From positions 1 to 50,381 of IMG/VR virus record IMGVR_UViG_3300008954_000077: a DNA stretch of 50,381 nucleotides. The stretch is one strand, 5' to 3'. The notes beneath the pieces were generated by a model, which was not told the origin of the DNA, searched no databases, and worked only from the letters and a program-made list of their open reading frames with translations. The stretch is from a virus. The position numbers were made by a program, and so were the translations under genes. This document shows positions 1 to 50,381 of this stretch, in pieces (positions within the stretch are counted from its first letter, which is position 1; each line of letters starts with the position of its first letter).

Positions 1-119
1 GCCAAGCGGCACGATGCGACGGAACATCGACGTAAGCTTCTTCTTCTCGGCGAACTGCTTGCGGCCTTCAATGTCCCAGATCTTCTTGAGACGATCGTAG
101 TGCATCCGGCAATCAGAAA
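1..119. repeat. Terminal direct repeat (left copy)
   Basis: These 119 bases are identical to bases 50263-50381. The repeat lies inside thyX, and joining the two copies restores one uninterrupted reading frame. It is therefore best read as assembly overlap of a circular or circularly permuted genome rather than a packaged terminal repeat. A true short terminal repeat cannot be excluded without read-depth data. Confidence 0.95.
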
Positions 120-633
120 ACGCATCGCGAAAGATCTCGCGACTCTGCTTCTTTGCCGCCTTCACCGTGGGCTCATCGTCGGGCTCGTCTCGCAGCGACA
201 TCGGCATCCAAAACGGAATGTCCTCATCGAACCGCACGAACCGCAAGCTCTTCTCGCTGATCGCCCAGCCCGCTCGATGGCGATTCATCTCGGCCGTGAA
301 GACGCGAGTAACGCCGTCGATCGCAAACGTCCACGTCGCATGCTCAAGCACGCTGCCATGACCGCTCTTCAAAATGTTGTCCAAGTACTCGGTATAGTCC
401 CGCCGCACCTTCGTCACGTTCGGGTTCAAGCCTGGCTCAAAGCTCATGTAACACTGCTTCGCCGCCAGTGCCACTGTGAGAGCAGGATCCGAAACTACCG
501 ACTCATCATCAACGCGAGTATCCGGCAACTTGAAGTCCTTACTCACCCCCATCGTCGCCAACCAACGATAAACCGCCTCTTCGTTGACCTTCGTCTCCGC
601 GATGCATTCAATGCTAATCTCTCGTTCACTCAT
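1..633 (-). CDS. thyX: Flavin-dependent thymidylate synthase ThyX, N-terminal part (gene crosses the contig join)
   Basis: ThyX makes dTMP from dUMP using methylene-tetrahydrofolate, NADPH and FAD, a common phage route to supply thymidylate for replication. Read across the join, the protein is 278 aa, within the usual family size. Visible signatures are GHGSVLEHATWTF (about residues 91-103), typical of the FAD-binding core, and NRHRAGWAISEKSLRF (about 117-132). The latter is the longer variant of the RHRxxSxNExSxR signature: Trp stands where the classic motif has Ser, and there is one extra residue. The ATG at 633 overlaps the TGA of the upstream Zn-ribbon gene as ATGA, so translation is probably coupled. 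The remainder of the gene is at 50059-50381. Family assignment is firm; the exact motif subgroup is inferred. Confidence 0.93.
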   Translation of the reverse strand, partial: MSEREISIECIAETKVNEEAVYRWLATMGVSKDFKLPDTRVDDESVVSDPALTVALAAKQCYMSFEPGLNPNVTKVRRDYTEYLDNILKSGHGSVLEHATWTFAIDGVTRVFTAEMNRHRAGWAISEKSLRFVRFDEDIPFWMPMSLRDEPDDEPTVKAAKKQSREIFRDAFSDCRMHYDRLKKIWDIEGRKQFAEKKKLTSMFRRIVPLG

Positions 634-881
634 TTGATTCCGTACCTTTTGTTGATCAGTGCCTCGTGACAGTCGATACAAGCAATCTTCTCTGGCTCGT
701 CAGGCCCAACGACAACTCGCTCCTTTACGATCTCGCCACACAAACAACAAACCGCCGCACAGTACAACTCACCGCGAGGGTTCTTCTCGATCCGATGGCT
801 GATCCGGTAGCCGATCGCCGCCACCGCCTTGCCCATGAGATGAAGCGGTTTCGCAGCCTTACGTTTCCTCGCCTTCGCCAT
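630..881 (-). CDS. Small zinc-ribbon protein, unknown function
   Basis: This 83-aa protein has a basic N-terminus (KARKRKAAK) followed by two Cys pairs, CCLC at about residues 45-48 and CIDC at about 68-71, a spacing that fits a treble-clef or zinc-ribbon fold. Function is unknown; a nucleic-acid or protein contact role is only inference. A strong purine-rich ribosome binding site (GGGGGAGGG) lies directly before its ATG. It overlaps the end of the DUF3310 gene by 23 bp and the start of thyX by 4 bp (ATGA), so the three genes form one tightly coupled operon. Confidence 0.75.
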   Translation of the reverse strand: MAKARKRKAAKPLHLMGKAVAAIGYRISHRIEKNPRGELYCAAVCCLCGEIVKERVVVGPDEPEKIACIDCHEALINKRYGIK

Positions 882-1242
882 AACCCTCCCCCTTCAATGC
901 CCTGTCCTGAGTCAGTGTCAAGCTCTTGCCACACTGGCGACAACTGTGAACGCCGATACCAGGGGCCTTCTCAATCGAACCGCGACTCATGCAGTAAGGA
1001 CAAGGAAGATTCGACAAGTCGTACGGCTCAGCCAAAGACTTCAACCTCGCGATCTCCCGTGCCAAGTACCAAGCCGCCTTCTCCAAGTCCTCGATCGCAC
1101 GACCCTTGTGCTTGTGGCGACCAATGTACTTCAAAGCATTGCCGTCGTTGAAACCAAGCCCCCAGTCCTCTATCACGTCGATCACTTCAAACTTCCCAGC
1201 GTTGTAGTGAGAAGGATGATCCACTCTCTCTTCGTTACTCAT
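859..1242 (-). CDS. DUF3310 family protein with C-terminal zinc ribbon
   Basis: The first ~50 residues carry the DUF3310 signature HPSHYN...EVIDVIEDWGLGFNDGNALKYIGRHKHKG, a short helical domain found in very many phages, often beside nucleotide-metabolism genes; its biochemical role is not established. Residues ~80-103 add CPYC...CRQC, a zinc ribbon that many family members lack, so this looks like a two-domain fusion. The gene opens the thyX operon and has a GGAG site 7 nt before its ATG. Position next to thyX agrees with a role in the nucleotide pool, but that is association only. Confidence 0.85.
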   Translation of the reverse strand: MSNEERVDHPSHYNAGKFEVIDVIEDWGLGFNDGNALKYIGRHKHKGRAIEDLEKAAWYLAREIARLKSLAEPYDLSNLPCPYCMSRGSIEKAPGIGVHSCRQCGKSLTLTQDRALKGEGYGEGEET

Positions 1243-1599
1243 GTGACAACTCCATGTCCTTAACTAGATTGACAGCCGAAATTCGATATTTGTTACCGGG
1301 GGATATGTACTAGGAGTCCCGTGACCCCGGCACGGGTCTGGTTCGGATCTGAGGTCGGCCGAAATGGGACCCGCCGCGCCGCCTCTCTTCTCGCGACGCG
1401 CGCGCCTCGCGGCCGCTCGCCCTGCAGGCTGCAGGCCATCCACTGTTACCATGGCTCGCCTTCGCAACAGCGCTTGACCTGGTCGCCTGGTGGCCGCAGC
1501 TGCCAGGGTAGCGAGGTGAGTAGGTAGCGTGCCGCGGAGTAGATGTCCCCTCGATCGCTTCGCTCTCAATACGCTGTCGCGTGTCGTCGTGGTTGCTGG
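1243..1599. other. GC-rich spacer downstream of the RHH gene and upstream of the DUF3310-thyX operon
   Basis: No convincing gene fills this 357-bp stretch. It is GC-rich, with many CGCG runs, and has a perfect 6-bp hairpin (CCCGTG at 1318-1323 with CACGGG at 1331-1336, 7-nt loop) that lacks a T tract and so is not an intrinsic terminator. It also holds a GCGGCCGC site at 1409 and repeated CTGCAG. The promoter for the DUF3310 operon should lie in 1260-1320, but no clear -35/-10 pair could be chosen by eye. The open frame 1310-1603 is listed separately with low confidence. Confidence 0.5.
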
Positions 1600-1603
1600 T
1601 CAC
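1310..1603 (-). CDS. Doubtful small ORF coupled to the RHH gene
   Basis: A 97-aa frame begins with GTG overlapping the TGA of the RHH-like gene as GTGA, the pattern used for coupled genes elsewhere in this genome. The product is Arg/Ser/Gly-rich without recognisable motifs, and other frames are open over the same GC-rich stretch. It may be only a by-product of base composition. Confidence 0.25.
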   Translation of the reverse strand: MTSNHDDTRQRIESEAIEGTSTPRHATYSPRYPGSCGHQATRSSAVAKASHGNSGWPAACRASGREARASREERRRGGSHFGRPQIRTRPVPGSRDS

Positions 1604-1830
1604 TGGTCGCTGTCTCCCTGGTTTCTGTCGTCGTGTCGAGCCCAGTTGAAACCAGAGGCCATGTCGGCAAGTCGTCGCAGCCAGGTGCTACGGTCCAGGC
1701 CAACGGCGCGCGCGACCTTGTCGTAGTGTGCCCACCTGGCGTCATCGATGCGGATCGATCGCTGCTTGTCGAGATCGCGCGAGGCCTGGTCGCTGGGTGT
1801 TGTGCTGTCGTTGTTGGTTGATTCGCTCAT
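1600..1830 (-). CDS. Ribbon-helix-helix-like small DNA-binding protein, candidate regulator
   Basis: The 76-aa protein has the layout of an Arc/MetJ-type ribbon-helix-helix repressor. A short strand SIRIDDARW (about residues 25-33) is followed by helix YDKVARAVG, a turn, and helix STWLRRLADMA, with flexible polar tails on both sides. It is the first gene leftward of the divergent control region. A sigma70-like promoter at 1872-1901 would give a leader of about 35 nt. There is no strong Shine-Dalgarno sequence before the ATG at 1830. By context it could repress one or both divergent promoters by binding the palindromes at 1888-1944. Fold and role are inferred from pattern only. Confidence 0.6.
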   Translation of the reverse strand: MSESTNNDSTTPSDQASRDLDKQRSIRIDDARWAHYDKVARAVGLDRSTWLRRLADMASGFNWARHDDRNQGDSDQ

Positions 1831-1871
1831 GTGCTGGGCTCTGTCATGACGAGGGAATGCAATAGCGGGGA

Positions 1872-1901
1872 ATTATCTTCCGATCTGTCTTGACCCGTCA
1901 A
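1872..1901 (-). promoter_or_regulatory. Leftward sigma70-like promoter
   Basis: On the minus strand TTGACG (plus-strand 1896-1901) and GATAAT (1872-1877) are separated by 18 bp. It would drive the RHH-like gene. Its -35 box directly abuts the -35 box of the rightward promoter and lies in the 1888-1903 palindrome. Confidence 0.5.
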
Positions 1902-1903
1902 GA
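1888..1903. promoter_or_regulatory. Palindromic candidate operator over both -35 boxes
   Basis: TCTTGAC-CC-GTCAAGA has perfect 7-bp arms and a 2-bp centre, and it contains the -35 hexamers of both divergent promoters. A dimeric repressor bound here would block both directions. No binding data exist; the assignment rests on symmetry and position. Confidence 0.55.
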
Positions 1904-1918
1904 TAGCAACGCTACGAT
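1890..1918 (+). promoter_or_regulatory. Rightward sigma70-like promoter of the plus-strand arm
   Basis: TTGACC at 1890-1895 and TACGAT at 1913-1918 are 17 bp apart. Predicted start is near 1925, giving a leader of about 64 nt to the first gene at 1989. The -10 element lies within the 1903-1944 inverted repeat and the -35 in the 1888-1903 palindrome, so both are placed for operator control. Confidence 0.5.
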
Positions 1919-1944
1919 CAGGTCCGATCGTAGCTTGTTGCTAT
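1903..1944. promoter_or_regulatory. Long interrupted palindrome at the rightward start site
   Basis: The left arm is ATAGCAAC followed by GCTACGATC, then a 6-nt loop AGGTCC. The right arm is GATCGTAGC, a TT insertion and GTTGCTAT. All 17 arm positions pair, with one 2-nt bulge. It covers the rightward -10 element and predicted transcription start. It may be an operator, an RNA hairpin at the 5' end of the transcript, or part of an origin. Confidence 0.6.
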
Positions 1945-1988
1945 GGTCGGCGGCACGTTGTAACGCAACTAGAACAAGGGGAAACGCG

Positions 1989-2402
1989 ATGGAGTCTAGG
2001 CCAGTTACTAAGTTGATCGGTCCTGGTGGAAAGGTAGTCAACGACTGCATGAAAGTCAGCAAGCAACACAAGAGCAAGCCAGGACAACAGAGCTTGTTCG
2101 CAGCTGCAGAGCGCGCGCGAGTGTGCCAGGACTGCGGCGGCATCGTTCCGGAAAGCGCTCCTGGTGAAGTGCTGTTGCTGCCGTGCGAGTGTGACCCGTT
2201 CGACTTGACTGAGTTCAAACCGGCCGACCCTCCGCGCGTCTCGCCTGCAGAGAGTGACGAGGACTTGTCACCATCAGACCGCCTCGCCAACTGGGCTTGG
2301 GGCTGGATGGTTGACTATGCGTGGGAGAACGTGTTGCGCAATCCTGAGCGCTCGCGATTGGCGTGGGCCATTACTGATCTCTTGGAAGATGACACGGAGT
2401 AA
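1989..2402 (+). CDS. Unknown protein with one Cys cluster, first gene of the plus-strand arm
   Basis: No family was recognised. From the ATG at 1989, preceded by AAGGGGAAACGCG, the product is 137 aa. The frame is open back to 1890, but that would run through the promoter and palindrome, so the shorter start is preferred. A CQDCGG motif with a later CECD could bind one metal ion; a Pro/Asp-rich linker follows, then a Trp-rich helical C-terminus (LANWAWGWMVDYAWENVL). As the first gene after the rightward promoter it is probably expressed early. Confidence 0.7.
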   Translation: MESRPVTKLIGPGGKVVNDCMKVSKQHKSKPGQQSLFAAAERARVCQDCGGIVPESAPGEVLLLPCECDPFDLTEFKPADPPRVSPAESDEDLSPSDRLANWAWGWMVDYAWENVLRNPERSRLAWAITDLLEDDTE

Positions 2403-2407
2403 AGACC

Positions 2408-2617
2408 ATGGCGAAAGAACGACACGAAAGCATCACAGCTGAGCGCATGTTAGACGCGATCGAGAACCGAAGCCTGGAGAACCTCGGCTTCTGCCGCGAG
2501 TGTGGCGACGAGCGCGGAGGATGCGAACCAGACGCGCGAAACTATCCCTGCGAGAACGACGCCTGCCGCGCGATGGCAGTCGATGGCGCTAAGGAATACT
2601 TATTCGAGATCGTTTGA
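2408..2617 (+). CDS. Small Cys-rich phage protein, unknown function
   Basis: The 69-aa protein has the pattern ITAERMLDAIENRSLENLGFC-x2-C, GCEPDAR.YPCENDAC and AVDGAKEYL. This resembles a widespread small family in phages and bacteria with a four-Cys metal site and no known function. It follows the previous gene by 5 bp; GGAGTAAAGACC precedes its ATG. Confidence 0.75.
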   Translation: MAKERHESITAERMLDAIENRSLENLGFCRECGDERGGCEPDARNYPCENDACRAMAVDGAKEYLFEIV

Positions 2618-2648
2618 CGCGGATCCTTTAACAAGCATTGGAAAGACC

Positions 2649-2861
2649 ATGACACAAAAGCGCAAACGAATCGACCTAATCCATGAGGGATTCTATTCCG
2701 ACGCGAGCAAGGCCAACACCTATCGCGTGATCGCTGGGCGCTCTGCTGGGATGGCTCGCGCCGTCCTGGTGGACGCAGACAACGACAAGGAAGCCAAGAC
2801 CAGGGGCGCGAATATGCTCAAGGTCAAACCGTCCGACATCGAAGCAACTCAAAAGGTGTAA
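2649..2861 (+). CDS. Hypothetical protein, 70 aa
   Basis: No family recognised. The ATG at 2649 is chosen because GGAAAGACC stands just before it; the same AAAGACCATG leader is found before the 2408 gene. The product is basic at the N-terminus (TQKRKRIDL) and predicted to be a small alpha/beta protein ending in a Lys-rich helix. The longer frame from 2502 would overlap the previous gene and has no good ribosome binding site. Confidence 0.6.
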   Translation: MTQKRKRIDLIHEGFYSDASKANTYRVIAGRSAGMARAVLVDADNDKEAKTRGANMLKVKPSDIEATQKV

Positions 2862-2863
2862 CC

Positions 2864-3028
2864 ATGGCGCGACGCAAGACAGCTGCCGAAATGTGCGAAT
2901 GGCTGCAATCGGTGTTGATTCCTGATTGCGACGAAAGCGGGCTTGATGGGTTTGTTGATACGCTCGAAGAGTGTTGCCACATCATGACCGAACAACGCGA
3001 ACGACTTGAAGCATTGGAAAACGAATGA
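2864..3028 (+). CDS. Hypothetical small helical protein, 54 aa
   Basis: A short frame starts at the ATG at 2864, 2 bp after the previous stop, preceded by AAAAGGTGTAACC. The product is acidic and helical with four Cys residues (C11, C22, C37, C38) and a charged C-terminal helix EQRERLEALENE. It ends in ATGA shared with the next gene, so it is part of a coupled series. Function unknown. Confidence 0.6.
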   Translation: MARRKTAAEMCEWLQSVLIPDCDESGLDGFVDTLEECCHIMTEQRERLEALENE

Positions 3029-3414
3029 CACACAATCGAACCATGCCGCGCGACCTATTCAACGAGGCCAAGCTTCTCAAGGGCTTGGGGCAACTCGCGC
3101 TGTTGATCCACGAAGCAGGCGGCGCGAGTCCGCTATTGCCTGCAAGCCTCCACCTGGACCACGACGGGGAGACGTTCGCCATTGAACAACACCCGCACAA
3201 CGGCTCTTTGTACGTGCCGTCAATCACTCTCTACGTTGGCCATGAAATGAAGGTTGTTGCGCTCGCGAGTGAGTACAACAGCAAAGACCCTTACCCGTTG
3301 ACGTTCGATGATCTTGACCGCGTGTTCTGCGATGACGGCCAGTTCAGCGCCGAGTTTGAAGACTACTGCAGGACGATCGACAACAAGACTTGGCATGAGG
3401 CGACGGGACTATGA
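3025..3414 (+). CDS. Hypothetical protein, 129 aa
   Basis: No family recognised. The start overlaps the previous stop by 4 bp (ATGA) and its own stop overlaps the next start the same way, so three genes are translationally coupled. The protein is soluble, acidic and mixed alpha/beta; no catalytic motif, membrane segment or metal cluster is visible. Confidence 0.65.
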   Translation: MTHNRTMPRDLFNEAKLLKGLGQLALLIHEAGGASPLLPASLHLDHDGETFAIEQHPHNGSLYVPSITLYVGHEMKVVALASEYNSKDPYPLTFDDLDRVFCDDGQFSAEFEDYCRTIDNKTWHEATGL

Positions 3415-4187
3415 AGAAACCACCGCCAACAATCACCGGATCCTTCGACAAAGGGCGCGAGGGATCCGTTGCAGTTAACTTCGGGCGCTCTGCTGGTGTT
3501 CTCTGTTGGGACGGCTGCAGGTTGAAGCATGCCGGATGTTACGCTGAAGACCTGGAGCGCATGCGGCCTAACTCGGCGCTGTCTCGCAAGCTTCTACGAA
3601 TGGAGAAGCTAACACCCGCCCAGATTTGCAACGCGGCACGCGCTGAGATCTTGGCGCGTGTCTCTGTTGGTTATTCGATTCCCTGGCTACGCTTCGCGGT
3701 CCTCGGCTCGATGCCATGGCCGCGCGATTGGCCAGGACAATCAATCAAGGCGCTGCGGTTGCTGTTGGAAGATTGCCGCGCGTTTGCTGTTCCGGTTCAC
3801 TTGCCTTGCGAGTCACCAGCTAAGGCCAAGTGGTATCAATCGAAAGTTGGCGATTTGTGCTGCGTCCGTCAGTCGATCCAAACGAACGGCGTAAGGGCTG
3901 CAGGTCCTTGCGCGTTCGTGGCTGGGATCGACATCGTAGGGGGCAACGCTGCCCGTGAGACGATCAACGGCGTACGCACAACGCGAACGAAGGCTAAACG
4001 GCTGCAGGCCGCGAGAGAGCTTGCAGCGAGGCGACAAGAGGCCACAGGACGCACAGCGCGTGTCTGTCCGGAGATCGCCTGGAAGTTTACGAAGAAGACC
4101 GAACCAAGCCCGCGCGTCAAGTGCGGCGCTGGTGGCTGCACTTGGTGTGCTGATGCTGATGTTGATGTTGTTTACCCAAAGACATAG
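3411..4187 (+). CDS. Cys-rich protein resembling phage Gp37/Gp68-type or DUF7227-type families
   Basis: The 258-aa protein has an N-terminal cluster C32-x3-C36-x6-C43-Y-A-E, similar in layout to the CxxxC...GCYAE motif of cysteine-rich phage families (DUF5131/Gp37-68 and DUF7227). Those families are suspected metal- or cluster-binding and their activity is not established. More Cys residues occur in the middle, and a C-terminal CGAGGCTWC near residue 240 completes the two-ended pattern. The N-terminal half is Trp/Pro-rich, and there is an Arg/Ala-rich helix around 195-225. Coupled by ATGA to the gene before it. A radical-SAM-like fold is possible but unproven: the classic CxxxCxxC is not present. 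Confidence 0.6.
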   Translation: MKKPPPTITGSFDKGREGSVAVNFGRSAGVLCWDGCRLKHAGCYAEDLERMRPNSALSRKLLRMEKLTPAQICNAARAEILARVSVGYSIPWLRFAVLGSMPWPRDWPGQSIKALRLLLEDCRAFAVPVHLPCESPAKAKWYQSKVGDLCCVRQSIQTNGVRAAGPCAFVAGIDIVGGNAARETINGVRTTRTKAKRLQAARELAARRQEATGRTARVCPEIAWKFTKKTEPSPRVKCGAGGCTWCADADVDVVYPKT

Positions 4188-4200
4188 GAGCGCGGAAACT

Positions 4201-4458
4201 ATGACTGGTGAAGGACTGCAGAAGCTTACGAACGATGAACTGATAGCGACCTTGCGAGCCAACCTGAAAGTGCATCGGCGCTGCTGGTGTCGCGCCCTGG
4301 TTTGGATGGGCTTGCATCCCGACGACGCAGGAAGCGCGATCGTTCTCGACCATGCCAACCCATGGAACGAACGGCTAAACGAGGCAGGCGCAGACGTGCA
4401 AGCCTGCAGGGGCGAACTAAGCCGGAGAGGATTCAAAAACATTTATGAGATCCAGTAG
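4201..4458 (+). CDS. Hypothetical protein, 85 aa
   Basis: Starts at the ATG at 4201 with GGAG upstream (TAGGAGCGCGGAAACT). The frame is open further upstream but that part lies in the previous gene in another frame. The product begins with a helical segment (LQKLTNDELIATLRANL), has a CWC motif and a Trp-containing helix. No known domain is recognisable. Confidence 0.6.
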   Translation: MTGEGLQKLTNDELIATLRANLKVHRRCWCRALVWMGLHPDDAGSAIVLDHANPWNERLNEAGADVQACRGELSRRGFKNIYEIQ

Positions 4459-4537
4459 CACGGACGCAGCTGAATTGTTCTGGACAGCTGTTGCGGTGAT
4501 CTTCATCGTGGCAGCTGTCGCCATCATTGGATGCTAA
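4445..4537 (+). CDS. Single-pass membrane peptide, 30 aa
   Basis: A tiny frame overlaps the end of the previous gene by 14 bp. After a short polar N-terminus (MRSSSTDAAE) it is one hydrophobic helix, LFWTAVAVIFIVAAVAIIG, ending in Cys. It lies directly before a strong terminator. It could be a membrane-active peptide of the superinfection-exclusion or holin type, or a chance frame; the clean helix and position favour a real gene. Confidence 0.5.
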   Translation: MRSSSTDAAELFWTAVAVIFIVAAVAIIGC

Positions 4538-4541
4538 CCAC

Positions 4542-4575
4542 GCGCGCCACCTGGTTACCAGGCGGCGCGCTTTTT
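4542..4575 (+). terminator. Strong intrinsic terminator in the plus arm
   Basis: GCGCGCC (4542-4548) and CCTGG (4550-4554) pair with CCAGG (4558-4562) and GGCGCGC (4564-4570) around a TTA loop, followed by TTTTT at 4571-4575. There is one A/C mismatch in the stem. It should end or attenuate transcripts before the second plus-strand gene group. Confidence 0.9.
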
Positions 4576-4634
4576 CCCCCGCCTGGCGAGCCGAGCCGGC
4601 CCCCAGGCCCGATAAGTCATAAGGAGTTCAGCTC

Positions 4635-5126
4635 TTGAACGACCAACATCACTGCGGCCAGGTCGGCATTGACCAGGTCAACGAACTACCCGAAACCGTC
4701 TTCGACATGGCGACCAGAGTTATGGAAACGCATGTCCCGCGTCTCATCGCTGAGCGCGGTTGCGATTGTCTTCAGTGCCAGGTTGAAGTTCGGATGGCGA
4801 TCGCCAGCGGACTTTTCCAAGCAGGTACAAACCAGTTTGGCCTAGCTCTCGGCTGCACAATGGAGACGAACGAACTACCACACGAAGCGGCCTGCGCTGC
4901 AGCTGGCCGACACGCCAACCAACTCATGCAGGTAATCGCCGAATTCTGCACGACTCAGCTGGGCGAATGGAACATGGTGAAGCTCCCCAGCACCAACGAC
5001 GACAGTACGTACGACGATTGGAAGCCACTCGAAGTTGAAGAGAACGACGCATGGGGCTGGACAATCGACACAATTGAACCCGACTTCTACTTTCCGGAGA
5101 GTGATGATGACGAGATACAAGATTGA
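4635..5126 (+). CDS. Unknown acidic protein with TTG start
   Basis: The 163-aa product has no recognised domain. The start is TTG at 4635, decided by a perfect AAGGAG at 4621-4626 placed 8 nt upstream; no ATG matches this site. A CDCLQC motif near residue 45 may bind metal, and the C-terminal 50 residues are very acidic (EVEENDAWGW, ESDDDEIQD). It sits after the terminator at 4575, so it needs read-through or its own promoter, which was not identified. Confidence 0.7.
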   Translation: MNDQHHCGQVGIDQVNELPETVFDMATRVMETHVPRLIAERGCDCLQCQVEVRMAIASGLFQAGTNQFGLALGCTMETNELPHEAACAAAGRHANQLMQVIAEFCTTQLGEWNMVKLPSTNDDSTYDDWKPLEVEENDAWGWTIDTIEPDFYFPESDDDEIQD

Positions 5127-5277
5127 ATGCAACAAATGCAAGCATGTCACGATCAGCAGATCCAACGATCCGCCAACATGCGAAAACTGCGGCGAAAACT
5201 GGAACGTACTTTGCCAACGTCTCAACAGAAGAAGCAACATCCAACAAGCATTGGAAGGTGAAGATGAAGACAACTAA
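5104..5277 (+). CDS. Small zinc-ribbon protein
   Basis: The 57-aa product (or 56 from the adjacent second ATG) has two Cys pairs, ECNKCKH near residue 10 and TCENCGENW near 30, typical of a rubredoxin-like zinc ribbon. CCGGAGAGTG precedes the ATGATG start. It overlaps the preceding gene by 23 bp and the recombinase gene by 14 bp. Role unknown. Confidence 0.65.
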   Translation: MMTRYKIECNKCKHVTISRSNDPPTCENCGENWNVLCQRLNRRSNIQQALEGEDEDN

Positions 5278-5989
5278 AGCCATCGTGTATTTGAGAGTGA
5301 GCCCACGCGGCCGCAAAGGAGACAAGTCCGGAGCGGCGATCGCTGAAGACAGCGCGGAGTCGCAAGGCTTCATCTGTTCCAAGCACTGCAATGAACGCGA
5401 GTACGACATCGAAGAAGTCTTCACTGATCTTGAGAAGTCAGGTGACGACGAGAATCGGGATGGCCTATGGGCGGCGGTACGAGCCGTCAAGCGTGGCTAC
5501 GTCCTGGTGGTTTGGAAGCGTGAACGCCTGGCACGTTCGATCTTCCTTGATGAAACCATCGGCCGCATGATCACCAGACAAGGTGGAACGATCGAAGCGG
5601 TAGAAGGCCAGCAAGAGGACACATCAGAAGGCGAGATGACTCGCAAGATCCTGGCTGTGGTCGCTGAGTACGAAAAGAAAGCAATGGCCGCACGCACTTC
5701 AGCTCAGATGAGAGCGAAGCAACGTGCAGGCCAACGCATGTCGCGTGCTGATCGTCCACCGTATGGGCAGAAGAGAGATCCCAACGACGACGCCAGGTTG
5801 ATTGATGATGTTCAAGCGCTCGAAGTGATTCAACACATCTTGCGACTAAGAGAAGAGGGAAAGACGTACCAACAAATCCAAGATGTCCTGACTGCTACGG
5901 CAACACCAGGTCCGACTGGGAATGGTTGGCATCGGGCGACTCTTCTTCGGATTGTTCGTCGCCACTCTCTTCAGGCGGCGGGCCAATAA
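5264..5989 (+). CDS. Serine recombinase (resolvase/invertase-type, small)
   Basis: The 241-aa protein begins KAIVYLRVSPRG, giving the catalytic Ser at residue 13 with Arg11. The second active-site segment reads WKRERLARS (residues 84-92), equal to the family DRLxR motif with Asp replaced by Glu. The long helix EMTRKILAVVAEYEKKAMAAR follows. The C-terminus, YQQIQDVL...WHRATLLRIVRR, is the helix-turn-helix/recombinase-type DNA contact seen in resolvases and short integrases. It lacks the large zinc and coiled-coil domains of phage integrases of 450 aa or more. It could serve for integration, dimer resolution or inversion. ATG at 5264 follows GAAGGTGAAG. Its last 95 bp overlap the convergent gene 5895-6404. 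Confidence 0.85.
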   Translation: MKTTKAIVYLRVSPRGRKGDKSGAAIAEDSAESQGFICSKHCNEREYDIEEVFTDLEKSGDDENRDGLWAAVRAVKRGYVLVVWKRERLARSIFLDETIGRMITRQGGTIEAVEGQQEDTSEGEMTRKILAVVAEYEKKAMAARTSAQMRAKQRAGQRMSRADRPPYGQKRDPNDDARLIDDVQALEVIQHILRLREEGKTYQQIQDVLTATATPGPTGNGWHRATLLRIVRRHSLQAAGQ

Positions 5990-6404
5990 GACCACGCCAC
6001 TCAAGGTAGCGTTCGACTGCGAGCAAGGATGCCTCGGCAATCAGCTCGCAGTCAACGTGTGCCATGACTTCTTCAGGCGTCGGCTTCTCGATGTTATCTG
6101 GATTCGGCTCACGTCTCTCTTTTCCAGCTGCTTGATTCTCTTGAGCAACTCGCTTCTTCACGATGCCCGCGGCCGCGGTTAAGAACTGTTCGCCAACAAC
6201 ACGGCCGTAGAAGGCAGCTGTGATCTGAACATCGTAGCCCATCACCGCAGACTTCATGCGTTGCAGGTCCAGCATGTGCATCGCTTGCTGTTGGTTCTCT
6301 TGCTGTTCAGCCTGGTGAAGTGCGGCTTGGATCCCGGCATCAGTCTGCTGCTCTGCCTGAGTCTTCTCTCGATTAGCTTTCCGCTGTCGTTGGTTTCTCG
6401 ACAT
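5895..6404 (-). CDS. Hypothetical Gln-rich protein, last gene of the minus arm
   Basis: From ATG 6404 (GGGAG 8 nt before it) the product is 169 aa. It has a basic, Gln-rich helical N-terminus (QRQRKANREKTQAEQQ), a middle helical domain around AAFYGRVVGEQFLTAAAGIVKKRV, and an acidic C-terminal tail with Glu/Ser runs. No family recognised. It overlaps the preceding gene by 32 bp and the convergent recombinase gene by 95 bp at its 3' end, so both tails are coded on both strands. Confidence 0.65.
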   Translation of the reverse strand: MSRNQRQRKANREKTQAEQQTDAGIQAALHQAEQQENQQQAMHMLDLQRMKSAVMGYDVQITAAFYGRVVGEQFLTAAAGIVKKRVAQENQAAGKERREPNPDNIEKPTPEEVMAHVDCELIAEASLLAVERYLEWRGLIGPPPEESGDEQSEEESPDANHSQSDLVLP

Positions 6405-6711
6405 CAATGATCTCCCAATATGGATCAGCCGGGGTGCCTGTGAGTGTGAAGCGTCGTCGGATCCCGGCATCCCACAACGCGCGGTGATTCACGTCGAACG
6501 TCGTCGTGATCCCACCATCCTCCCGTCGTTCAACTTGAAAGTTCATGCCCGCACCGATGTCGCGAGAGCCAGCCAGGTCCGACCGAGCATCGCAACATTC
6601 GGCACACACGATCGTGCCGCATGACATCAGGTTGTAAGCGATCCCGCCGCAGATCCAACACGGCTTGAGCGGCGGGAATTGAGCGTTCATCAATTGTCGT
6701 AGCTTTGACAT
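6373..6711 (-). CDS. Small zinc-finger-like protein, 112 aa
   Basis: The ATG at 6711 is preferred over an upstream start at 6765 because GGGGGGTGAT lies just before it. Cys pairs CWICGG and CGTIVCAECC (about residues 18-45) suggest a zinc finger; the remainder is a small beta-rich region ending PADPYWEIIDVEKP. It follows the 240-bp region with the TGTTCCGGAACA array, which may control it. Function unknown. Confidence 0.65.
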   Translation of the reverse strand: MSKLRQLMNAQFPPLKPCWICGGIAYNLMSCGTIVCAECCDARSDLAGSRDIGAGMNFQVERREDGGITTTFDVNHRALWDAGIRRRFTLTGTPADPYWEIIDVEKPTTAES

Positions 6712-6951
6712 ATCACCCCCCAAAGGAACGTGCGCTGTTCCGGTGTTCCGAGTGTTGCGCCTCATACAAGAAGAGAACCCTATGTACCACTAAACCACGA
6801 GCCCCATCTCTCTCTTCTCACCATACAAGGTAAAAAACACCGTGCAGCCGGAACAGTGCAGGCAGATCTTCTCTAAGTTCTTTACTACTAAGTAAGTAAG
6901 GTGTTCCGGTCTGTTCCGGAACAAACCCCCAGTGTTCCGGAACAACCCAAA
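6712..6951. promoter_or_regulatory. Intergenic region with TGTTCCGG repeat array
   Basis: This 240-bp gap between the primase-helicase gene and the two last minus-strand genes has two perfect 12-bp palindromes TGTTCCGGAACA at 6912-6923 and 6933-6944, 21 bp apart. Half-sites TGTTCCGG lie at 6902-6909 (10 bp before the first palindrome) and 6736-6743, with TGTTCCGA at 6744-6751 and the inverted half-site CCGGAACA at 6848-6855. The 10/21-bp spacing puts the sites on one helix face. Operator, iteron or recombination site are all possible. No gene is seen here. Confidence 0.65.
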
Positions 6952-9717
6952 TTAGAAGTCATCTTCTGTCAAGTTGGGGGAACCTGTCTTTTCGTCTTCC
7001 TCGTCAACGACGAACATCGCGTTAAACTGCGTAAACTTCATGAAAACAGCGATACGGTTAACGCCGCCAATTCGGGTGCGTTTCTTGGAACAGCCCGGTA
7101 TGCGGAGCAGGATTTCAGCGATCGTTTGCCCCTCCCAAGGGGTGCCTTTCAGCAAGTGATCAAGGATCGTTCCGTACTGCAGGAAGATCAAATCGTTGCT
7201 CTCGTCGACGCGGATCCCAACGCCGGCTAAAGCTCCCTGAGCTTCGTCGAAATCGGTGGTCTTCAGGTCCTCAATTAGCTGACCAATGGTGCGCCGACCG
7301 GTCTTACCTCGCAGCGTGACGGCCGCGGACAAGATGGCTTCGATCAGATTGCGTTCATCGTCTTGGATCTCGTAATCAACGTCGCGAGTGAAGTTGAAGA
7401 TCAGTCGCTTGGCCGTTTCGATCGTTGGCTCACCAAAGGCACAGCAGAGAGCGGCGACCGGAGCTGCATAGCCTTCGACCAGGCGTGCGCTGAGTCCTTC
7501 AATCTCGACCTGGCCGATGTCCCTCGCAAGGTTGGCGATCGCCAGGCCGTAGCGAACTGCAATCGCAAGCAGCTGCCGTGACAGTTGGGAGAGATCTCCA
7601 TCGTCGTGATACGGAAGGAACTTGTTCTCGATCGTTGAATCCCACTTCAAAATCTGCAGCTGAATGAACCTATTGATGTCAGCTTCGTCTGATAGATTGC
7701 TGGTGATGCCCAGCGCAAAGAACGATTGCTTGCTTGCGGTGGCAATGGCCTTTTGCCTGCTAGTGCCAGTCACGCGCGACGAGCCTCGACAGGCCGCACG
7801 CATCATGTCCAGAATCTTTCGGCGTTCAACAGGCTGGGCTCGATCCCATTCGTCGATCAGAACTGAACGTGAGCTGCGGCCTATCTTTTGCCTGATGCCT
7901 GTGGCGGTGGACTGAGCTTCAATGTTGAGTCCGAGTTTGCCAAACAGCTTGGCGAGGACTTCAGCCAGGCGGCTCTTTCCGGTGCTGGTCTTGCCAAGGA
8001 TAACCAGCTGCGGACACCAGGTCATCATCTTTTGAACCAAGGTCACGATGATCATGCCAGTGACAACGGCCGGATCAATCTCCTTGTTCTTCCAGTTCCA
8101 GGGCTCAATCATCGCTTGCACCTGGTTGATAACTTCCTCGCACCACTTGTGATCGCCTGCGTTGAAGATATCTTCCTGCAGCGTGGCGAAGTCGAACCAC
8201 TGTTCGTTGTTGTCATTGCACCCAAACTTCAACACGCGATCGCGATAGAACGGCGACTCGATCTTGGTAAGTACTTCGCCATCCCAATTGGCCGCGTAGT
8301 CATTACCAACGATCAACAGCTGATCACTGAAAGGCCACACACCCTCTTCAACGAACGTGTCGGGGTTGACCCGACGCTCACTGGCTTGAGCTGCGATCTC
8401 GCGACGTACGCCAAGCCAAGACACTAGGTCGCCTTGAGCTTCCTTCGCATCGACGACAACGCTAAGCGCCTCGCGGCCAGCGAACGAGATGAACGTCATG
8501 TAACCAAAGCGGTCGATGTTGCCAACAAGTTCCCACTGTTGATTTCGTTCGTTGAACAATTGGATGTCACCGTCCGGAGTTCGGCCGAGAACGCTGATAC
8601 CGAGTTCCTTCAATGCAGTTTCCGGCGTCATTTGCCCTGTAGACCCAGGGTTCGACGGTGCTTCACCTTCCGTTATTGGGGCATATTCGGACTTCAGAGC
8701 AAAGAAGTCATCATAGTTGTTGCCGTCCATGAAGAAGTCTTCACAGTCCTTGCCGTGATCTTCGGTGATGTCGTATGGCAACGTAACGATCGCTACTTCG
8801 CAGTAGTAGCCGAGAGCTTCAGCAAGCTTGCGTACGCGCTCTTGACCAGGCTTGTCGCAATCACCAACGAGAACCACCTTCTTGCCTTTGAGGGTAGCAA
8901 GTGTCTGATTGCTCGGCATGCCGGTCCCATGGCTGGTCGCGAATACTGCGTGCTTCTTCTGTTTGCCAGCTAGGCCGATCTCCGTTTGCATGGCCAGCAT
9001 GTCTGGTGGACCTTCGACGATCACAACCACTTCAGCTTCGTCGAGGTTCATCCAGGCGTAGTTGTTGATGAAGCCACACGGGCAGTTCTTTGTGACCAGG
9101 CTCTTCTTCAACAGGTCCGGAGCGCCCTTCTGCCAAAGACTGATCGGCTTGCCAGGTCGCGCGTTAAAGAAGTAATGACCAAGGACATCGTGTTCAGACT
9201 TCCCGCACACAGGCAAGGCGAAGACCGAATGCTTCTTCATCTTCTTCGGGTAGAAAGCGCACCTGGCTCCGCTGATGCGAAGTACTTTGCTGACGAGTCG
9301 CTTGCCATCCTTGCGGCCGCGAGCGTACGCCAACGCATCGTTGTCATCCCATGGCAGCCAGGCTAACTGATCGGCTTGATTTTGGTCATCAGGGAGTACG
9401 ACACCAGCCATCTCAGCGAAATGAGCCCGTGCTGACTGCCAGTCAGAGAACACGCCAGCGAATGAAACAGCGGCATCGAAAAAGCTAAGTGTTTCACAAG
9501 TGATGAAATTGCGGTAGCGCCCACGCAACTCTGGCTTGTCGCCACAATTAATAGCTGCGCTGGGATTCCGATCTTCCTCGCCAAAGATATGAGCTGACTG
9601 CCATCCATTGTTGCCAGGACTGCCTGCCAATTTGAGGCCCCAGCTGGTGTAGATAGCGGCCACATCAAGTTGTCCGATGATTTCATATTGCGCCTCAACA
9701 AGCGTTTGTTTTGCCAT
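6952..9717 (-). CDS. TOPRIM-AAA+ primase-helicase
   Basis: This ~921-aa protein probably makes primers and unwinds DNA at the phage fork. A TOPRIM fold is visible: VVVIVEGPPDMLAM (Glu near residue 235) and VVLVGDCDKPGQ (DxD near 286-288). A C-terminal AAA+/SF3-like motor follows with Walker A LVILGKTSTGKS (about 573-584) and Walker B SVLIDEWDR (about 618-626). The N-terminal ~220 residues resemble a primase core, but no complete zinc ribbon is present. The ATG at 9717 is preferred; a GTG at 9729 is also in frame. It overlaps the ERCC4 nuclease gene by 23 bp. No separate DNA polymerase gene is found, so this may recruit host replisome parts. Confidence 0.85.
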   Translation of the reverse strand: MAKQTLVEAQYEIIGQLDVAAIYTSWGLKLAGSPGNNGWQSAHIFGEEDRNPSAAINCGDKPELRGRYRNFITCETLSFFDAAVSFAGVFSDWQSARAHFAEMAGVVLPDDQNQADQLAWLPWDDNDALAYARGRKDGKRLVSKVLRISGARCAFYPKKMKKHSVFALPVCGKSEHDVLGHYFFNARPGKPISLWQKGAPDLLKKSLVTKNCPCGFINNYAWMNLDEAEVVVIVEGPPDMLAMQTEIGLAGKQKKHAVFATSHGTGMPSNQTLATLKGKKVVLVGDCDKPGQERVRKLAEALGYYCEVAIVTLPYDITEDHGKDCEDFFMDGNNYDDFFALKSEYAPITEGEAPSNPGSTGQMTPETALKELGISVLGRTPDGDIQLFNERNQQWELVGNIDRFGYMTFISFAGREALSVVVDAKEAQGDLVSWLGVRREIAAQASERRVNPDTFVEEGVWPFSDQLLIVGNDYAANWDGEVLTKIESPFYRDRVLKFGCNDNNEQWFDFATLQEDIFNAGDHKWCEEVINQVQAMIEPWNWKNKEIDPAVVTGMIIVTLVQKMMTWCPQLVILGKTSTGKSRLAEVLAKLFGKLGLNIEAQSTATGIRQKIGRSSRSVLIDEWDRAQPVERRKILDMMRAACRGSSRVTGTSRQKAIATASKQSFFALGITSNLSDEADINRFIQLQILKWDSTIENKFLPYHDDGDLSQLSRQLLAIAVRYGLAIANLARDIGQVEIEGLSARLVEGYAAPVAALCCAFGEPTIETAKRLIFNFTRDVDYEIQDDERNLIEAILSAAVTLRGKTGRRTIGQLIEDLKTTDFDEAQGALAGVGIRVDESNDLIFLQYGTILDHLLKGTPWEGQTIAEILLRIPGCSKKRTRIGGVNRIAVFMKFTQFNAMFVVDEEDEKTGSPNLTEDDF

Positions 9718-10252
9718 GACGATACTCACCTTCCCAGCACTCTTCCGAGAACTTCTTATATGCCATCCTTAGCAGTTGAAAGCAGCACCACTGAGCGTCC
9801 GCGCGTGTCGGCGGAAAGAACCAGTGGACCGTTGGGTAGTAATTCATTGCCGAGAACACAGAACCAATAATCGACTGCGGAGTAGCATCGCTACGCCAAT
9901 CAGTTGAATGTTCCCAGGGTCGCTTGATCGCTTCCCAGTCAGCTTCGACGACGATCGCCGACGACTCATGGTCCCGCACCATTCGATGCATCTCGCGCTT
10001 GAAGCGCTCATTGCCGTGAGTCAGGGTTCCGTAGAGATCTTCGAGTGACTTGCGCTCGATGACCATGATCTTCTCAAGACCGTCGATCGCATAGTCGGCA
10101 GTCTTCATGTGCCTTACAGTTGTCTCGACTTCAAAATGCGTTGTCGAAGTCTTGAGCCCCTGGAACAGCCATGGCGCTCCCTCTTGTTGATCTATAACGA
10201 TCGTGTAAGGCATCTTCTCCTTGCGGAGTTTCTTGATGCTCTCTTTTGCCAT
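9695..10252 (-). CDS. ERCC4-domain nuclease
   Basis: The 185-aa product is a minimal XPF/ERCC4-type nuclease. It has TIVIDQQEGAPWLF (the DxREQxPW-like first motif) near residues 17-30, AIDGLEKIMVIERKSLEDLYGTL with the catalytic IERK, then FKREMHRM and AIVVEADW strands. Stand-alone ERCC4 nucleases occur in phages with recombination modules and cut branched or flapped DNA. ATG 10252 has GGGAG 7 nt upstream; another ATG is at 10213. Because the first motif lies upstream of position 10131, the overlap with the RecD-like gene is real and at least 83 bp. Confidence 0.8.
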   Translation of the reverse strand: MAKESIKKLRKEKMPYTIVIDQQEGAPWLFQGLKTSTTHFEVETTVRHMKTADYAIDGLEKIMVIERKSLEDLYGTLTHGNERFKREMHRMVRDHESSAIVVEADWEAIKRPWEHSTDWRSDATPQSIIGSVFSAMNYYPTVHWFFPPTRADAQWCCFQLLRMAYKKFSEECWEGEYRHGKTNAC

Positions 10253-12503
10253 GCGCAATCTCCCAAAGTTCACGGCGATAACGATTGATTTGCCCCGGCA
10301 AATTCGTGCGGCGATCGGCAATGCCCGTCTTGGCAAGTCCACGTCGCAAGATCTGCTCTGGTCCAATGCATGCGCCAAACACCTTGAATCGACTGCAGGC
10401 GGTAGTCACCCACTCACGGTTGTAGCTGTGCTTGGCTTTGGGGTTGATTATAACGATTCCGACTGGCCACTCCGAACCCTGGGCTTTGTGGCAAGTGATA
10501 GCATACGCCAACTCAATCTTGTCCTTCTTTGTGAACTTCATGAGGCGATCGGGGAACGTCATCTCGACGATGCAGGCCGAGTCAGTCAGTTCGACGACGT
10601 AGCCTTGTTCACCGTTCGCAACGTAGATGTCGCCTTCTTGATCGTCCTGCTTGTAGAAGCCGTTCTCTAAACAGATGACCTTGTCACCAACACGAAACTT
10701 CCAGTTCTCGTGACCAGCATCAGGGTCATTGTTGAGGATGTTCTGCAGGACCATGTTCAACTCGACGCGAGCAAACTCCGAGTCTTTGTTGGTAGGCGTG
10801 ATGACCTGCAAATCCTTGATTGGATCGAACCCGTGACGAGCTGCCTCTTCGAGCCACCAGTTGAGTCGATCCTTCATCCCGCCTGGCGATCGACAGTCCT
10901 CCATCACCAGGTTGTGCCCTTTGTCGAGATCCAACTTGCGAGCGAGCGGGAAGTCTCCCCCGCGTCCTTCTGCGATCGCATGGCAAAACAACACGATGTC
11001 GCCGCTGTTGCGTTGGGGCTCTGTCAGGTGCCCTTGAGGGAGGCCAGCTGTGATCAGATCCAAATACGGCCGTCCATGGCCCACAGGGGGCAGCTGGTGA
11101 GGATCGCCGACGAAAAGGATGTGAGAGCCGTACCCGCGAGCGATCGCCAGGTGACGCATCAGGCTCGTCCCAATCATCGGACTCTCGTCCACAATGATGT
11201 AGCGGTAAGGTAGGGGGTTTTCGCCGTTGTAGTTGAATCCCCAGCCATCTCCCAATGAGTGGGAGGAAACCACCAGCGTCGAGTGGATCGTCTTCGCGAC
11301 GATGCGTAATCCCGCCTCCTGAGCTGCCTCGCTGCTCCTAACGGCCGCTTTTCCTGTCGGGGCGCAAATACACGTCGAGCGCAGGTCGAGCATTTTGAGG
11401 AACCTGGCGACCGTGTGGGTCTTGCCTGTGCCTGGTCCCCCGGTAAGGATCCCCACGGTCCCTGACGTGGCTCTCCTGAGCTGTTCTCGCTGGTGATCGG
11501 AGATTCCCTCCACCAGATCGACATCGGGCCAGCGGACGGCAGAGGGACGCGGACAGCCAATCTCGTCGTCGATCTCGTCAGTTGCCCTGCAGATCGCCAG
11601 AGCAAGCTCCTGCTCATGCTCGCCCTGCCTCTTGGTGGCGAACCACTCCTTGCCATCCTTGCCTGTGGTGCGAATGACCAACCCCTCCTCGATCGCCAAC
11701 TCGATCGCTCGCAACGCGCGGTCCGGACCAGGCGAACCGATGAGCCGGCTGACCTGGTTGAACATCTGCGGCCGCGTGACCCAGGTCGATCCATCGCGAA
11801 CCGAATCGACGGCATGGTAAGCACACCAGGCCGCGCGAATGTCGCTGTCCTTGGGCTTGCCGTAGTACTCCCAGAGGTTGTCGCACTTCAAGAATCCAAC
11901 GCCCGAAAACATCATCAGCTCGAACGGGTTGGTCTGAATCACTTCAGGCGCTTTGATGCCCCACACTTCTTTGCAAAGGTTGGGAAGGCGCTTGGGCAAA
12001 TTGCGACCAGCGAACAACGACGTTAGAGCCAGGTCGGTTCTTTGCGTTCGTTCGATGTTGTGAAAAAAATTCTTAACGATGACCGCTTGCTCTTCGGTGA
12101 TCTCTCCCTCATAGGCGACCTGGCTCGCGGGGGCAGCTCCGATGCAACTAAGCGTGTGCTCTCCCCATCGGTTCCAAAGCAGTAGTGCCTTAGCTGGTCC
12201 GATCGCTGGCGCTCGTTGCAGGTAACGGACAACCGCTTCCTCCGTCACAGGCTGTACGATGCACTTGGCTTGGAACTCGAACTCCAACCCTTCGTAACCA
12301 GGTTTGGTGTTCTTCTTCCACTTGCCGTAGAGAATGTAGTCTTGGTCAACGTCCCAATCTTGGGGTAACTCGTTGCCCTTACACTTGACGATATCGCCTG
12401 ACTCCGTCTCGATCTCCACGTACATGAACGGGTTGTCAGGGTCGCGAGTACTCCAACCGAATTCGAAGACTCGCCCTTTCAGCTCTTCGTTGGGTTTGGT
12501 CAA
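10131..12503 (-). CDS. RecD2-like SF1B helicase
   Basis: The 790-aa protein has an N-terminal OB-like region, a helix-hairpin-helix segment (RAPAIGPAKALLLWNRWG, about 97-114), and then SF1B helicase motifs. These are motif I GILTGGPGTGKTHT (about 350), motif II IIVDESPMIG, motif III FVGDPHQLPPVGHG, and the UvrD-like C-terminal motif ELAYAITCHKAQGSEW. This order matches RecD2, a 5'-3' DNA helicase of repair and replication. The start is TTG at 12503, set by GGAAAG 6 nt upstream. It lies just after a terminator (12516-12555), so it is partly insulated from the SSB-RecT group. The basic C-terminal tail is coded in the region shared with the nuclease gene. Confidence 0.9.
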   Translation of the reverse strand: MTKPNEELKGRVFEFGWSTRDPDNPFMYVEIETESGDIVKCKGNELPQDWDVDQDYILYGKWKKNTKPGYEGLEFEFQAKCIVQPVTEEAVVRYLQRAPAIGPAKALLLWNRWGEHTLSCIGAAPASQVAYEGEITEEQAVIVKNFFHNIERTQRTDLALTSLFAGRNLPKRLPNLCKEVWGIKAPEVIQTNPFELMMFSGVGFLKCDNLWEYYGKPKDSDIRAAWCAYHAVDSVRDGSTWVTRPQMFNQVSRLIGSPGPDRALRAIELAIEEGLVIRTTGKDGKEWFATKRQGEHEQELALAICRATDEIDDEIGCPRPSAVRWPDVDLVEGISDHQREQLRRATSGTVGILTGGPGTGKTHTVARFLKMLDLRSTCICAPTGKAAVRSSEAAQEAGLRIVAKTIHSTLVVSSHSLGDGWGFNYNGENPLPYRYIIVDESPMIGTSLMRHLAIARGYGSHILFVGDPHQLPPVGHGRPYLDLITAGLPQGHLTEPQRNSGDIVLFCHAIAEGRGGDFPLARKLDLDKGHNLVMEDCRSPGGMKDRLNWWLEEAARHGFDPIKDLQVITPTNKDSEFARVELNMVLQNILNNDPDAGHENWKFRVGDKVICLENGFYKQDDQEGDIYVANGEQGYVVELTDSACIVEMTFPDRLMKFTKKDKIELAYAITCHKAQGSEWPVGIVIINPKAKHSYNREWVTTACSRFKVFGACIGPEQILRRGLAKTGIADRRTNLPGQINRYRRELWEIAHGKREHQETPQGEDALHDRYRSTRGSAMAVPGAQDFDNAF

Positions 12504-12515
12504 TGCAATCTTTCC

Positions 12516-12555
12516 AAAAAAAAACCTGGCCGCACGGATTAGGCGTGCGACCAGG
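12516..12555 (-). terminator. Intrinsic terminator between the SSB-like and RecD2-like genes
   Basis: On the minus strand CCTGG-T-CGCACG and CGTGCG-G-CCAGG form a stem (plus 12525-12555) with a 7-nt loop, followed by nine T residues (A tract at 12516-12524). It would reduce expression of the helicase, nuclease and primase genes relative to the SSB-like and RecT-like genes. Confidence 0.9.
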
Positions 12556-12572
12556 CCCGCGATAAGGGGTCG

Positions 12573-13145
12573 TTAGAACGGGATGTCGGGCTCACCGGCA
12601 GCATCGCTGCTACCCGTCGCCGCCGCGGCCGCGACATCACCGGACCCCAGCTTGCACTTCATCTTCTCGTTCGCCTTGGTGTCTTCAGGCGACCAGAAGT
12701 TGGTTGACCACTTGATGCAATAGCTATGACCGATCTCGCCGGTCTCTTGATCGTTGTCATCTTTCTTCTTGTAGGAATCATCCCAGACCTTACCACAGAC
12801 TTCCTTGCCAACGCCTTTCTGCCACTCAAACATCAAGGAGCCGCCTTCAGCTTTGGCCTGCTTGACTGCTTCGAGCGTGACAACTCCCAAGAGGACGGCG
12901 AGCTTGAGTCGCGTCTTCTTGTTGCCAGGCTTCGCGTTCTCCGGAACGTACTCCATGAAGAGCGCTCCTTGGTTGGGACCAGGCGACAAAACGACCATAG
13001 TCAAGACCAACTTTTGGTTGTCGTGTCCACCACCTTCTTCGATGCCTTTGACGACAAAGTGGTACGATCCCTCAGTTCTCAAGCGATCGTCGCCAGCCAT
13101 TGCTTCGTCAACACCAACGTCTTCAAGATCAAATTCTTCAGCCAT
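12573..13145 (-). CDS. SSB-like single-stranded DNA-binding protein
   Basis: The 190-aa protein has a beta-rich body (GSYHFVVKGIEEGGG...KLVLTMVVLSPG) followed by an Ala/Gly/Ser linker and the acidic tip AGEPDIPF. A C-terminal DIPF-type tip is the hallmark by which bacterial and phage SSBs hold partner proteins. The core does not show a clear canonical SSB sequence, so the fold (OB-like) is inferred from tip, size and context between the RecT-like and RecD2-like genes. ATG 13145 is used; an in-frame TTG lies 9 bp upstream. Confidence 0.7.
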   Translation of the reverse strand: MAEEFDLEDVGVDEAMAGDDRLRTEGSYHFVVKGIEEGGGHDNQKLVLTMVVLSPGPNQGALFMEYVPENAKPGNKKTRLKLAVLLGVVTLEAVKQAKAEGGSLMFEWQKGVGKEVCGKVWDDSYKKKDDNDQETGEIGHSYCIKWSTNFWSPEDTKANEKMKCKLGSGDVAAAAATGSSDAAGEPDIPF

Positions 13146-13179
13146 GGTTATCAATCTCTCTAATCAAAAACAGGGATAG

Positions 13180-14310
13180 TTACTTCTGCGATTCTTCGTG
13201 CTTCACGAGGCCAGCGATAATACGGGTCGCTTCCTCTTTAGTCAGGTTCTTAGCACCAGGCACACCAACAGGTACACCTTCGTACTTCGGCACAAGCGGT
13301 TTCGCTTTGGTGTCAACAGCTCGTGCGCTGGGCAAGCAGGTGTCACGCATCCATGCTTGCAATTTCAATCGGCCTGCGATGTCGATCAGGCTTTTCATCT
13401 GATCAGGTGTGATGATGTGGTCCGCGTCGGGAATACCATTCTCATCAATGCCGTGATCAGTCGTGGCAGGGGCAGTGGTTTGGGCAGGCCCAGATTGTTG
13501 GTCCGCTGCCGAATCCGTTGTACTCCCCTGCTCGGTTGCAGCACTGCTGGGTGCCCCCTCTGTCGAATCCGCAGCATTCATCATTTTGTTTTGCGGATTG
13601 TCTTTCAGCAGCTCTTTGCCGCGCTTTTCTAACTCGTCTATCCGATTTTGCTCGACTGTCTCTTCTACCAATTGTTCCAGATCGGTCGAGTCTTCCTGTT
13701 CGGTTGGTTGCGATTTGGTTTCCTCCTTTGCAGGTTGGGTAGTGAATTCCGCGTCAACAGCGTCTTGCTGGATCTCAAGATCATCATCAAGACGATCGTC
13801 ACCAAGCTCGTCTGCGGTGTAGACACCGATGACTAACTCAGGTGCGATCAAACGAAGCGTCTGCGTCAACAGGCGCTTGCAGAGCATGGGACCTGGCCGT
13901 CGTTGCCAGTTACCATCTGCCTTCTTGAACGTCTTGCTGTCGATCTCTTTCTTAGCTTCCTCGATCGTGTAGACGTTCCGCATCGTATCACCCTTGTAGG
14001 TGAACGTCGCTTCGGCTTTCTTTCCATCCTTGCCCCAGTCGTGCCACTTGATGTGACCACCAGCTTGAATGAACTGGCCTTGAATGGTGATGGCCTTCTT
14101 TGCCGGTTTAGCTTTGATGAAGTCGTACTCCATCAAGTACTGAACCGGCGTCTTGCCTTCCATCAAGCAGCTGAGCGCGATCATAGCGCCATGCTTGCTA
14201 TCTGGAATGCCATCGGGGTTGGCCTTCATCAGACCCATCCCGATCAGCTTGATTAACTCGACGCCTTCTTCAGCGCCGATCCGCGACAGTGCAAATTTGT
14301 TATTGCTCAA
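13180..14310 (-). CDS. RecT-like single-strand annealing protein
   Basis: The ~376-aa protein has an N-terminal ~185-residue domain ending in NWQRRPGPMLCKRLLTQTLRLIAPELVIGVYTADEL. This matches the RecT-type signature (W...P..ML...A......R...P....GVYT.EE). A long Gln/Glu/Ser/Thr-rich disordered linker (about 200-300) and a small C-terminal helical domain follow. RecT proteins anneal complementary strands and usually pair with an exonuclease; the DnaQ-like exonuclease gene is two genes upstream. The start is taken as TTG 14310, with GGAGAG 6 nt upstream inside the previous gene's end; an in-frame TTG at 14322 is the alternative. Confidence 0.7.
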   Translation of the reverse strand: MSNNKFALSRIGAEEGVELIKLIGMGLMKANPDGIPDSKHGAMIALSCLMEGKTPVQYLMEYDFIKAKPAKKAITIQGQFIQAGGHIKWHDWGKDGKKAEATFTYKGDTMRNVYTIEEAKKEIDSKTFKKADGNWQRRPGPMLCKRLLTQTLRLIAPELVIGVYTADELGDDRLDDDLEIQQDAVDAEFTTQPAKEETKSQPTEQEDSTDLEQLVEETVEQNRIDELEKRGKELLKDNPQNKMMNAADSTEGAPSSAATEQGSTTDSAADQQSGPAQTTAPATTDHGIDENGIPDADHIITPDQMKSLIDIAGRLKLQAWMRDTCLPSARAVDTKAKPLVPKYEGVPVGVPGAKNLTKEEATRIIAGLVKHEESQK

Positions 14311-14311
14311 C

Positions 14312-14482
14312 TCACTCTCCAATTTTCAAACCAATGTCTAGTTTCGCTGTTGTACCTTCGCATCGAATGGAGAAACCATCGTCAACGTCGTAGTAAACAT
14401 ACAACCGAACGTCGCTGTGGAATTCCAGATCTTCAATACAGAAATTGCCAGATCGCATTCCATCAGATAGTTGTTTATCCAC
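14312..14482 (-). CDS. Hypothetical small protein between exonuclease and RecT genes
   Basis: The frame is open from 14512, but GGGGGTGG precedes TTG 14485 and GTG 14482, so a 56-57 aa product is likely; the start is uncertain. It is beta-rich and acidic (DVRLYVYYDVDDGFSIRCEG) and ends DIGLKIGE, 1 nt from the RecT start. It overlaps the exonuclease stop by 8 bp. No family recognised. Confidence 0.5.
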   Translation of the reverse strand: MDKQLSDGMRSGNFCIEDLEFHSDVRLYVYYDVDDGFSIRCEGTTAKLDIGLKIGE

Positions 14483-15428
14483 CAACCACCCCCAATGCCA
14501 ATGCAAGACCATGTGTCAGGTCGAGATCGGTACGCAAGTACTTCATCGCTTTCTCTGGCTCTGTCAGATAGAGACGATGGAAGTCTTTGCCGCTGATCCC
14601 AGGCGTCTTACGACCAACGCCCATGAATTTACAAATCGTGTCGAGGTTGTGCTTGATGCCCTCGACTGGCGATTTGTACCACTGCTCACCAAGCTTCCAA
14701 ATCTGAAGCAGATCAACGAACATCGGAGCCAGGTTGGTCCAACGCCCCTTCTGTTCGTAGATCCAGTCAGGCACCTTGATACTGTGAGCCCAACTGCGAC
14801 GAATGCAGAAGGGAAGATCCCATCCGTTAGAGTTGAAGCCGATCATCTTGCTGCCACGCTTGATGCGGACAGCGTTGCACTGCGACCAAAGGCCGGCCAG
14901 CACAGCTGCTTCGTGATCGGTGTTGTCGCCTGGTCCTGCTTGGTCGATCCGATACGGATCCTTTTGACCAGGGTAGTAGTAACCGATCGCACAGACGCGG
15001 CCTGTGATGGGGGAAAGGGCCGCATCCTCAATGAACGACTCGAAAGCTTCAGCGAGAATTCGCTTCTTCTCTTTCGGCCAGTTCGCAGTCTTCTTCTCGT
15101 AAGCCTCTTTGTCAGCCAGGTGCTTGGCCTTCTTCTCGGCCAGAATCCTTTCTTTGGTTTCTGGCTTCTTCGCTCGGCCGTACTTGACAGCTGCTTCGTC
15201 AAAGTCGGCGAACGGTGGCGGATCGTCAGGCAGCTCCGGAGGAACAAAGAACTTGTCCAGGTTCTTTTTCGACCTTGGACCAGTTTCAATGTCCCACATT
15301 ATCGTGCCACTGAAATCCTCAACAGTCTTTGTCTCCGGTGGGGCCTCGTTCCGCTCTTCAGCCTCGCCGGGAACTGACTCGAAACCCATCGAGTCGAGAA
15401 GTTGTTCCAACGCATCATGATCACTCAA
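14475..15428 (-). CDS. DnaQ-like (DEDD) 3'-5' exonuclease
   Basis: The ~317-aa product carries the three exonuclease motifs: IMWDIETGP (Asp46, Glu48), MIGFNSNGWDLPFCIRRS (about 195-212, Asp in WDLPF) and YLRTDLDLTHGL (about 298). The second motif resembles the editing domain of family-B polymerases, but no polymerase domain follows. A Lys/Glu-rich helical insertion lies between motifs 1 and 2 (about 85-130). It may process ends for the RecT-like protein or proofread for a host polymerase. The start is TTG at 15428, chosen by AAGGAG 7 nt upstream; an in-frame GTG is at 15434. Confidence 0.85.
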   Translation of the reverse strand: MSDHDALEQLLDSMGFESVPGEAEERNEAPPETKTVEDFSGTIMWDIETGPRSKKNLDKFFVPPELPDDPPPFADFDEAAVKYGRAKKPETKERILAEKKAKHLADKEAYEKKTANWPKEKKRILAEAFESFIEDAALSPITGRVCAIGYYYPGQKDPYRIDQAGPGDNTDHEAAVLAGLWSQCNAVRIKRGSKMIGFNSNGWDLPFCIRRSWAHSIKVPDWIYEQKGRWTNLAPMFVDLLQIWKLGEQWYKSPVEGIKHNLDTICKFMGVGRKTPGISGKDFHRLYLTEPEKAMKYLRTDLDLTHGLALALGVVGG

Positions 15429-15495
15429 GCTCACTCTCCTTATTTGATGTACTCCAAAGTTTCACTCTCACATTGACACGTTTGGTCACCAGGGC

Positions 15496-15533
15496 AAAAA
15501 AACGTCCCTGGCAGTAGGGAGCTACCAGGGACG
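15496..15533 (-). terminator. Intrinsic terminator between lysis/virion block and DNA-metabolism block
   Basis: Perfect 9-bp arms CGTCCCTGG and CCAGGGACG (plus 15503-15511 and 15525-15533) surround a 13-nt loop. On the minus strand they are followed by a G-free run of seven T residues (A tract 15496-15502). Transcripts from the giant virion genes should stop here. Confidence 0.92.
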
Positions 15534-15610
15534 CGAGAGATTGAGCCGACGCGGATCGGCCTGCATTGGAAGTTCGTAGTGTACCGGGTAGCAACGGAAA
15601 ATGGTAGTCG

Positions 15611-16579
15611 CTACTCAGCGGACGTGTCAACCTCGCTTGCTTCTGCCTTGGCTGATTCGATCGCTTCTCGGACTTCCGCAAACGCTTCGTCGAACTGAGC
15701 ATCAGTGAACATTGCTAGCTCATCGCGGCCGATTTCGACTTGCTCACGGGCATCTTTGCCACGGAAACCAGCATCACGAGCCTCACGCCACAACCTGATA
15801 GAAACGAAGAATCCGCCTCGTCTCAGTCGTTCGTAGGTCCGCTTCGCGCCGAACGTCTCGATGCACTCCAAGATCTGCGGTGCATACTTGATGAAAATCT
15901 CAAACCAATTCATCCTTGGCTCCTTTGGATCTGGCTCCGGTTCCGGCTCTGGTTCCGGTTCCGGTTCCGGGATAGGTGTGACACGTCGCTTGTAGCCAAG
16001 AGCGAGCAAGATCTCGACATCACGAACCGTGAGGCCAAGCAGCTGCGTCAGGATCCGCGAATTGATCACAATAGCGCCACTCTCATGATGTGCCCCCAAC
16101 AGGTGCATCAGTTCATGGAGCGATGTAAGGCGAATCAACCGCGGGTGAGTTGACCAGTCGCGATGATCGTACCTTTGCCGCTTGTTGTCATCGCAGCTGT
16201 TGTCGGCCAGGTGCGAGTCAGCTAAGACGCCACCGCCGAAATTGTGAAACTGCAACTTGCAATGCGCTTCGGGAAAACGACTCATGTCGATCGTGATGTC
16301 AAAGACAACGTTGATCTCTGCTTCGAGTTCCCTCGCCGCTTGCGTAAACTGAGCAAGGAAGTGATCGAACGTCACTCCCATGATACGATCGCCTGGCCAG
16401 TCGTCCTTCTCAACGATGATGATGTACTTTGCTGCACATCGTTCAGGGATTCGGGCGTGAGCGATCGCCGCTTGCTGCTGTGACTGGTCCAACGCTCCGG
16501 ACTGTCCGCAACCGCAAGGCGGCAACTGTGCGTCGAGATCAGAAGCGATCTCGGCCATTGCTGGCTGATAACTCGTCAT
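15611..16579 (-). CDS. Metzincin/matrixin-type zinc metallopeptidase with Pro-Glu linker
   Basis: The 322-aa protein has the full metzincin zinc motif HELMHLLGAHH (H155, E156, H159, G162, H165). Upstream, FGGGVLADSHLADN (about 115-127) is like the GxxGxLAHA segment of matrixins; a Met-turn is not obvious. A (PE)n linker, PIPEPEPEPEPEPEPDP (about 202-218), joins it to a ~100-aa helical C-terminal domain of unknown type. No signal peptide is seen, though Cys22/Cys24 are close to the N-terminus. It follows the holin-like gene and precedes a terminator, so lysis (cutting peptides or envelope proteins) or a virion role are both plausible. ATG 16579 has GGGAG 8 nt upstream. Confidence 0.75.
   Translation of the reverse strand: MTSYQPAMAEIASDLDAQLPPCGCGQSGALDQSQQQAAIAHARIPERCAAKYIIIVEKDDWPGDRIMGVTFDHFLAQFTQAARELEAEINVVFDITIDMSRFPEAHCKLQFHNFGGGVLADSHLADNSCDDNKRQRYDHRDWSTHPRLIRLTSLHELMHLLGAHHESGAIVINSRILTQLLGLTVRDVEILLALGYKRRVTPIPEPEPEPEPEPEPDPKEPRMNWFEIFIKYAPQILECIETFGAKRTYERLRRGGFFVSIRLWREARDAGFRGKDAREQVEIGRDELAMFTDAQFDEAFAEVREAIESAKAEASEVDTSAE
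15930..15970. repeat. Hexanucleotide-type tandem repeat coding the Pro-Glu linker
   Basis: Repeats of GGTTCC / GGCTCC units (plus strand) encode alternating Glu and Pro in the metallopeptidase gene. Such runs form stiff extended linkers and can change length by slippage. Confidence 0.8.
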
Positions 16580-16609
16580 GGCTAAAGCTCCCGTCGTGAA
16601 TTCTGAGTT

Positions 16610-16906
16610 CTACTCTTTCTCAACTTTATCTGCCAGTTCAGTCAGTGCATGAGTGACATTGGCGAACGTCTCCTTTGATTTGGCATGGGCATCATTAGCG
16701 ATCTGTTCAGTACGGTCGATAACTGCTGTCAGACTGGCCTGAAAGTCCGCACGCTGATCCTTGAGTGCTTCGAGGAAAGCCAAAGTTTCCTTGGTCCGCG
16801 TCTCCATCATCTGCGGCAAGGTCTTGGTGAAGAGCATGAAGATGACCCAGGCGACGATGACCAGCGCGCCAGCCTGAACAACCATGTTGAAGTACGTCTC
16901 GGCCAT
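16610..16906 (-). CDS. Holin-like or spanin-like small membrane protein
   Basis: The 98-aa product has one N-terminal transmembrane helix (VVQAGALVIVAWVIFMLFT, about residues 9-27), then KTLP and a long charged amphipathic helix to the C-terminus (MMETRTKETLAFLEALKDQ...). One helix followed by a cytoplasmic coiled coil matches BhlA/UviB-type holins in layout. A pore or anchor function is inferred; it sits 30 bp upstream of the metallopeptidase, the usual place for a holin. Confidence 0.6.
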   Translation of the reverse strand: MAETYFNMVVQAGALVIVAWVIFMLFTKTLPQMMETRTKETLAFLEALKDQRADFQASLTAVIDRTEQIANDAHAKSKETFANVTHALTELADKVEKE

Positions 16907-16921
16907 TTTTCCAGAATCCTT

Positions 16922-19900
16922 TTAATCTACGAATTGTCTCAAACGAAAGATTCGACGAGCCCTGGCTTCAGGTCCGGCCGCTCTTCTTCGTTGACTCCCC
17001 TTCCCAGTGATCTTGTTTGCGCGCCGAAGTACCAATGTCTTGGCCTTCTTCGCGTCGATGTCTAATCCATCGAGAACACTTTGGGCACGACGACGACTCT
17101 CGTTGTCTGATGGAGCTGTTGCAGTCCAGAGGCGCTTAGTCAGATACTCATCAACGATGTCGCGAACGTCTTGGGGCAGAGACTTCGCAGTTAAAGGGTT
17201 GGGATAGCGATCGAGGGCTGGCCGTCCCAACGCAAACCTGGCCAAGCCAAAGATGTACTTCTCATAGGCGAGTCGTTTGTAGCGATCCTTCTCTAATCGA
17301 ATCGGCTTTCGTAGCGCAGACATGATGTCCTTGTATTCATCCATCTCGCCGATCTGCGCTCGAAGCTTAGTAATGGACCTTTCTCGTTCGAGGAAGTCTT
17401 GTGCCTTTGAGGCGGGAATGCCTTTCGGCGGTTTCGCTTTGTCATCGCGGCGATCAATCACGGCGTCTGCCCACTTATCGAAGTCCTTGACCGATACTCC
17501 GAGATCTTTCAACTCGCGACGTGTTCTCATCCGTAGTGTGCCAGCGTCTTTCTGCAGCTGGTTCAGTTCCTGGTGAAAGTCATCAACATCACGAACGTAG
17601 TCTTTGTTGATCGTAATGCCACGCCATGGAGTCCGGAGCCCTTGAGTGGTAAGGCCACCTGACGTTGACTCCAAAAAGTGATCGACCTTCGCAGGTGACA
17701 TGCTAAACATGCGACCGATCCACTTGCTCATTTCGGTCGTGTGGTAGTTGTACTGTTCGGTGCGATCGACGTACTTCAAATGCTCCGGAACGATTTTGCG
17801 TTCGCGGAAGAAATCCCAGTTGCCCCAATTCTCAACAAGGGGTTTGACGATCGGGATCTCTGGGAATGACAGCCAACCACCGTAAGGGCTCTGCTTGTCG
17901 AACCACTCCCAAAGAACCTCGCCCGCCTTGACTTCGTTCTTTCCTCCCCACGCATTCAGAATGGCCTCAAAACCGATCTTGATAACGCCATACTCGCGCG
18001 GCACTGGGATGCGCAAGAACGGATTGCCTTGGTTGTCAGTAAACGACCAGAATCCCGCACGAAGCCAAGGCTTCTGGTTCTGATAGTCGTCATCGTCCTT
18101 GCGGGCCATCCAGTAAGCAAACGTCGCTCCGAACGTAAGAGCCATCCAGGTCGTAACGCGGCCAAGCTGGATGAGAGCTTTGTCGCCGTTGGGTGGACGG
18201 TACGTCGGATCAACTGTCTGCCGAACTGTGCGGAAGAATTTATCCTGTCCTTGGATCGCTGCATTAAAGAACGTGAAGTAAGCGTCCATCTTTTTGCCAA
18301 GCCGTCCGCTCCGCTTGAAGTTTGTGGTGACATCGTTAGCAGCATTGATGGCAAGCACAAGAGAATCACGGTCAGGATCCTCGAACTCTTTGGTGTCAAC
18401 ATTCCAGATTTCATACTCATTTTCCTCTGAATTCCACTTGCGAATGTAACCAGTTGATTCCATCGCGCGACTGAACTCAGCCAGGCGTGGACCAACCTCG
18501 AAAACAGTAACCAGCTCGCGAAGAGCATTCGTCGCCTTGCTGCCTTTGAGGCCGATCGCTGCGCCTGCAGCTGCCCCACCTGGTCCTGCAAGGGATCCAC
18601 CGATGACGCCACCAGCAACGCCGCCAAGTAGCGCCTTTACTGGATGCTTGAAGATGTCAAAGATGCCATGCTTGGCACGCTCGATCGGCGTGTACTCTCT
18701 GTTCTGATCAAGCGCTGAGTCAATCGACGAAATGTCGCCGCCCAACGTCGTAGACATCTTGCCGCCCATCTCTTCCCAAAAGTCGATGACGGCTTTGGCT
18801 CGCTTTGCACCAGGGATCTTGATGCCCCACCGATCAGCGACTTTGCCGATCTGATACAAGCCATAGAGTCCAATCCAGCGCATCGGATTCAACATCGAGT
18901 CAATATGGCCCTTGCTGAACTTGGACTGGAACTGGTAAGCACCCCAGTCGTAGAAGAGGTTCGTGCCCAAACTGAACGCGGTATTGATGCCGACCGCTCC
19001 CAGCTTCTTCAGCTTATTCACTGATCGGAAGAACGCGGTAACGCCGCTGGCCTGGTAACGGTCCATGCCATCGAGCGCGTCATAGATCATGGGATCCCAA
19101 CGGACCATGATCTTGTCACCGTTGTGAATGTACGTTTCGGTGTACTCGCTCGCGTCCGGTCGATAGTTCGGCCGATAGATCTGCAGCACTTGCATGATGT
19201 CCGGAACAGCTTCGGTTTCCTTCTCCAACTGCCTTAGCGCCTCTCTTCGATCTTCCTCTTCAGCGTCAGCCCAATCCTCGACAGTCGAGGGGCCAACGCC
19301 GAATCGCTTGAAGAGCCAGATCAGGTTGTTTGTCGAGATGTTGCCCGTGCGGAAGTAATGCACCACGCGGAACTCTGCTGCCATGTCCTCGTCAACGAAG
19401 CCACCGTCCACCAGGTCGGTCAAGATCTCTTCGACATTCAGTTGCGTTACGTCGGTCTTGGGATCGACGACTTCTGCGAAGTGTCCGAGTCCCGCTTCAC
19501 CACCAAAGGCGGGCACGACCATCGTCAAGATCTGTGTCTTGACTGCTTGCTTCAACGCGGCCGAGTAGAACTGTTGAGTACGCTTGAGCGCTGACACCAT
19601 CGGCCGGATGATTGGTGTAGCGCCACCCTTGCCGCGGCCGCGGACTGGCGATCGCGTGTTGAGCATTCCGGCTTCACCGCCAAACTGCGATCGTTTGTCC
19701 TTTGGAACACGATTCAACGGGATGTAATGTTCCCACTTGTCAATCATGTGCCTGGCAGAAGCAGCAGTCATCAGGCCAGTATCAACCATCAGCTGCAGCA
19801 AGCTGTTGTTGTACTCGGTGAAGATCTCGTGAGCCTCGGCGTACCGTTCCGCTCGCTTGGTATCGTTCTCGACCTGGCTAACGATATGGTTAGCTTCTGC

Positions 19901-22900
19901 ACGGTCCATGCCGGGATGATATTCACCAACAACGAACACCTTCTTCGGCCGTCCAGTCTTCTCGTCGATCGCCGGTTCACCTGTGTTCGGATCCAGAACC
20001 TTCTTCTTCGATCCACCTGAACCTTTGGACCAGGCTTCTTGCGCATGCTTGGCCCACATATAACGTTCCCAATCTTCCTCTTCACTGGGACGGATGATCT
20101 TGAACACGTCGTACAGCGCGGGACCAAAGATCGTCTCCTTGCCAGGCGTAACCGAGTGTACGCCGTTCTCAAGTGCGCGTTCTGAATGAGCAGGACCAGA
20201 GAGCGAATAGGCGCTCATCAGCTCGCCGCCTGTGATGCGGCCGGTCCATCCGAGTTGCCGCACCAGGCGTGACAGCTTGTTGACCGGGTGACCTTCGTCC
20301 ACCATCTGCGAGTAGAGCTTGTCAGACGAAGTCATAACCAAATCGTGCATCCGCTCCGCATTCGTCATATCGGCGGGTGGTGGGAAGTCTGTGGGGCCAT
20401 CACGCATGTCGGCTGACACTCGCGCGTCAGCTCCCTCGTTGCGCCACTCTTCAAACAGCTTGTCAGCTTTCTCGATCGAGTCCATAAACTTTGGAAGCTT
20501 CTTAGCGGCCGCTACGAGCTTTTGCTTCTCTTTGTCCAGAGTGACGGTCTTGGCTTTGTCGCGAAGTTTCTTCGCCCACCAGGTGGGGAACTTCCCGTTG
20601 AACCACTTGTGGAACTCCGGAGCCAGGTCGGCAGCATTCACACTACCAAGGGCTTCGTCGCCACCAGTCCAGCGATAGCGGAAGTACTCTGCGAATCCTT
20701 CGTACCATCGGAATCCGCTCACTGGGTCATGATTGTAGTCGAGCCTGGCCAGCTCGCGGTGGATCATCTTGAAGAGATCTGGATCCTCTTTCTCCAGCTC
20801 ATGCAAAGCATTTTCCATCTGAATCGCGTCGTCGATGTGGTGAGCTACCTCGTGAGAGACGACAGCCAGGTCACCAGCTAATTCACTGCGGACACGAATG
20901 ATCTTTTCAAGGATCCTCCAGAAGCCCGCAGCTCCACGGAGCTTGATCGGAATGCGGCCGCTGCGGACTTTGACACCAAAGTCCCGTTCGAGCCTGGCGA
21001 TGATGCTGTGCGGCGACAGCTCGCGTTTAGCACCACCCTCCGGAGCTTCCATTGCACGGGGGATGTGCCCGCGAGGATCCTTGCCTATGGGGGCAGCTCG
21101 AACCGTGGCTTCAGTCGCCTTCGGATCCAAGTCAAGCTCGTCGGGCAGATCGCGGCCGCGTCGTCGAAGGACGGTAGCTTTCTTCTTTTGCTTGCCAGCC
21201 TTCAACGCCAGGTCGCCTGACTTCTTCTTAAACTCTGGCTCTTCCGGTTCAGCCAGGCCAGCTCGCTCGCGTGCGGCCGCAACCAGCTCCTTGTCCGTCT
21301 CCCAGCGTTCCCAACGGTCTATTTCCTCGTTGAGATCTTGAAGACGTTCCTTAGCGAGTTGCGAATCAACGTCAACATCGGCGACTCTCTTGGCGTGTTC
21401 AGGTCTTTTCGCCACGCCCGCAATACTTGCTCGATCCGCTTTAAGTTCGGCGACGATTGAACGAACTGCTTTAGCAATTGCTTCCGCCTCTTGAATAGCC
21501 GAATCGTCGAATCCGAACAGATCTCCTTGCTTGGCCTTCTTTCCAGAATCAGGGAACTGCTGAAGCGCCTTGATGGTGTGTTTAATAAGCTCGGCTGCTT
21601 GTCCTTTTGCGGCCAGCTGCAGTCCAAGGTTCTGCCACTTCTCATTGTTGGGCGCTGATTCGCTTATTGCTCTGGCTTGTCCGTCTGAGATTCGCCCTGC
21701 CTTCCACGCGCTATACGTATCGTCTGTCGCAAAGCGCCCCACTGCGAAACCGATCTGCGCTTTAGCTTTCTGTAGTAAGCCTTCATGTTCCGCCTCTTCT
21801 TGTTTGATCGACGAGAATCTGAAGAAGTCGGCATGGTCTTCCACCGTTCCTTTGTCATCGGCAATGTTGAGCGCGGCTCCCATGTGCTTCGCGTCTTCAG
21901 CAGTGAAGCCATCAGCTTCGCGAACTACATGGACTTTGACTTCCTTCGTTCCCCTACTGGTCGCCAGGTCATGCCTGTGATGACCATTGACGACGAACAC
22001 CTCACCATCACGCGACTCCCATACTAGCAGATCGCCAGCTTTGGCAGGGTCAAAGTCGCCTTCTAAGGCATCCTCTTGAGTCACTCCGCGTTCGTTTGCC
22101 TCTCCCTTGAATTGAAACCTGGCCGGATCCACTTTGATCCGTTCCAGTGGCATCCAGCCAAAGTAGCTTGGACGGCCATCCGCCTGACGATGGACACGCA
22201 TATCAGCAACGTGTTCGGGGGCTACTCCTTGACTGAGATCTTCGACGGCTGGCTTGTCGACGCGAGCGTCCGGAGGGAAGAGCGAAGGGTCATCAGCCTC
22301 CCGCTTCTCGTTGGAAGCTCTGGCAGCGTCCCGCTTCTGCTGATCCTTGATGTCCTGCATCTCTTGATCAGTAAGCTTCTTCCTGGCGACGGGTGTTCGC
22401 TTGCCTGTCGCGCCTCTGCCCTTAGCTCCCAAGATCCGATCGACGTGAGCCTCAACACCACCCTGCTTGTCGATCGCGTCTGCTTGCGACGAGAAACCAC
22501 GAATGAAGTCAGTCATCGCTTGGGGGCTGGCTGTTGCTTTATCCGGAGCCCGACTGATCGCGTTCTTCAACCAGCCTTCCAAGTCCAATTGACCTGGTAC
22601 GCCTTTGAGTGGTCCAACTGGCGTTTCTGGCGTCTCTACCTTAGTGTAGCCGGCTACACTAACCCCCTCTCGTCTTTTCAGCTCTGCAGCCACTTCTTTC
22701 TGGATCGAATCGACTGTTGCCCAACGCGCAAGGTTGTCGGGTTTGGCGAGTACTTTTGAATTCTTCGTTGTCTCTAAAGCATCGTGCCACTTCTGCAAGT
22801 CCGCGGCCGGAAGGCTGTTCATCCAACCAACCATCTCATCTTCGTTCTCGAACTCAGGCAATCCCTTGGTGCCGTGAAGTGTCGGGAAGAACGAAGGATT

Positions 22901-24988
22901 CATCGCTCCGCTGAGTTGGGTCGCCAGTTCAAAATCTGGCTCACTAGATTCCCCTTCTTCGGCTTCTGCTTGAACTCCGGATCCGGTGTCGGCGGACACT
23001 GATCCTCCTGGCACATCGCTAGGAATTCCTCCTTGGTCTGTGGTGCTGGAATCCTCGGTTCCAGTTTGAACCACTTCCGAATCGCCTTCTTCAGCTTCTT
23101 GAACATCGAGATCTTCCTTCGGCAAGAGTGACTCGACCGCTTTACTTTGTTCCGCGGCCGCGGGGTCATGTACTTCCTCGTTCATCTTCTCAGCCATGCG
23201 CTGCGCGATACGATCGCCCAGCTCAACTCTCTCGCGTTGGCCGAATCCAAGATCCGGAAGCTCCAATGAGTCCCAACGACTTCGCGGAAATAGCGAGCCT
23301 GGTCCGTCAACTGGTTCTCGACCACCCCTGCCCTCTTTCTCAGCTGGACGCATCGCTTCTTTATTCGCCCAACCTGCAGCAAACTCTCTGGCTCGATCAG
23401 GATCGTCATTGATCCACTTCTCAATCATCGAGTCAGGATTCTCAAGTACTTTGTCTCGCAACTCGGCGACCGTCGCGCGACCCTTCTTCGCGAAGTCCAT
23501 TTCAGCAAGGCGAGTTTTGATCGCTTTGTGGCCGCGTCTCATCGACCAAGCACCAGGCACAGCGAATGCCATCGCCTCTGCCTTTAGCTGATCAGTGAAT
23601 TGTTCCCACGTTCGATCGCCGTGATCTTCGAGACCAGTTGCTTGGCGAGCGACTTCACCCAACCGCTCTTCGATAATCTCCGGAAGGATCCCATCGAAAC
23701 CAACCTTACGCATCGTGTTGGTGAAGGCTTTGGGATTAAGCCCCTTCTTCAGCCACCTGGCGACGATCGCCCGCTTGAGCCCCATCATGGCTCGCGAGTT
23801 AGAGACAACGGATCCGGTTCTCTCCGTACCCATCTCGATGATGCCATCCAAGAAGCCTGCAGGGAGATGCTTGAGCAAGCTCTGATCTTGGACCTTACCA
23901 GGGTGGAAGACTCCATCTTCGTTGATGCCTGACTCAAACATCGCATCGAGCGATCGCTGAGCGGTCGTCCGGAGAATGGTTTGCGGATTGGCCAGCGCTT
24001 GGAGTGTTGCACCTGGCAAAGCAGCTGTTACGTTCTTCGCAAATCCGACCGTTTGTTTAAGGAGCCTGTTCTTCAGCTTTTTCTCAAGAGCTTCAATGCC
24101 GATCTTCTTCAGCACAGCCATGCCGCCAGATTTACCAGCAGAGAAGGCACCACCAGTCGAGCCAAACTCGATCATGAAGCCTGGCATCGAAGCCATGATG
24201 TCGAGCGACTTACCAACCCATGACTTCTCAGCCATGTACTGCTGCTTGAGAGTGAACTCGGCGATCGTCTTTACGTCGTGATCGTCACCACCAGTGCGCT
24301 TGATGTTCTCAAGCGCACCTTCGATGTCGATCTTCATGTGCATGAACTGGCCGAATGCACCAACGAATGGAAGTCGATTCCCAACGTACTCGATCGGATC
24401 CTCACGCTCCATCAACGGGTGGCCTTTCCACTCTTTGATGAATTCGTGGATCTTTTGCGCTGTCTCGATCTGTCGCTCTTCGAGCTTATGTGCGGCTTGC
24501 TCTTGCGGTGACAGTGCATCCCACCACTCTTTCAAGTCTGCTTGCTGTTGCAGTACTTGGGCTCGCCTGGCTTCTCTGTTCTCTCGCTGCTCATTGTCCC
24601 AATTGCCCTTGAGGATGGCGTAGTCTTCCTCGATTGTTCGCTCTTCTCGACCAGCTGTGTCAAAGGATCCAATGCCCTCTGGAAGATTTCCTTTTTTGAA
24701 ACCTTCGATATAGAAATCCATGATCCCGTTCTCTTCGACAAACGCTTCCTCCGGATCTTGCACCGTTGGGATGTCGAAGTCGAATCCTTCCATCGGACCA
24801 GACGGACCAGGCGCAGCAGGTCCCGCGGCTGCGAGCGGGGCAGGTGCAACCGCAACCGCGGGGGATCCTGCTGCGAAGTTTGGATCAAGCTGAAAATCAC
24901 CAGGCGTCGGCATGGGGATGGGACCACCGAACTCCGGTTCCTGCAGGAACGGTGTTGGCATCTGGCCTGGCTGCGGAATTCGCGTCAA
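16922..24988 (-). CDS. Giant polyvalent internal virion protein with ParB-like and zinc-peptidase-like domains
   Basis: At 2688 aa this is the largest gene. The N-terminus is Pro/Ala-rich. Around residues 945-1040 there is a ParB/DdrB-like segment (PLERIKVDPARF...FVVNGHHRHDLA). Near 1375-1435 there is a gluzincin-like pair, VVSHEVAHHIDDAI and GFAEYFRYRW. A Gly/Ala-rich hydrophobic stretch (about 2110-2140) could insert into membrane. This mosaic matches the large polyvalent proteins of phages and plasmids that enter the cell with the DNA. The start is TTG at 24988, overlapping the previous stop as TTGA, with AGGGGA 7 nt upstream. Ejection into the host is inferred from family and from position after the tail genes. 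Confidence 0.8.
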   Translation of the reverse strand: MTRIPQPGQMPTPFLQEPEFGGPIPMPTPGDFQLDPNFAAGSPAVAVAPAPLAAAGPAAPGPSGPMEGFDFDIPTVQDPEEAFVEENGIMDFYIEGFKKGNLPEGIGSFDTAGREERTIEEDYAILKGNWDNEQRENREARRAQVLQQQADLKEWWDALSPQEQAAHKLEERQIETAQKIHEFIKEWKGHPLMEREDPIEYVGNRLPFVGAFGQFMHMKIDIEGALENIKRTGGDDHDVKTIAEFTLKQQYMAEKSWVGKSLDIMASMPGFMIEFGSTGGAFSAGKSGGMAVLKKIGIEALEKKLKNRLLKQTVGFAKNVTAALPGATLQALANPQTILRTTAQRSLDAMFESGINEDGVFHPGKVQDQSLLKHLPAGFLDGIIEMGTERTGSVVSNSRAMMGLKRAIVARWLKKGLNPKAFTNTMRKVGFDGILPEIIEERLGEVARQATGLEDHGDRTWEQFTDQLKAEAMAFAVPGAWSMRRGHKAIKTRLAEMDFAKKGRATVAELRDKVLENPDSMIEKWINDDPDRAREFAAGWANKEAMRPAEKEGRGGREPVDGPGSLFPRSRWDSLELPDLGFGQRERVELGDRIAQRMAEKMNEEVHDPAAAEQSKAVESLLPKEDLDVQEAEEGDSEVVQTGTEDSSTTDQGGIPSDVPGGSVSADTGSGVQAEAEEGESSEPDFELATQLSGAMNPSFFPTLHGTKGLPEFENEDEMVGWMNSLPAADLQKWHDALETTKNSKVLAKPDNLARWATVDSIQKEVAAELKRREGVSVAGYTKVETPETPVGPLKGVPGQLDLEGWLKNAISRAPDKATASPQAMTDFIRGFSSQADAIDKQGGVEAHVDRILGAKGRGATGKRTPVARKKLTDQEMQDIKDQQKRDAARASNEKREADDPSLFPPDARVDKPAVEDLSQGVAPEHVADMRVHRQADGRPSYFGWMPLERIKVDPARFQFKGEANERGVTQEDALEGDFDPAKAGDLLVWESRDGEVFVVNGHHRHDLATSRGTKEVKVHVVREADGFTAEDAKHMGAALNIADDKGTVEDHADFFRFSSIKQEEAEHEGLLQKAKAQIGFAVGRFATDDTYSAWKAGRISDGQARAISESAPNNEKWQNLGLQLAAKGQAAELIKHTIKALQQFPDSGKKAKQGDLFGFDDSAIQEAEAIAKAVRSIVAELKADRASIAGVAKRPEHAKRVADVDVDSQLAKERLQDLNEEIDRWERWETDKELVAAARERAGLAEPEEPEFKKKSGDLALKAGKQKKKATVLRRRGRDLPDELDLDPKATEATVRAAPIGKDPRGHIPRAMEAPEGGAKRELSPHSIIARLERDFGVKVRSGRIPIKLRGAAGFWRILEKIIRVRSELAGDLAVVSHEVAHHIDDAIQMENALHELEKEDPDLFKMIHRELARLDYNHDPVSGFRWYEGFAEYFRYRWTGGDEALGSVNAADLAPEFHKWFNGKFPTWWAKKLRDKAKTVTLDKEKQKLVAAAKKLPKFMDSIEKADKLFEEWRNEGADARVSADMRDGPTDFPPPADMTNAERMHDLVMTSSDKLYSQMVDEGHPVNKLSRLVRQLGWTGRITGGELMSAYSLSGPAHSERALENGVHSVTPGKETIFGPALYDVFKIIRPSEEEDWERYMWAKHAQEAWSKGSGGSKKKVLDPNTGEPAIDEKTGRPKKVFVVGEYHPGMDRAEANHIVSQVENDTKRAERYAEAHEIFTEYNNSLLQLMVDTGLMTAASARHMIDKWEHYIPLNRVPKDKRSQFGGEAGMLNTRSPVRGRGKGGATPIIRPMVSALKRTQQFYSAALKQAVKTQILTMVVPAFGGEAGLGHFAEVVDPKTDVTQLNVEEILTDLVDGGFVDEDMAAEFRVVHYFRTGNISTNNLIWLFKRFGVGPSTVEDWADAEEEDRREALRQLEKETEAVPDIMQVLQIYRPNYRPDASEYTETYIHNGDKIMVRWDPMIYDALDGMDRYQASGVTAFFRSVNKLKKLGAVGINTAFSLGTNLFYDWGAYQFQSKFSKGHIDSMLNPMRWIGLYGLYQIGKVADRWGIKIPGAKRAKAVIDFWEEMGGKMSTTLGGDISSIDSALDQNREYTPIERAKHGIFDIFKHPVKALLGGVAGGVIGGSLAGPGGAAAGAAIGLKGSKATNALRELVTVFEVGPRLAEFSRAMESTGYIRKWNSEENEYEIWNVDTKEFEDPDRDSLVLAINAANDVTTNFKRSGRLGKKMDAYFTFFNAAIQGQDKFFRTVRQTVDPTYRPPNGDKALIQLGRVTTWMALTFGATFAYWMARKDDDDYQNQKPWLRAGFWSFTDNQGNPFLRIPVPREYGVIKIGFEAILNAWGGKNEVKAGEVLWEWFDKQSPYGGWLSFPEIPIVKPLVENWGNWDFFRERKIVPEHLKYVDRTEQYNYHTTEMSKWIGRMFSMSPAKVDHFLESTSGGLTTQGLRTPWRGITINKDYVRDVDDFHQELNQLQKDAGTLRMRTRRELKDLGVSVKDFDKWADAVIDRRDDKAKPPKGIPASKAQDFLERERSITKLRAQIGEMDEYKDIMSALRKPIRLEKDRYKRLAYEKYIFGLARFALGRPALDRYPNPLTAKSLPQDVRDIVDEYLTKRLWTATAPSDNESRRRAQSVLDGLDIDAKKAKTLVLRRANKITGKGSQRRRAAGPEARARRIFRLRQFVD

Positions 24989-26682
24989 TTTCCAATCCCC
25001 TGTAGGAAGCTCATGTCATCGGCCGGATTGCCACCCATCCTGGCTTCGTTAAGGGGTGAATCCATCAACGTCTTCTTAGCTGTGCGAAGGTACTTGATGT
25101 CGTTAACTCGGTCTGGTGGAACGTCGTAACCCATCGACTGGATCTCGCCCACCAAGATCTTCGCTTCTTCAGTCGTATCAACCTTGCGAGCTTCAACTCG
25201 CTTCTGCTGTGGTTTGGCCTTCGGTCGCGCGAGCCTGGCCTTCGGCTTCGGTTGTGACTTTGGCTCGCTGCGATCTTGGAACGCCCCTCGTCCCTCGCTT
25301 GCGTTCTTCCGTCTCTCAAGAGCTGAGAAAGTGAACGGGTCTTGGAAATGCTCTTTGCGTTCGAGATCTCCACCAATGCCCAGCTCGGCTTGCTTAGCGC
25401 TCGCACGTTCTTCGAGCAATCGTTGCCGTGTGTGAATCAGCGCGTTGAAGTTGCGGAAGTGTTCTGGGTTCTTCCTCATCTCGCCATAGGCATGCTTTGA
25501 CCCAAAGGCATTCTTGTACGCTGAGAGGAAAGCTTTCAAGTCGTCGTTGATTGTTGCCAACGATCCCTCGATCGCTTCAGGCTTTGAGCCAGGTGCGGCC
25601 GGTTGCCAATCCGGAGCCAGCGTCGTCAACGTCTGCGGCCCAAGATGTTCTGGCAAGATCACGCCACCGTTGTACTTCTTCGGCCGCTCGGTGACCTGTG
25701 ATGGCGGGGACTGTCCCCCACCTGGTTGCGCCAAGCCTGGCTGTGCAGCCGCAGGAGGCGGATCCCCGCGTAGCGCGGCGTATCGAGCCATCTCGTCTTG
25801 GACCATCTTGGCCATGCCAGGGTTGTCGCCTTCAGCTTCCATCTTCATGTACTTTTCGTTCAGCTTGAGCGAGCCCAACGCGCGAGCGTAGTCTTTATCA
25901 AACGCAGCACTTTTCTCCTTAGCAGCTTTAACAGGATCAACGACATCAGGCTTCTCCCGCTTGATGACCTGTGGCACACCCTTGTCGTCAATGATGTACT
26001 CAGCCTGCACGGGTTGGCCGTCAGCTCCCATCCGCGGAGCGCCTTGCTCGTCAATGATCGACTGGCCATCAGCTCCAAGGAACTGGCCGCGTCTTGGATG
26101 ATGACCTTGCGTTCCCTTGATCGTGCCATCTGGTTGTTGCGACCAAATCACACCGTTGTCGTCAACCTTCGTTGACTGTTGCATCTGCTCTTCAAACGTC
26201 GGTGGTGGTTTGGCTTCCCAAACTTCGTTCTCAGTCATCAACTGACCAATCAAGTTCTGCTGCTGTTCCGGACTGTAGCCAGATCTCTTGACCCAGTCGA
26301 TGCGCTGCTGCAGTTCCTGTTGCTTCAAGTCGAACTGTTTCTGTTCGAGTTGGATCTTTTGATCGCCCTGCATTTGGGCTCGATCCATCGCGAACTGATT
26401 CTGATTGTCTTGCAGCTCGGCACGATCGGCCCACTGATTAGCCTGCATCTGATTCTGATGCTGCTGGCCAAGCATTTGAGATCCCAAGCGAGCCTGATTT
26501 TGAGCCATCTGGCTGTTTGCCTGGTTCTGCTGCTGCGCTTGAAACATCTGAGCTTGCTGATTCAACCTGGCCTGTGCGAGAGCCAATTGCTCGCGCTGCC
26601 GGTCGTATTGCGACAAGCCGCCCGCGTATGCTCCCTGTCCGAGTAGACCGGGATCCGTCTCGTGCGTTACTCGAATAGCCAT
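24985..26682 (-). CDS. Gln-rich coiled-coil virion protein, candidate internal/ejection protein
   Basis: The 565-aa product has a Gln/Ala/Asn-rich helical N-terminal third (LALAQARLNQQAQMFQAQQQ and following repeats, about 30-150). A beta-rich middle with GADGQ..DEQGAP..DDKG repeats (about 195-240) and a basic Pro/Lys C-terminal region (KPKARLARPKAKPQ, about 480) follow. No enzyme motif is visible. It is flanked by two giant proteins and joined to the next by a TTGA overlap, which suggests that the three act together in the virion, perhaps as an ejected core. Function is inferred. Confidence 0.65.
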   Translation of the reverse strand: MAIRVTHETDPGLLGQGAYAGGLSQYDRQREQLALAQARLNQQAQMFQAQQQNQANSQMAQNQARLGSQMLGQQHQNQMQANQWADRAELQDNQNQFAMDRAQMQGDQKIQLEQKQFDLKQQELQQRIDWVKRSGYSPEQQQNLIGQLMTENEVWEAKPPPTFEEQMQQSTKVDDNGVIWSQQPDGTIKGTQGHHPRRGQFLGADGQSIIDEQGAPRMGADGQPVQAEYIIDDKGVPQVIKREKPDVVDPVKAAKEKSAAFDKDYARALGSLKLNEKYMKMEAEGDNPGMAKMVQDEMARYAALRGDPPPAAAQPGLAQPGGGQSPPSQVTERPKKYNGGVILPEHLGPQTLTTLAPDWQPAAPGSKPEAIEGSLATINDDLKAFLSAYKNAFGSKHAYGEMRKNPEHFRNFNALIHTRQRLLEERASAKQAELGIGGDLERKEHFQDPFTFSALERRKNASEGRGAFQDRSEPKSQPKPKARLARPKAKPQQKRVEARKVDTTEEAKILVGEIQSMGYDVPPDRVNDIKYLRTAKKTLMDSPLNEARMGGNPADDMSFLQGIGN

Positions 26683-26685
26683 GAA

Positions 26686-29600
26686 TTACCTACGAGGCAT
26701 GATAGGTTGACCGTCAAAAATATCGACGCCGCCAGGTGGGCCTGGCACTGCCTGGTTTGCTGCAGCTGCCATGTGAGCCTGCATGATTGCATCAATACGC
26801 GCTTGTAAACGATCGGCTGTTTCTTGATCGCCATTTTGCATCGCAGCATTGATGCGATCTTGCAAGTTGTTAGTGATCATCTGATCGCGATCGCTAAGCG
26901 GTCCTGTCTGTGGACTCTGCGGGTTGGGCTCTTGGCCTGGCTGCGGTGCCTGGCCTGGTCCTGGTTGTGGAATCGGTTGTTGACCACCACCTGGCATTTG
27001 ACCACCGCCACCTGGCTGCGGATTTTGGTTGGGGCCACCAGGCATGTTTTGTGGCCATGGATAGTGCTGGCCTGGACCTTGAGGACCACCAATGATGATC
27101 GGTCCACCGCCGCCACCAGGTGCGCCAGGACCACCGGGACCACCTTGACCACCAGTGCCACCGCCGCCGCCAGATCCACCTGTGCCGCCGCCGCCGCCGC
27201 CAGGACCGGGAGACGGGATTGGTTGATTGCCACCGCCAGGACCACCGTCGCCAGGGCTCTGTGGCTGCTGTGGCTGTTGTGGACCAGGGTAAGGCGCTCC
27301 AGGTCCACCTTGACCACCGCCGCCGCCCTGACCGCCGCCGCCCGGAAAGCCGCCACCGATCGGAAGATTGCCGCCAGTGTCGTAGCTGTTTCCACCCATG
27401 TTGATCGTCGGGTTGAAGACGTTCTGAAAGTTACCTTGGTTTTCACCACCTACAGGATAAGCACCAGGTGAACCGGGTTCTGCATTGCCTGGACTTTGGA
27501 TCGGACCTTGACCTGGCTGTTGACCTGGCTGCTGTGGCCAGTTGAATTCAAATTCAAAGTTTTGGGCTGGTCCGTTTTGGATCTGACCTTGCTCCGGATC
27601 CGGAGGGGGCTGTCCGCCGCCACCTGGTCCTGGTCCACCACCACCGCCACCGCGAGGCATCTGCGGAGGCTGGATTTGCGCACCACCAATCAACGGATTA
27701 GTCAGACCCGCGCGACCTTGACCATACTTACCAAGCCCTTCAGCCGCGGCCATTAGCGCGGCCATGTTCGGAGGAACGTCGTCGCGCCTTTCAATGAACT
27801 GCAGCAAGTCTTGATGGCGACGGTCTTGGCCTTCTGCCTGGCGACCAGACAACCGTTCGTCGGCGAGTAGTCCTTCACCACTCAAACCGGATTCGAGCTG
27901 AGCGCCAAATTGACCTGACCGCTCTTGAGCTTGAGCCAAGTCGCCTGACATTCTCTCGCCCATCGCTGAATTGAATTGCTGCCCCTGATTGAGTTGGCCC
28001 AGTCTGGCAGCGTCAAAGTCTCCTTGGAAACCAAGGCTGCGTTGATCCCCTCTCTCAGAGGCAGCAAGACCTTGACCGCTGAGATTCGCATCGACGTCGG
28101 CCATGCCTTGACGACCTTGAAGCACGCGGTCAGTGAGTTGCGTATCTGCATTTAACAATCGACGATCAATCGACTCAGATAAATCTGAATGAGCATCCGT
28201 CCAGCGATCGCGATCGCCAGAGATCTGCGAATTCATAATCGTACTGTTACCAAGACCACTCGCTATGTTTCTGGCGATGAAGGATTCTCTTGCTTGCTTT
28301 TCCCCTTCATTGAGACGCCTACGATCCTGTCTTCCGATTGATTCAGTTCTTCCCATATTTCGATCGCGGCTTGAAAGAGCCTCGTCGAGAACTCCTTGCT
28401 GCCTGCCAAGCACTCTACCGAGACGATCGTCGTATCGTTGATTAAGTCCAGCTTGGTCCGCTCTCGATTGACCGACCACGTCGTCTCTAGCCTGACCGTA
28501 TTGCTGTTGGACATTGGAAAGATCCTGTTGGTTCTGCTGGTTAGCTTCACCTTGCCTTTGACGAAGAGTGTCAAGCGACCGGTCCATCCCTTGGCTGAAA
28601 CGATTCATCACGTCATTGCGACGTTGGTCATATCCCGACTGGGCTCCGGAGCGATTGTCGGTGTCTCGTTGCTGACCAGTATTGATGCGATCTTCGTAGC
28701 CACCTTTTGCTTCTTCGTATCTCTTGATGTTTTCCTGATTGGCTTGTTCGAGCTTCGCGCGAGAATCCTGTAAGAGATCATGCAACGGGTGATTGCTCCA
28801 TTGCATGTCAGCTTGCTGCGGGATGTTGTAGTTGAAACCCATTCCCATTCCAGCCAAGCCAGCTGCGTCGAGCGAACCGATTCCCATCTGACCAAGCTGG
28901 TTCATTTGCGAATGAGGATCATGCATCTGTCGAAGGCGATCGCCAACGCCGAGATTGGCGACGTTTTGAATCATGTCCCACATACGCTGCTGTGCCGACT
29001 GCTGTGCGTTTTGCTGTTGGCCGATGTCACCAGAATCAAGATCGCTTTGACCGCCACCACCAGGATTGTCACGACGGAACGATGCCTGCGTAGGAAACCC
29101 GCCCTGCTGTTGGTTCGCCGCACTCGCAGGCGATCTGCTTGGAAGACTCGCACCAGCGGCGCTCATGCCTCCTTGCTGCTGCTGAACTTGCGGAGGGCCA
29201 CCTTGTTGCTGTTGCTGGCCACCCATTCCTGGCATCGACGATACCGGCTTCTGCCACGGGTTGGGACCATACTCCGTTGACGAGTTTGGAGGGATCTGAC
29301 CTTCAGGTAATCCCATCTTGCGACCAAGTTCAACAGCCAGGCGATTGCGTTCAACCGCGCTCGACTGGAATCCACCTTGTTGCTGTTGCTGCTGCGGAGG
29401 TGCGACCAAGATGTCTCCTTGATCGCCACCAGCCGCGGCCGCGGGAGGTTGACCACCAAAGCGAAGCGCCTGACGTTCGTCGTTGAGTCGTTGGCGACCA
29501 GCGAGCTGAGCTTGCTGCTCAACTGAACCTTGCGCCATATACGGCTGTTGGTTCTGACCAGGATGACCACCTTCGATCGGATTCTGTGGCATCGGTGGTC

Positions 29601-30408
29601 TGGGTGTGTCGCCATCTAGCTCCGTCTGTCGTTGCCTTTGAGGGGGAGGACTTGGCACGGGTGGAGGCGTGTTGACGATATCGCTGAAACCTTGTTGCGC
29701 ACCTGGTCGTTGCTGTCGCGCGGCATTGACGCGATTATCAACTACCTGTGCTTGCGTTTGACCAGTGCCGAGATTTGGCAGCTGTGCGGCCGCGGGCTTC
29801 TGTGGCTTCATCGGCGGAATTGCCGGTGGTTCATTCATCTGGTTCTGCATGTGCCCTGGAACGAAAGGAGGCGTTTGACCGCCTTGACCTGGCATCCTTC
29901 CGCCGCCTGGTCCTGCAGGATGACCGCCTGGCATCGGCATACCTGGTGACTGCCCACCTGGCATGCCCGGCGCGCCACCTGGTTGCGCGCCACCGTTTGG
30001 AAGCCACTCACCCGCAGCAGGATCCCAATTCCAATCACCCGACGAGGCAGGAGCGTGCGGGTTGAACGGAGGCGTTGGCTTGGGACTCATGCCGCCGCCG
30101 CCACCTGGTTGTTGTGGAGGTGCAGGAACCGGACTTGGAGCTGGCCGCGGTTCGCCACCAGCCATCCAGCCTTGAGCGTTTCCACCAAGCGACCATTCGC
30201 CTACAGCCTTGCCAGCACCAACCATTGGAGCTTGTTGCATCTGAGGCATTGGAGGTTGAGGCATTGGGCCAGCGCCCATACTTCCCCCAGCCATCATTCC
30301 TTGTTCGGGTGTCATACCGCCAGGCATGATGCCAAATGGCTTCTTCCGTCTCTGCATAACTGCAGACTGACTAGGACCAACAGAGCTTTGGGGGATTTGC
30401 AATTGCAT
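26686..30408 (-). CDS. 1240-aa low-complexity Gly/Pro/Gln-rich virion protein
   Basis: No known family. Three zones are visible. Residues ~1-450 are Met/Pro/Gly/Gln-rich (GGMTPEQGMMAGGSMGAGPM, many QQQQ runs). Residues ~480-900 are a long Arg/Asp/Gln coiled-coil-like region (QRQGEANQQNQQDLSNVQQQ and heptad-like repeats with GDRDR). Residues ~910-1180 are almost pure Gly/Pro/Gln with collagen-like GGPGGPGAPGGGGGP. ATG 30408 follows AAGGATTCATC. Composition points to a disordered or fibrous structural protein, not an enzyme. The DNA has matching CCACCGCCG-type repeats on the plus strand at 27100-27360. Confidence 0.7.
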   Translation of the reverse strand: MQLQIPQSSVGPSQSAVMQRRKKPFGIMPGGMTPEQGMMAGGSMGAGPMPQPPMPQMQQAPMVGAGKAVGEWSLGGNAQGWMAGGEPRPAPSPVPAPPQQPGGGGGMSPKPTPPFNPHAPASSGDWNWDPAAGEWLPNGGAQPGGAPGMPGGQSPGMPMPGGHPAGPGGGRMPGQGGQTPPFVPGHMQNQMNEPPAIPPMKPQKPAAAQLPNLGTGQTQAQVVDNRVNAARQQRPGAQQGFSDIVNTPPPVPSPPPQRQRQTELDGDTPRPPMPQNPIEGGHPGQNQQPYMAQGSVEQQAQLAGRQRLNDERQALRFGGQPPAAAAGGDQGDILVAPPQQQQQQGGFQSSAVERNRLAVELGRKMGLPEGQIPPNSSTEYGPNPWQKPVSSMPGMGGQQQQQGGPPQVQQQQGGMSAAGASLPSRSPASAANQQQGGFPTQASFRRDNPGGGGQSDLDSGDIGQQQNAQQSAQQRMWDMIQNVANLGVGDRLRQMHDPHSQMNQLGQMGIGSLDAAGLAGMGMGFNYNIPQQADMQWSNHPLHDLLQDSRAKLEQANQENIKRYEEAKGGYEDRINTGQQRDTDNRSGAQSGYDQRRNDVMNRFSQGMDRSLDTLRQRQGEANQQNQQDLSNVQQQYGQARDDVVGQSRADQAGLNQRYDDRLGRVLGRQQGVLDEALSSRDRNMGRTESIGRQDRRRLNEGEKQARESFIARNIASGLGNSTIMNSQISGDRDRWTDAHSDLSESIDRRLLNADTQLTDRVLQGRQGMADVDANLSGQGLAASERGDQRSLGFQGDFDAARLGQLNQGQQFNSAMGERMSGDLAQAQERSGQFGAQLESGLSGEGLLADERLSGRQAEGQDRRHQDLLQFIERRDDVPPNMAALMAAAEGLGKYGQGRAGLTNPLIGGAQIQPPQMPRGGGGGGPGPGGGGQPPPDPEQGQIQNGPAQNFEFEFNWPQQPGQQPGQGPIQSPGNAEPGSPGAYPVGGENQGNFQNVFNPTINMGGNSYDTGGNLPIGGGFPGGGGQGGGGGQGGPGAPYPGPQQPQQPQSPGDGGPGGGNQPIPSPGPGGGGGGTGGSGGGGGTGGQGGPGGPGAPGGGGGPIIIGGPQGPGQHYPWPQNMPGGPNQNPQPGGGGQMPGGGQQPIPQPGPGQAPQPGQEPNPQSPQTGPLSDRDQMITNNLQDRINAAMQNGDQETADRLQARIDAIMQAHMAAAANQAVPGPPGGVDIFDGQPIMPRR
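27100..27360. repeat. CCACCGCCG-type low-complexity repeat tract
   Basis: Plus-strand runs of CCACC and CCGCCG triplets encode the Gly/Pro-rich tail of the 1240-aa protein on the other strand. Degenerate triplet repeats of this kind are prone to length change. Confidence 0.75.
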
Positions 30409-30417
30409 GATGAATCC

Positions 30418-30831
30418 TTACGCGGCTTCGAGAACAACCCACGTTCGTGTGCCGCCATGAACGTCGCCAGTAACTACGTACATTTGAGCTAAAGGGCCGA
30501 GTGAAGTTCCACCGCCGACTTGGTCAAATGTGTCTCCAGCAGCATGATTAACAGTGACGTTGTCTGATGAGCTTGTGTTCTTAATCCAGAGTCCGTAACC
30601 CTCTGGCAAATCATCCATGTCAGCAAGCGTGACAATCGGGGGAGTGACTTGGCCGGCCACAAGAAGAAGATCTTCTGTTCCATCGCAAGTGTAATCAGCA
30701 TTGGTTGCAACGACGTTAAGAAGCTGACTCCCAAACAATTGAGTAGCAGCCGCGGCTTGAGCATTGCGACGAGATCGCGCGCAAACGCCTGGCTGACGAT
30801 TCGTTCCTTGAACTTGCTGTCGAAAATTCAT
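30418..30831 (-). CDS. Small virion-associated protein, unknown role
   Basis: The 137-aa product has a basic N-terminus (RQQVQGTNRQPGVCARSRR) and then a beta-rich domain with LWIKNTSSSDNVTVNHAAGD and a C-terminal VVTGDVHGGTRTWVVLEA, like the small beta-sandwich decoration or fibre parts of virions. ATG 30831 overlaps the previous stop by 4 bp (ATGA). Homology is not recognised. Confidence 0.6.
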   Translation of the reverse strand: MNFRQQVQGTNRQPGVCARSRRNAQAAAATQLFGSQLLNVVATNADYTCDGTEDLLLVAGQVTPPIVTLADMDDLPEGYGLWIKNTSSSDNVTVNHAAGDTFDQVGGGTSLGPLAQMYVVTGDVHGGTRTWVVLEAA

Positions 30832-32387
30832 CCTCGAAACCTCGCGTACGCGCCTGTGAACGAGGAAGTAATCGCGTGCAATGACTCCATTGACCAGGTC
30901 TGATCATCGTGATCGTTCCCGACCTTAATGAACAAAGCGTTGCCGCTCATACGATCTGTCTTGACGTGCTTGCCAGCTGGTAATTCATGTGTCCTGAAGA
31001 TGGTGTTGTTGAAAGCCTCTTCGGCATCGTCGCCACGATAGTAAGTGAACTTCACATCATCAGAGCCTTCAGCAATTCGGCAACGTATCTCATCCAACCG
31101 AATCCGCTGTTTTTGGGTGTACTGAATTGGTCCGTAGTAAATGTACGAATCGACTGGAGTGTCATCGTCCGTCTTGCCATTGAGATCAAAGTACCTGATT
31201 CGGCCGTCCATTCCCCCAAGCATTAACACGCGATCGTCAGGGTCATCGCCATCAAAGAGGAACAACGTAACCGGGTTGTGGTTCGTGTCTGCAAAGACAT
31301 CTTGCCACCATGAGTCGGTACGAAGATCCCAGTACCAATGAGTTGCCGCACCTTCCGTCAAAGGCGAGATCATGACTTGAAGACCTTGAGCCCGATCGTT
31401 CCATCCCAACCGCACGATGTGAGTATCAAGGTTGACCGTCGCCATTTGCTCATCCACCCGGTCGCGCGTGATGCGTTCGGGGATCGAGCCAGGCGTCATC
31501 CGATAGACGCCTCCGCGCGAACCGAAAAAGTACACAATCCCGGTGTCTGTCTTGCACCACGCGCGACCAAACGCTCCACCTACCACATCCGAAATGCGAT
31601 CGACGCGACCACCGAGCATAGGATTGCCGCTCAATTGCCAAATCGAATGATCACACAGGTAGAGAAGAAGATCGTCATTGAAAGGGATCATTCCGTTGAT
31701 GATGTCGCCGATCTTGCCCGCGTCGGAGTTGTTTCCCGCAAAGGCTTGCGTCTCAAGAGACGGCTTGGGGTTGTAGTCAAAGTCGTGTGCATCGAGCTGC
31801 TTGGAAGCAAAGTAATTGTGGCGATCGCCTATGATGCCAGAGCAAACAACGCGGCCACCCCATGTCTCGATCAATCTGGGCTTGTTGGATCCGTTAGCTG
31901 GCATTGATCCATTGGTGGTGTCTTCGGTCCACGTCTGCATAGCGGAACCGTCGAAGTACTTTTCGCTCAATCCATCAGCGTAATAGATGTTGGAATTCAG
32001 CTGAGCTGAGAAGACGGTAGGCGCGAGAAGCGAAAGATGCGTTCCCAAAGAAGTGAACGCAGAACTGGTGAACGTGTAAACAACACCATTGCAAACAGCA
32101 AGAGCTGTCTGTGTTCGATTCGTCATGCTCCCAACGGCCAAGCTGCCACCCGTTGACTCGGTCAGTTGGATGATGTCTCGAACCGGATTGTCGGACATCT
32201 GATCATCAAGATACTTCGTCAGAGAAGCACGCTGCGAAGCCCTCTTGCGACCAGTACGAGGATCCCATGGTCGCGCGTTCTTACAGTCAACTGTCGTGTT
32301 GCGAGGTTGATCGTCGTAAGCTACGCCGCGATTGTAGCCACCTTCCGGCAACTCCAACTCGAACAGATGGCTTTTGTTGCGAGACAT
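30828..32387 (-). CDS. Beta-propeller-like virion (tail/neck) protein
   Basis: The 519-aa product is a beta-rich repeat protein. Blade-like stretches alternate with Trp and Gly turns (AVCNGVVYTFT, NSNIYYADGLSEKYF, PRLIETWGGRVVCSGI, DLLLYLCDHSIWQLSG, GIVYFFGSRGGVYRMTPG), a layout seen in propeller-type stabilisation or tail proteins of podoviruses. The start at ATG 32387 overlaps the previous stop as TAATG; the frame is open to 32459 but the coupled start is preferred. It follows the small neck and tail genes, which agrees with a tail hub or plug role. Assignment is by shape and context. Confidence 0.6.
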   Translation of the reverse strand: MSRNKSHLFELELPEGGYNRGVAYDDQPRNTTVDCKNARPWDPRTGRKRASQRASLTKYLDDQMSDNPVRDIIQLTESTGGSLAVGSMTNRTQTALAVCNGVVYTFTSSAFTSLGTHLSLLAPTVFSAQLNSNIYYADGLSEKYFDGSAMQTWTEDTTNGSMPANGSNKPRLIETWGGRVVCSGIIGDRHNYFASKQLDAHDFDYNPKPSLETQAFAGNNSDAGKIGDIINGMIPFNDDLLLYLCDHSIWQLSGNPMLGGRVDRISDVVGGAFGRAWCKTDTGIVYFFGSRGGVYRMTPGSIPERITRDRVDEQMATVNLDTHIVRLGWNDRAQGLQVMISPLTEGAATHWYWDLRTDSWWQDVFADTNHNPVTLFLFDGDDPDDRVLMLGGMDGRIRYFDLNGKTDDDTPVDSYIYYGPIQYTQKQRIRLDEIRCRIAEGSDDVKFTYYRGDDAEEAFNNTIFRTHELPAGKHVKTDRMSGNALFIKVGNDHDDQTWSMESLHAITSSFTGAYARFRG

Positions 32388-32686
32388 TAAGCCGTGATCT
32401 CCGCTGCTATGTTGAAGCCTGCTTCTTCTGCTGCAACAGCGTTTCCAGTTCCGAACCACTTGAAAGTGAAATTACCAGAAGCAGTCAGTGTCACATCTTC
32501 GTAGTAAACCCCTGTTCCGGATTTGATGACTTCAGCGTCAACTCCAAAAACATGAGTCACCAAGGCCCCACCAGGTTGCTTGTATTTGACCGTAATGGTT
32601 GTCGGGTCAATGGGTGCATCACTATCGTTGGGATCGGTGAACTCCCCTTTCAATCTGACCTGTTTGCCAATGTCAAAGTTGCTCAT
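32387..32686 (-). CDS. Small Ig-like/beta-sandwich structural protein
   Basis: The 99-aa protein has alternating strands (VRLKGEFTDP, TITVKYKQPGG, VYYEDVTLTASGNFTFKWFGTG), resembling small Ig-like accessory proteins of phage tails. No exact family is recognised. It ends in TAATG with the propeller gene and overlaps the previous gene by 14 bp. Confidence 0.6.
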   Translation of the reverse strand: MSNFDIGKQVRLKGEFTDPNDSDAPIDPTTITVKYKQPGGALVTHVFGVDAEVIKSGTGVYYEDVTLTASGNFTFKWFGTGNAVAAEEAGFNIAAEITA

Positions 32687-33230
32687 ACGTCACCTTCAAA
32701 TCGCAGGTCAAAGCGTTACTGACCTTCAAGTCGAAAGTCGGCAAGTGAGAAACAGCTACATCGTAAGTCAAAAAATTTGTCACCTTCAGATGAGCAGGCC
32801 GCTCCTGCACTGCAGCCTTCTGCCAAGTAACGAATCGCGATCGCCGATCGTTCAACAATGTGTAGTCGTAAGGCTCGACAGGATGCAGGTAATCCCGCGT
32901 GATAAGCCCCTGCTTTGCCGTAACGACTTGCTTCGTTTCTGTTCGCGGTTGAAACCTTCTGCGCCTTGGTGGCACAGGAGATCTCGACTCGACTCTCGTT
33001 GGATCAGGTCGCCTCGCTGGTGAAAGCTGTTGTTGTTGCTGCTTAGCCTGTGGCAACAAGCGACGAACAGGAAGCGGGTATTCTTCCTCGGTCACATCCG
33101 GCATCGGCCGTCGCATAACAGGCTGAGAAGTAGCGACCGCAGCTGCCGTAGCTGACAACGTTGGCACACTCCGAACTCGCCGCCGCGATGGTGGTGTCGG
33201 GTAAGGACCGTGGAAGAAGGAACCGCTCAT
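32673..33230 (-). CDS. Basic Pro/Arg/Gln-rich protein with C-terminal LKV repeats
   Basis: The 185-aa product is basic and disordered over ~110 residues (RRRVRSVPTL, AKQQQQQLSPARRPD, PPRRRRFQPRTE). It ends with a degenerate ~13-residue repeat: HLKVTNFLTYDVAV, DLKVSNALT and CDLKVTYEQL. No homologue recognised. The basic part may contact DNA or the capsid interior, and the repeat may be a small beta-solenoid or oligomerisation tip; both are speculation. The ATG at 33230 is joined to the previous stop as TAATG. Confidence 0.55.
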   Translation of the reverse strand: MSGSFFHGPYPTPPSRRRVRSVPTLSATAAAVATSQPVMRRPMPDVTEEEYPLPVRRLLPQAKQQQQQLSPARRPDPTRVESRSPVPPRRRRFQPRTETKQVVTAKQGLITRDYLHPVEPYDYTLLNDRRSRFVTWQKAAVQERPAHLKVTNFLTYDVAVSHLPTFDLKVSNALTCDLKVTYEQL

Positions 33231-33502
33231 TAATCATCCTGAACACACATGCTGGACAGAAGCACTGACTTCACATCGCTATTAGCCAGCGTAAGAATTT
33301 GCGACAACTGATCGGCCGTCACTGTCTTCCGCAAACTAATGCGTACAGGACCGGAAAAATCTTCGGGTTCAGTACGTATCAACGCACGACCCTTTTTGCT
33401 CTCGCCCACCACCTTTCTGTCGATGATGGGAGTCATGGAAAGACGACCGATATTAACTCCGTCGTCCTTCAATACGCCGCCTCTTTCAAGTGAAACAGTC
33501 AT
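33230..33502 (-). CDS. Hypothetical small structural-region protein, 90 aa
   Basis: The ATG at 33502 overlaps the previous stop as TAATG. The frame stays open to 33721, but that part is inside the upstream gene. The product is a compact alpha/beta protein (GVLKDDGVNIGRLSMTPIIDR...TADQLSQILTLANSDVKSVLL). No family recognised. Confidence 0.6.
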   Translation of the reverse strand: MTVSLERGGVLKDDGVNIGRLSMTPIIDRKVVGESKKGRALIRTEPEDFSGPVRISLRKTVTADQLSQILTLANSDVKSVLLSSMCVQDD

Positions 33503-33978
33503 TAGCCTCCAACTTCCTCGAATTCCACCACGCACGACATCGTCACAGCGTCGGCTGGTGCAGAAATGTTGACGTAGAATTCTTCCCCTGGTGACAAGTG
33601 GATCTCTTGACCAGGCGGGAAGTGTTTGGACATACCAGCCATGACGTTGAAGTCTTCGTTGTACAGCTCCGTCAGGCTCCCGCCACCAGCAACAGCCACA
33701 GTCGTGTTGTTGCGTTCGCAAGTTGCGCCAGCTGCATTGTCGCCAGTTTCCTTTTGACCTGGCGTGACCGAAGCCCCACCGGATCCACTAGTAGATCCAA
33801 CGCCACGTTTGAACGAAGCGTTGAGTTGTTCGGATTCTGAGTCACCTGCATCCGAACTCTGACTGATCGTGACGCAAGTGATCTTAGTCACAACATCAGT
33901 AGGAGAGGAAAGCTCGATCAAATCTTGGGTCGCGCTGACCGATTGCTCCCCCGTGTCAACTAAGTATTTCCCGCTCAT
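33502..33978 (-). CDS. Structural protein, 158 aa, decoration/fibre-like
   Basis: The product is beta-rich, with an N-terminal YLVDTGEQSVSATQDLIELSSP that resembles small virion proteins whose function is not settled. A Gly/Ser/Thr-rich middle and a cupin-like end (FPPGQEIHLSPGEEFYVNIS) follow. AAGGAG stands 7 nt before the ATG. Coupled to the next gene by TAATG. Confidence 0.6.
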   Translation of the reverse strand: MSGKYLVDTGEQSVSATQDLIELSSPTDVVTKITCVTISQSSDAGDSESEQLNASFKRGVGSTSGSGGASVTPGQKETGDNAAGATCERNNTTVAVAGGGSLTELYNEDFNVMAGMSKHFPPGQEIHLSPGEEFYVNISAPADAVTMSCVVEFEEVGG

Positions 33979-33993
33979 GGGGAAGCTCCTTTT

Positions 33994-35142
33994 TTAAGTG
34001 AAAATAGTACGTCGCATCGCTAATCCACCGCCACTGCCGCCTGCTGCTACGTGCTGAACCGCGCCAACACTTAATCCCGTTTGCCCCCACAAGTCGCCAC
34101 CTGCCTGCATGTCGTCCACGTCTTGCGGAGCGTAGTACGTTAGACGATTGGCCCATGTAACCGCCGACCCACTCTTGGCCAGTCCGGTTGAAGCCATGAT
34201 CTTGTTGTTCCAGTCTAAATGATGCTCACCTGACTTGGATTCATCCGTGTCGTTGTCGAAAAAGTGATTTCTGGCATAGACAGGAACAACAGAGTTGGAC
34301 GCCGACGTGAATCCTGTACTGAATCCCTCTACGTAGTTACCGATGATGATGAAACCATCTTCGTTTGAAACGGCAATGCCATTCAACGAAGCAGACGCCG
34401 TCTTGTGGAATAACGTGTTGTTCAAAAAACGTGACTGGTAGCCCTTGAGGGTGACGCCTTTCATTTGGGTAGCGCTGCCGTCGTGAACCAGGATATTCCG
34501 AGATACGCAAACGCCCTCGCAGTTGTCAGAGGTTGCCATTATTGAGTTACTTGCATTGTTTGTTGCTGTGTCTGAGACAAGCATGTTCCCGCGAGCAAGT
34601 GAGTTGCTGCCTAGCATCCCAAGCAGAGGGCCACCAACCGTTTGACCATTCAGAAAACATTCCTGGACTTCCGCTTCGACGCCGCCGCACCGCATTAAAT
34701 AAACACCGGACGCCTGTTCTACATCGCAGACTATGTTGCAACCGAAGAACCGCTGCTGGGCCGATCCGTAGACAAATTGCTCGGACGCTGAGACCCCCGT
34801 TTTGTGGAGGTACATATTGATCCAGTTCCATCCGCTGTAGCTGTTATCAGTGGCGTACAGCTTGTCATTGCCTACGTTGAATTCCGGCTTAGTCGCCGTG
34901 AAATCAACATTGTCGGAACCATCAACACCAATCCAGGTGATCGGCTGCGTCTGGCCTGCTGCCGTGTAGGTCGTATGGTCTAGTGCCCCGACCAAGTTGT
35001 AAGTTCCGGGGCGAACAAAAACTACGTCACCGTTGCCGCCTTGAGTAGTGTTATCAAGCATCTCCTGGGGGTCAGCATACGGATCACCAGATGTGCCGAT
35101 GCCCGATCCCGTTCCAAGCGGATCTACCCAATACGTTCCCAT
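33994..35142 (-). CDS. Right-handed beta-helix (pectate-lyase-like) tail spike candidate
   Basis: The 382-aa product starts YWVDPLGTGSGIGTSGDPYADPQEML and has VVFVRPGTYNL, the usual entry to a parallel beta-helix. Repeated rungs of Asn/Val/Gly-rich strands follow (FFGCNIVCDV, LARGNMLVSDTATNNASNSI, SRNILVHDG, FLNNTLFH, IIGNYVEGFS). Such folds are typical of spikes that bind or cut surface polysaccharides. A catalytic site could not be named. It ends with a Gly-rich tail. ATG 35142 lies 1 nt after the previous stop; a TTG at 35160 is the alternative. Confidence 0.72.
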   Translation of the reverse strand: MGTYWVDPLGTGSGIGTSGDPYADPQEMLDNTTQGGNGDVVFVRPGTYNLVGALDHTTYTAAGQTQPITWIGVDGSDNVDFTATKPEFNVGNDKLYATDNSYSGWNWINMYLHKTGVSASEQFVYGSAQQRFFGCNIVCDVEQASGVYLMRCGGVEAEVQECFLNGQTVGGPLLGMLGSNSLARGNMLVSDTATNNASNSIMATSDNCEGVCVSRNILVHDGSATQMKGVTLKGYQSRFLNNTLFHKTASASLNGIAVSNEDGFIIIGNYVEGFSTGFTSASNSVVPVYARNHFFDNDTDESKSGEHHLDWNNKIMASTGLAKSGSAVTWANRLTYYAPQDVDDMQAGGDLWGQTGLSVGAVQHVAAGGSGGGLAMRRTIFT

Positions 35143-35143
35143 G

Positions 35144-35971
35144 CTAGTTACTACCGCCAATCACGATGAAACTTCGATCTGTTGAATTGCCGTTTTTGAA
35201 CAAGTCAGCATCAAATATTTCTGGTGCGTCGCGAACGATTAGCAAATGGCCCGAATCTTGATCGCCGTCAGGGTGCGACATATTCATTTCGACATCGGCC
35301 AAGACTTCACCCGACGTTGGTGACTCTTGCGACCCTTCATAGACTGCAGACACAACCAGACCATAATGATCGTCGAGGGCAAAATCTTTCGAGTAGCCTT
35401 TGAGTTCAGTATCACGAAGCCAACTTTCACTTTCGTCAATGACGATGGCGACGGCCGCACCTACTAATCCTTGGCTTGACGGTTGTCCTTGCGAATTGAG
35501 GCGATTGATTAGATACGTTAACTGTGAGGGCGCAGCGAAGGTATTTACGTCCCACTCGTAGACTTCAAGTACACCCGCTTTGTCAGCGTCAATGTAAGAA
35601 TCGATCATTGTGATTTGCGGATAGCCAACAAGGCCCGGTATCTCTTGCGGTTCGGCTTTTCCGATCCAGACAATCAACTGGATTCGCTTGCCGGGGGGTT
35701 GATCGCCGACATCGATCAATAGCGGGTCATTACCGCCGCCCCGTTCCGGCTTGGTTGAAATCGCCACCGAATTCGGTTCTTTGAAATAACCCGCTTCGGG
35801 AGGCCAAGCATCATCGACAGCAGCGCCGATGTTGGCAACCTGATTCAACAGGTCTTGAGTCGGCACCATGCCCGCAGGCAGAAAATTTACGTCACCGAGT
35901 TTTGCCTCAAGTGCCGATAATTCGGTGGCGATCGAGTTGCGATGTTCGGTGACCTCCTGTTCGGGTGTCAT
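35144..35971 (-). CDS. Tail-region protein, 275 aa, unknown
   Basis: A helical N-terminus (EHRNSIATELSALEAKLGD) is followed by a beta-rich domain with IQLIVWIGKAE, VYEWDVNTFAAPSQLTYLINRL and HLLIVRDAPEIFDAD. The final strand is SFIVIGG. No family is recognised. GGGGAATCT precedes the ATG. Placed directly before the beta-helix gene, it may be an adaptor or accessory receptor-binding part. Confidence 0.6.
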   Translation of the reverse strand: MTPEQEVTEHRNSIATELSALEAKLGDVNFLPAGMVPTQDLLNQVANIGAAVDDAWPPEAGYFKEPNSVAISTKPERGGGNDPLLIDVGDQPPGKRIQLIVWIGKAEPQEIPGLVGYPQITMIDSYIDADKAGVLEVYEWDVNTFAAPSQLTYLINRLNSQGQPSSQGLVGAAVAIVIDESESWLRDTELKGYSKDFALDDHYGLVVSAVYEGSQESPTSGEVLADVEMNMSHPDGDQDSGHLLIVRDAPEIFDADLFKNGNSTDRSFIVIGGSN

Positions 35972-36012
35972 AGATTCCCCAATCGAAAAATATGTGTTGC
36001 GTTGACCCAGAT

Positions 36013-36396
36013 TTACGACAGTGCTACCGCTCCATCATTGCCCATGATCGACCAGACGTATGTCTCTGGCTGACTCGAACCTGGTGCGGGAACAGAAACC
36101 AACATGACCGTATCACTCACGTCGGCAAACGTCATGATTGTGTTGTTTGCCACGTTGAAGGCTGAATCGAAAGTGATAACGCAATTACCACCGTCAGTCT
36201 TGAACGTAATAATCAAGATCTGCCCAGCGCCTGTGGGGTTGTAGACCTTGCGAGTTTCGGCACCACCAGCCGTCTCAATTGACTGGACAGAAGGACTGGA
36301 GAGGATGTTGAGGTACTTCGTGTCCCCAGCATCTACTTGCTGCAGGAAGTGTTCTTGTGCAGCCAGCAAGAGTTTCTTACCAACGGTATTCGACAT
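36013..36396 (-). CDS. Head/tail decoration-like protein, 127 aa
   Basis: ATG 36396 is chosen because AAGGGATGATTCC precedes it; the upstream hydrophobic extension to 36486 overlaps the previous gene. The product has an N-terminal helix (KKLLLAAQEHFLQQ) and a beta-rich body (QILIITFKTDGGNCVITFDSAF) ending with YVWSIMGNDGAVALS. It resembles small capsid or tail accessory proteins in composition only. Confidence 0.6.
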   Translation of the reverse strand: MSNTVGKKLLLAAQEHFLQQVDAGDTKYLNILSSPSVQSIETAGGAETRKVYNPTGAGQILIITFKTDGGNCVITFDSAFNVANNTIMTFADVSDTVMLVSVPAPGSSQPETYVWSIMGNDGAVALS

Positions 36397-36445
36397 GGAA
36401 TCATCCCTTTCGATGAGTTCATCGCGACGGTGAACGTGCCGCGTG

Positions 36446-36769
36446 TCAGGACTTAAACATAAAATCAACAGTACGCTGAGCAGCACCAGTGACTTTCATC
36501 CACTTGGCACCGTACATAACTTCATGAGGGATCTCGGCGAACCGATCACTGGTCAACACCAACGTGATGTCTGTTCCCCCCTCGTCTTCAAAAGCGCGAT
36601 AAGTTCCTCCCTCTGTAGGCGAACCATGAAACGTGAGAGTTGTTCCCGTTACGCCACCAACAAAGCCGCGGCGAAACGAGCCAACGCTAATAGGCTTGGA
36701 AGCAGCTACGGTCGTTTCCGCAACGTAGCTTTCCATGCCTTGCGAGTAAGCTTGTTGTGACGACATCAT
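36446..36769 (-). CDS. Small neck/tail accessory protein, 107 aa
   Basis: The product is mainly beta (SVGSFRRGFVGGVTGTTLTF, GTYRAFEDEGGTDITLVLTSD, KWMKVTGAAQRTVDFMF). The ATG pair at 36769/36766 overlaps the stop of the connector gene (ATGA). Possible capsid decoration or tail-completion protein; unrecognised. Confidence 0.6.
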   Translation of the reverse strand: MMSSQQAYSQGMESYVAETTVAASKPISVGSFRRGFVGGVTGTTLTFHGSPTEGGTYRAFEDEGGTDITLVLTSDRFAEIPHEVMYGAKWMKVTGAAQRTVDFMFKS

Positions 36770-37764
36770 TCTCCAATCAAAGTGTGGCCGTCGTAGCCGA
36801 CGTAGTTACCCAGCGATCGCGACGACAACCGCAACTCCAAATCATTTTGTGATTCCGAGAAGTCGTAGTTGTAGCCAAGGAAGCTGGCAGAAAGCTTCGA
36901 GTCGATCTTGATCGACGTTTGCAAACAATCAAGATAGTAAGCCCAGAGATCACCGCGGCGACCCTCCAGCTCTAACTCGCATTGAGCATTGCAAGCCGCC
37001 AAGATCGTTTCTGAATGTTCCTCAGATCCAAGAGGATATTTGTCCGTACCACCAGTGATTTTGTCCATCCGGATCCGGTAACGATACTCAAGCGTGTAAG
37101 CCGCATCCGAAGTCGGCAAGAATTGAACCTGGTGACGAGAAGATTCACTGGCAACCGTCAAGTCAGAAGGGCTCTTGGTCCGAAGTGCATAAGCAACCGG
37201 ACGAGACTTCACATCAGCCCACTGGCGAAGCTCACGAAGATCACTGACAGCAACCAACTCGATCGGTCGATCGAGCGCCGCACTGCCAGGTCGATAAGTG
37301 AACGGACCTTCAATGTATGCACAGTTGTCAGGAAGATCGTAGGTTGGCCGGCCAAGCTCGTAACTGGCTCCAGCCGAAACCGCAACCGTCAAATCATCCA
37401 ATGTCAACTGTGTGTCGCTGTCTCGCGTGTTAACCGTGTAAGTGTTACCCGAAACAGTGACTTCGCCTTCAGCTGCCCATGAGGGAAACGTAGTCCCCGT
37501 GCCAGTCACGACACCTGCAGCAATCGCGATCGTACCAGTACTGTAAGCAGCAACGGTAGTGATCGTTGACCACGGCCGCAAGAAGTTCCACTGGTATCCT
37601 GTTGGCCCACCGGCATACAAATTGCGCAAAGCCGAATCAATGATGTCATCAATCCAGCTTGCTTCTTCAGGGGTCCAAGTGGTCTTGACTGTTGAGCCAG
37701 GTATCTTGCGACCCATGTGACGACGAAGATCGTCGTAACTAAGTGATGCGGTGGATTCAGCCAT
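36766..37764 (-). CDS. Head-tail connector/adaptor-like protein
   Basis: The 332-aa product has an N-terminal helical part with WTPEEASWIDDIIDSALRNLY, then WNFLRPWSTITT and a small beta domain TIAIAAGVVTGTGTTFPSW, an insert common in phage neck proteins. The C-terminus has a helical region with many acidic residues. This architecture recurs next to portal/capsid genes and is thought to connect portal and tail, though not proven. ATG 37764 has GGAG 9 nt upstream and follows the previous stop by 3 bp. Confidence 0.65.
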   Translation of the reverse strand: MAESTASLSYDDLRRHMGRKIPGSTVKTTWTPEEASWIDDIIDSALRNLYAGGPTGYQWNFLRPWSTITTVAAYSTGTIAIAAGVVTGTGTTFPSWAAEGEVTVSGNTYTVNTRDSDTQLTLDDLTVAVSAGASYELGRPTYDLPDNCAYIEGPFTYRPGSAALDRPIELVAVSDLRELRQWADVKSRPVAYALRTKSPSDLTVASESSRHQVQFLPTSDAAYTLEYRYRIRMDKITGGTDKYPLGSEEHSETILAACNAQCELELEGRRGDLWAYYLDCLQTSIKIDSKLSASFLGYNYDFSESQNDLELRLSSRSLGNYVGYDGHTLIGE

Positions 37765-37767
37765 GGC

Positions 37768-38265
37768 TTACAGCTCCGCGAGGACGGCAATTTTCTTGCG
37801 ATCGACTTCTTCGACATTCTTGGACAGCATCTCCGGAACAGCTTCTTCTGCGAGAACGCCCTTCTCATCAAAAACGGGTGCTTTCGCATCCGACTCGATG
37901 TATCGCAACGAAACCTTCTGGCCACCAAGCGGCGCTTGGAACCTGGCCCGCTGCGGTTTGCGGTTGCCTGGTTGCTTGACAAGCAACAACGTCCCTACCC
38001 GAAGCGAGGCAATCTCGACCTGGCCAACGTGCTTCGGGCGTTCGTTAGCGCGATGCTCATTCACATCGGCCAACGTCTGATTCAACAAACCGGTTTGTTG
38101 AGCCCAGAAACAGATCGTCTCAAGTGACGCCAGGTCTAACGAACCATTGGTCACGTTGTGATGCCTACGTTGCCACTGATCGTAGATCGAGTCGATCTGC
38201 GGGGGAATCTCTTCTACGCCGAGAAGCTTTTTCAGGATCTCAGCATCTTGCATGGTATAGGGCAT
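37768..38265 (-). CDS. Hypothetical morphogenesis-region protein, 165 aa
   Basis: The N-terminal part is helical (AEILKKLLGVEEIP, IYDQWQRRHH). The middle is beta-rich with VGQVEIASLRVGTLLLVKQPG and KVSLRYIESDAKAPVFDE, and a charged helix ends it. AAGGTGAACC precedes the ATG at 38265. It is the first gene after the terminator at 38321-38364, so its expression may come from another promoter or read-through. No family recognised. Confidence 0.6.
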   Translation of the reverse strand: MPYTMQDAEILKKLLGVEEIPPQIDSIYDQWQRRHHNVTNGSLDLASLETICFWAQQTGLLNQTLADVNEHRANERPKHVGQVEIASLRVGTLLLVKQPGNRKPQRARFQAPLGGQKVSLRYIESDAKAPVFDEKGVLAEEAVPEMLSKNVEEVDRKKIAVLAEL

Positions 38266-38320
38266 GGTTCACCTTGTTCAAATGCCACAATGAAACAGGT
38301 ACGTACTTCACTCTCGCTAG

Positions 38321-38364
38321 AAAAAGGTGACCGCCGCCAGGAGAGTGATTCTGGCGACGGCACC
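38321..38364 (-). terminator. Intrinsic terminator after the 256-aa virion gene
   Basis: On the minus strand GGTG-CCGTCGCCAG pairs with CTGGCGGCGG-T-CACC (one G-U pair and a 1-nt bulge), followed by five T residues (A tract 38321-38325). Confidence 0.85.
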
Positions 38365-38399
38365 CGAAAGTACGACGGGAGTCGCACTGTGGCACCAAG

Positions 38400-39170
38400 T
38401 TAAGCAGATGCCTGCAAACTGATGTCAGCCCGATGCTCTTGCCAAACTTCAACCCAATCAATTTCCATGATCGGAGAATCGGTTCCACCAGATTGGCAAA
38501 CGAAAGTTGGAGTTAAACCGACGATCGGAATATTGGCAGCTGCCAAATTGATCGACGAACCCTTCTTAACACCATTGATCCAAAACTCGACCTTGGTCAG
38601 ACCGGAGATCTTGAATCCGAACTTGACCAGGCCACCGCTGGTGATGGTGTACGACGGATCGTTCGTGTCTCCCGCACCGGCTTTCTCGCCGTTGGCAAGG
38701 ATCACACCATCATCCGTCACTGAAGAGTAACCAACATGGTTGGCAGTCGAGACAGCCGCGGCCGCAATAACGGTCGTGTCGATCTCAGCCAGGCCGAGAA
38801 AGGTTTCGACGTTCAGGTTGGCGATACCAGTAAAATTGACGAGACATTCAAACCAGATGTTATCAGCAGCTTCCGGTTTGAAGATTGCGCCGCCAGTACC
38901 GTCAGTCAGTTGGATCTGACCACCTTGAGCGGTAGTTGTAGAACCAGCTGCAAGTTGAGCCTCACCACCATTGACATCGGCCAACGTGAACGTACCAGCA
39001 GTCGCCTGCGTCAACGTCCAGTTGCCTTTGAGGCCGTCGGTGAAGTCATCGCAGAAATACCACCCAACGCTCTTGTCCTTCATGATGTCATCACGAGGGC
39101 AGTCGATGAACAATTCGCGCGAGAACCCGCGATTGTTATTTGAGCCTTTCGGCTTTGCACCAGCTGTCAT
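38400..39170 (-). CDS. Capsid-associated beta-sandwich protein, 256 aa
   Basis: ATG 39170 has GGAG 7 nt upstream; the open frame to 39266 lacks such a site. The N-terminal ~45 residues are Asn/Arg-rich. The body is a lectin/LamG-like beta sandwich (WYFCDDFTDGLKGNWTLTQ, IWFECLVNFTGIANLNVETFLGLAEID, LVKFGFKISGLTKVEFWINGVKKGSS, IMEIDWVEVWQEH). It lies between two terminators directly downstream of the major capsid gene, so it is probably made in large amount, perhaps as a decoration or fibre protein. Fold is by pattern. Confidence 0.65.
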   Translation of the reverse strand: MTAGAKPKGSNNNRGFSRELFIDCPRDDIMKDKSVGWYFCDDFTDGLKGNWTLTQATAGTFTLADVNGGEAQLAAGSTTTAQGGQIQLTDGTGGAIFKPEAADNIWFECLVNFTGIANLNVETFLGLAEIDTTVIAAAAVSTANHVGYSSVTDDGVILANGEKAGAGDTNDPSYTITSGGLVKFGFKISGLTKVEFWINGVKKGSSINLAAANIPIVGLTPTFVCQSGGTDSPIMEIDWVEVWQEHRADISLQASA

Positions 39171-39264
39171 TGGACTACTCCAGAAAATTGAAATTGGAAA
39201 TCGCTCGTCTTCGATATACCTACGAGCATCGGCGTCGTTGACTGGCCGTAGCCAGGTTGATTTC

Positions 39265-39311
39265 AAAAACCCTCCGGAGGGGAACAGTCGAACTGCGATG
39301 GCTCCGGAGGG
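39265..39311 (-). terminator. Intrinsic terminator after the major capsid gene
   Basis: Perfect 10-bp arms CCCTCCGGAG and CTCCGGAGGG (plus 39270-39279 and 39302-39311) with an inner CAGT-TCG-ACTG stem. On the minus strand five T residues follow (A tract 39265-39269). It lies 15 bp after the capsid stop. Confidence 0.92.
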
Positions 39312-39325
39312 CTCCGTGGGATGGC

Positions 39326-40384
39326 TTATGCAGCCTGGCCGACGAACGTCGTGCGACGATTCTTGGAGCGGAATTGGCCCCAGTTATCGAGATGCACTTC
39401 GCGCACCGTATGTTGTCCAGGCGACCGAATCGGCTTGTGCCGAATCATGTTGCGATTCTTCTGGAACTTGTACTCGATGCTTGACCAGTTCACACCGTAG
39501 ACCGGGTTCGCCGAGTCATAAGCGGTCGAGTTAGAATCCGTCAACGCGGGCACCCAGTGAATGGGATTGCCTTTGAAGACGATCGTATTGCGGTACTTAC
39601 CAAGATCAGTACCCAAGTTGTCGTTCGACGCGCGGAGAAGCTTCTGGCAAGCCGAGTACACCGAATAGACGGTGAAGAATTCCCAGTCGCTTGTTGAGCT
39701 GTCGAGCTGGTTGTAAGAGTGCGGAGCCATGAACTCACACTTCTCACACGCTTCCGCCCACTTGTCCAACAGATCATCATCCGACACCGTGTTGTAGGTG
39801 AAGGTTCCATTGGCCCAATTGGTGAAAACGTCACTGTCGATGCCACCCGCACCAGCTGTGAAGCCAGATGGGTTGCCACCGTTGAAACCAAACGCAGCCG
39901 TCGAAGACTTCTGGATCCAGTGAGGAATCCCTGACGGTGGCCGCGGCGCTTGACTTGTACTGGTAGGACCAGACCAAAGCGCGGTTTCCATGAGCGAGAA
40001 GAAGTCATTGTACATCGAGTGATTTCGCATGCTGATCTCATTGATCAACGTCTCGGCACCCGATTGGAACTCTTCCTCGTCCACGTCGTACTTGAAGTTC
40101 ACGGTCTGTTTGGACCACTCGGCCGTAGCCTTGGTCGCCAAGTCTTTGACACCAGTCGTGTCAATGCCGTAAAGCTCAGAGTGCTTGCCAGTGCCGGTGT
40201 TCGAGTGCTGAACTTTCCAGTTCATACGAACGCCGCCTTCGATCGGCTTCTTGTGCTTCTTGATCATTCGAGATGCGAAGAAGTACTTTTGGAAGTCCAT
40301 CGAAATATCGACCCAGTTACGCCGGTCGTAGCGGTCAAGCGTTAGCTCGACAAAATCGTCAAGTGTGTCATGCATCAAAGGCAT
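39326..40384 (-). CDS. Major capsid protein
   Basis: The 352-aa product fits the size and position of an HK97-fold capsid protein. It has an N-terminal helix (TLDDFVELTLDRYDRRNWVDISMD), a middle with the E-loop-like KPIEGGVRMNWKVQ, and a C-terminal P-domain-like part ending in the basic VREVHLDNWGQFRSKNRRTTFVGQ. It has the best ribosome site of the block (AAGGAG, 8 nt before ATG), overlapping the stop of the scaffold gene, and is followed by a strong terminator, both usual for the capsid gene. Call rests on context, size and general pattern. Confidence 0.78.
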   Translation of the reverse strand: MPLMHDTLDDFVELTLDRYDRRNWVDISMDFQKYFFASRMIKKHKKPIEGGVRMNWKVQHSNTGTGKHSELYGIDTTGVKDLATKATAEWSKQTVNFKYDVDEEEFQSGAETLINEISMRNHSMYNDFFSLMETALWSGPTSTSQAPRPPSGIPHWIQKSSTAAFGFNGGNPSGFTAGAGGIDSDVFTNWANGTFTYNTVSDDDLLDKWAEACEKCEFMAPHSYNQLDSSTSDWEFFTVYSVYSACQKLLRASNDNLGTDLGKYRNTIVFKGNPIHWVPALTDSNSTAYDSANPVYGVNWSSIEYKFQKNRNMIRHKPIRSPGQHTVREVHLDNWGQFRSKNRRTTFVGQAA

Positions 40385-40396
40385 GGGGTTAACTCC

Positions 40397-41596
40397 TTAG
40401 CGCGACTGATCCTCTGCTTCCATCTCCGCGTAGACGCGGTGCAGGTACGGATCGTCCTCTGGTGGGCCGGTCCACTTCTGCGCCTTGTCAGGACGACGAC
40501 GAGAAGCATTGGGAGTTCGTTGAGCAGATCGACGTGTGACCTTCTTCTTGAACCCTTCACGCGCTTCATTTTCGATTTTATCTGCATGCTCCAAACGGAA
40601 AGCACGCTGTACCAGGGTCGGAATGTCAGGAGTGGCAAAGCCTTGTTGGGCTCTTGCATTCGCATAGGCATTGGCTGCAACGATGATTGCATTTTGCCGT
40701 TGCTGTTGCTCTTGCGTTGCCATCTGATAACCATTCTCGCCAAACAATTCAGGCTGTTTCAGGTCCTTGATAGCGGACTCGAATTGATTCCACTTCGTTT
40801 GCTGTTCGGCGGCGCGCTGCTGCTGATCTTGAGTTGTCAAGAATTGCTGCTGGGCGTCGATGATTCCGTACAGTTGGGCCTGGCGTTGCTCGAAATGATC
40901 AACGACCGTTTGCATTCCACGATTCAGAGCTTGGTAGTCTTCCGGCTCAAAACGCTCGCTGTCGAGGTTGAGCCAGTTTCTTACCTCACCTTGTTGTTGC
41001 GGCGGCGGCTGCTGCTGTTGCATCGGCTGCTGATACTGCGGCTGCTGTTCCCAACTTGCTGGCTGCGGAGTAAATTTCTGCGGCTGCTGTTGGTACTGCG
41101 GCTGCTGTTGCGGCGGTTGCTGATAGTACTGTTGTTGTTGGTACTGTTGCTGCTGCTGCTGCTGCTGAGCTTGTTGGCCTCGCTGGAGAAATATTCGATC
41201 CACTGTGTCCAACTGACTCTGCAGCGCCTCTGATGAGTCGAACTGTTCGAGTTGCAACCCGTATTCAGTGGCGCGCTGTTTAAGATCCGCCGAAAACTCA
41301 GGCGGCTCTTGACGTGGCAACTCCCTGGTTGCCCGTGAGGCGGAACGTTCTTCGCCTCGACGTGTTTCCATGTCGGGAACGCGGTCCTGACTACGATCTC
41401 GATACTCTGGTTCGTAGTCGTCCTCGTAACCCAAGTCGTCGCGCGATCGGGATCCTCCTTCGCGCGGCGGAATCTGTCTTTGTCCTTCCTTCGGTCCTTG
41501 ACCTGAAGGTTGTTCTGTTCCGAATTGGTCATCAAGATCATGTAGCGCATCGAGGTACGATGCGGGCAGATCCATTCCAGCTAATTCACTAGCCAT
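40397..41596 (-). CDS. Scaffold-like protein with long poly-Gln region
   Basis: The 399-aa product is acidic, helical and very Gln-rich. Residues ~140-210 are nearly only Gln with Tyr and Pro (QQQQYQQQQYYQQ), and long charged helices follow (about 215-330). The C-terminal end is basic (KKKVTRRSAQRTPNASRRRPDKAQK), as in scaffolds that touch the capsid lattice. The location directly before the capsid gene supports a scaffold or assembly role; no protease motif is seen. ATG 41596 (GGGAG 9 nt upstream) overlaps the previous stop by 8 bp. Confidence 0.7.
   Translation of the reverse strand: MASELAGMDLPASYLDALHDLDDQFGTEQPSGQGPKEGQRQIPPREGGSRSRDDLGYEDDYEPEYRDRSQDRVPDMETRRGEERSASRATRELPRQEPPEFSADLKQRATEYGLQLEQFDSSEALQSQLDTVDRIFLQRGQQAQQQQQQQQYQQQQYYQQPPQQQPQYQQQPQKFTPQPASWEQQPQYQQPMQQQQPPPQQQGEVRNWLNLDSERFEPEDYQALNRGMQTVVDHFEQRQAQLYGIIDAQQQFLTTQDQQQRAAEQQTKWNQFESAIKDLKQPELFGENGYQMATQEQQQRQNAIIVAANAYANARAQQGFATPDIPTLVQRAFRLEHADKIENEAREGFKKKVTRRSAQRTPNASRRRPDKAQKWTGPPEDDPYLHRVYAEMEAEDQSR
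41000..41175. repeat. CTG/TTG triplet-rich tract coding poly-Gln
   Basis: Plus-strand CTG and TTG triplets dominate here, coding the Gln/Tyr/Pro tract of the scaffold-like protein on the minus strand. The run is imperfect, so slippage would be limited. Confidence 0.8.
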
Positions 41597-41975
41597 CGCC
41601 GTAGCTCCCGTCTTGGTCATGCAAGCCGCGTCGTTTCATTTCTTTGCGGCGAGCTGACTTACTTTCAAAGTGAGCGTTACCATTCTCTGGAGAGTAGTAA
41701 ACGCCCGTGATTCCACCCTTTCGCGCTGCTTCATTGAATTCCGCGGCCTGGCTGGAGTGGACACCAGCTGTGCGCGAGACAAGATCCTTGTTATACGCCT
41801 TGTTGCCGATACGCTCTTTACGTGCCTTCTTCGGAGCTTCTTCGACATAGCGTTTGTACCAACGGCCGCGTACCTTCAAGCACCCGGTAACGTCGATCGA
41901 CATGATCTTCTCGAAAGACAACTCAAGCTCTACAAGCTTGTCTGTCTTGAGATCAATGAACTTGTACTTGCTCAA
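41589..41975 (-). CDS. Degenerate FmdB-like phage protein beside the scaffold gene
   Basis: The 128-aa product begins YKFIDLKTDKLVELELSFEKI, equal to the FmdB-type zinc-ribbon opening but with its Cys residues lost. It continues with TAGVHSSQAAEFNEAARKGGITGV and NAHFESKSARRKEMKRRGLHDQDGSYGDG, a C-terminal signature common to phage proteins placed between portal and scaffold genes. Function in those phages is unknown. It is coupled to the portal gene by ATGA. Confidence 0.7.
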   Translation of the reverse strand: MSKYKFIDLKTDKLVELELSFEKIMSIDVTGCLKVRGRWYKRYVEEAPKKARKERIGNKAYNKDLVSRTAGVHSSQAAEFNEAARKGGITGVYYSPENGNAHFESKSARRKEMKRRGLHDQDGSYGDG

Positions 41976-43852
41976 GCCGCCCCTGTTTGTTGTTGCGGCG
42001 ACCGAGAGTTCATGAACTGCTGAACGAGATCGCGCGTCTGTGCCTGGCTCGTTGGGCCATGCGACACATTGGAACGAACGTTCTCGCGAACAGTGTGTGG
42101 CGCTTGACGCGCCTTGTCGGGCATGTTCCCACTGACCGGCCGTTCATCCGGCATCAGTCCTTGGAACTTGATCAACTCAAGCAGACGCGGCTCGTCCATC
42201 AATTCGGCCATCCACTCAAGGAAGGCTTTCAAGTCGAACGATCCACCTTGTGCTTCCAGATTCGGCAGCATCGGCAAGATGCTGTTGGCAACGAATTGTT
42301 GGATGTCTTGAGCCCGTTGCGCCGGGGGCTTGTAAGCCATCGAGTACGGCTCGATCTCGAAGTTGTAATTGAGGAAATCCCCCTCACGCATTTCTGGGGT
42401 CCAACTCGCGTCGGTAGAAATGTTCGTCCCAGGAACGCCAACTTCACCAGGTATCTCAAGCACGGGATCGTAGAAGATGAGATGACCAAGCGACTTGATC
42501 ACACCCGTCGTAAAACGAACCATGCGATATTGCATCTTTGCTTCGCGTTTACTGATCTGCCCGCCAATCATTTTCTCTTGGCCGACTGTGTCAGCGCTGG
42601 TCCCCAATCCGCCCATGGCAGGAAGATTCCCCGCCATTCGATCGAACGTATCACGAACGACCTGAGTGAACGCCAGGTTGCCTTGATCGACACCCCCAAC
42701 ACTCACTTCGCGAACTGCATCAGGATCAGCGACTTTGATCATCTCACCATCAGCGACTTTGCGTTGGCGCTTCGCATCCTCTTCGGCAGTGCCTTTGAAG
42801 ATGTGGTACGTCTTCTGCCGTCTCGCCTGGCGATCCAACTTGCGGAACAACCCGTTAGCCAGGTCATCCAAAACGCAAAGGTTCATAGCCGGGGACAGTG
42901 CCATTGTGTTGTCAGGCACGTCGCTGAAACCAACGATGTGATAGGGTCCGCTAACTGAAGCTTCGACCGATTCAGGACCATCCCAATCTTGGATGATCAG
43001 AGGATCCGTATTCTTCAGTTCCCACCTGGTGCCCGCCATGTCGAGGCCCCAAGTAACGATGACCTTCTCGCGAGGGAACCAAACATCAACCAGGTCAACC
43101 ATCTCTTCAAAGTTGTCCTGGTTGTAGTCCTCGTACCCTTTCGTCAAACCTTCGACTCGCGTTGATCCCTCGCCACCGTACGGGTTGTGCCCGCCAGGCG
43201 AGAGTTGCTCAGCTACCTTTTGGTCATAGAGATCATCTTGAAGACGATCGTACGGAACCTGGTAGCCGTCAGCCATGTAGCCACACTCAAACCACTCCTT
43301 GACGCTTGTGTCGTGACACCAGTCGTCGAGTGAGATCCGCTTGACCCAGGGCTTGCCGGGGTCAACGCGCGTATTCGCGTCAATCTCAATAATGTGGGAG
43401 TCAGCCAAATGGACCTTGGCGATTCCAAGGGAGAAGAATGCATCTAAGCAACACCCTTCGAGTACTTCCTCGATCCCCATTGTCTTGATGTAATTGTTGA
43501 CGGCCAGCTGGTAGCGCTTGCCGAACGATTTCAACGAGCCATTGTAGCTGTTGACCAAGACGCGCGGTCGGTTCGCGGCCAGCGACATCGTGTAGATGTC
43601 CGCGGCCTGGAACATCATGTTGATGATCCGATCGTACCGGGGTCCTCCGCGGCCGTAGTGTCGGCCGACGTACGATTTGACGAATGATTCACGGTTCAGC
43701 CGAAAGTCTTCCAGCGACCTGCGATCCTTCGTCATCGCGCGACCGAGTCTTGCTCGATCGCCAGAGTTGAACCAGTCGAATGCCAAACCAAACGCTCCGG
43801 AGAGAGAAACTACGTTTCCGGAACTGTACTCGCAACCATAAGTCCTTGTCAA
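41972..43852 (-). CDS. Portal protein
   Basis: The 626-aa product shows the usual portal features. An N-terminal helical part (RRSLEDFRLNRESFVKSYVGRHYG) is followed by GIEEVLEGCCLDAFFSLGIAKVHL and a wing/stem region with DNTMALSPAMNLCVLDDLANGLFRKLDRQARRQK. A helical crown-like C-terminus with GQEKMIGGQISKREAKMQY and a Gln-rich tail end the protein. The portal dodecamer forms the DNA entry vertex. It directly follows the large terminase gene; the TTG at 43852 comes immediately after the terminase TAA. An alternative ATG at residue 40 would remove a conserved-looking segment and is less likely. Confidence 0.88.
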   Translation of the reverse strand: MTRTYGCEYSSGNVVSLSGAFGLAFDWFNSGDRARLGRAMTKDRRSLEDFRLNRESFVKSYVGRHYGRGGPRYDRIINMMFQAADIYTMSLAANRPRVLVNSYNGSLKSFGKRYQLAVNNYIKTMGIEEVLEGCCLDAFFSLGIAKVHLADSHIIEIDANTRVDPGKPWVKRISLDDWCHDTSVKEWFECGYMADGYQVPYDRLQDDLYDQKVAEQLSPGGHNPYGGEGSTRVEGLTKGYEDYNQDNFEEMVDLVDVWFPREKVIVTWGLDMAGTRWELKNTDPLIIQDWDGPESVEASVSGPYHIVGFSDVPDNTMALSPAMNLCVLDDLANGLFRKLDRQARRQKTYHIFKGTAEEDAKRQRKVADGEMIKVADPDAVREVSVGGVDQGNLAFTQVVRDTFDRMAGNLPAMGGLGTSADTVGQEKMIGGQISKREAKMQYRMVRFTTGVIKSLGHLIFYDPVLEIPGEVGVPGTNISTDASWTPEMREGDFLNYNFEIEPYSMAYKPPAQRAQDIQQFVANSILPMLPNLEAQGGSFDLKAFLEWMAELMDEPRLLELIKFQGLMPDERPVSGNMPDKARQAPHTVRENVRSNVSHGPTSQAQTRDLVQQFMNSRSPQQQTGAA

Positions 43853-45793
43853 TTAAGACCATGGGTCAACATTTGGCTCTTCCCATGGCTTTCGAGATTC
43901 TTCCGACTCGCGTTCTCGGTCATATTGCTGAAGCCTCCAACCCATCGACTTCTGATCAAACTCCTTTTTCCTGTTGCGGTTAGGCCGCTTTCGCTCAACC
44001 TCTGGAAGTGTCAAATCTGCGATCGCAGAAGCCATCACCGTGTCACCATGGGCCGCACCCATAGCCGAATCATCATCGGTATTTAATTCCGCAACATGGT
44101 AGACCTTGCCGTTGACGAACACGAATTGCTTGCACTCTTCGATGACCTGGTCACTGTGGATGATCGACTGTCCACGATTCAATCGGTTCTGCCAATTGCC
44201 AAGAACTGACGACTTCTCGTCGGGATCCGACCACCAGCCAGGGTTCTTCGTATCCTTGTCCGTGCCGACGTGCTTTGTCTTTCTAAAGTAGACATTGCTG
44301 TACTCCCGAACCTTCACAACCTGCTTCGTGAACTGAGATCCCGTCGAGCCATTTGCCTCCCAGTTCAACTTGGCCGGATGATGCTTGATGTCAAATCCAA
44401 CGTCTTCATCGCGACAAAAGAACCAACAAAGTGCGATCGCATAATCCGCAAAGTCAAACGGATTGATCGTGTTGGAAATGAAGATCGCAACTTGCTCCCG
44501 CGTAATTGAATCATGCACAGCTGCCGATGAGTTGGATGAATGCTCGTTGCCGGATCCAGCTGCAACATCACAGCCAACGACGTAGTTACGATCGGGATTC
44601 GGACGGCCGTTGACATCAAGTCCGCACCACAGAAACAGTTGGCCGGCCCCTGTTGGTAGAAACTCTGGATCGTCCAAAGTCTCGATGTTGAAAGTCAGCA
44701 TCCCAACATGCTCTGGCTCGCGGACATACTTCGCTTTGTACGCATCAAAGTCGAAGTCCTTGAAGAAGCGAGACACCGAACCAAGGAAGTCGATGTCAAG
44801 CTCTTGAGCGATCGTCAGTGGCGTTGCACCTGGCTGATTGCATTCGTAGTCGTAATACGGCGATCGCGTCTTGCCATCGAGAATGAACGGGTAACCTTCT
44901 CGGAAACGATACTTGCTTGGAATGTTGGGATCCAAGATCTCAAGCTTCCGAGTCTCCTTGTTGAAACGGTACATCCCCTGCTTGCGTTTCGGATGCTCTG
45001 ACCAATGCATCCGAATCCGCTCTACGTTTTTGGTTTTGTCTTTCGCGATCTTCGCGTATTCGTTTGTGTCGCCAATGGGGGTGGAAATGAATCCACGCGC
45101 TCCCGCCGCGTGTTGGACCGCTGGCAACACTTCTGAGTCTTTCGGGCTATCGAAAGCCGCGTACTCGTCAAGATAGATTTGCGTGAGTCGATCGCCGCGG
45201 AACGCATGTCGAGTTGTTGCTGATCCTTTGATCGCAGCATTGTTCCAGTGATTCTCCATGATGTGAAGATTCCTGGTCCGTGGCGGTCGCATCCAAGCAG
45301 GCAAGTGATCATAGAGATGATCAAGCTTCCAGAAGAGCGTGCCTTTCGCCGAGTACTCATCAACCTTGTCCTCGTTTTCGGATAAGAGTCCAACGTAAAC
45401 CGGCCGTCGTTTTGTCGAGAACAGCCAGTACCAGAACGACACTGTTAGAAACATCCACGTCGCGCCGAGATCTCGGCTCTTCATCAACAAGATGTCTTTG
45501 CGGCCAAAGCAATTCAAGATCGTCATCAGCGCTTCGTCTTGGTACTCACCGTACGTGACGAAGGGAATAACAAACGGCTTGTCCGGATCCTCTTCGCGCG
45601 GCTCGTAAAGCCAAGCGAACGTATTAACCCAGAATAAGAAGTCCTTGCGGCAGTAGTTCCAAAGAGTCGATTGGAACGCTGGGTCGCCATTGGCACGAAG
45701 ACGGATCTTCTCCCGATACTCAAGATTCTCAGGAACCGTCTTCGGAGGTTGCCACCAGGTCTGGCTCCTCGTCTTGATACTCTCCGTAACCAT
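43853..45793 (-). CDS. terL: Terminase large subunit
   Basis: This ~646-aa packaging ATPase/nuclease has a Walker-A-like segment DILLMKSRDLGATWMF (about 101-115; the K-S/R-x-x-G-x-T type of terminases) and Walker B TQIYLDEYAAFD. A C-terminal RNase-H-like nuclease begins at NYVVGCDVAAGSGNEHSS (first Asp) and is followed by VGFDIKHHP and a later SAMGAAHGDTVMA with a possible metal Asp. ATG 45793 is preferred, as GAGG lies 6 nt upstream; an in-frame start at 45835 would enlarge the overlap with the previous gene from 65 to 107 bp. Confidence 0.92.
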   Translation of the reverse strand: MVTESIKTRSQTWWQPPKTVPENLEYREKIRLRANGDPAFQSTLWNYCRKDFLFWVNTFAWLYEPREEDPDKPFVIPFVTYGEYQDEALMTILNCFGRKDILLMKSRDLGATWMFLTVSFWYWLFSTKRRPVYVGLLSENEDKVDEYSAKGTLFWKLDHLYDHLPAWMRPPRTRNLHIMENHWNNAAIKGSATTRHAFRGDRLTQIYLDEYAAFDSPKDSEVLPAVQHAAGARGFISTPIGDTNEYAKIAKDKTKNVERIRMHWSEHPKRKQGMYRFNKETRKLEILDPNIPSKYRFREGYPFILDGKTRSPYYDYECNQPGATPLTIAQELDIDFLGSVSRFFKDFDFDAYKAKYVREPEHVGMLTFNIETLDDPEFLPTGAGQLFLWCGLDVNGRPNPDRNYVVGCDVAAGSGNEHSSNSSAAVHDSITREQVAIFISNTINPFDFADYAIALCWFFCRDEDVGFDIKHHPAKLNWEANGSTGSQFTKQVVKVREYSNVYFRKTKHVGTDKDTKNPGWWSDPDEKSSVLGNWQNRLNRGQSIIHSDQVIEECKQFVFVNGKVYHVAELNTDDDSAMGAAHGDTVMASAIADLTLPEVERKRPNRNRKKEFDQKSMGWRLQQYDRERESEESRKPWEEPNVDPWS

Positions 45794-46358
45794 CCATTGC
45801 CTCTTGAACTGACTGGCGTAACTCAGTGAGATCACGTTCGTCTTCGAGCGTGTTAGAGAGCGACTCGCGATGTCGCTTCAACGCATCAATCTGCTTCAGT
45901 AAGAAGTCTTTGTAGAAGGCGAGCTTGGCATCACGCGCGGCTTGTAAAAGGTTCCAAGCAATGACGTGCGGAGCATCCATCGGCATAACTTCAATGTCGT
46001 TAACGACCGACGCCACCCACAGCATAGATTCCTCAACATCGTATTCAACGTCATTCGATTGTTCGATCAGCTCTTGCAACTGGATCTGAATCGCTTTGGT
46101 GTCACGATCTTCCGGTTGCTTCAGAGGCTTCCGCATTGCGGCCAGAGCGACTTCGTCTTGGTACGTCGTGTACCCGAAGTCTGCCATCGCTCGATTGTAG
46201 GCTTCGTTGTGTTCAAGGCCGTACGAATTAATGTAGTCGTTGTACTGCTCTTTGAACTTGTCCTGCTTGCCTTCCGCGATCATGCGAGCCTTGAACAGCT
46301 GCATAGCGCGAGCTTTGCCTTGCGGCTTCGACTTTCGTTTTGCTTTCTTCTTAGCCAT
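45729..46358 (-). CDS. Candidate terminase small subunit
   Basis: The 209-aa product begins with a Lys-rich tail (AKKKAKRKSKPQGKARAM) followed by helices (LFKARMIAEGKQDKFKEQYNDYINSYGLEHNEAYNRAMADFG) and long amphipathic helices with Glu/Gln. A basic helical N-terminus, size and position just before terL agree with a small terminase (DNA-recognition) role. No sequence signature proves it. It overlaps terL by 65 bp. Confidence 0.55.
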   Translation of the reverse strand: MAKKKAKRKSKPQGKARAMQLFKARMIAEGKQDKFKEQYNDYINSYGLEHNEAYNRAMADFGYTTYQDEVALAAMRKPLKQPEDRDTKAIQIQLQELIEQSNDVEYDVEESMLWVASVVNDIEVMPMDAPHVIAWNLLQAARDAKLAFYKDFLLKQIDALKRHRESLSNTLEDERDLTELRQSVQEAMDGYGEYQDEEPDLVATSEDGS

Positions 46359-46367
46359 GGCACATCC

Positions 46368-46406
46368 AAAAAAACACGCTGCGAACTAAAGACAGTCCGC
46401 AGCGTG
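46368..46406 (-). terminator. Intrinsic terminator upstream of the packaging genes
   Basis: Perfect 9-bp arms CACGCTGCG and CGCAGCGTG (plus 46375-46383 and 46398-46406) with an inner GACT/AGTT contact, followed on the minus strand by seven T residues (A tract 46368-46374). It separates the accessory genes from the terminase-portal-capsid block. Confidence 0.92.
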
Positions 46407-46414
46407 AGTAGATC

Positions 46415-46792
46415 TCAGAACTCAGGAGTGGAAACCGGTTCGTCGCCAGATGACGGGGATTCCTCTGAAGTAACAGGAGGGCTTGGCGGGACAGGAGTAG
46501 GGTTTTCCTCTGCCTCGCGCTGCCGTCGCTTGTCCGCCTGGCCGGTCGCTTCGTCTTCAGCTCGTTGAGCTTCAACACGAAGACGCCTGGCGTTCTCTTC
46601 GGCCGCATCAGCCGCATCAGCAGCATTCTCAGCAACTTGCCGCTTTTCGCCAGGCTTGTTCTTCTCAGCCTCGGCTTCTTTGATTCGACTGCAAAGCTTT
46701 TCGCAGTACTCGCGCTCAGCTTCGCTCTCCGGAGTCAGCGTGAGCGATCGCAGCGTGTCCTCCGGAGGGTTGGTACTTCGTGAGACTCTCAA
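46415..46792 (-). CDS. Ala/Glu-rich helical protein, unknown
   Basis: The start is TTG 46792, chosen because AAGGAG overlaps the stop of the upstream gene and stands 6 nt before it; an ATG at 46846 would overlap that gene by 44 bp. The 125-aa product is a charged helix (VAENAADAADAAEENARRLRVEAQ) with a Pro/Ser/Glu-rich disordered tail. No domain recognised. Confidence 0.65.
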   Translation of the reverse strand: MRVSRSTNPPEDTLRSLTLTPESEAEREYCEKLCSRIKEAEAEKNKPGEKRQVAENAADAADAAEENARRLRVEAQRAEDEATGQADKRRQREAEENPTPVPPSPPVTSEESPSSGDEPVSTPEF

Positions 46793-46802
46793 TGATCTCT
46801 CC

Positions 46803-47531
46803 TTAAAGATTCGGATTTTCTGCTCGCGGAGGGAACTCTGCTTCATCCAACTTCGTCTTCCAGAACTCCGCTTCCTGTCGAGCGCGGGTAAGTTGTTGCT
46901 CCAGATACTTTAACGCTTTCGCGCCTTTGATTGCATCCTCCTTGTTTTGACGAACGAGATCTTGACAGTGCTGCTTGATCGCATCTCGCTCGCGTTCAAG
47001 CTCTTCAAACACCGCAATTGGAACGTGACGAGGTTGACGGCCGTCCTCAGAACTGGATGTCGAATTCATCTGCGGCCGCGATGTCGCCTTCGATGACTTC
47101 TTTCTCGCGCGACTCCGGCCTGTCACTTTCGGCTGAGACTGATCCTGAGTCAACGGCGCGCCCAGGTATTGCGCCATCGCTTCCTGCTCTGTCAGAATCG
47201 GCATCTCCTGTTCCGGATCCGGATCCACCAACACTTTCTGGCCCTCCGGTCCCTCCACAAACACCGTCTGATCCTCTTCCGGATCCACCTCCACCACCGT
47301 GTACTCCGGATCCGCCAACTGAGCTTGGACTTTCGCCATTTGCTCCGCTGTCAGTGGCGCTCCGTCCTTCCCCACAATCGGAAGAGTCGAGTCCAAATGA
47401 GCTAGCAGCTCCTCCCTCGTCGTTTGGGTTTTGTTCGGGGAAGAAGCTGGTGGGGAAGATCCCTGGCGGTTGCTGCTTGAGGAATTCTTTTTGCGCCGCC
47501 GCGGCCCTCTCTTGCGTTTCTTTTTCGCCAC
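46803..47531 (-). CDS. Acidic/basic mosaic protein, 242 aa, overlapping another frame
   Basis: The GTG at 47531 has GGGAG 7 nt upstream. The product begins with a very basic stretch (KKKRKRGPRRRKK), then REELLAHLDSTLPIVGKDGAPLTAEQ, an acidic strand-rich middle (YTVVEVDPEEDQTVFVEGPE), and a C-terminal coiled coil (FEELERERDAIKQHCQDLVR...ARQEAEFWKTKLDEAE). No family recognised. Its first 485 bp overlap the frame 47047-47613 read one base out of phase. Confidence 0.65.
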   Translation of the reverse strand: MAKKKRKRGPRRRKKNSSSSNRQGSSPPASSPNKTQTTREELLAHLDSTLPIVGKDGAPLTAEQMAKVQAQLADPEYTVVEVDPEEDQTVFVEGPEGQKVLVDPDPEQEMPILTEQEAMAQYLGAPLTQDQSQPKVTGRSRARKKSSKATSRPQMNSTSSSEDGRQPRHVPIAVFEELERERDAIKQHCQDLVRQNKEDAIKGAKALKYLEQQLTRARQEAEFWKTKLDEAEFPPRAENPNL

Positions 47532-47613
47532 TGATGATCTCCCGTAGTAAATCTAATGACGCTTGCTGTTGATCAAGAATCTTCAGCAGCATCGCGAGTT
47601 GTTTAGTCTGCAT
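47047..47613 (-). CDS. Overlapping frame: coiled-coil N-terminus with Gly/Ser tail
   Basis: From ATG 47613 (GAGAAGAAGG directly upstream) a 188-aa product begins QTKQLAMLLKILDQQQASLD, a good helical segment lying mostly outside the overlap. Its second half, inside the overlap, is Gly/Ser-rich low complexity and ends VIEGDIAAADEFDIQF. It may be a real overlapping gene, a gene with a shorter functional N-terminus, or the N-terminal half of the 242-aa protein separated by a frameshift or sequencing indel. Confidence 0.45.
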   Translation of the reverse strand: MQTKQLAMLLKILDQQQASLDLLREIISGEKETQERAAAAQKEFLKQQPPGIFPTSFFPEQNPNDEGGAASSFGLDSSDCGEGRSATDSGANGESPSSVGGSGVHGGGGGSGRGSDGVCGGTGGPESVGGSGSGTGDADSDRAGSDGAIPGRAVDSGSVSAESDRPESREKEVIEGDIAAADEFDIQF

Positions 47614-47950
47614 CCTTCTTCTCTTTCTTTGGAGTTCGGACTTTGACACTCTCATCCGTCGAAGCACAGTAGACAACCTCGCGGCCATCCTCAAGCTTGT
47701 AGACCGACTCGCCTGCACCGTTCGTGCCGATCTTCGCCAAGTTCTTTTTCATGATCTCCATGAGCTTGGCTTTTTCTTCTGACTCCGTCTTAGTCAACTC
47801 CTGCCGCTCATCGCGAGTGTTAGCGTACGCCTTTGCGGCCTTTTCGACGACGCCGATTTTTGGTGGTGCCATTCCCTTGAAGTGCTTTTGAGCGCTTTTT
47901 GCTGGGCGCTTTTTCGCCGCCTTCTTTTTGGCTGCTTTCTTCTTCGCCAT
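47603..47950 (-). CDS. Lys/Ala-rich tailed protein, 115 aa
   Basis: GGAGTATCA precedes the ATG at 47950. The N-terminus is a histone-H1-like AKKKAAKKKAAKKRPAKSAQK tail. A helix (VVEKAAKAYANTRDERQELTKTESEEKAKLMEIMKKNL) and a small beta unit SVYKLEDGREVVYCASTDESVKV follow. A nucleic-acid contact is plausible from charge. Its first 131 bp also encode the tail of the GroES-like protein in another frame. Confidence 0.65.
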   Translation of the reverse strand: MAKKKAAKKKAAKKRPAKSAQKHFKGMAPPKIGVVEKAAKAYANTRDERQELTKTESEEKAKLMEIMKKNLAKIGTNGAGESVYKLEDGREVVYCASTDESVKVRTPKKEKKDAD

Positions 47951-48263
47951 TGATACTCCGATTAGGTAAGAATCCTCTGCTATCACCCTGACGGACACAC
48001 CAGATGTCAACATGGTTGCACATGATATATTCGCCGTCCTGCTCGCGAAGAGTCGAACGCGCTGCGCCAGTGTGAAAGTTGACTACCGCCCCAACGTGAA
48101 AATCAGGACCAAGGTGGCGGACAGCCAGGATCCCAATCGACCAAATAATGCCGACGCTGCAATTCTCACCGTCATGACTGTCTGGCAACAAGATGCCTCC
48201 ATGCGATTCCGTCTGCTCGATCGGCTTGACCAGTACGTACGTGCCTGCAGCTACGAGTTTCAT
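47820..48263 (-). CDS. GroES-like (Cpn10-type) protein with out-of-frame tail
   Basis: Residues 1-~92 match the chaperonin-10 pattern: YVLVKPIEQTESHGGILLPDS (about 9-29), then VGIIWSIGILA, and GEYIMCNHVDIWCV at the end of the fold. Phage co-chaperonins such as T4 gp31 (different in sequence) adjust host GroEL for capsid protein folding; the same role is inferred here. After residue ~95 the sequence becomes a basic low-complexity tail (KKRSKALQGNGTTKNRRRRKGRKG) coded over the start of the next gene. ATG 48263 overlaps the previous stop as ATGA. Confidence 0.65.
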   Translation of the reverse strand: MKLVAAGTYVLVKPIEQTESHGGILLPDSHDGENCSVGIIWSIGILAVRHLGPDFHVGAVVNFHTGAARSTLREQDGEYIMCNHVDIWCVRQGDSRGFLPNRSINGEEESSQKEGGEKAPSKKRSKALQGNGTTKNRRRRKGRKGVR

Positions 48264-48583
48264 TCTTCCATAATCCTTTGTGCCAGGTTGCGTGACAGTA
48301 ACAGATCGTTGAGCGAGTAAGAATTACCCAGCTCCGGATTGAGCAAGACTTCAGCTTCCGGCCGCAACTGATAGAACTCGGAATGCTCTATCTCAACGAT
48401 GACGCGATCGCCAACCTCGCGCAACGACTCCTTAATGAAGGATTCAGCCGCGGCCGCTTCCTGAAAGCGTAGATTGCGAAGCTTTACAGTCTGCTTGGAA
48501 AAGATGCTGAAGCCAAAGTCGATACTAAGGCCGAGTAAGCAATTGCAGACCTGAAGAACCTTGACGTGTTCGTAGCGATGCAC
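48260..48583 (-). CDS. Hypothetical protein, possibly a decayed SNase-like fold
   Basis: The 107-aa product has KVLQVCNCLLGLSIDFGFSI, SKQTVKLRNLRFQEAAAAESFIKESL and DRVIVEIEHSEF, in the same order as the staphylococcal-nuclease pattern (DGDT..DLGFG...VRLxGxxxPE...). The Asp and catalytic residues of that family are not present. If related it is an inactive form. The start is GTG at 48583, with AGGGG 6 nt upstream. Confidence 0.5.
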   Translation of the reverse strand: MHRYEHVKVLQVCNCLLGLSIDFGFSIFSKQTVKLRNLRFQEAAAAESFIKESLREVGDRVIVEIEHSEFYQLRPEAEVLLNPELGNSYSLNDLLLSRNLAQRIMEE

Positions 48584-48585
48584 GA

Positions 48586-49137
48586 CTACCCCTTTGTGAA
48601 TTTGATTTTGAAGTCACCCAACGCAGCAAGCGAGTGAAGCAGCGAAGCACCTTCGGGCATCTCGCCCATGGCACGAAGAGCCCGAATGTGGTCCGGAGCA
48701 TGATGCGATTCGTCGATCACTTCGCTGAGCGTACCATCGCGAGTCAGGTTGTTGATCTCTTCGGCCAGCTCGCGCGTCTTCTCGATCTGGCGATCGCGCT
48801 GCTGTTGTGTGTCAACTAGCTCGGACTTGACGGCTTCAAGATGTTCGTTGCGAGCCTTCTCGCCTCTGAGAAGCGTGTGAAGATTCGCGATTTCTTCCTG
48901 CAGATCTTCTACCTGAGTAGCGGCCTCAAGCAGCTCCGCACCTCCCTTCATCAGATCGACGTTCGCACGTCGCAAGTCGGTGATCTCCTCAACCAACGCC
49001 CCATGCGACTCCAGCGACTTGAGGCAATAGTTGATCACGTCGATCGTCTGGGCATGAGGGTTCGGTTCACCCTCGTGCCCTTCGATGCCACGCTCCTGAT
49101 CCTGAAGCCATTTAACCGCGTCTTCTTTTCGTGCCAC
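48586..49137 (-). CDS. Coiled-coil protein, 183 aa
   Basis: GTG 49137 follows GGGAG by 7 nt; the frame is open further upstream but without a ribosome site. The N-terminal part (DAVKWLQDQERGIEGHEGEPNPHAQTIDVINYCLKSL) is helical, then a long coiled coil (LRRANVDLMKGGAELLEAATQVEDLQEEIANL...). A C-terminal domain with FKIKFTKG ends it. Unknown function. Confidence 0.6.
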   Translation of the reverse strand: MARKEDAVKWLQDQERGIEGHEGEPNPHAQTIDVINYCLKSLESHGALVEEITDLRRANVDLMKGGAELLEAATQVEDLQEEIANLHTLLRGEKARNEHLEAVKSELVDTQQQRDRQIEKTRELAEEINNLTRDGTLSEVIDESHHAPDHIRALRAMGEMPEGASLLHSLAALGDFKIKFTKG

Positions 49138-49150
49138 AGTGTGTCTCCCG

Positions 49151-49363
49151 TCATTTACATGCAAACGAATGAATTCTTCTAATCTGCTTTGCCTGCTTCT
49201 CCGTAAAACGATCTCGACCTGAGTCCACCAAATCACCGATAAACTTCAGGTCCCAGCCAGAAAGCCCACAGTCCGAATTGTCAATCTCTCGGACCATACG
49301 CTTTAACTCTTCATCTGGCTCCCAATCTTCAAACTTTTCGTACTCTCCATTGATCCAAGGCAT
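49151..49363 (-). CDS. Small helical protein, 70 aa
   Basis: ATG 49363 is 1 nt after the macro-domain stop. It is acidic with FEDWEPDEELKRMVREID and GWDLKFIGDLVDSGRDRFTEKQAKQIRRI, the latter looking like a small helical hairpin found in other small phage proteins of unknown role. Confidence 0.6.
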   Translation of the reverse strand: MPWINGEYEKFEDWEPDEELKRMVREIDNSDCGLSGWDLKFIGDLVDSGRDRFTEKQAKQIRRIHSFACK

Positions 49364-49364
49364 G

Positions 49365-50003
49365 CTACTCAACCAACTCTCTCATGAAAGATTTCGACTG
49401 TGTGCCGCTCGTCGGAAACTCCTTGCGATGCTGCCAGAACTTCGTGAAAGCCTGGTCCATCTGGTGTGCCGCCTGGTCGTAGTCCAAGCCGCCGACGCCA
49501 GTGCCCATGCCGGGAAAGGCCAACGTCGTCACACCGTACGCCGCGGCCGCACACAAAGCAGCCCACGTCGCGTTGAAGACGTTGGTCGTATCCTTCGGCA
49601 ATCGACGCGGGCACTCCATCGTCGGCGAGTAGATGAACATCTGCTCGTCCGTCTGCGTGATGAAGGCGTTGCCGACCGGCATGAACATGAAGTGCGTGTT
49701 GCGGATCCCGCTGCGGACCAGCTGTTCGAGCGCAGAGAATCTCGACTTCGCAACGTAGTCGATGCCACCGTCCATCAAGCCGAACGAATTACCCGGCAAG
49801 ACGATGCACGGTGTCTTCCGCGTGTATCCCGTATGAACAGCCCCCGTCTCTTCGTCGGTCTGCTGCGGACACCACTCCCACTTGACCTTGAAGATGTTGC
49901 CCGCGGAAATGTCGAGCTTGTAGCCTGGCTGCTTCTCCGGAAAGCAAATCTCTCGCCAGGCTTCAACCATCTTCTCGTTCGTGTCCATCAGTATGATCTG
50001 CAT
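49365..50003 (-). CDS. Macro-domain protein (ADP-ribose-type binding)
   Basis: The 212-aa product is a single macro domain. It has an N-terminal strand IILMDTNEKMVEAW, DISAGNIFKV (about 31-40), IVLPGNSFGLMDGGIDYVAK (about 67-86, with the Asn and GG of the ligand loop), PVGNAF near 109-114, and FPGMGTGVGGL (about 163-173), the second phosphate loop. Macro domains bind or remove ADP-ribose and related NAD products. In phages some may act against NAD-based defence or support NAD metabolism; which applies here is unknown. GGGAGAGTGAAA precedes the ATG. It lies directly downstream of thyX. Confidence 0.82.
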   Translation of the reverse strand: MQIILMDTNEKMVEAWREICFPEKQPGYKLDISAGNIFKVKWEWCPQQTDEETGAVHTGYTRKTPCIVLPGNSFGLMDGGIDYVAKSRFSALEQLVRSGIRNTHFMFMPVGNAFITQTDEQMFIYSPTMECPRRLPKDTTNVFNATWAALCAAAAYGVTTLAFPGMGTGVGGLDYDQAAHQMDQAFTKFWQHRKEFPTSGTQSKSFMRELVE

Positions 50004-50058
50004 TTTCACTCTCCCGTCGTTTAAGAATCTCTTCGACCACTTCTGGAGTGATCCAGTG

Positions 50059-50381
50059 TTACACCTTCGGATATTTGGGAACCCAGTAGCCGTTGTCGTC
50101 TTGATGGAAGTCCCCAAACAACAACGGCTCTTGTTGGGACATCACTTGAGCGATCTGCGAGAAGACGTGCAAGATCTCTTCTTCGGCCGCTGGAGAGGCA
50201 CGCATAGCCATCACATGCCGCAGTGCCCGTGCGTTGCCGGTCCAAACGCCGCCCGTGCAAACGCCAAGCGGCACGATGCGACGGAACATCGACGTAAGCT
50301 TCTTCTTCTCGGCGAACTGCTTGCGGCCTTCAATGTCCCAGATCTTCTTGAGACGATCGTAGTGCATCCGGCAATCAGAAA
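50059..50381 (-). CDS. thyX: ThyX, C-terminal part (continues at position 633-1)
   Basis: This is the 3' part of the same thyX gene; its first 119 bases duplicate the left end. It contains the C-terminal ThyX signature GNARALRHVMAMRASPAAE, which contributes to the substrate and FAD pocket, and ends with PKYPKV. On the circle the gene runs 633 to 1 and then 50262 to 50059 (837 bp including the stop). The next gene downstream on the same strand is the macro-domain gene at 50003, after a gap of about 55 bp. Confidence 0.93.
   Translation of the reverse strand, partial: SDCRMHYDRLKKIWDIEGRKQFAEKKKLTSMFRRIVPLGVCTGGVWTGNARALRHVMAMRASPAAEEEILHVFSQIAQVMSQQEPLLFGDFHQDDNGYWVPKYPKV
50263..50381. repeat. 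Terminal direct repeat (right copy)
   Basis: Exact copy of bases 1-119. Removing one copy gives a circle of 50,262 bp and makes thyX complete. Confidence 0.95.

Follow-up and report, generated by a model that had tools for sequence, protein, structure and literature searches.

Predicted divergent promoter–operator region with putative ribbon-helix-helix autoregulation in a previously undescribed phage

Divergent promoters share a compact operator region in lambda-type immunity regions and in Tn3-type res regions. Where the regulator has the ribbon-helix-helix (RHH) fold, an intertwined dimer places a two-stranded sheet in the DNA major groove; in Arc, the contacts are made by Gln9, Asn11, and Arg13 of the strand QFNLR (Q-x-N-x-R). 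Autorepressors of the CopG/RHH type, among them plasmid CopG and the antitoxins VapB, TacA, and AtaR, are small proteins with an extended strand followed by two helices, and they are encoded near a palindromic site that covers their own promoter. Judged from its sequence layout, the closest known arrangement to the one analyzed here is the immI region of Salmonella phage P22 (mnt-arc-ant). As annotated, its promoters Pant (14793-14821, plus strand) and Pmnt (14798-14826, minus strand) overlap, with the operator Oarc (14798-14818) inside the pair and Omnt (14822-14844) beside it. The region comprises the antirepressor gene ant together with mnt and arc, which control ant expression (phage L genome paper, PMC8022706). 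Divergent Arc-family pairs are also annotated in several other phages.

The present study suggests, with somewhat better than even confidence, that the segment 1872-1944 of a viral record of 50,381 bases (the window, by which we mean this whole stretch of DNA) is a divergent promoter–operator with RHH autoregulation and the predicted control point of the phage. A preliminary description had proposed a divergent promoter–operator hub beside an RHH-like gene, and that proposal is supported by the promoter pair, by one strong symmetric element accompanied by a weaker one, and by the RHH-like character of the adjacent protein. Like immI, the hub has overlapping divergent promoters with one putative operator within the pair, another next to it that covers the rightward start region, and a candidate RHH repressor gene that leaves leftward. 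In P22, however, an RHH gene lies on each side, and the region includes an antirepressor and the sar antisense RNA, whereas a single RHH-like gene is found here; the right-hand gene here is of unassigned function; and immI lies inside a late operon (PMC8022706), whereas the hub occupies the only divergent junction of its genome. Thus, what the region has in common with immI, as far as sequence can tell, is overlapping divergent σ70-like promoters with symmetric sites inside, and what it lacks is the two opposed repressor genes and the antirepressor: PHROG, Pfam, and NCBIfam searches recognized no second repressor or antirepressor among the rightward genes, and neither the Arc Pfam search nor a profile of 13 Arc/Mnt proteins detected sequence homology to P22 Arc or Mnt. 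The region is therefore not a member of immI. It resembles lambda-type immunity and Tn3-type res regions in that divergent promoters share a compact operator region, but in contrast to the former no HTH repressor pair was recognized, and in contrast to the latter the serine recombinase gene lies far from the site.

The first 119 bases of the record are identical to the last 119, so that the record is probably a complete phage genome assembled as a circle. Its gene products include a terminase, a major-head-like protein, a primase/helicase, a RecD-like helicase, a RecT-like protein, the thymidylate synthase ThyX, and a serine recombinase. The ThyX gene (minus strand, about 50066-50262 joined to 1-633) runs across the record ends, which is consistent with a circular or end-redundant contig; an antisense plus-strand frame over 49993-50931 was rejected as spurious because ThyX occupies the same stretch on the minus strand. 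In a gene map based on simple coding potential, in which a handful of 35-50-aa calls, along with a single antisense call, were set aside as noise, plus-strand genes span 1989-5989 and minus-strand genes lie everywhere else. These directions make 1831-1988 the only divergent junction on the circular map, as had been claimed, and place a convergent junction near 6 kb. The first rightward gene (1989-2402, plus strand), preceded by an AAGGGG ribosome-binding site, encodes a Cys-containing protein of 137 aa that gave a weak zinc-ribbon match in a profile search. The serine recombinase (5264-5989) is only 241 aa long and combines a resolvase domain with a partial Recombinase domain; it is too small to be a typical large serine integrase. 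No other gene approaches the size of an open reading frame of 2688 aa on the minus strand (16922-24988). Near the point where the gene sets converge, and adjoining the end of the primase gene, seven GTTCCGG motifs of both orientations are clustered at 6737-6943, and the inverted repeat TTCCGGAACA...TGTTCCGGAA at 6914-6942 is part of this cluster; the motif occurs 23 times genome-wide against 7 copies expected, and the cluster looks like origin iterons or a protein-binding array. Rfam and tRNA scans of the window returned no matches.

Two σ70-like promoters lie at the divergent junction. They were found by a scan for the σ70 consensus, which may differ from that of the host. The leftward promoter (1872-1901, minus strand) combines a -35 box TTGACG (1901-1896) with a -10 box GATAAT (1877-1872) across 18 nt, a 10/12 match with a predicted start at ~1865; the rightward promoter (1890-1918, plus strand) combines TTGACC (1890-1895) with TACGAT (1913-1918) across 17 nt, a 9/12 match with a predicted start at ~1925. 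The promoters face outward and their -35 boxes adjoin. Promoter matches of this kind number 20 in the genome (10 per strand), and they form only one divergent pair within 100 bp. When the 158-bp intergenic region was shuffled, sites on both strands appeared in 0.36% of shuffles and nearly adjoining -35 boxes in 0.045%, so that the divergent pair described previously is borne out.

An imperfect palindrome at 1885-1906, a putative operator, covers both -35 boxes. Its core, TCTTGAC-CC-GTCAAGA at 1888-1903, consists of two perfect 7-bp arms around a CC center that is not self-complementary and had been mistaken for a perfect palindrome; with the arms extended to 1885-1906, 9 of 10 positions are matched. 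A palindrome of this size arises in about 2% of shuffles of a region of this size, which makes it much less striking than the repeat at 1903-1944, and it cannot be counted as evidence separate from the promoter pair, because TTGAC..GTCAA produces both -35 boxes at once. The exact 16-bp palindrome has seven matches in IMG/VR, three of them in long open frames, and these are few enough to be chance.

The repeat at 1903-1944, a putative second operator, has a score of 15, by which it outranks every other inverted repeat in the genome (none above 11) and every one produced by 1000 shuffles (none above 10). It has 17 pairs between arms at 1903-1919 and 1926-1944, a TT bulge at 1935-1936, and a z score of -7.1 when folded as single-stranded DNA, and it overlaps both the rightward -10 box (1913-1918) and the predicted start (~1925). 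The earlier account of 17 paired arm positions over these elements is thus upheld, with none of the 1000 shuffles matching the repeat. Its arms have no second copy in the genome with up to two mismatches. The combination of a GC-rich stem with a directly following T tract, as in an intrinsic terminator, is not seen here: the repeat is followed by GGTCGGCGG on the plus strand and by CTTGACGGG on the minus strand. A terminator was ruled out on this ground, the evident terminators elsewhere in the genome having T tracts of at least five. Because there is no T tract, and because neither transcript would hold both arms if the predicted starts are right, the repeat is more probably a DNA operator than a terminator. 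The right arm and its downstream neighbor (1925-1949, plus strand) could in addition form a 5′-terminal stem-loop of the rightward mRNA; this hairpin has 10 bp, -13.7 kcal/mol, and z -5.8, with no equal in 1000 shuffles, and it may have an RNA role on top of the role of the repeat in DNA.

The first leftward gene (1600-1830, minus strand) encodes a protein of 76 aa that is a candidate autorepressor. By sequence, its similarity to known repressors is marginal, with PHROG matches to an "Arc-like repressor" (E 0.099) and a "transcriptional repressor" (E 0.13); when these two families were searched against this genome alone, the 76-aa gene was the sole match (E 0.005). The Pfam profiles RHH_1 and Arc (PF03869) did not match the protein, which thus falls outside the Arc family as defined by PF03869, and an NCBIfam search with it returned no matches. 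Our own profile of 13 Arc/Mnt proteins gave it no significant score; the alignment with that profile, not significant by score, sets SIRIDDARWAHYDKVARAVG on the Arc strand and first helix, and in this register the strand QRSIR aligns with Arc QFNLR and reads as an Arc-like Q-x-[NS]-x-R. A full-length single-sequence structure model was poor (pLDDT 70), with a long helix and the strand not shown. A model of the core, residues 20-62, has an extended segment and helices at H11-24 and H28-42 (pLDDT 80), the extended strand and two helices within a core of ~45 residues that characterize the RHH superfamily. In a VIA comparison, the 13 best matches of this core model were all RHH proteins, with names including CopG, VapB12, MatP, TacA, AtaR, AmrZ, MazE, and NikR; their Z scores of 4.1-5.3 stand above unrelated rows and are low in absolute terms. 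Foldseek gave no significant E-values for either the core or the full-length model. The protein thus resembles the CopG/RHH autorepressors in its small size, its predicted strand and helices, its best structural matches, and the closeness of its gene to a palindrome that covers the predicted promoter of that gene, but differs from them in having no RHH_1 Pfam match and no toxin partner identified. Collectively, the core model, the 13 best structural matches, and the QRSIR strand support the earlier claim that the leftward gene encodes an RHH-like protein. It is probably an RHH protein, and it is fairly likely to regulate the 1872-1944 region.

In the proposed mechanism, host σ70-type RNA polymerase would start leftward at ~1865 and read through the RHH gene, DUF3310, ThyX, and additional genes as far as an intrinsic terminator at 46406-46375 (minus strand; 14-bp stem, T7 tail), the probable end of this transcript on a circular genome. 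Rightward transcription from ~1925 would cover small early-type genes and stop at a terminator at 4542-4570 (plus strand), where a GC-rich hairpin with a TTTTT tail closes the first rightward operon. One repressor bound on the -35 palindrome would shut both promoters together; blocking by a protein at 1903-1944 would be confined to the rightward promoter, providing extra specific control. One site or both would most likely be bound by the 76-aa protein. However, the two palindromes are unlike in sequence, so that one protein need not bind both and binding of both is doubtful. The simplest circuit would combine negative autoregulation of the RHH gene with a delayed shut-off of the rightward genes, and a timing role of this kind, with early activity and later shut-off, is possible. 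The hub had also been said to separate two transcription arms. Opposite gene sets do diverge there, but the arms are not single units: strong intrinsic terminators subdivide both, including two with T tracts in the leftward set (15534-15502 and 12558-12522, minus strand), so that a separation of whole arms was overstated. With the rightward transcript ending at 4570 and the leftward one probably at 46375, the hub alone would not drive the structural and replication genes without antitermination. A further promoter-like sequence, TTGACA/18/TACCAT, is present on the minus strand at 15630-15601, upstream of one of these terminators.

Several other readings of the same features were weighed. The promoters and operators may be real while the palindromes are bound by a host repressor or by the Cys-containing 137-aa protein, the 76-aa protein acting elsewhere. 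The two palindromes differ in sequence, which makes at least two binders plausible, the RHH match of the 76-aa protein is marginal by sequence, and the 137-aa protein offers an alternative through its weak zinc-ribbon match. Against this, small DNA-binding proteins often bind the promoter region beside their own gene, and the larger repeat is without close copies in the genome, as expected of a local autoregulatory site; we therefore consider this reading unlikely, though it is the most serious of the alternatives. The large repeat may instead act in RNA: its right half would form a stem-loop at the 5′ end of the rightward mRNA, protecting or regulating that transcript, and the longer symmetry would be a by-product. 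This reading would accommodate the hairpin at 1925-1949 and the fact that both departures from perfect complementarity are G-U compatible. It is improbable, however, since the left arm at 1903-1919 lies upstream of the predicted start, which leaves its perfect 8+9 match unexplained by an RNA function, and no Rfam family was matched. A slightly smaller chance still is given to a compound arrangement in which the repeat is a DNA operator whose right half also forms the 5′ stem-loop of the mRNA under control, and in which the two promoters are regulated asymmetrically by one RHH protein belonging to a new subfamily.

The symmetric sites could instead be a recombination site of a serine recombinase or part of a replication origin. 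The genome does encode such a recombinase, the half sites of the palindrome, 10 bp each, flank a 2-bp center, a form known for serine recombinase sites, and the GC skew changes sign near 2 kb. Yet the recombinase gene is 3.3 kb away, the skew merely tracks gene direction, the GTTCCGG cluster beside the primase gene is a better candidate for an origin with iterons, and the overlap with both promoters favors transcriptional control, so that we give this reading little credence. Least probable of all is the bistable switch suggested in the preliminary description, in which two states of transcription would exclude each other. Touching divergent promoters with two putative operators do recall P22 immI, but only one candidate repressor is present, no opposing regulator that could act in mutual repression was recognized among the rightward genes, and a circuit in which both promoters are simply autorepressed should be monostable. 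The evidence thus remains best accommodated by a divergent promoter–operator under RHH autoregulation.

The phage is previously undescribed, and the collections searched held no informative relatives. A blastn search of the region against phages found none holding the intergenic region; scans of IMG/VR with the primase, the RHH protein, the terminase, and sequence patterns, and likewise a genome-contig search and tblastn of the RHH and 137-aa proteins, were empty or at chance level. The one exception among the IMG/VR scans was IMGVR_UViG_3300007760_001100, a 9.75-kb contig (1-9750) of essentially the same phage, with 100% identity in the matched proteins, which begins inside the RHH gene and does not include the hub. 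The type of hub is already known, an ordinary phage control region best known from P22, and it does not represent a new class of switch. For a phage lineage that is nearly without relatives in the collections searched, the analysis narrows the likely master control point to a small, testable fragment of ~75 bases, and it would extend the examples of RHH-linked divergent control by one from beyond the enterobacterial P22 group.
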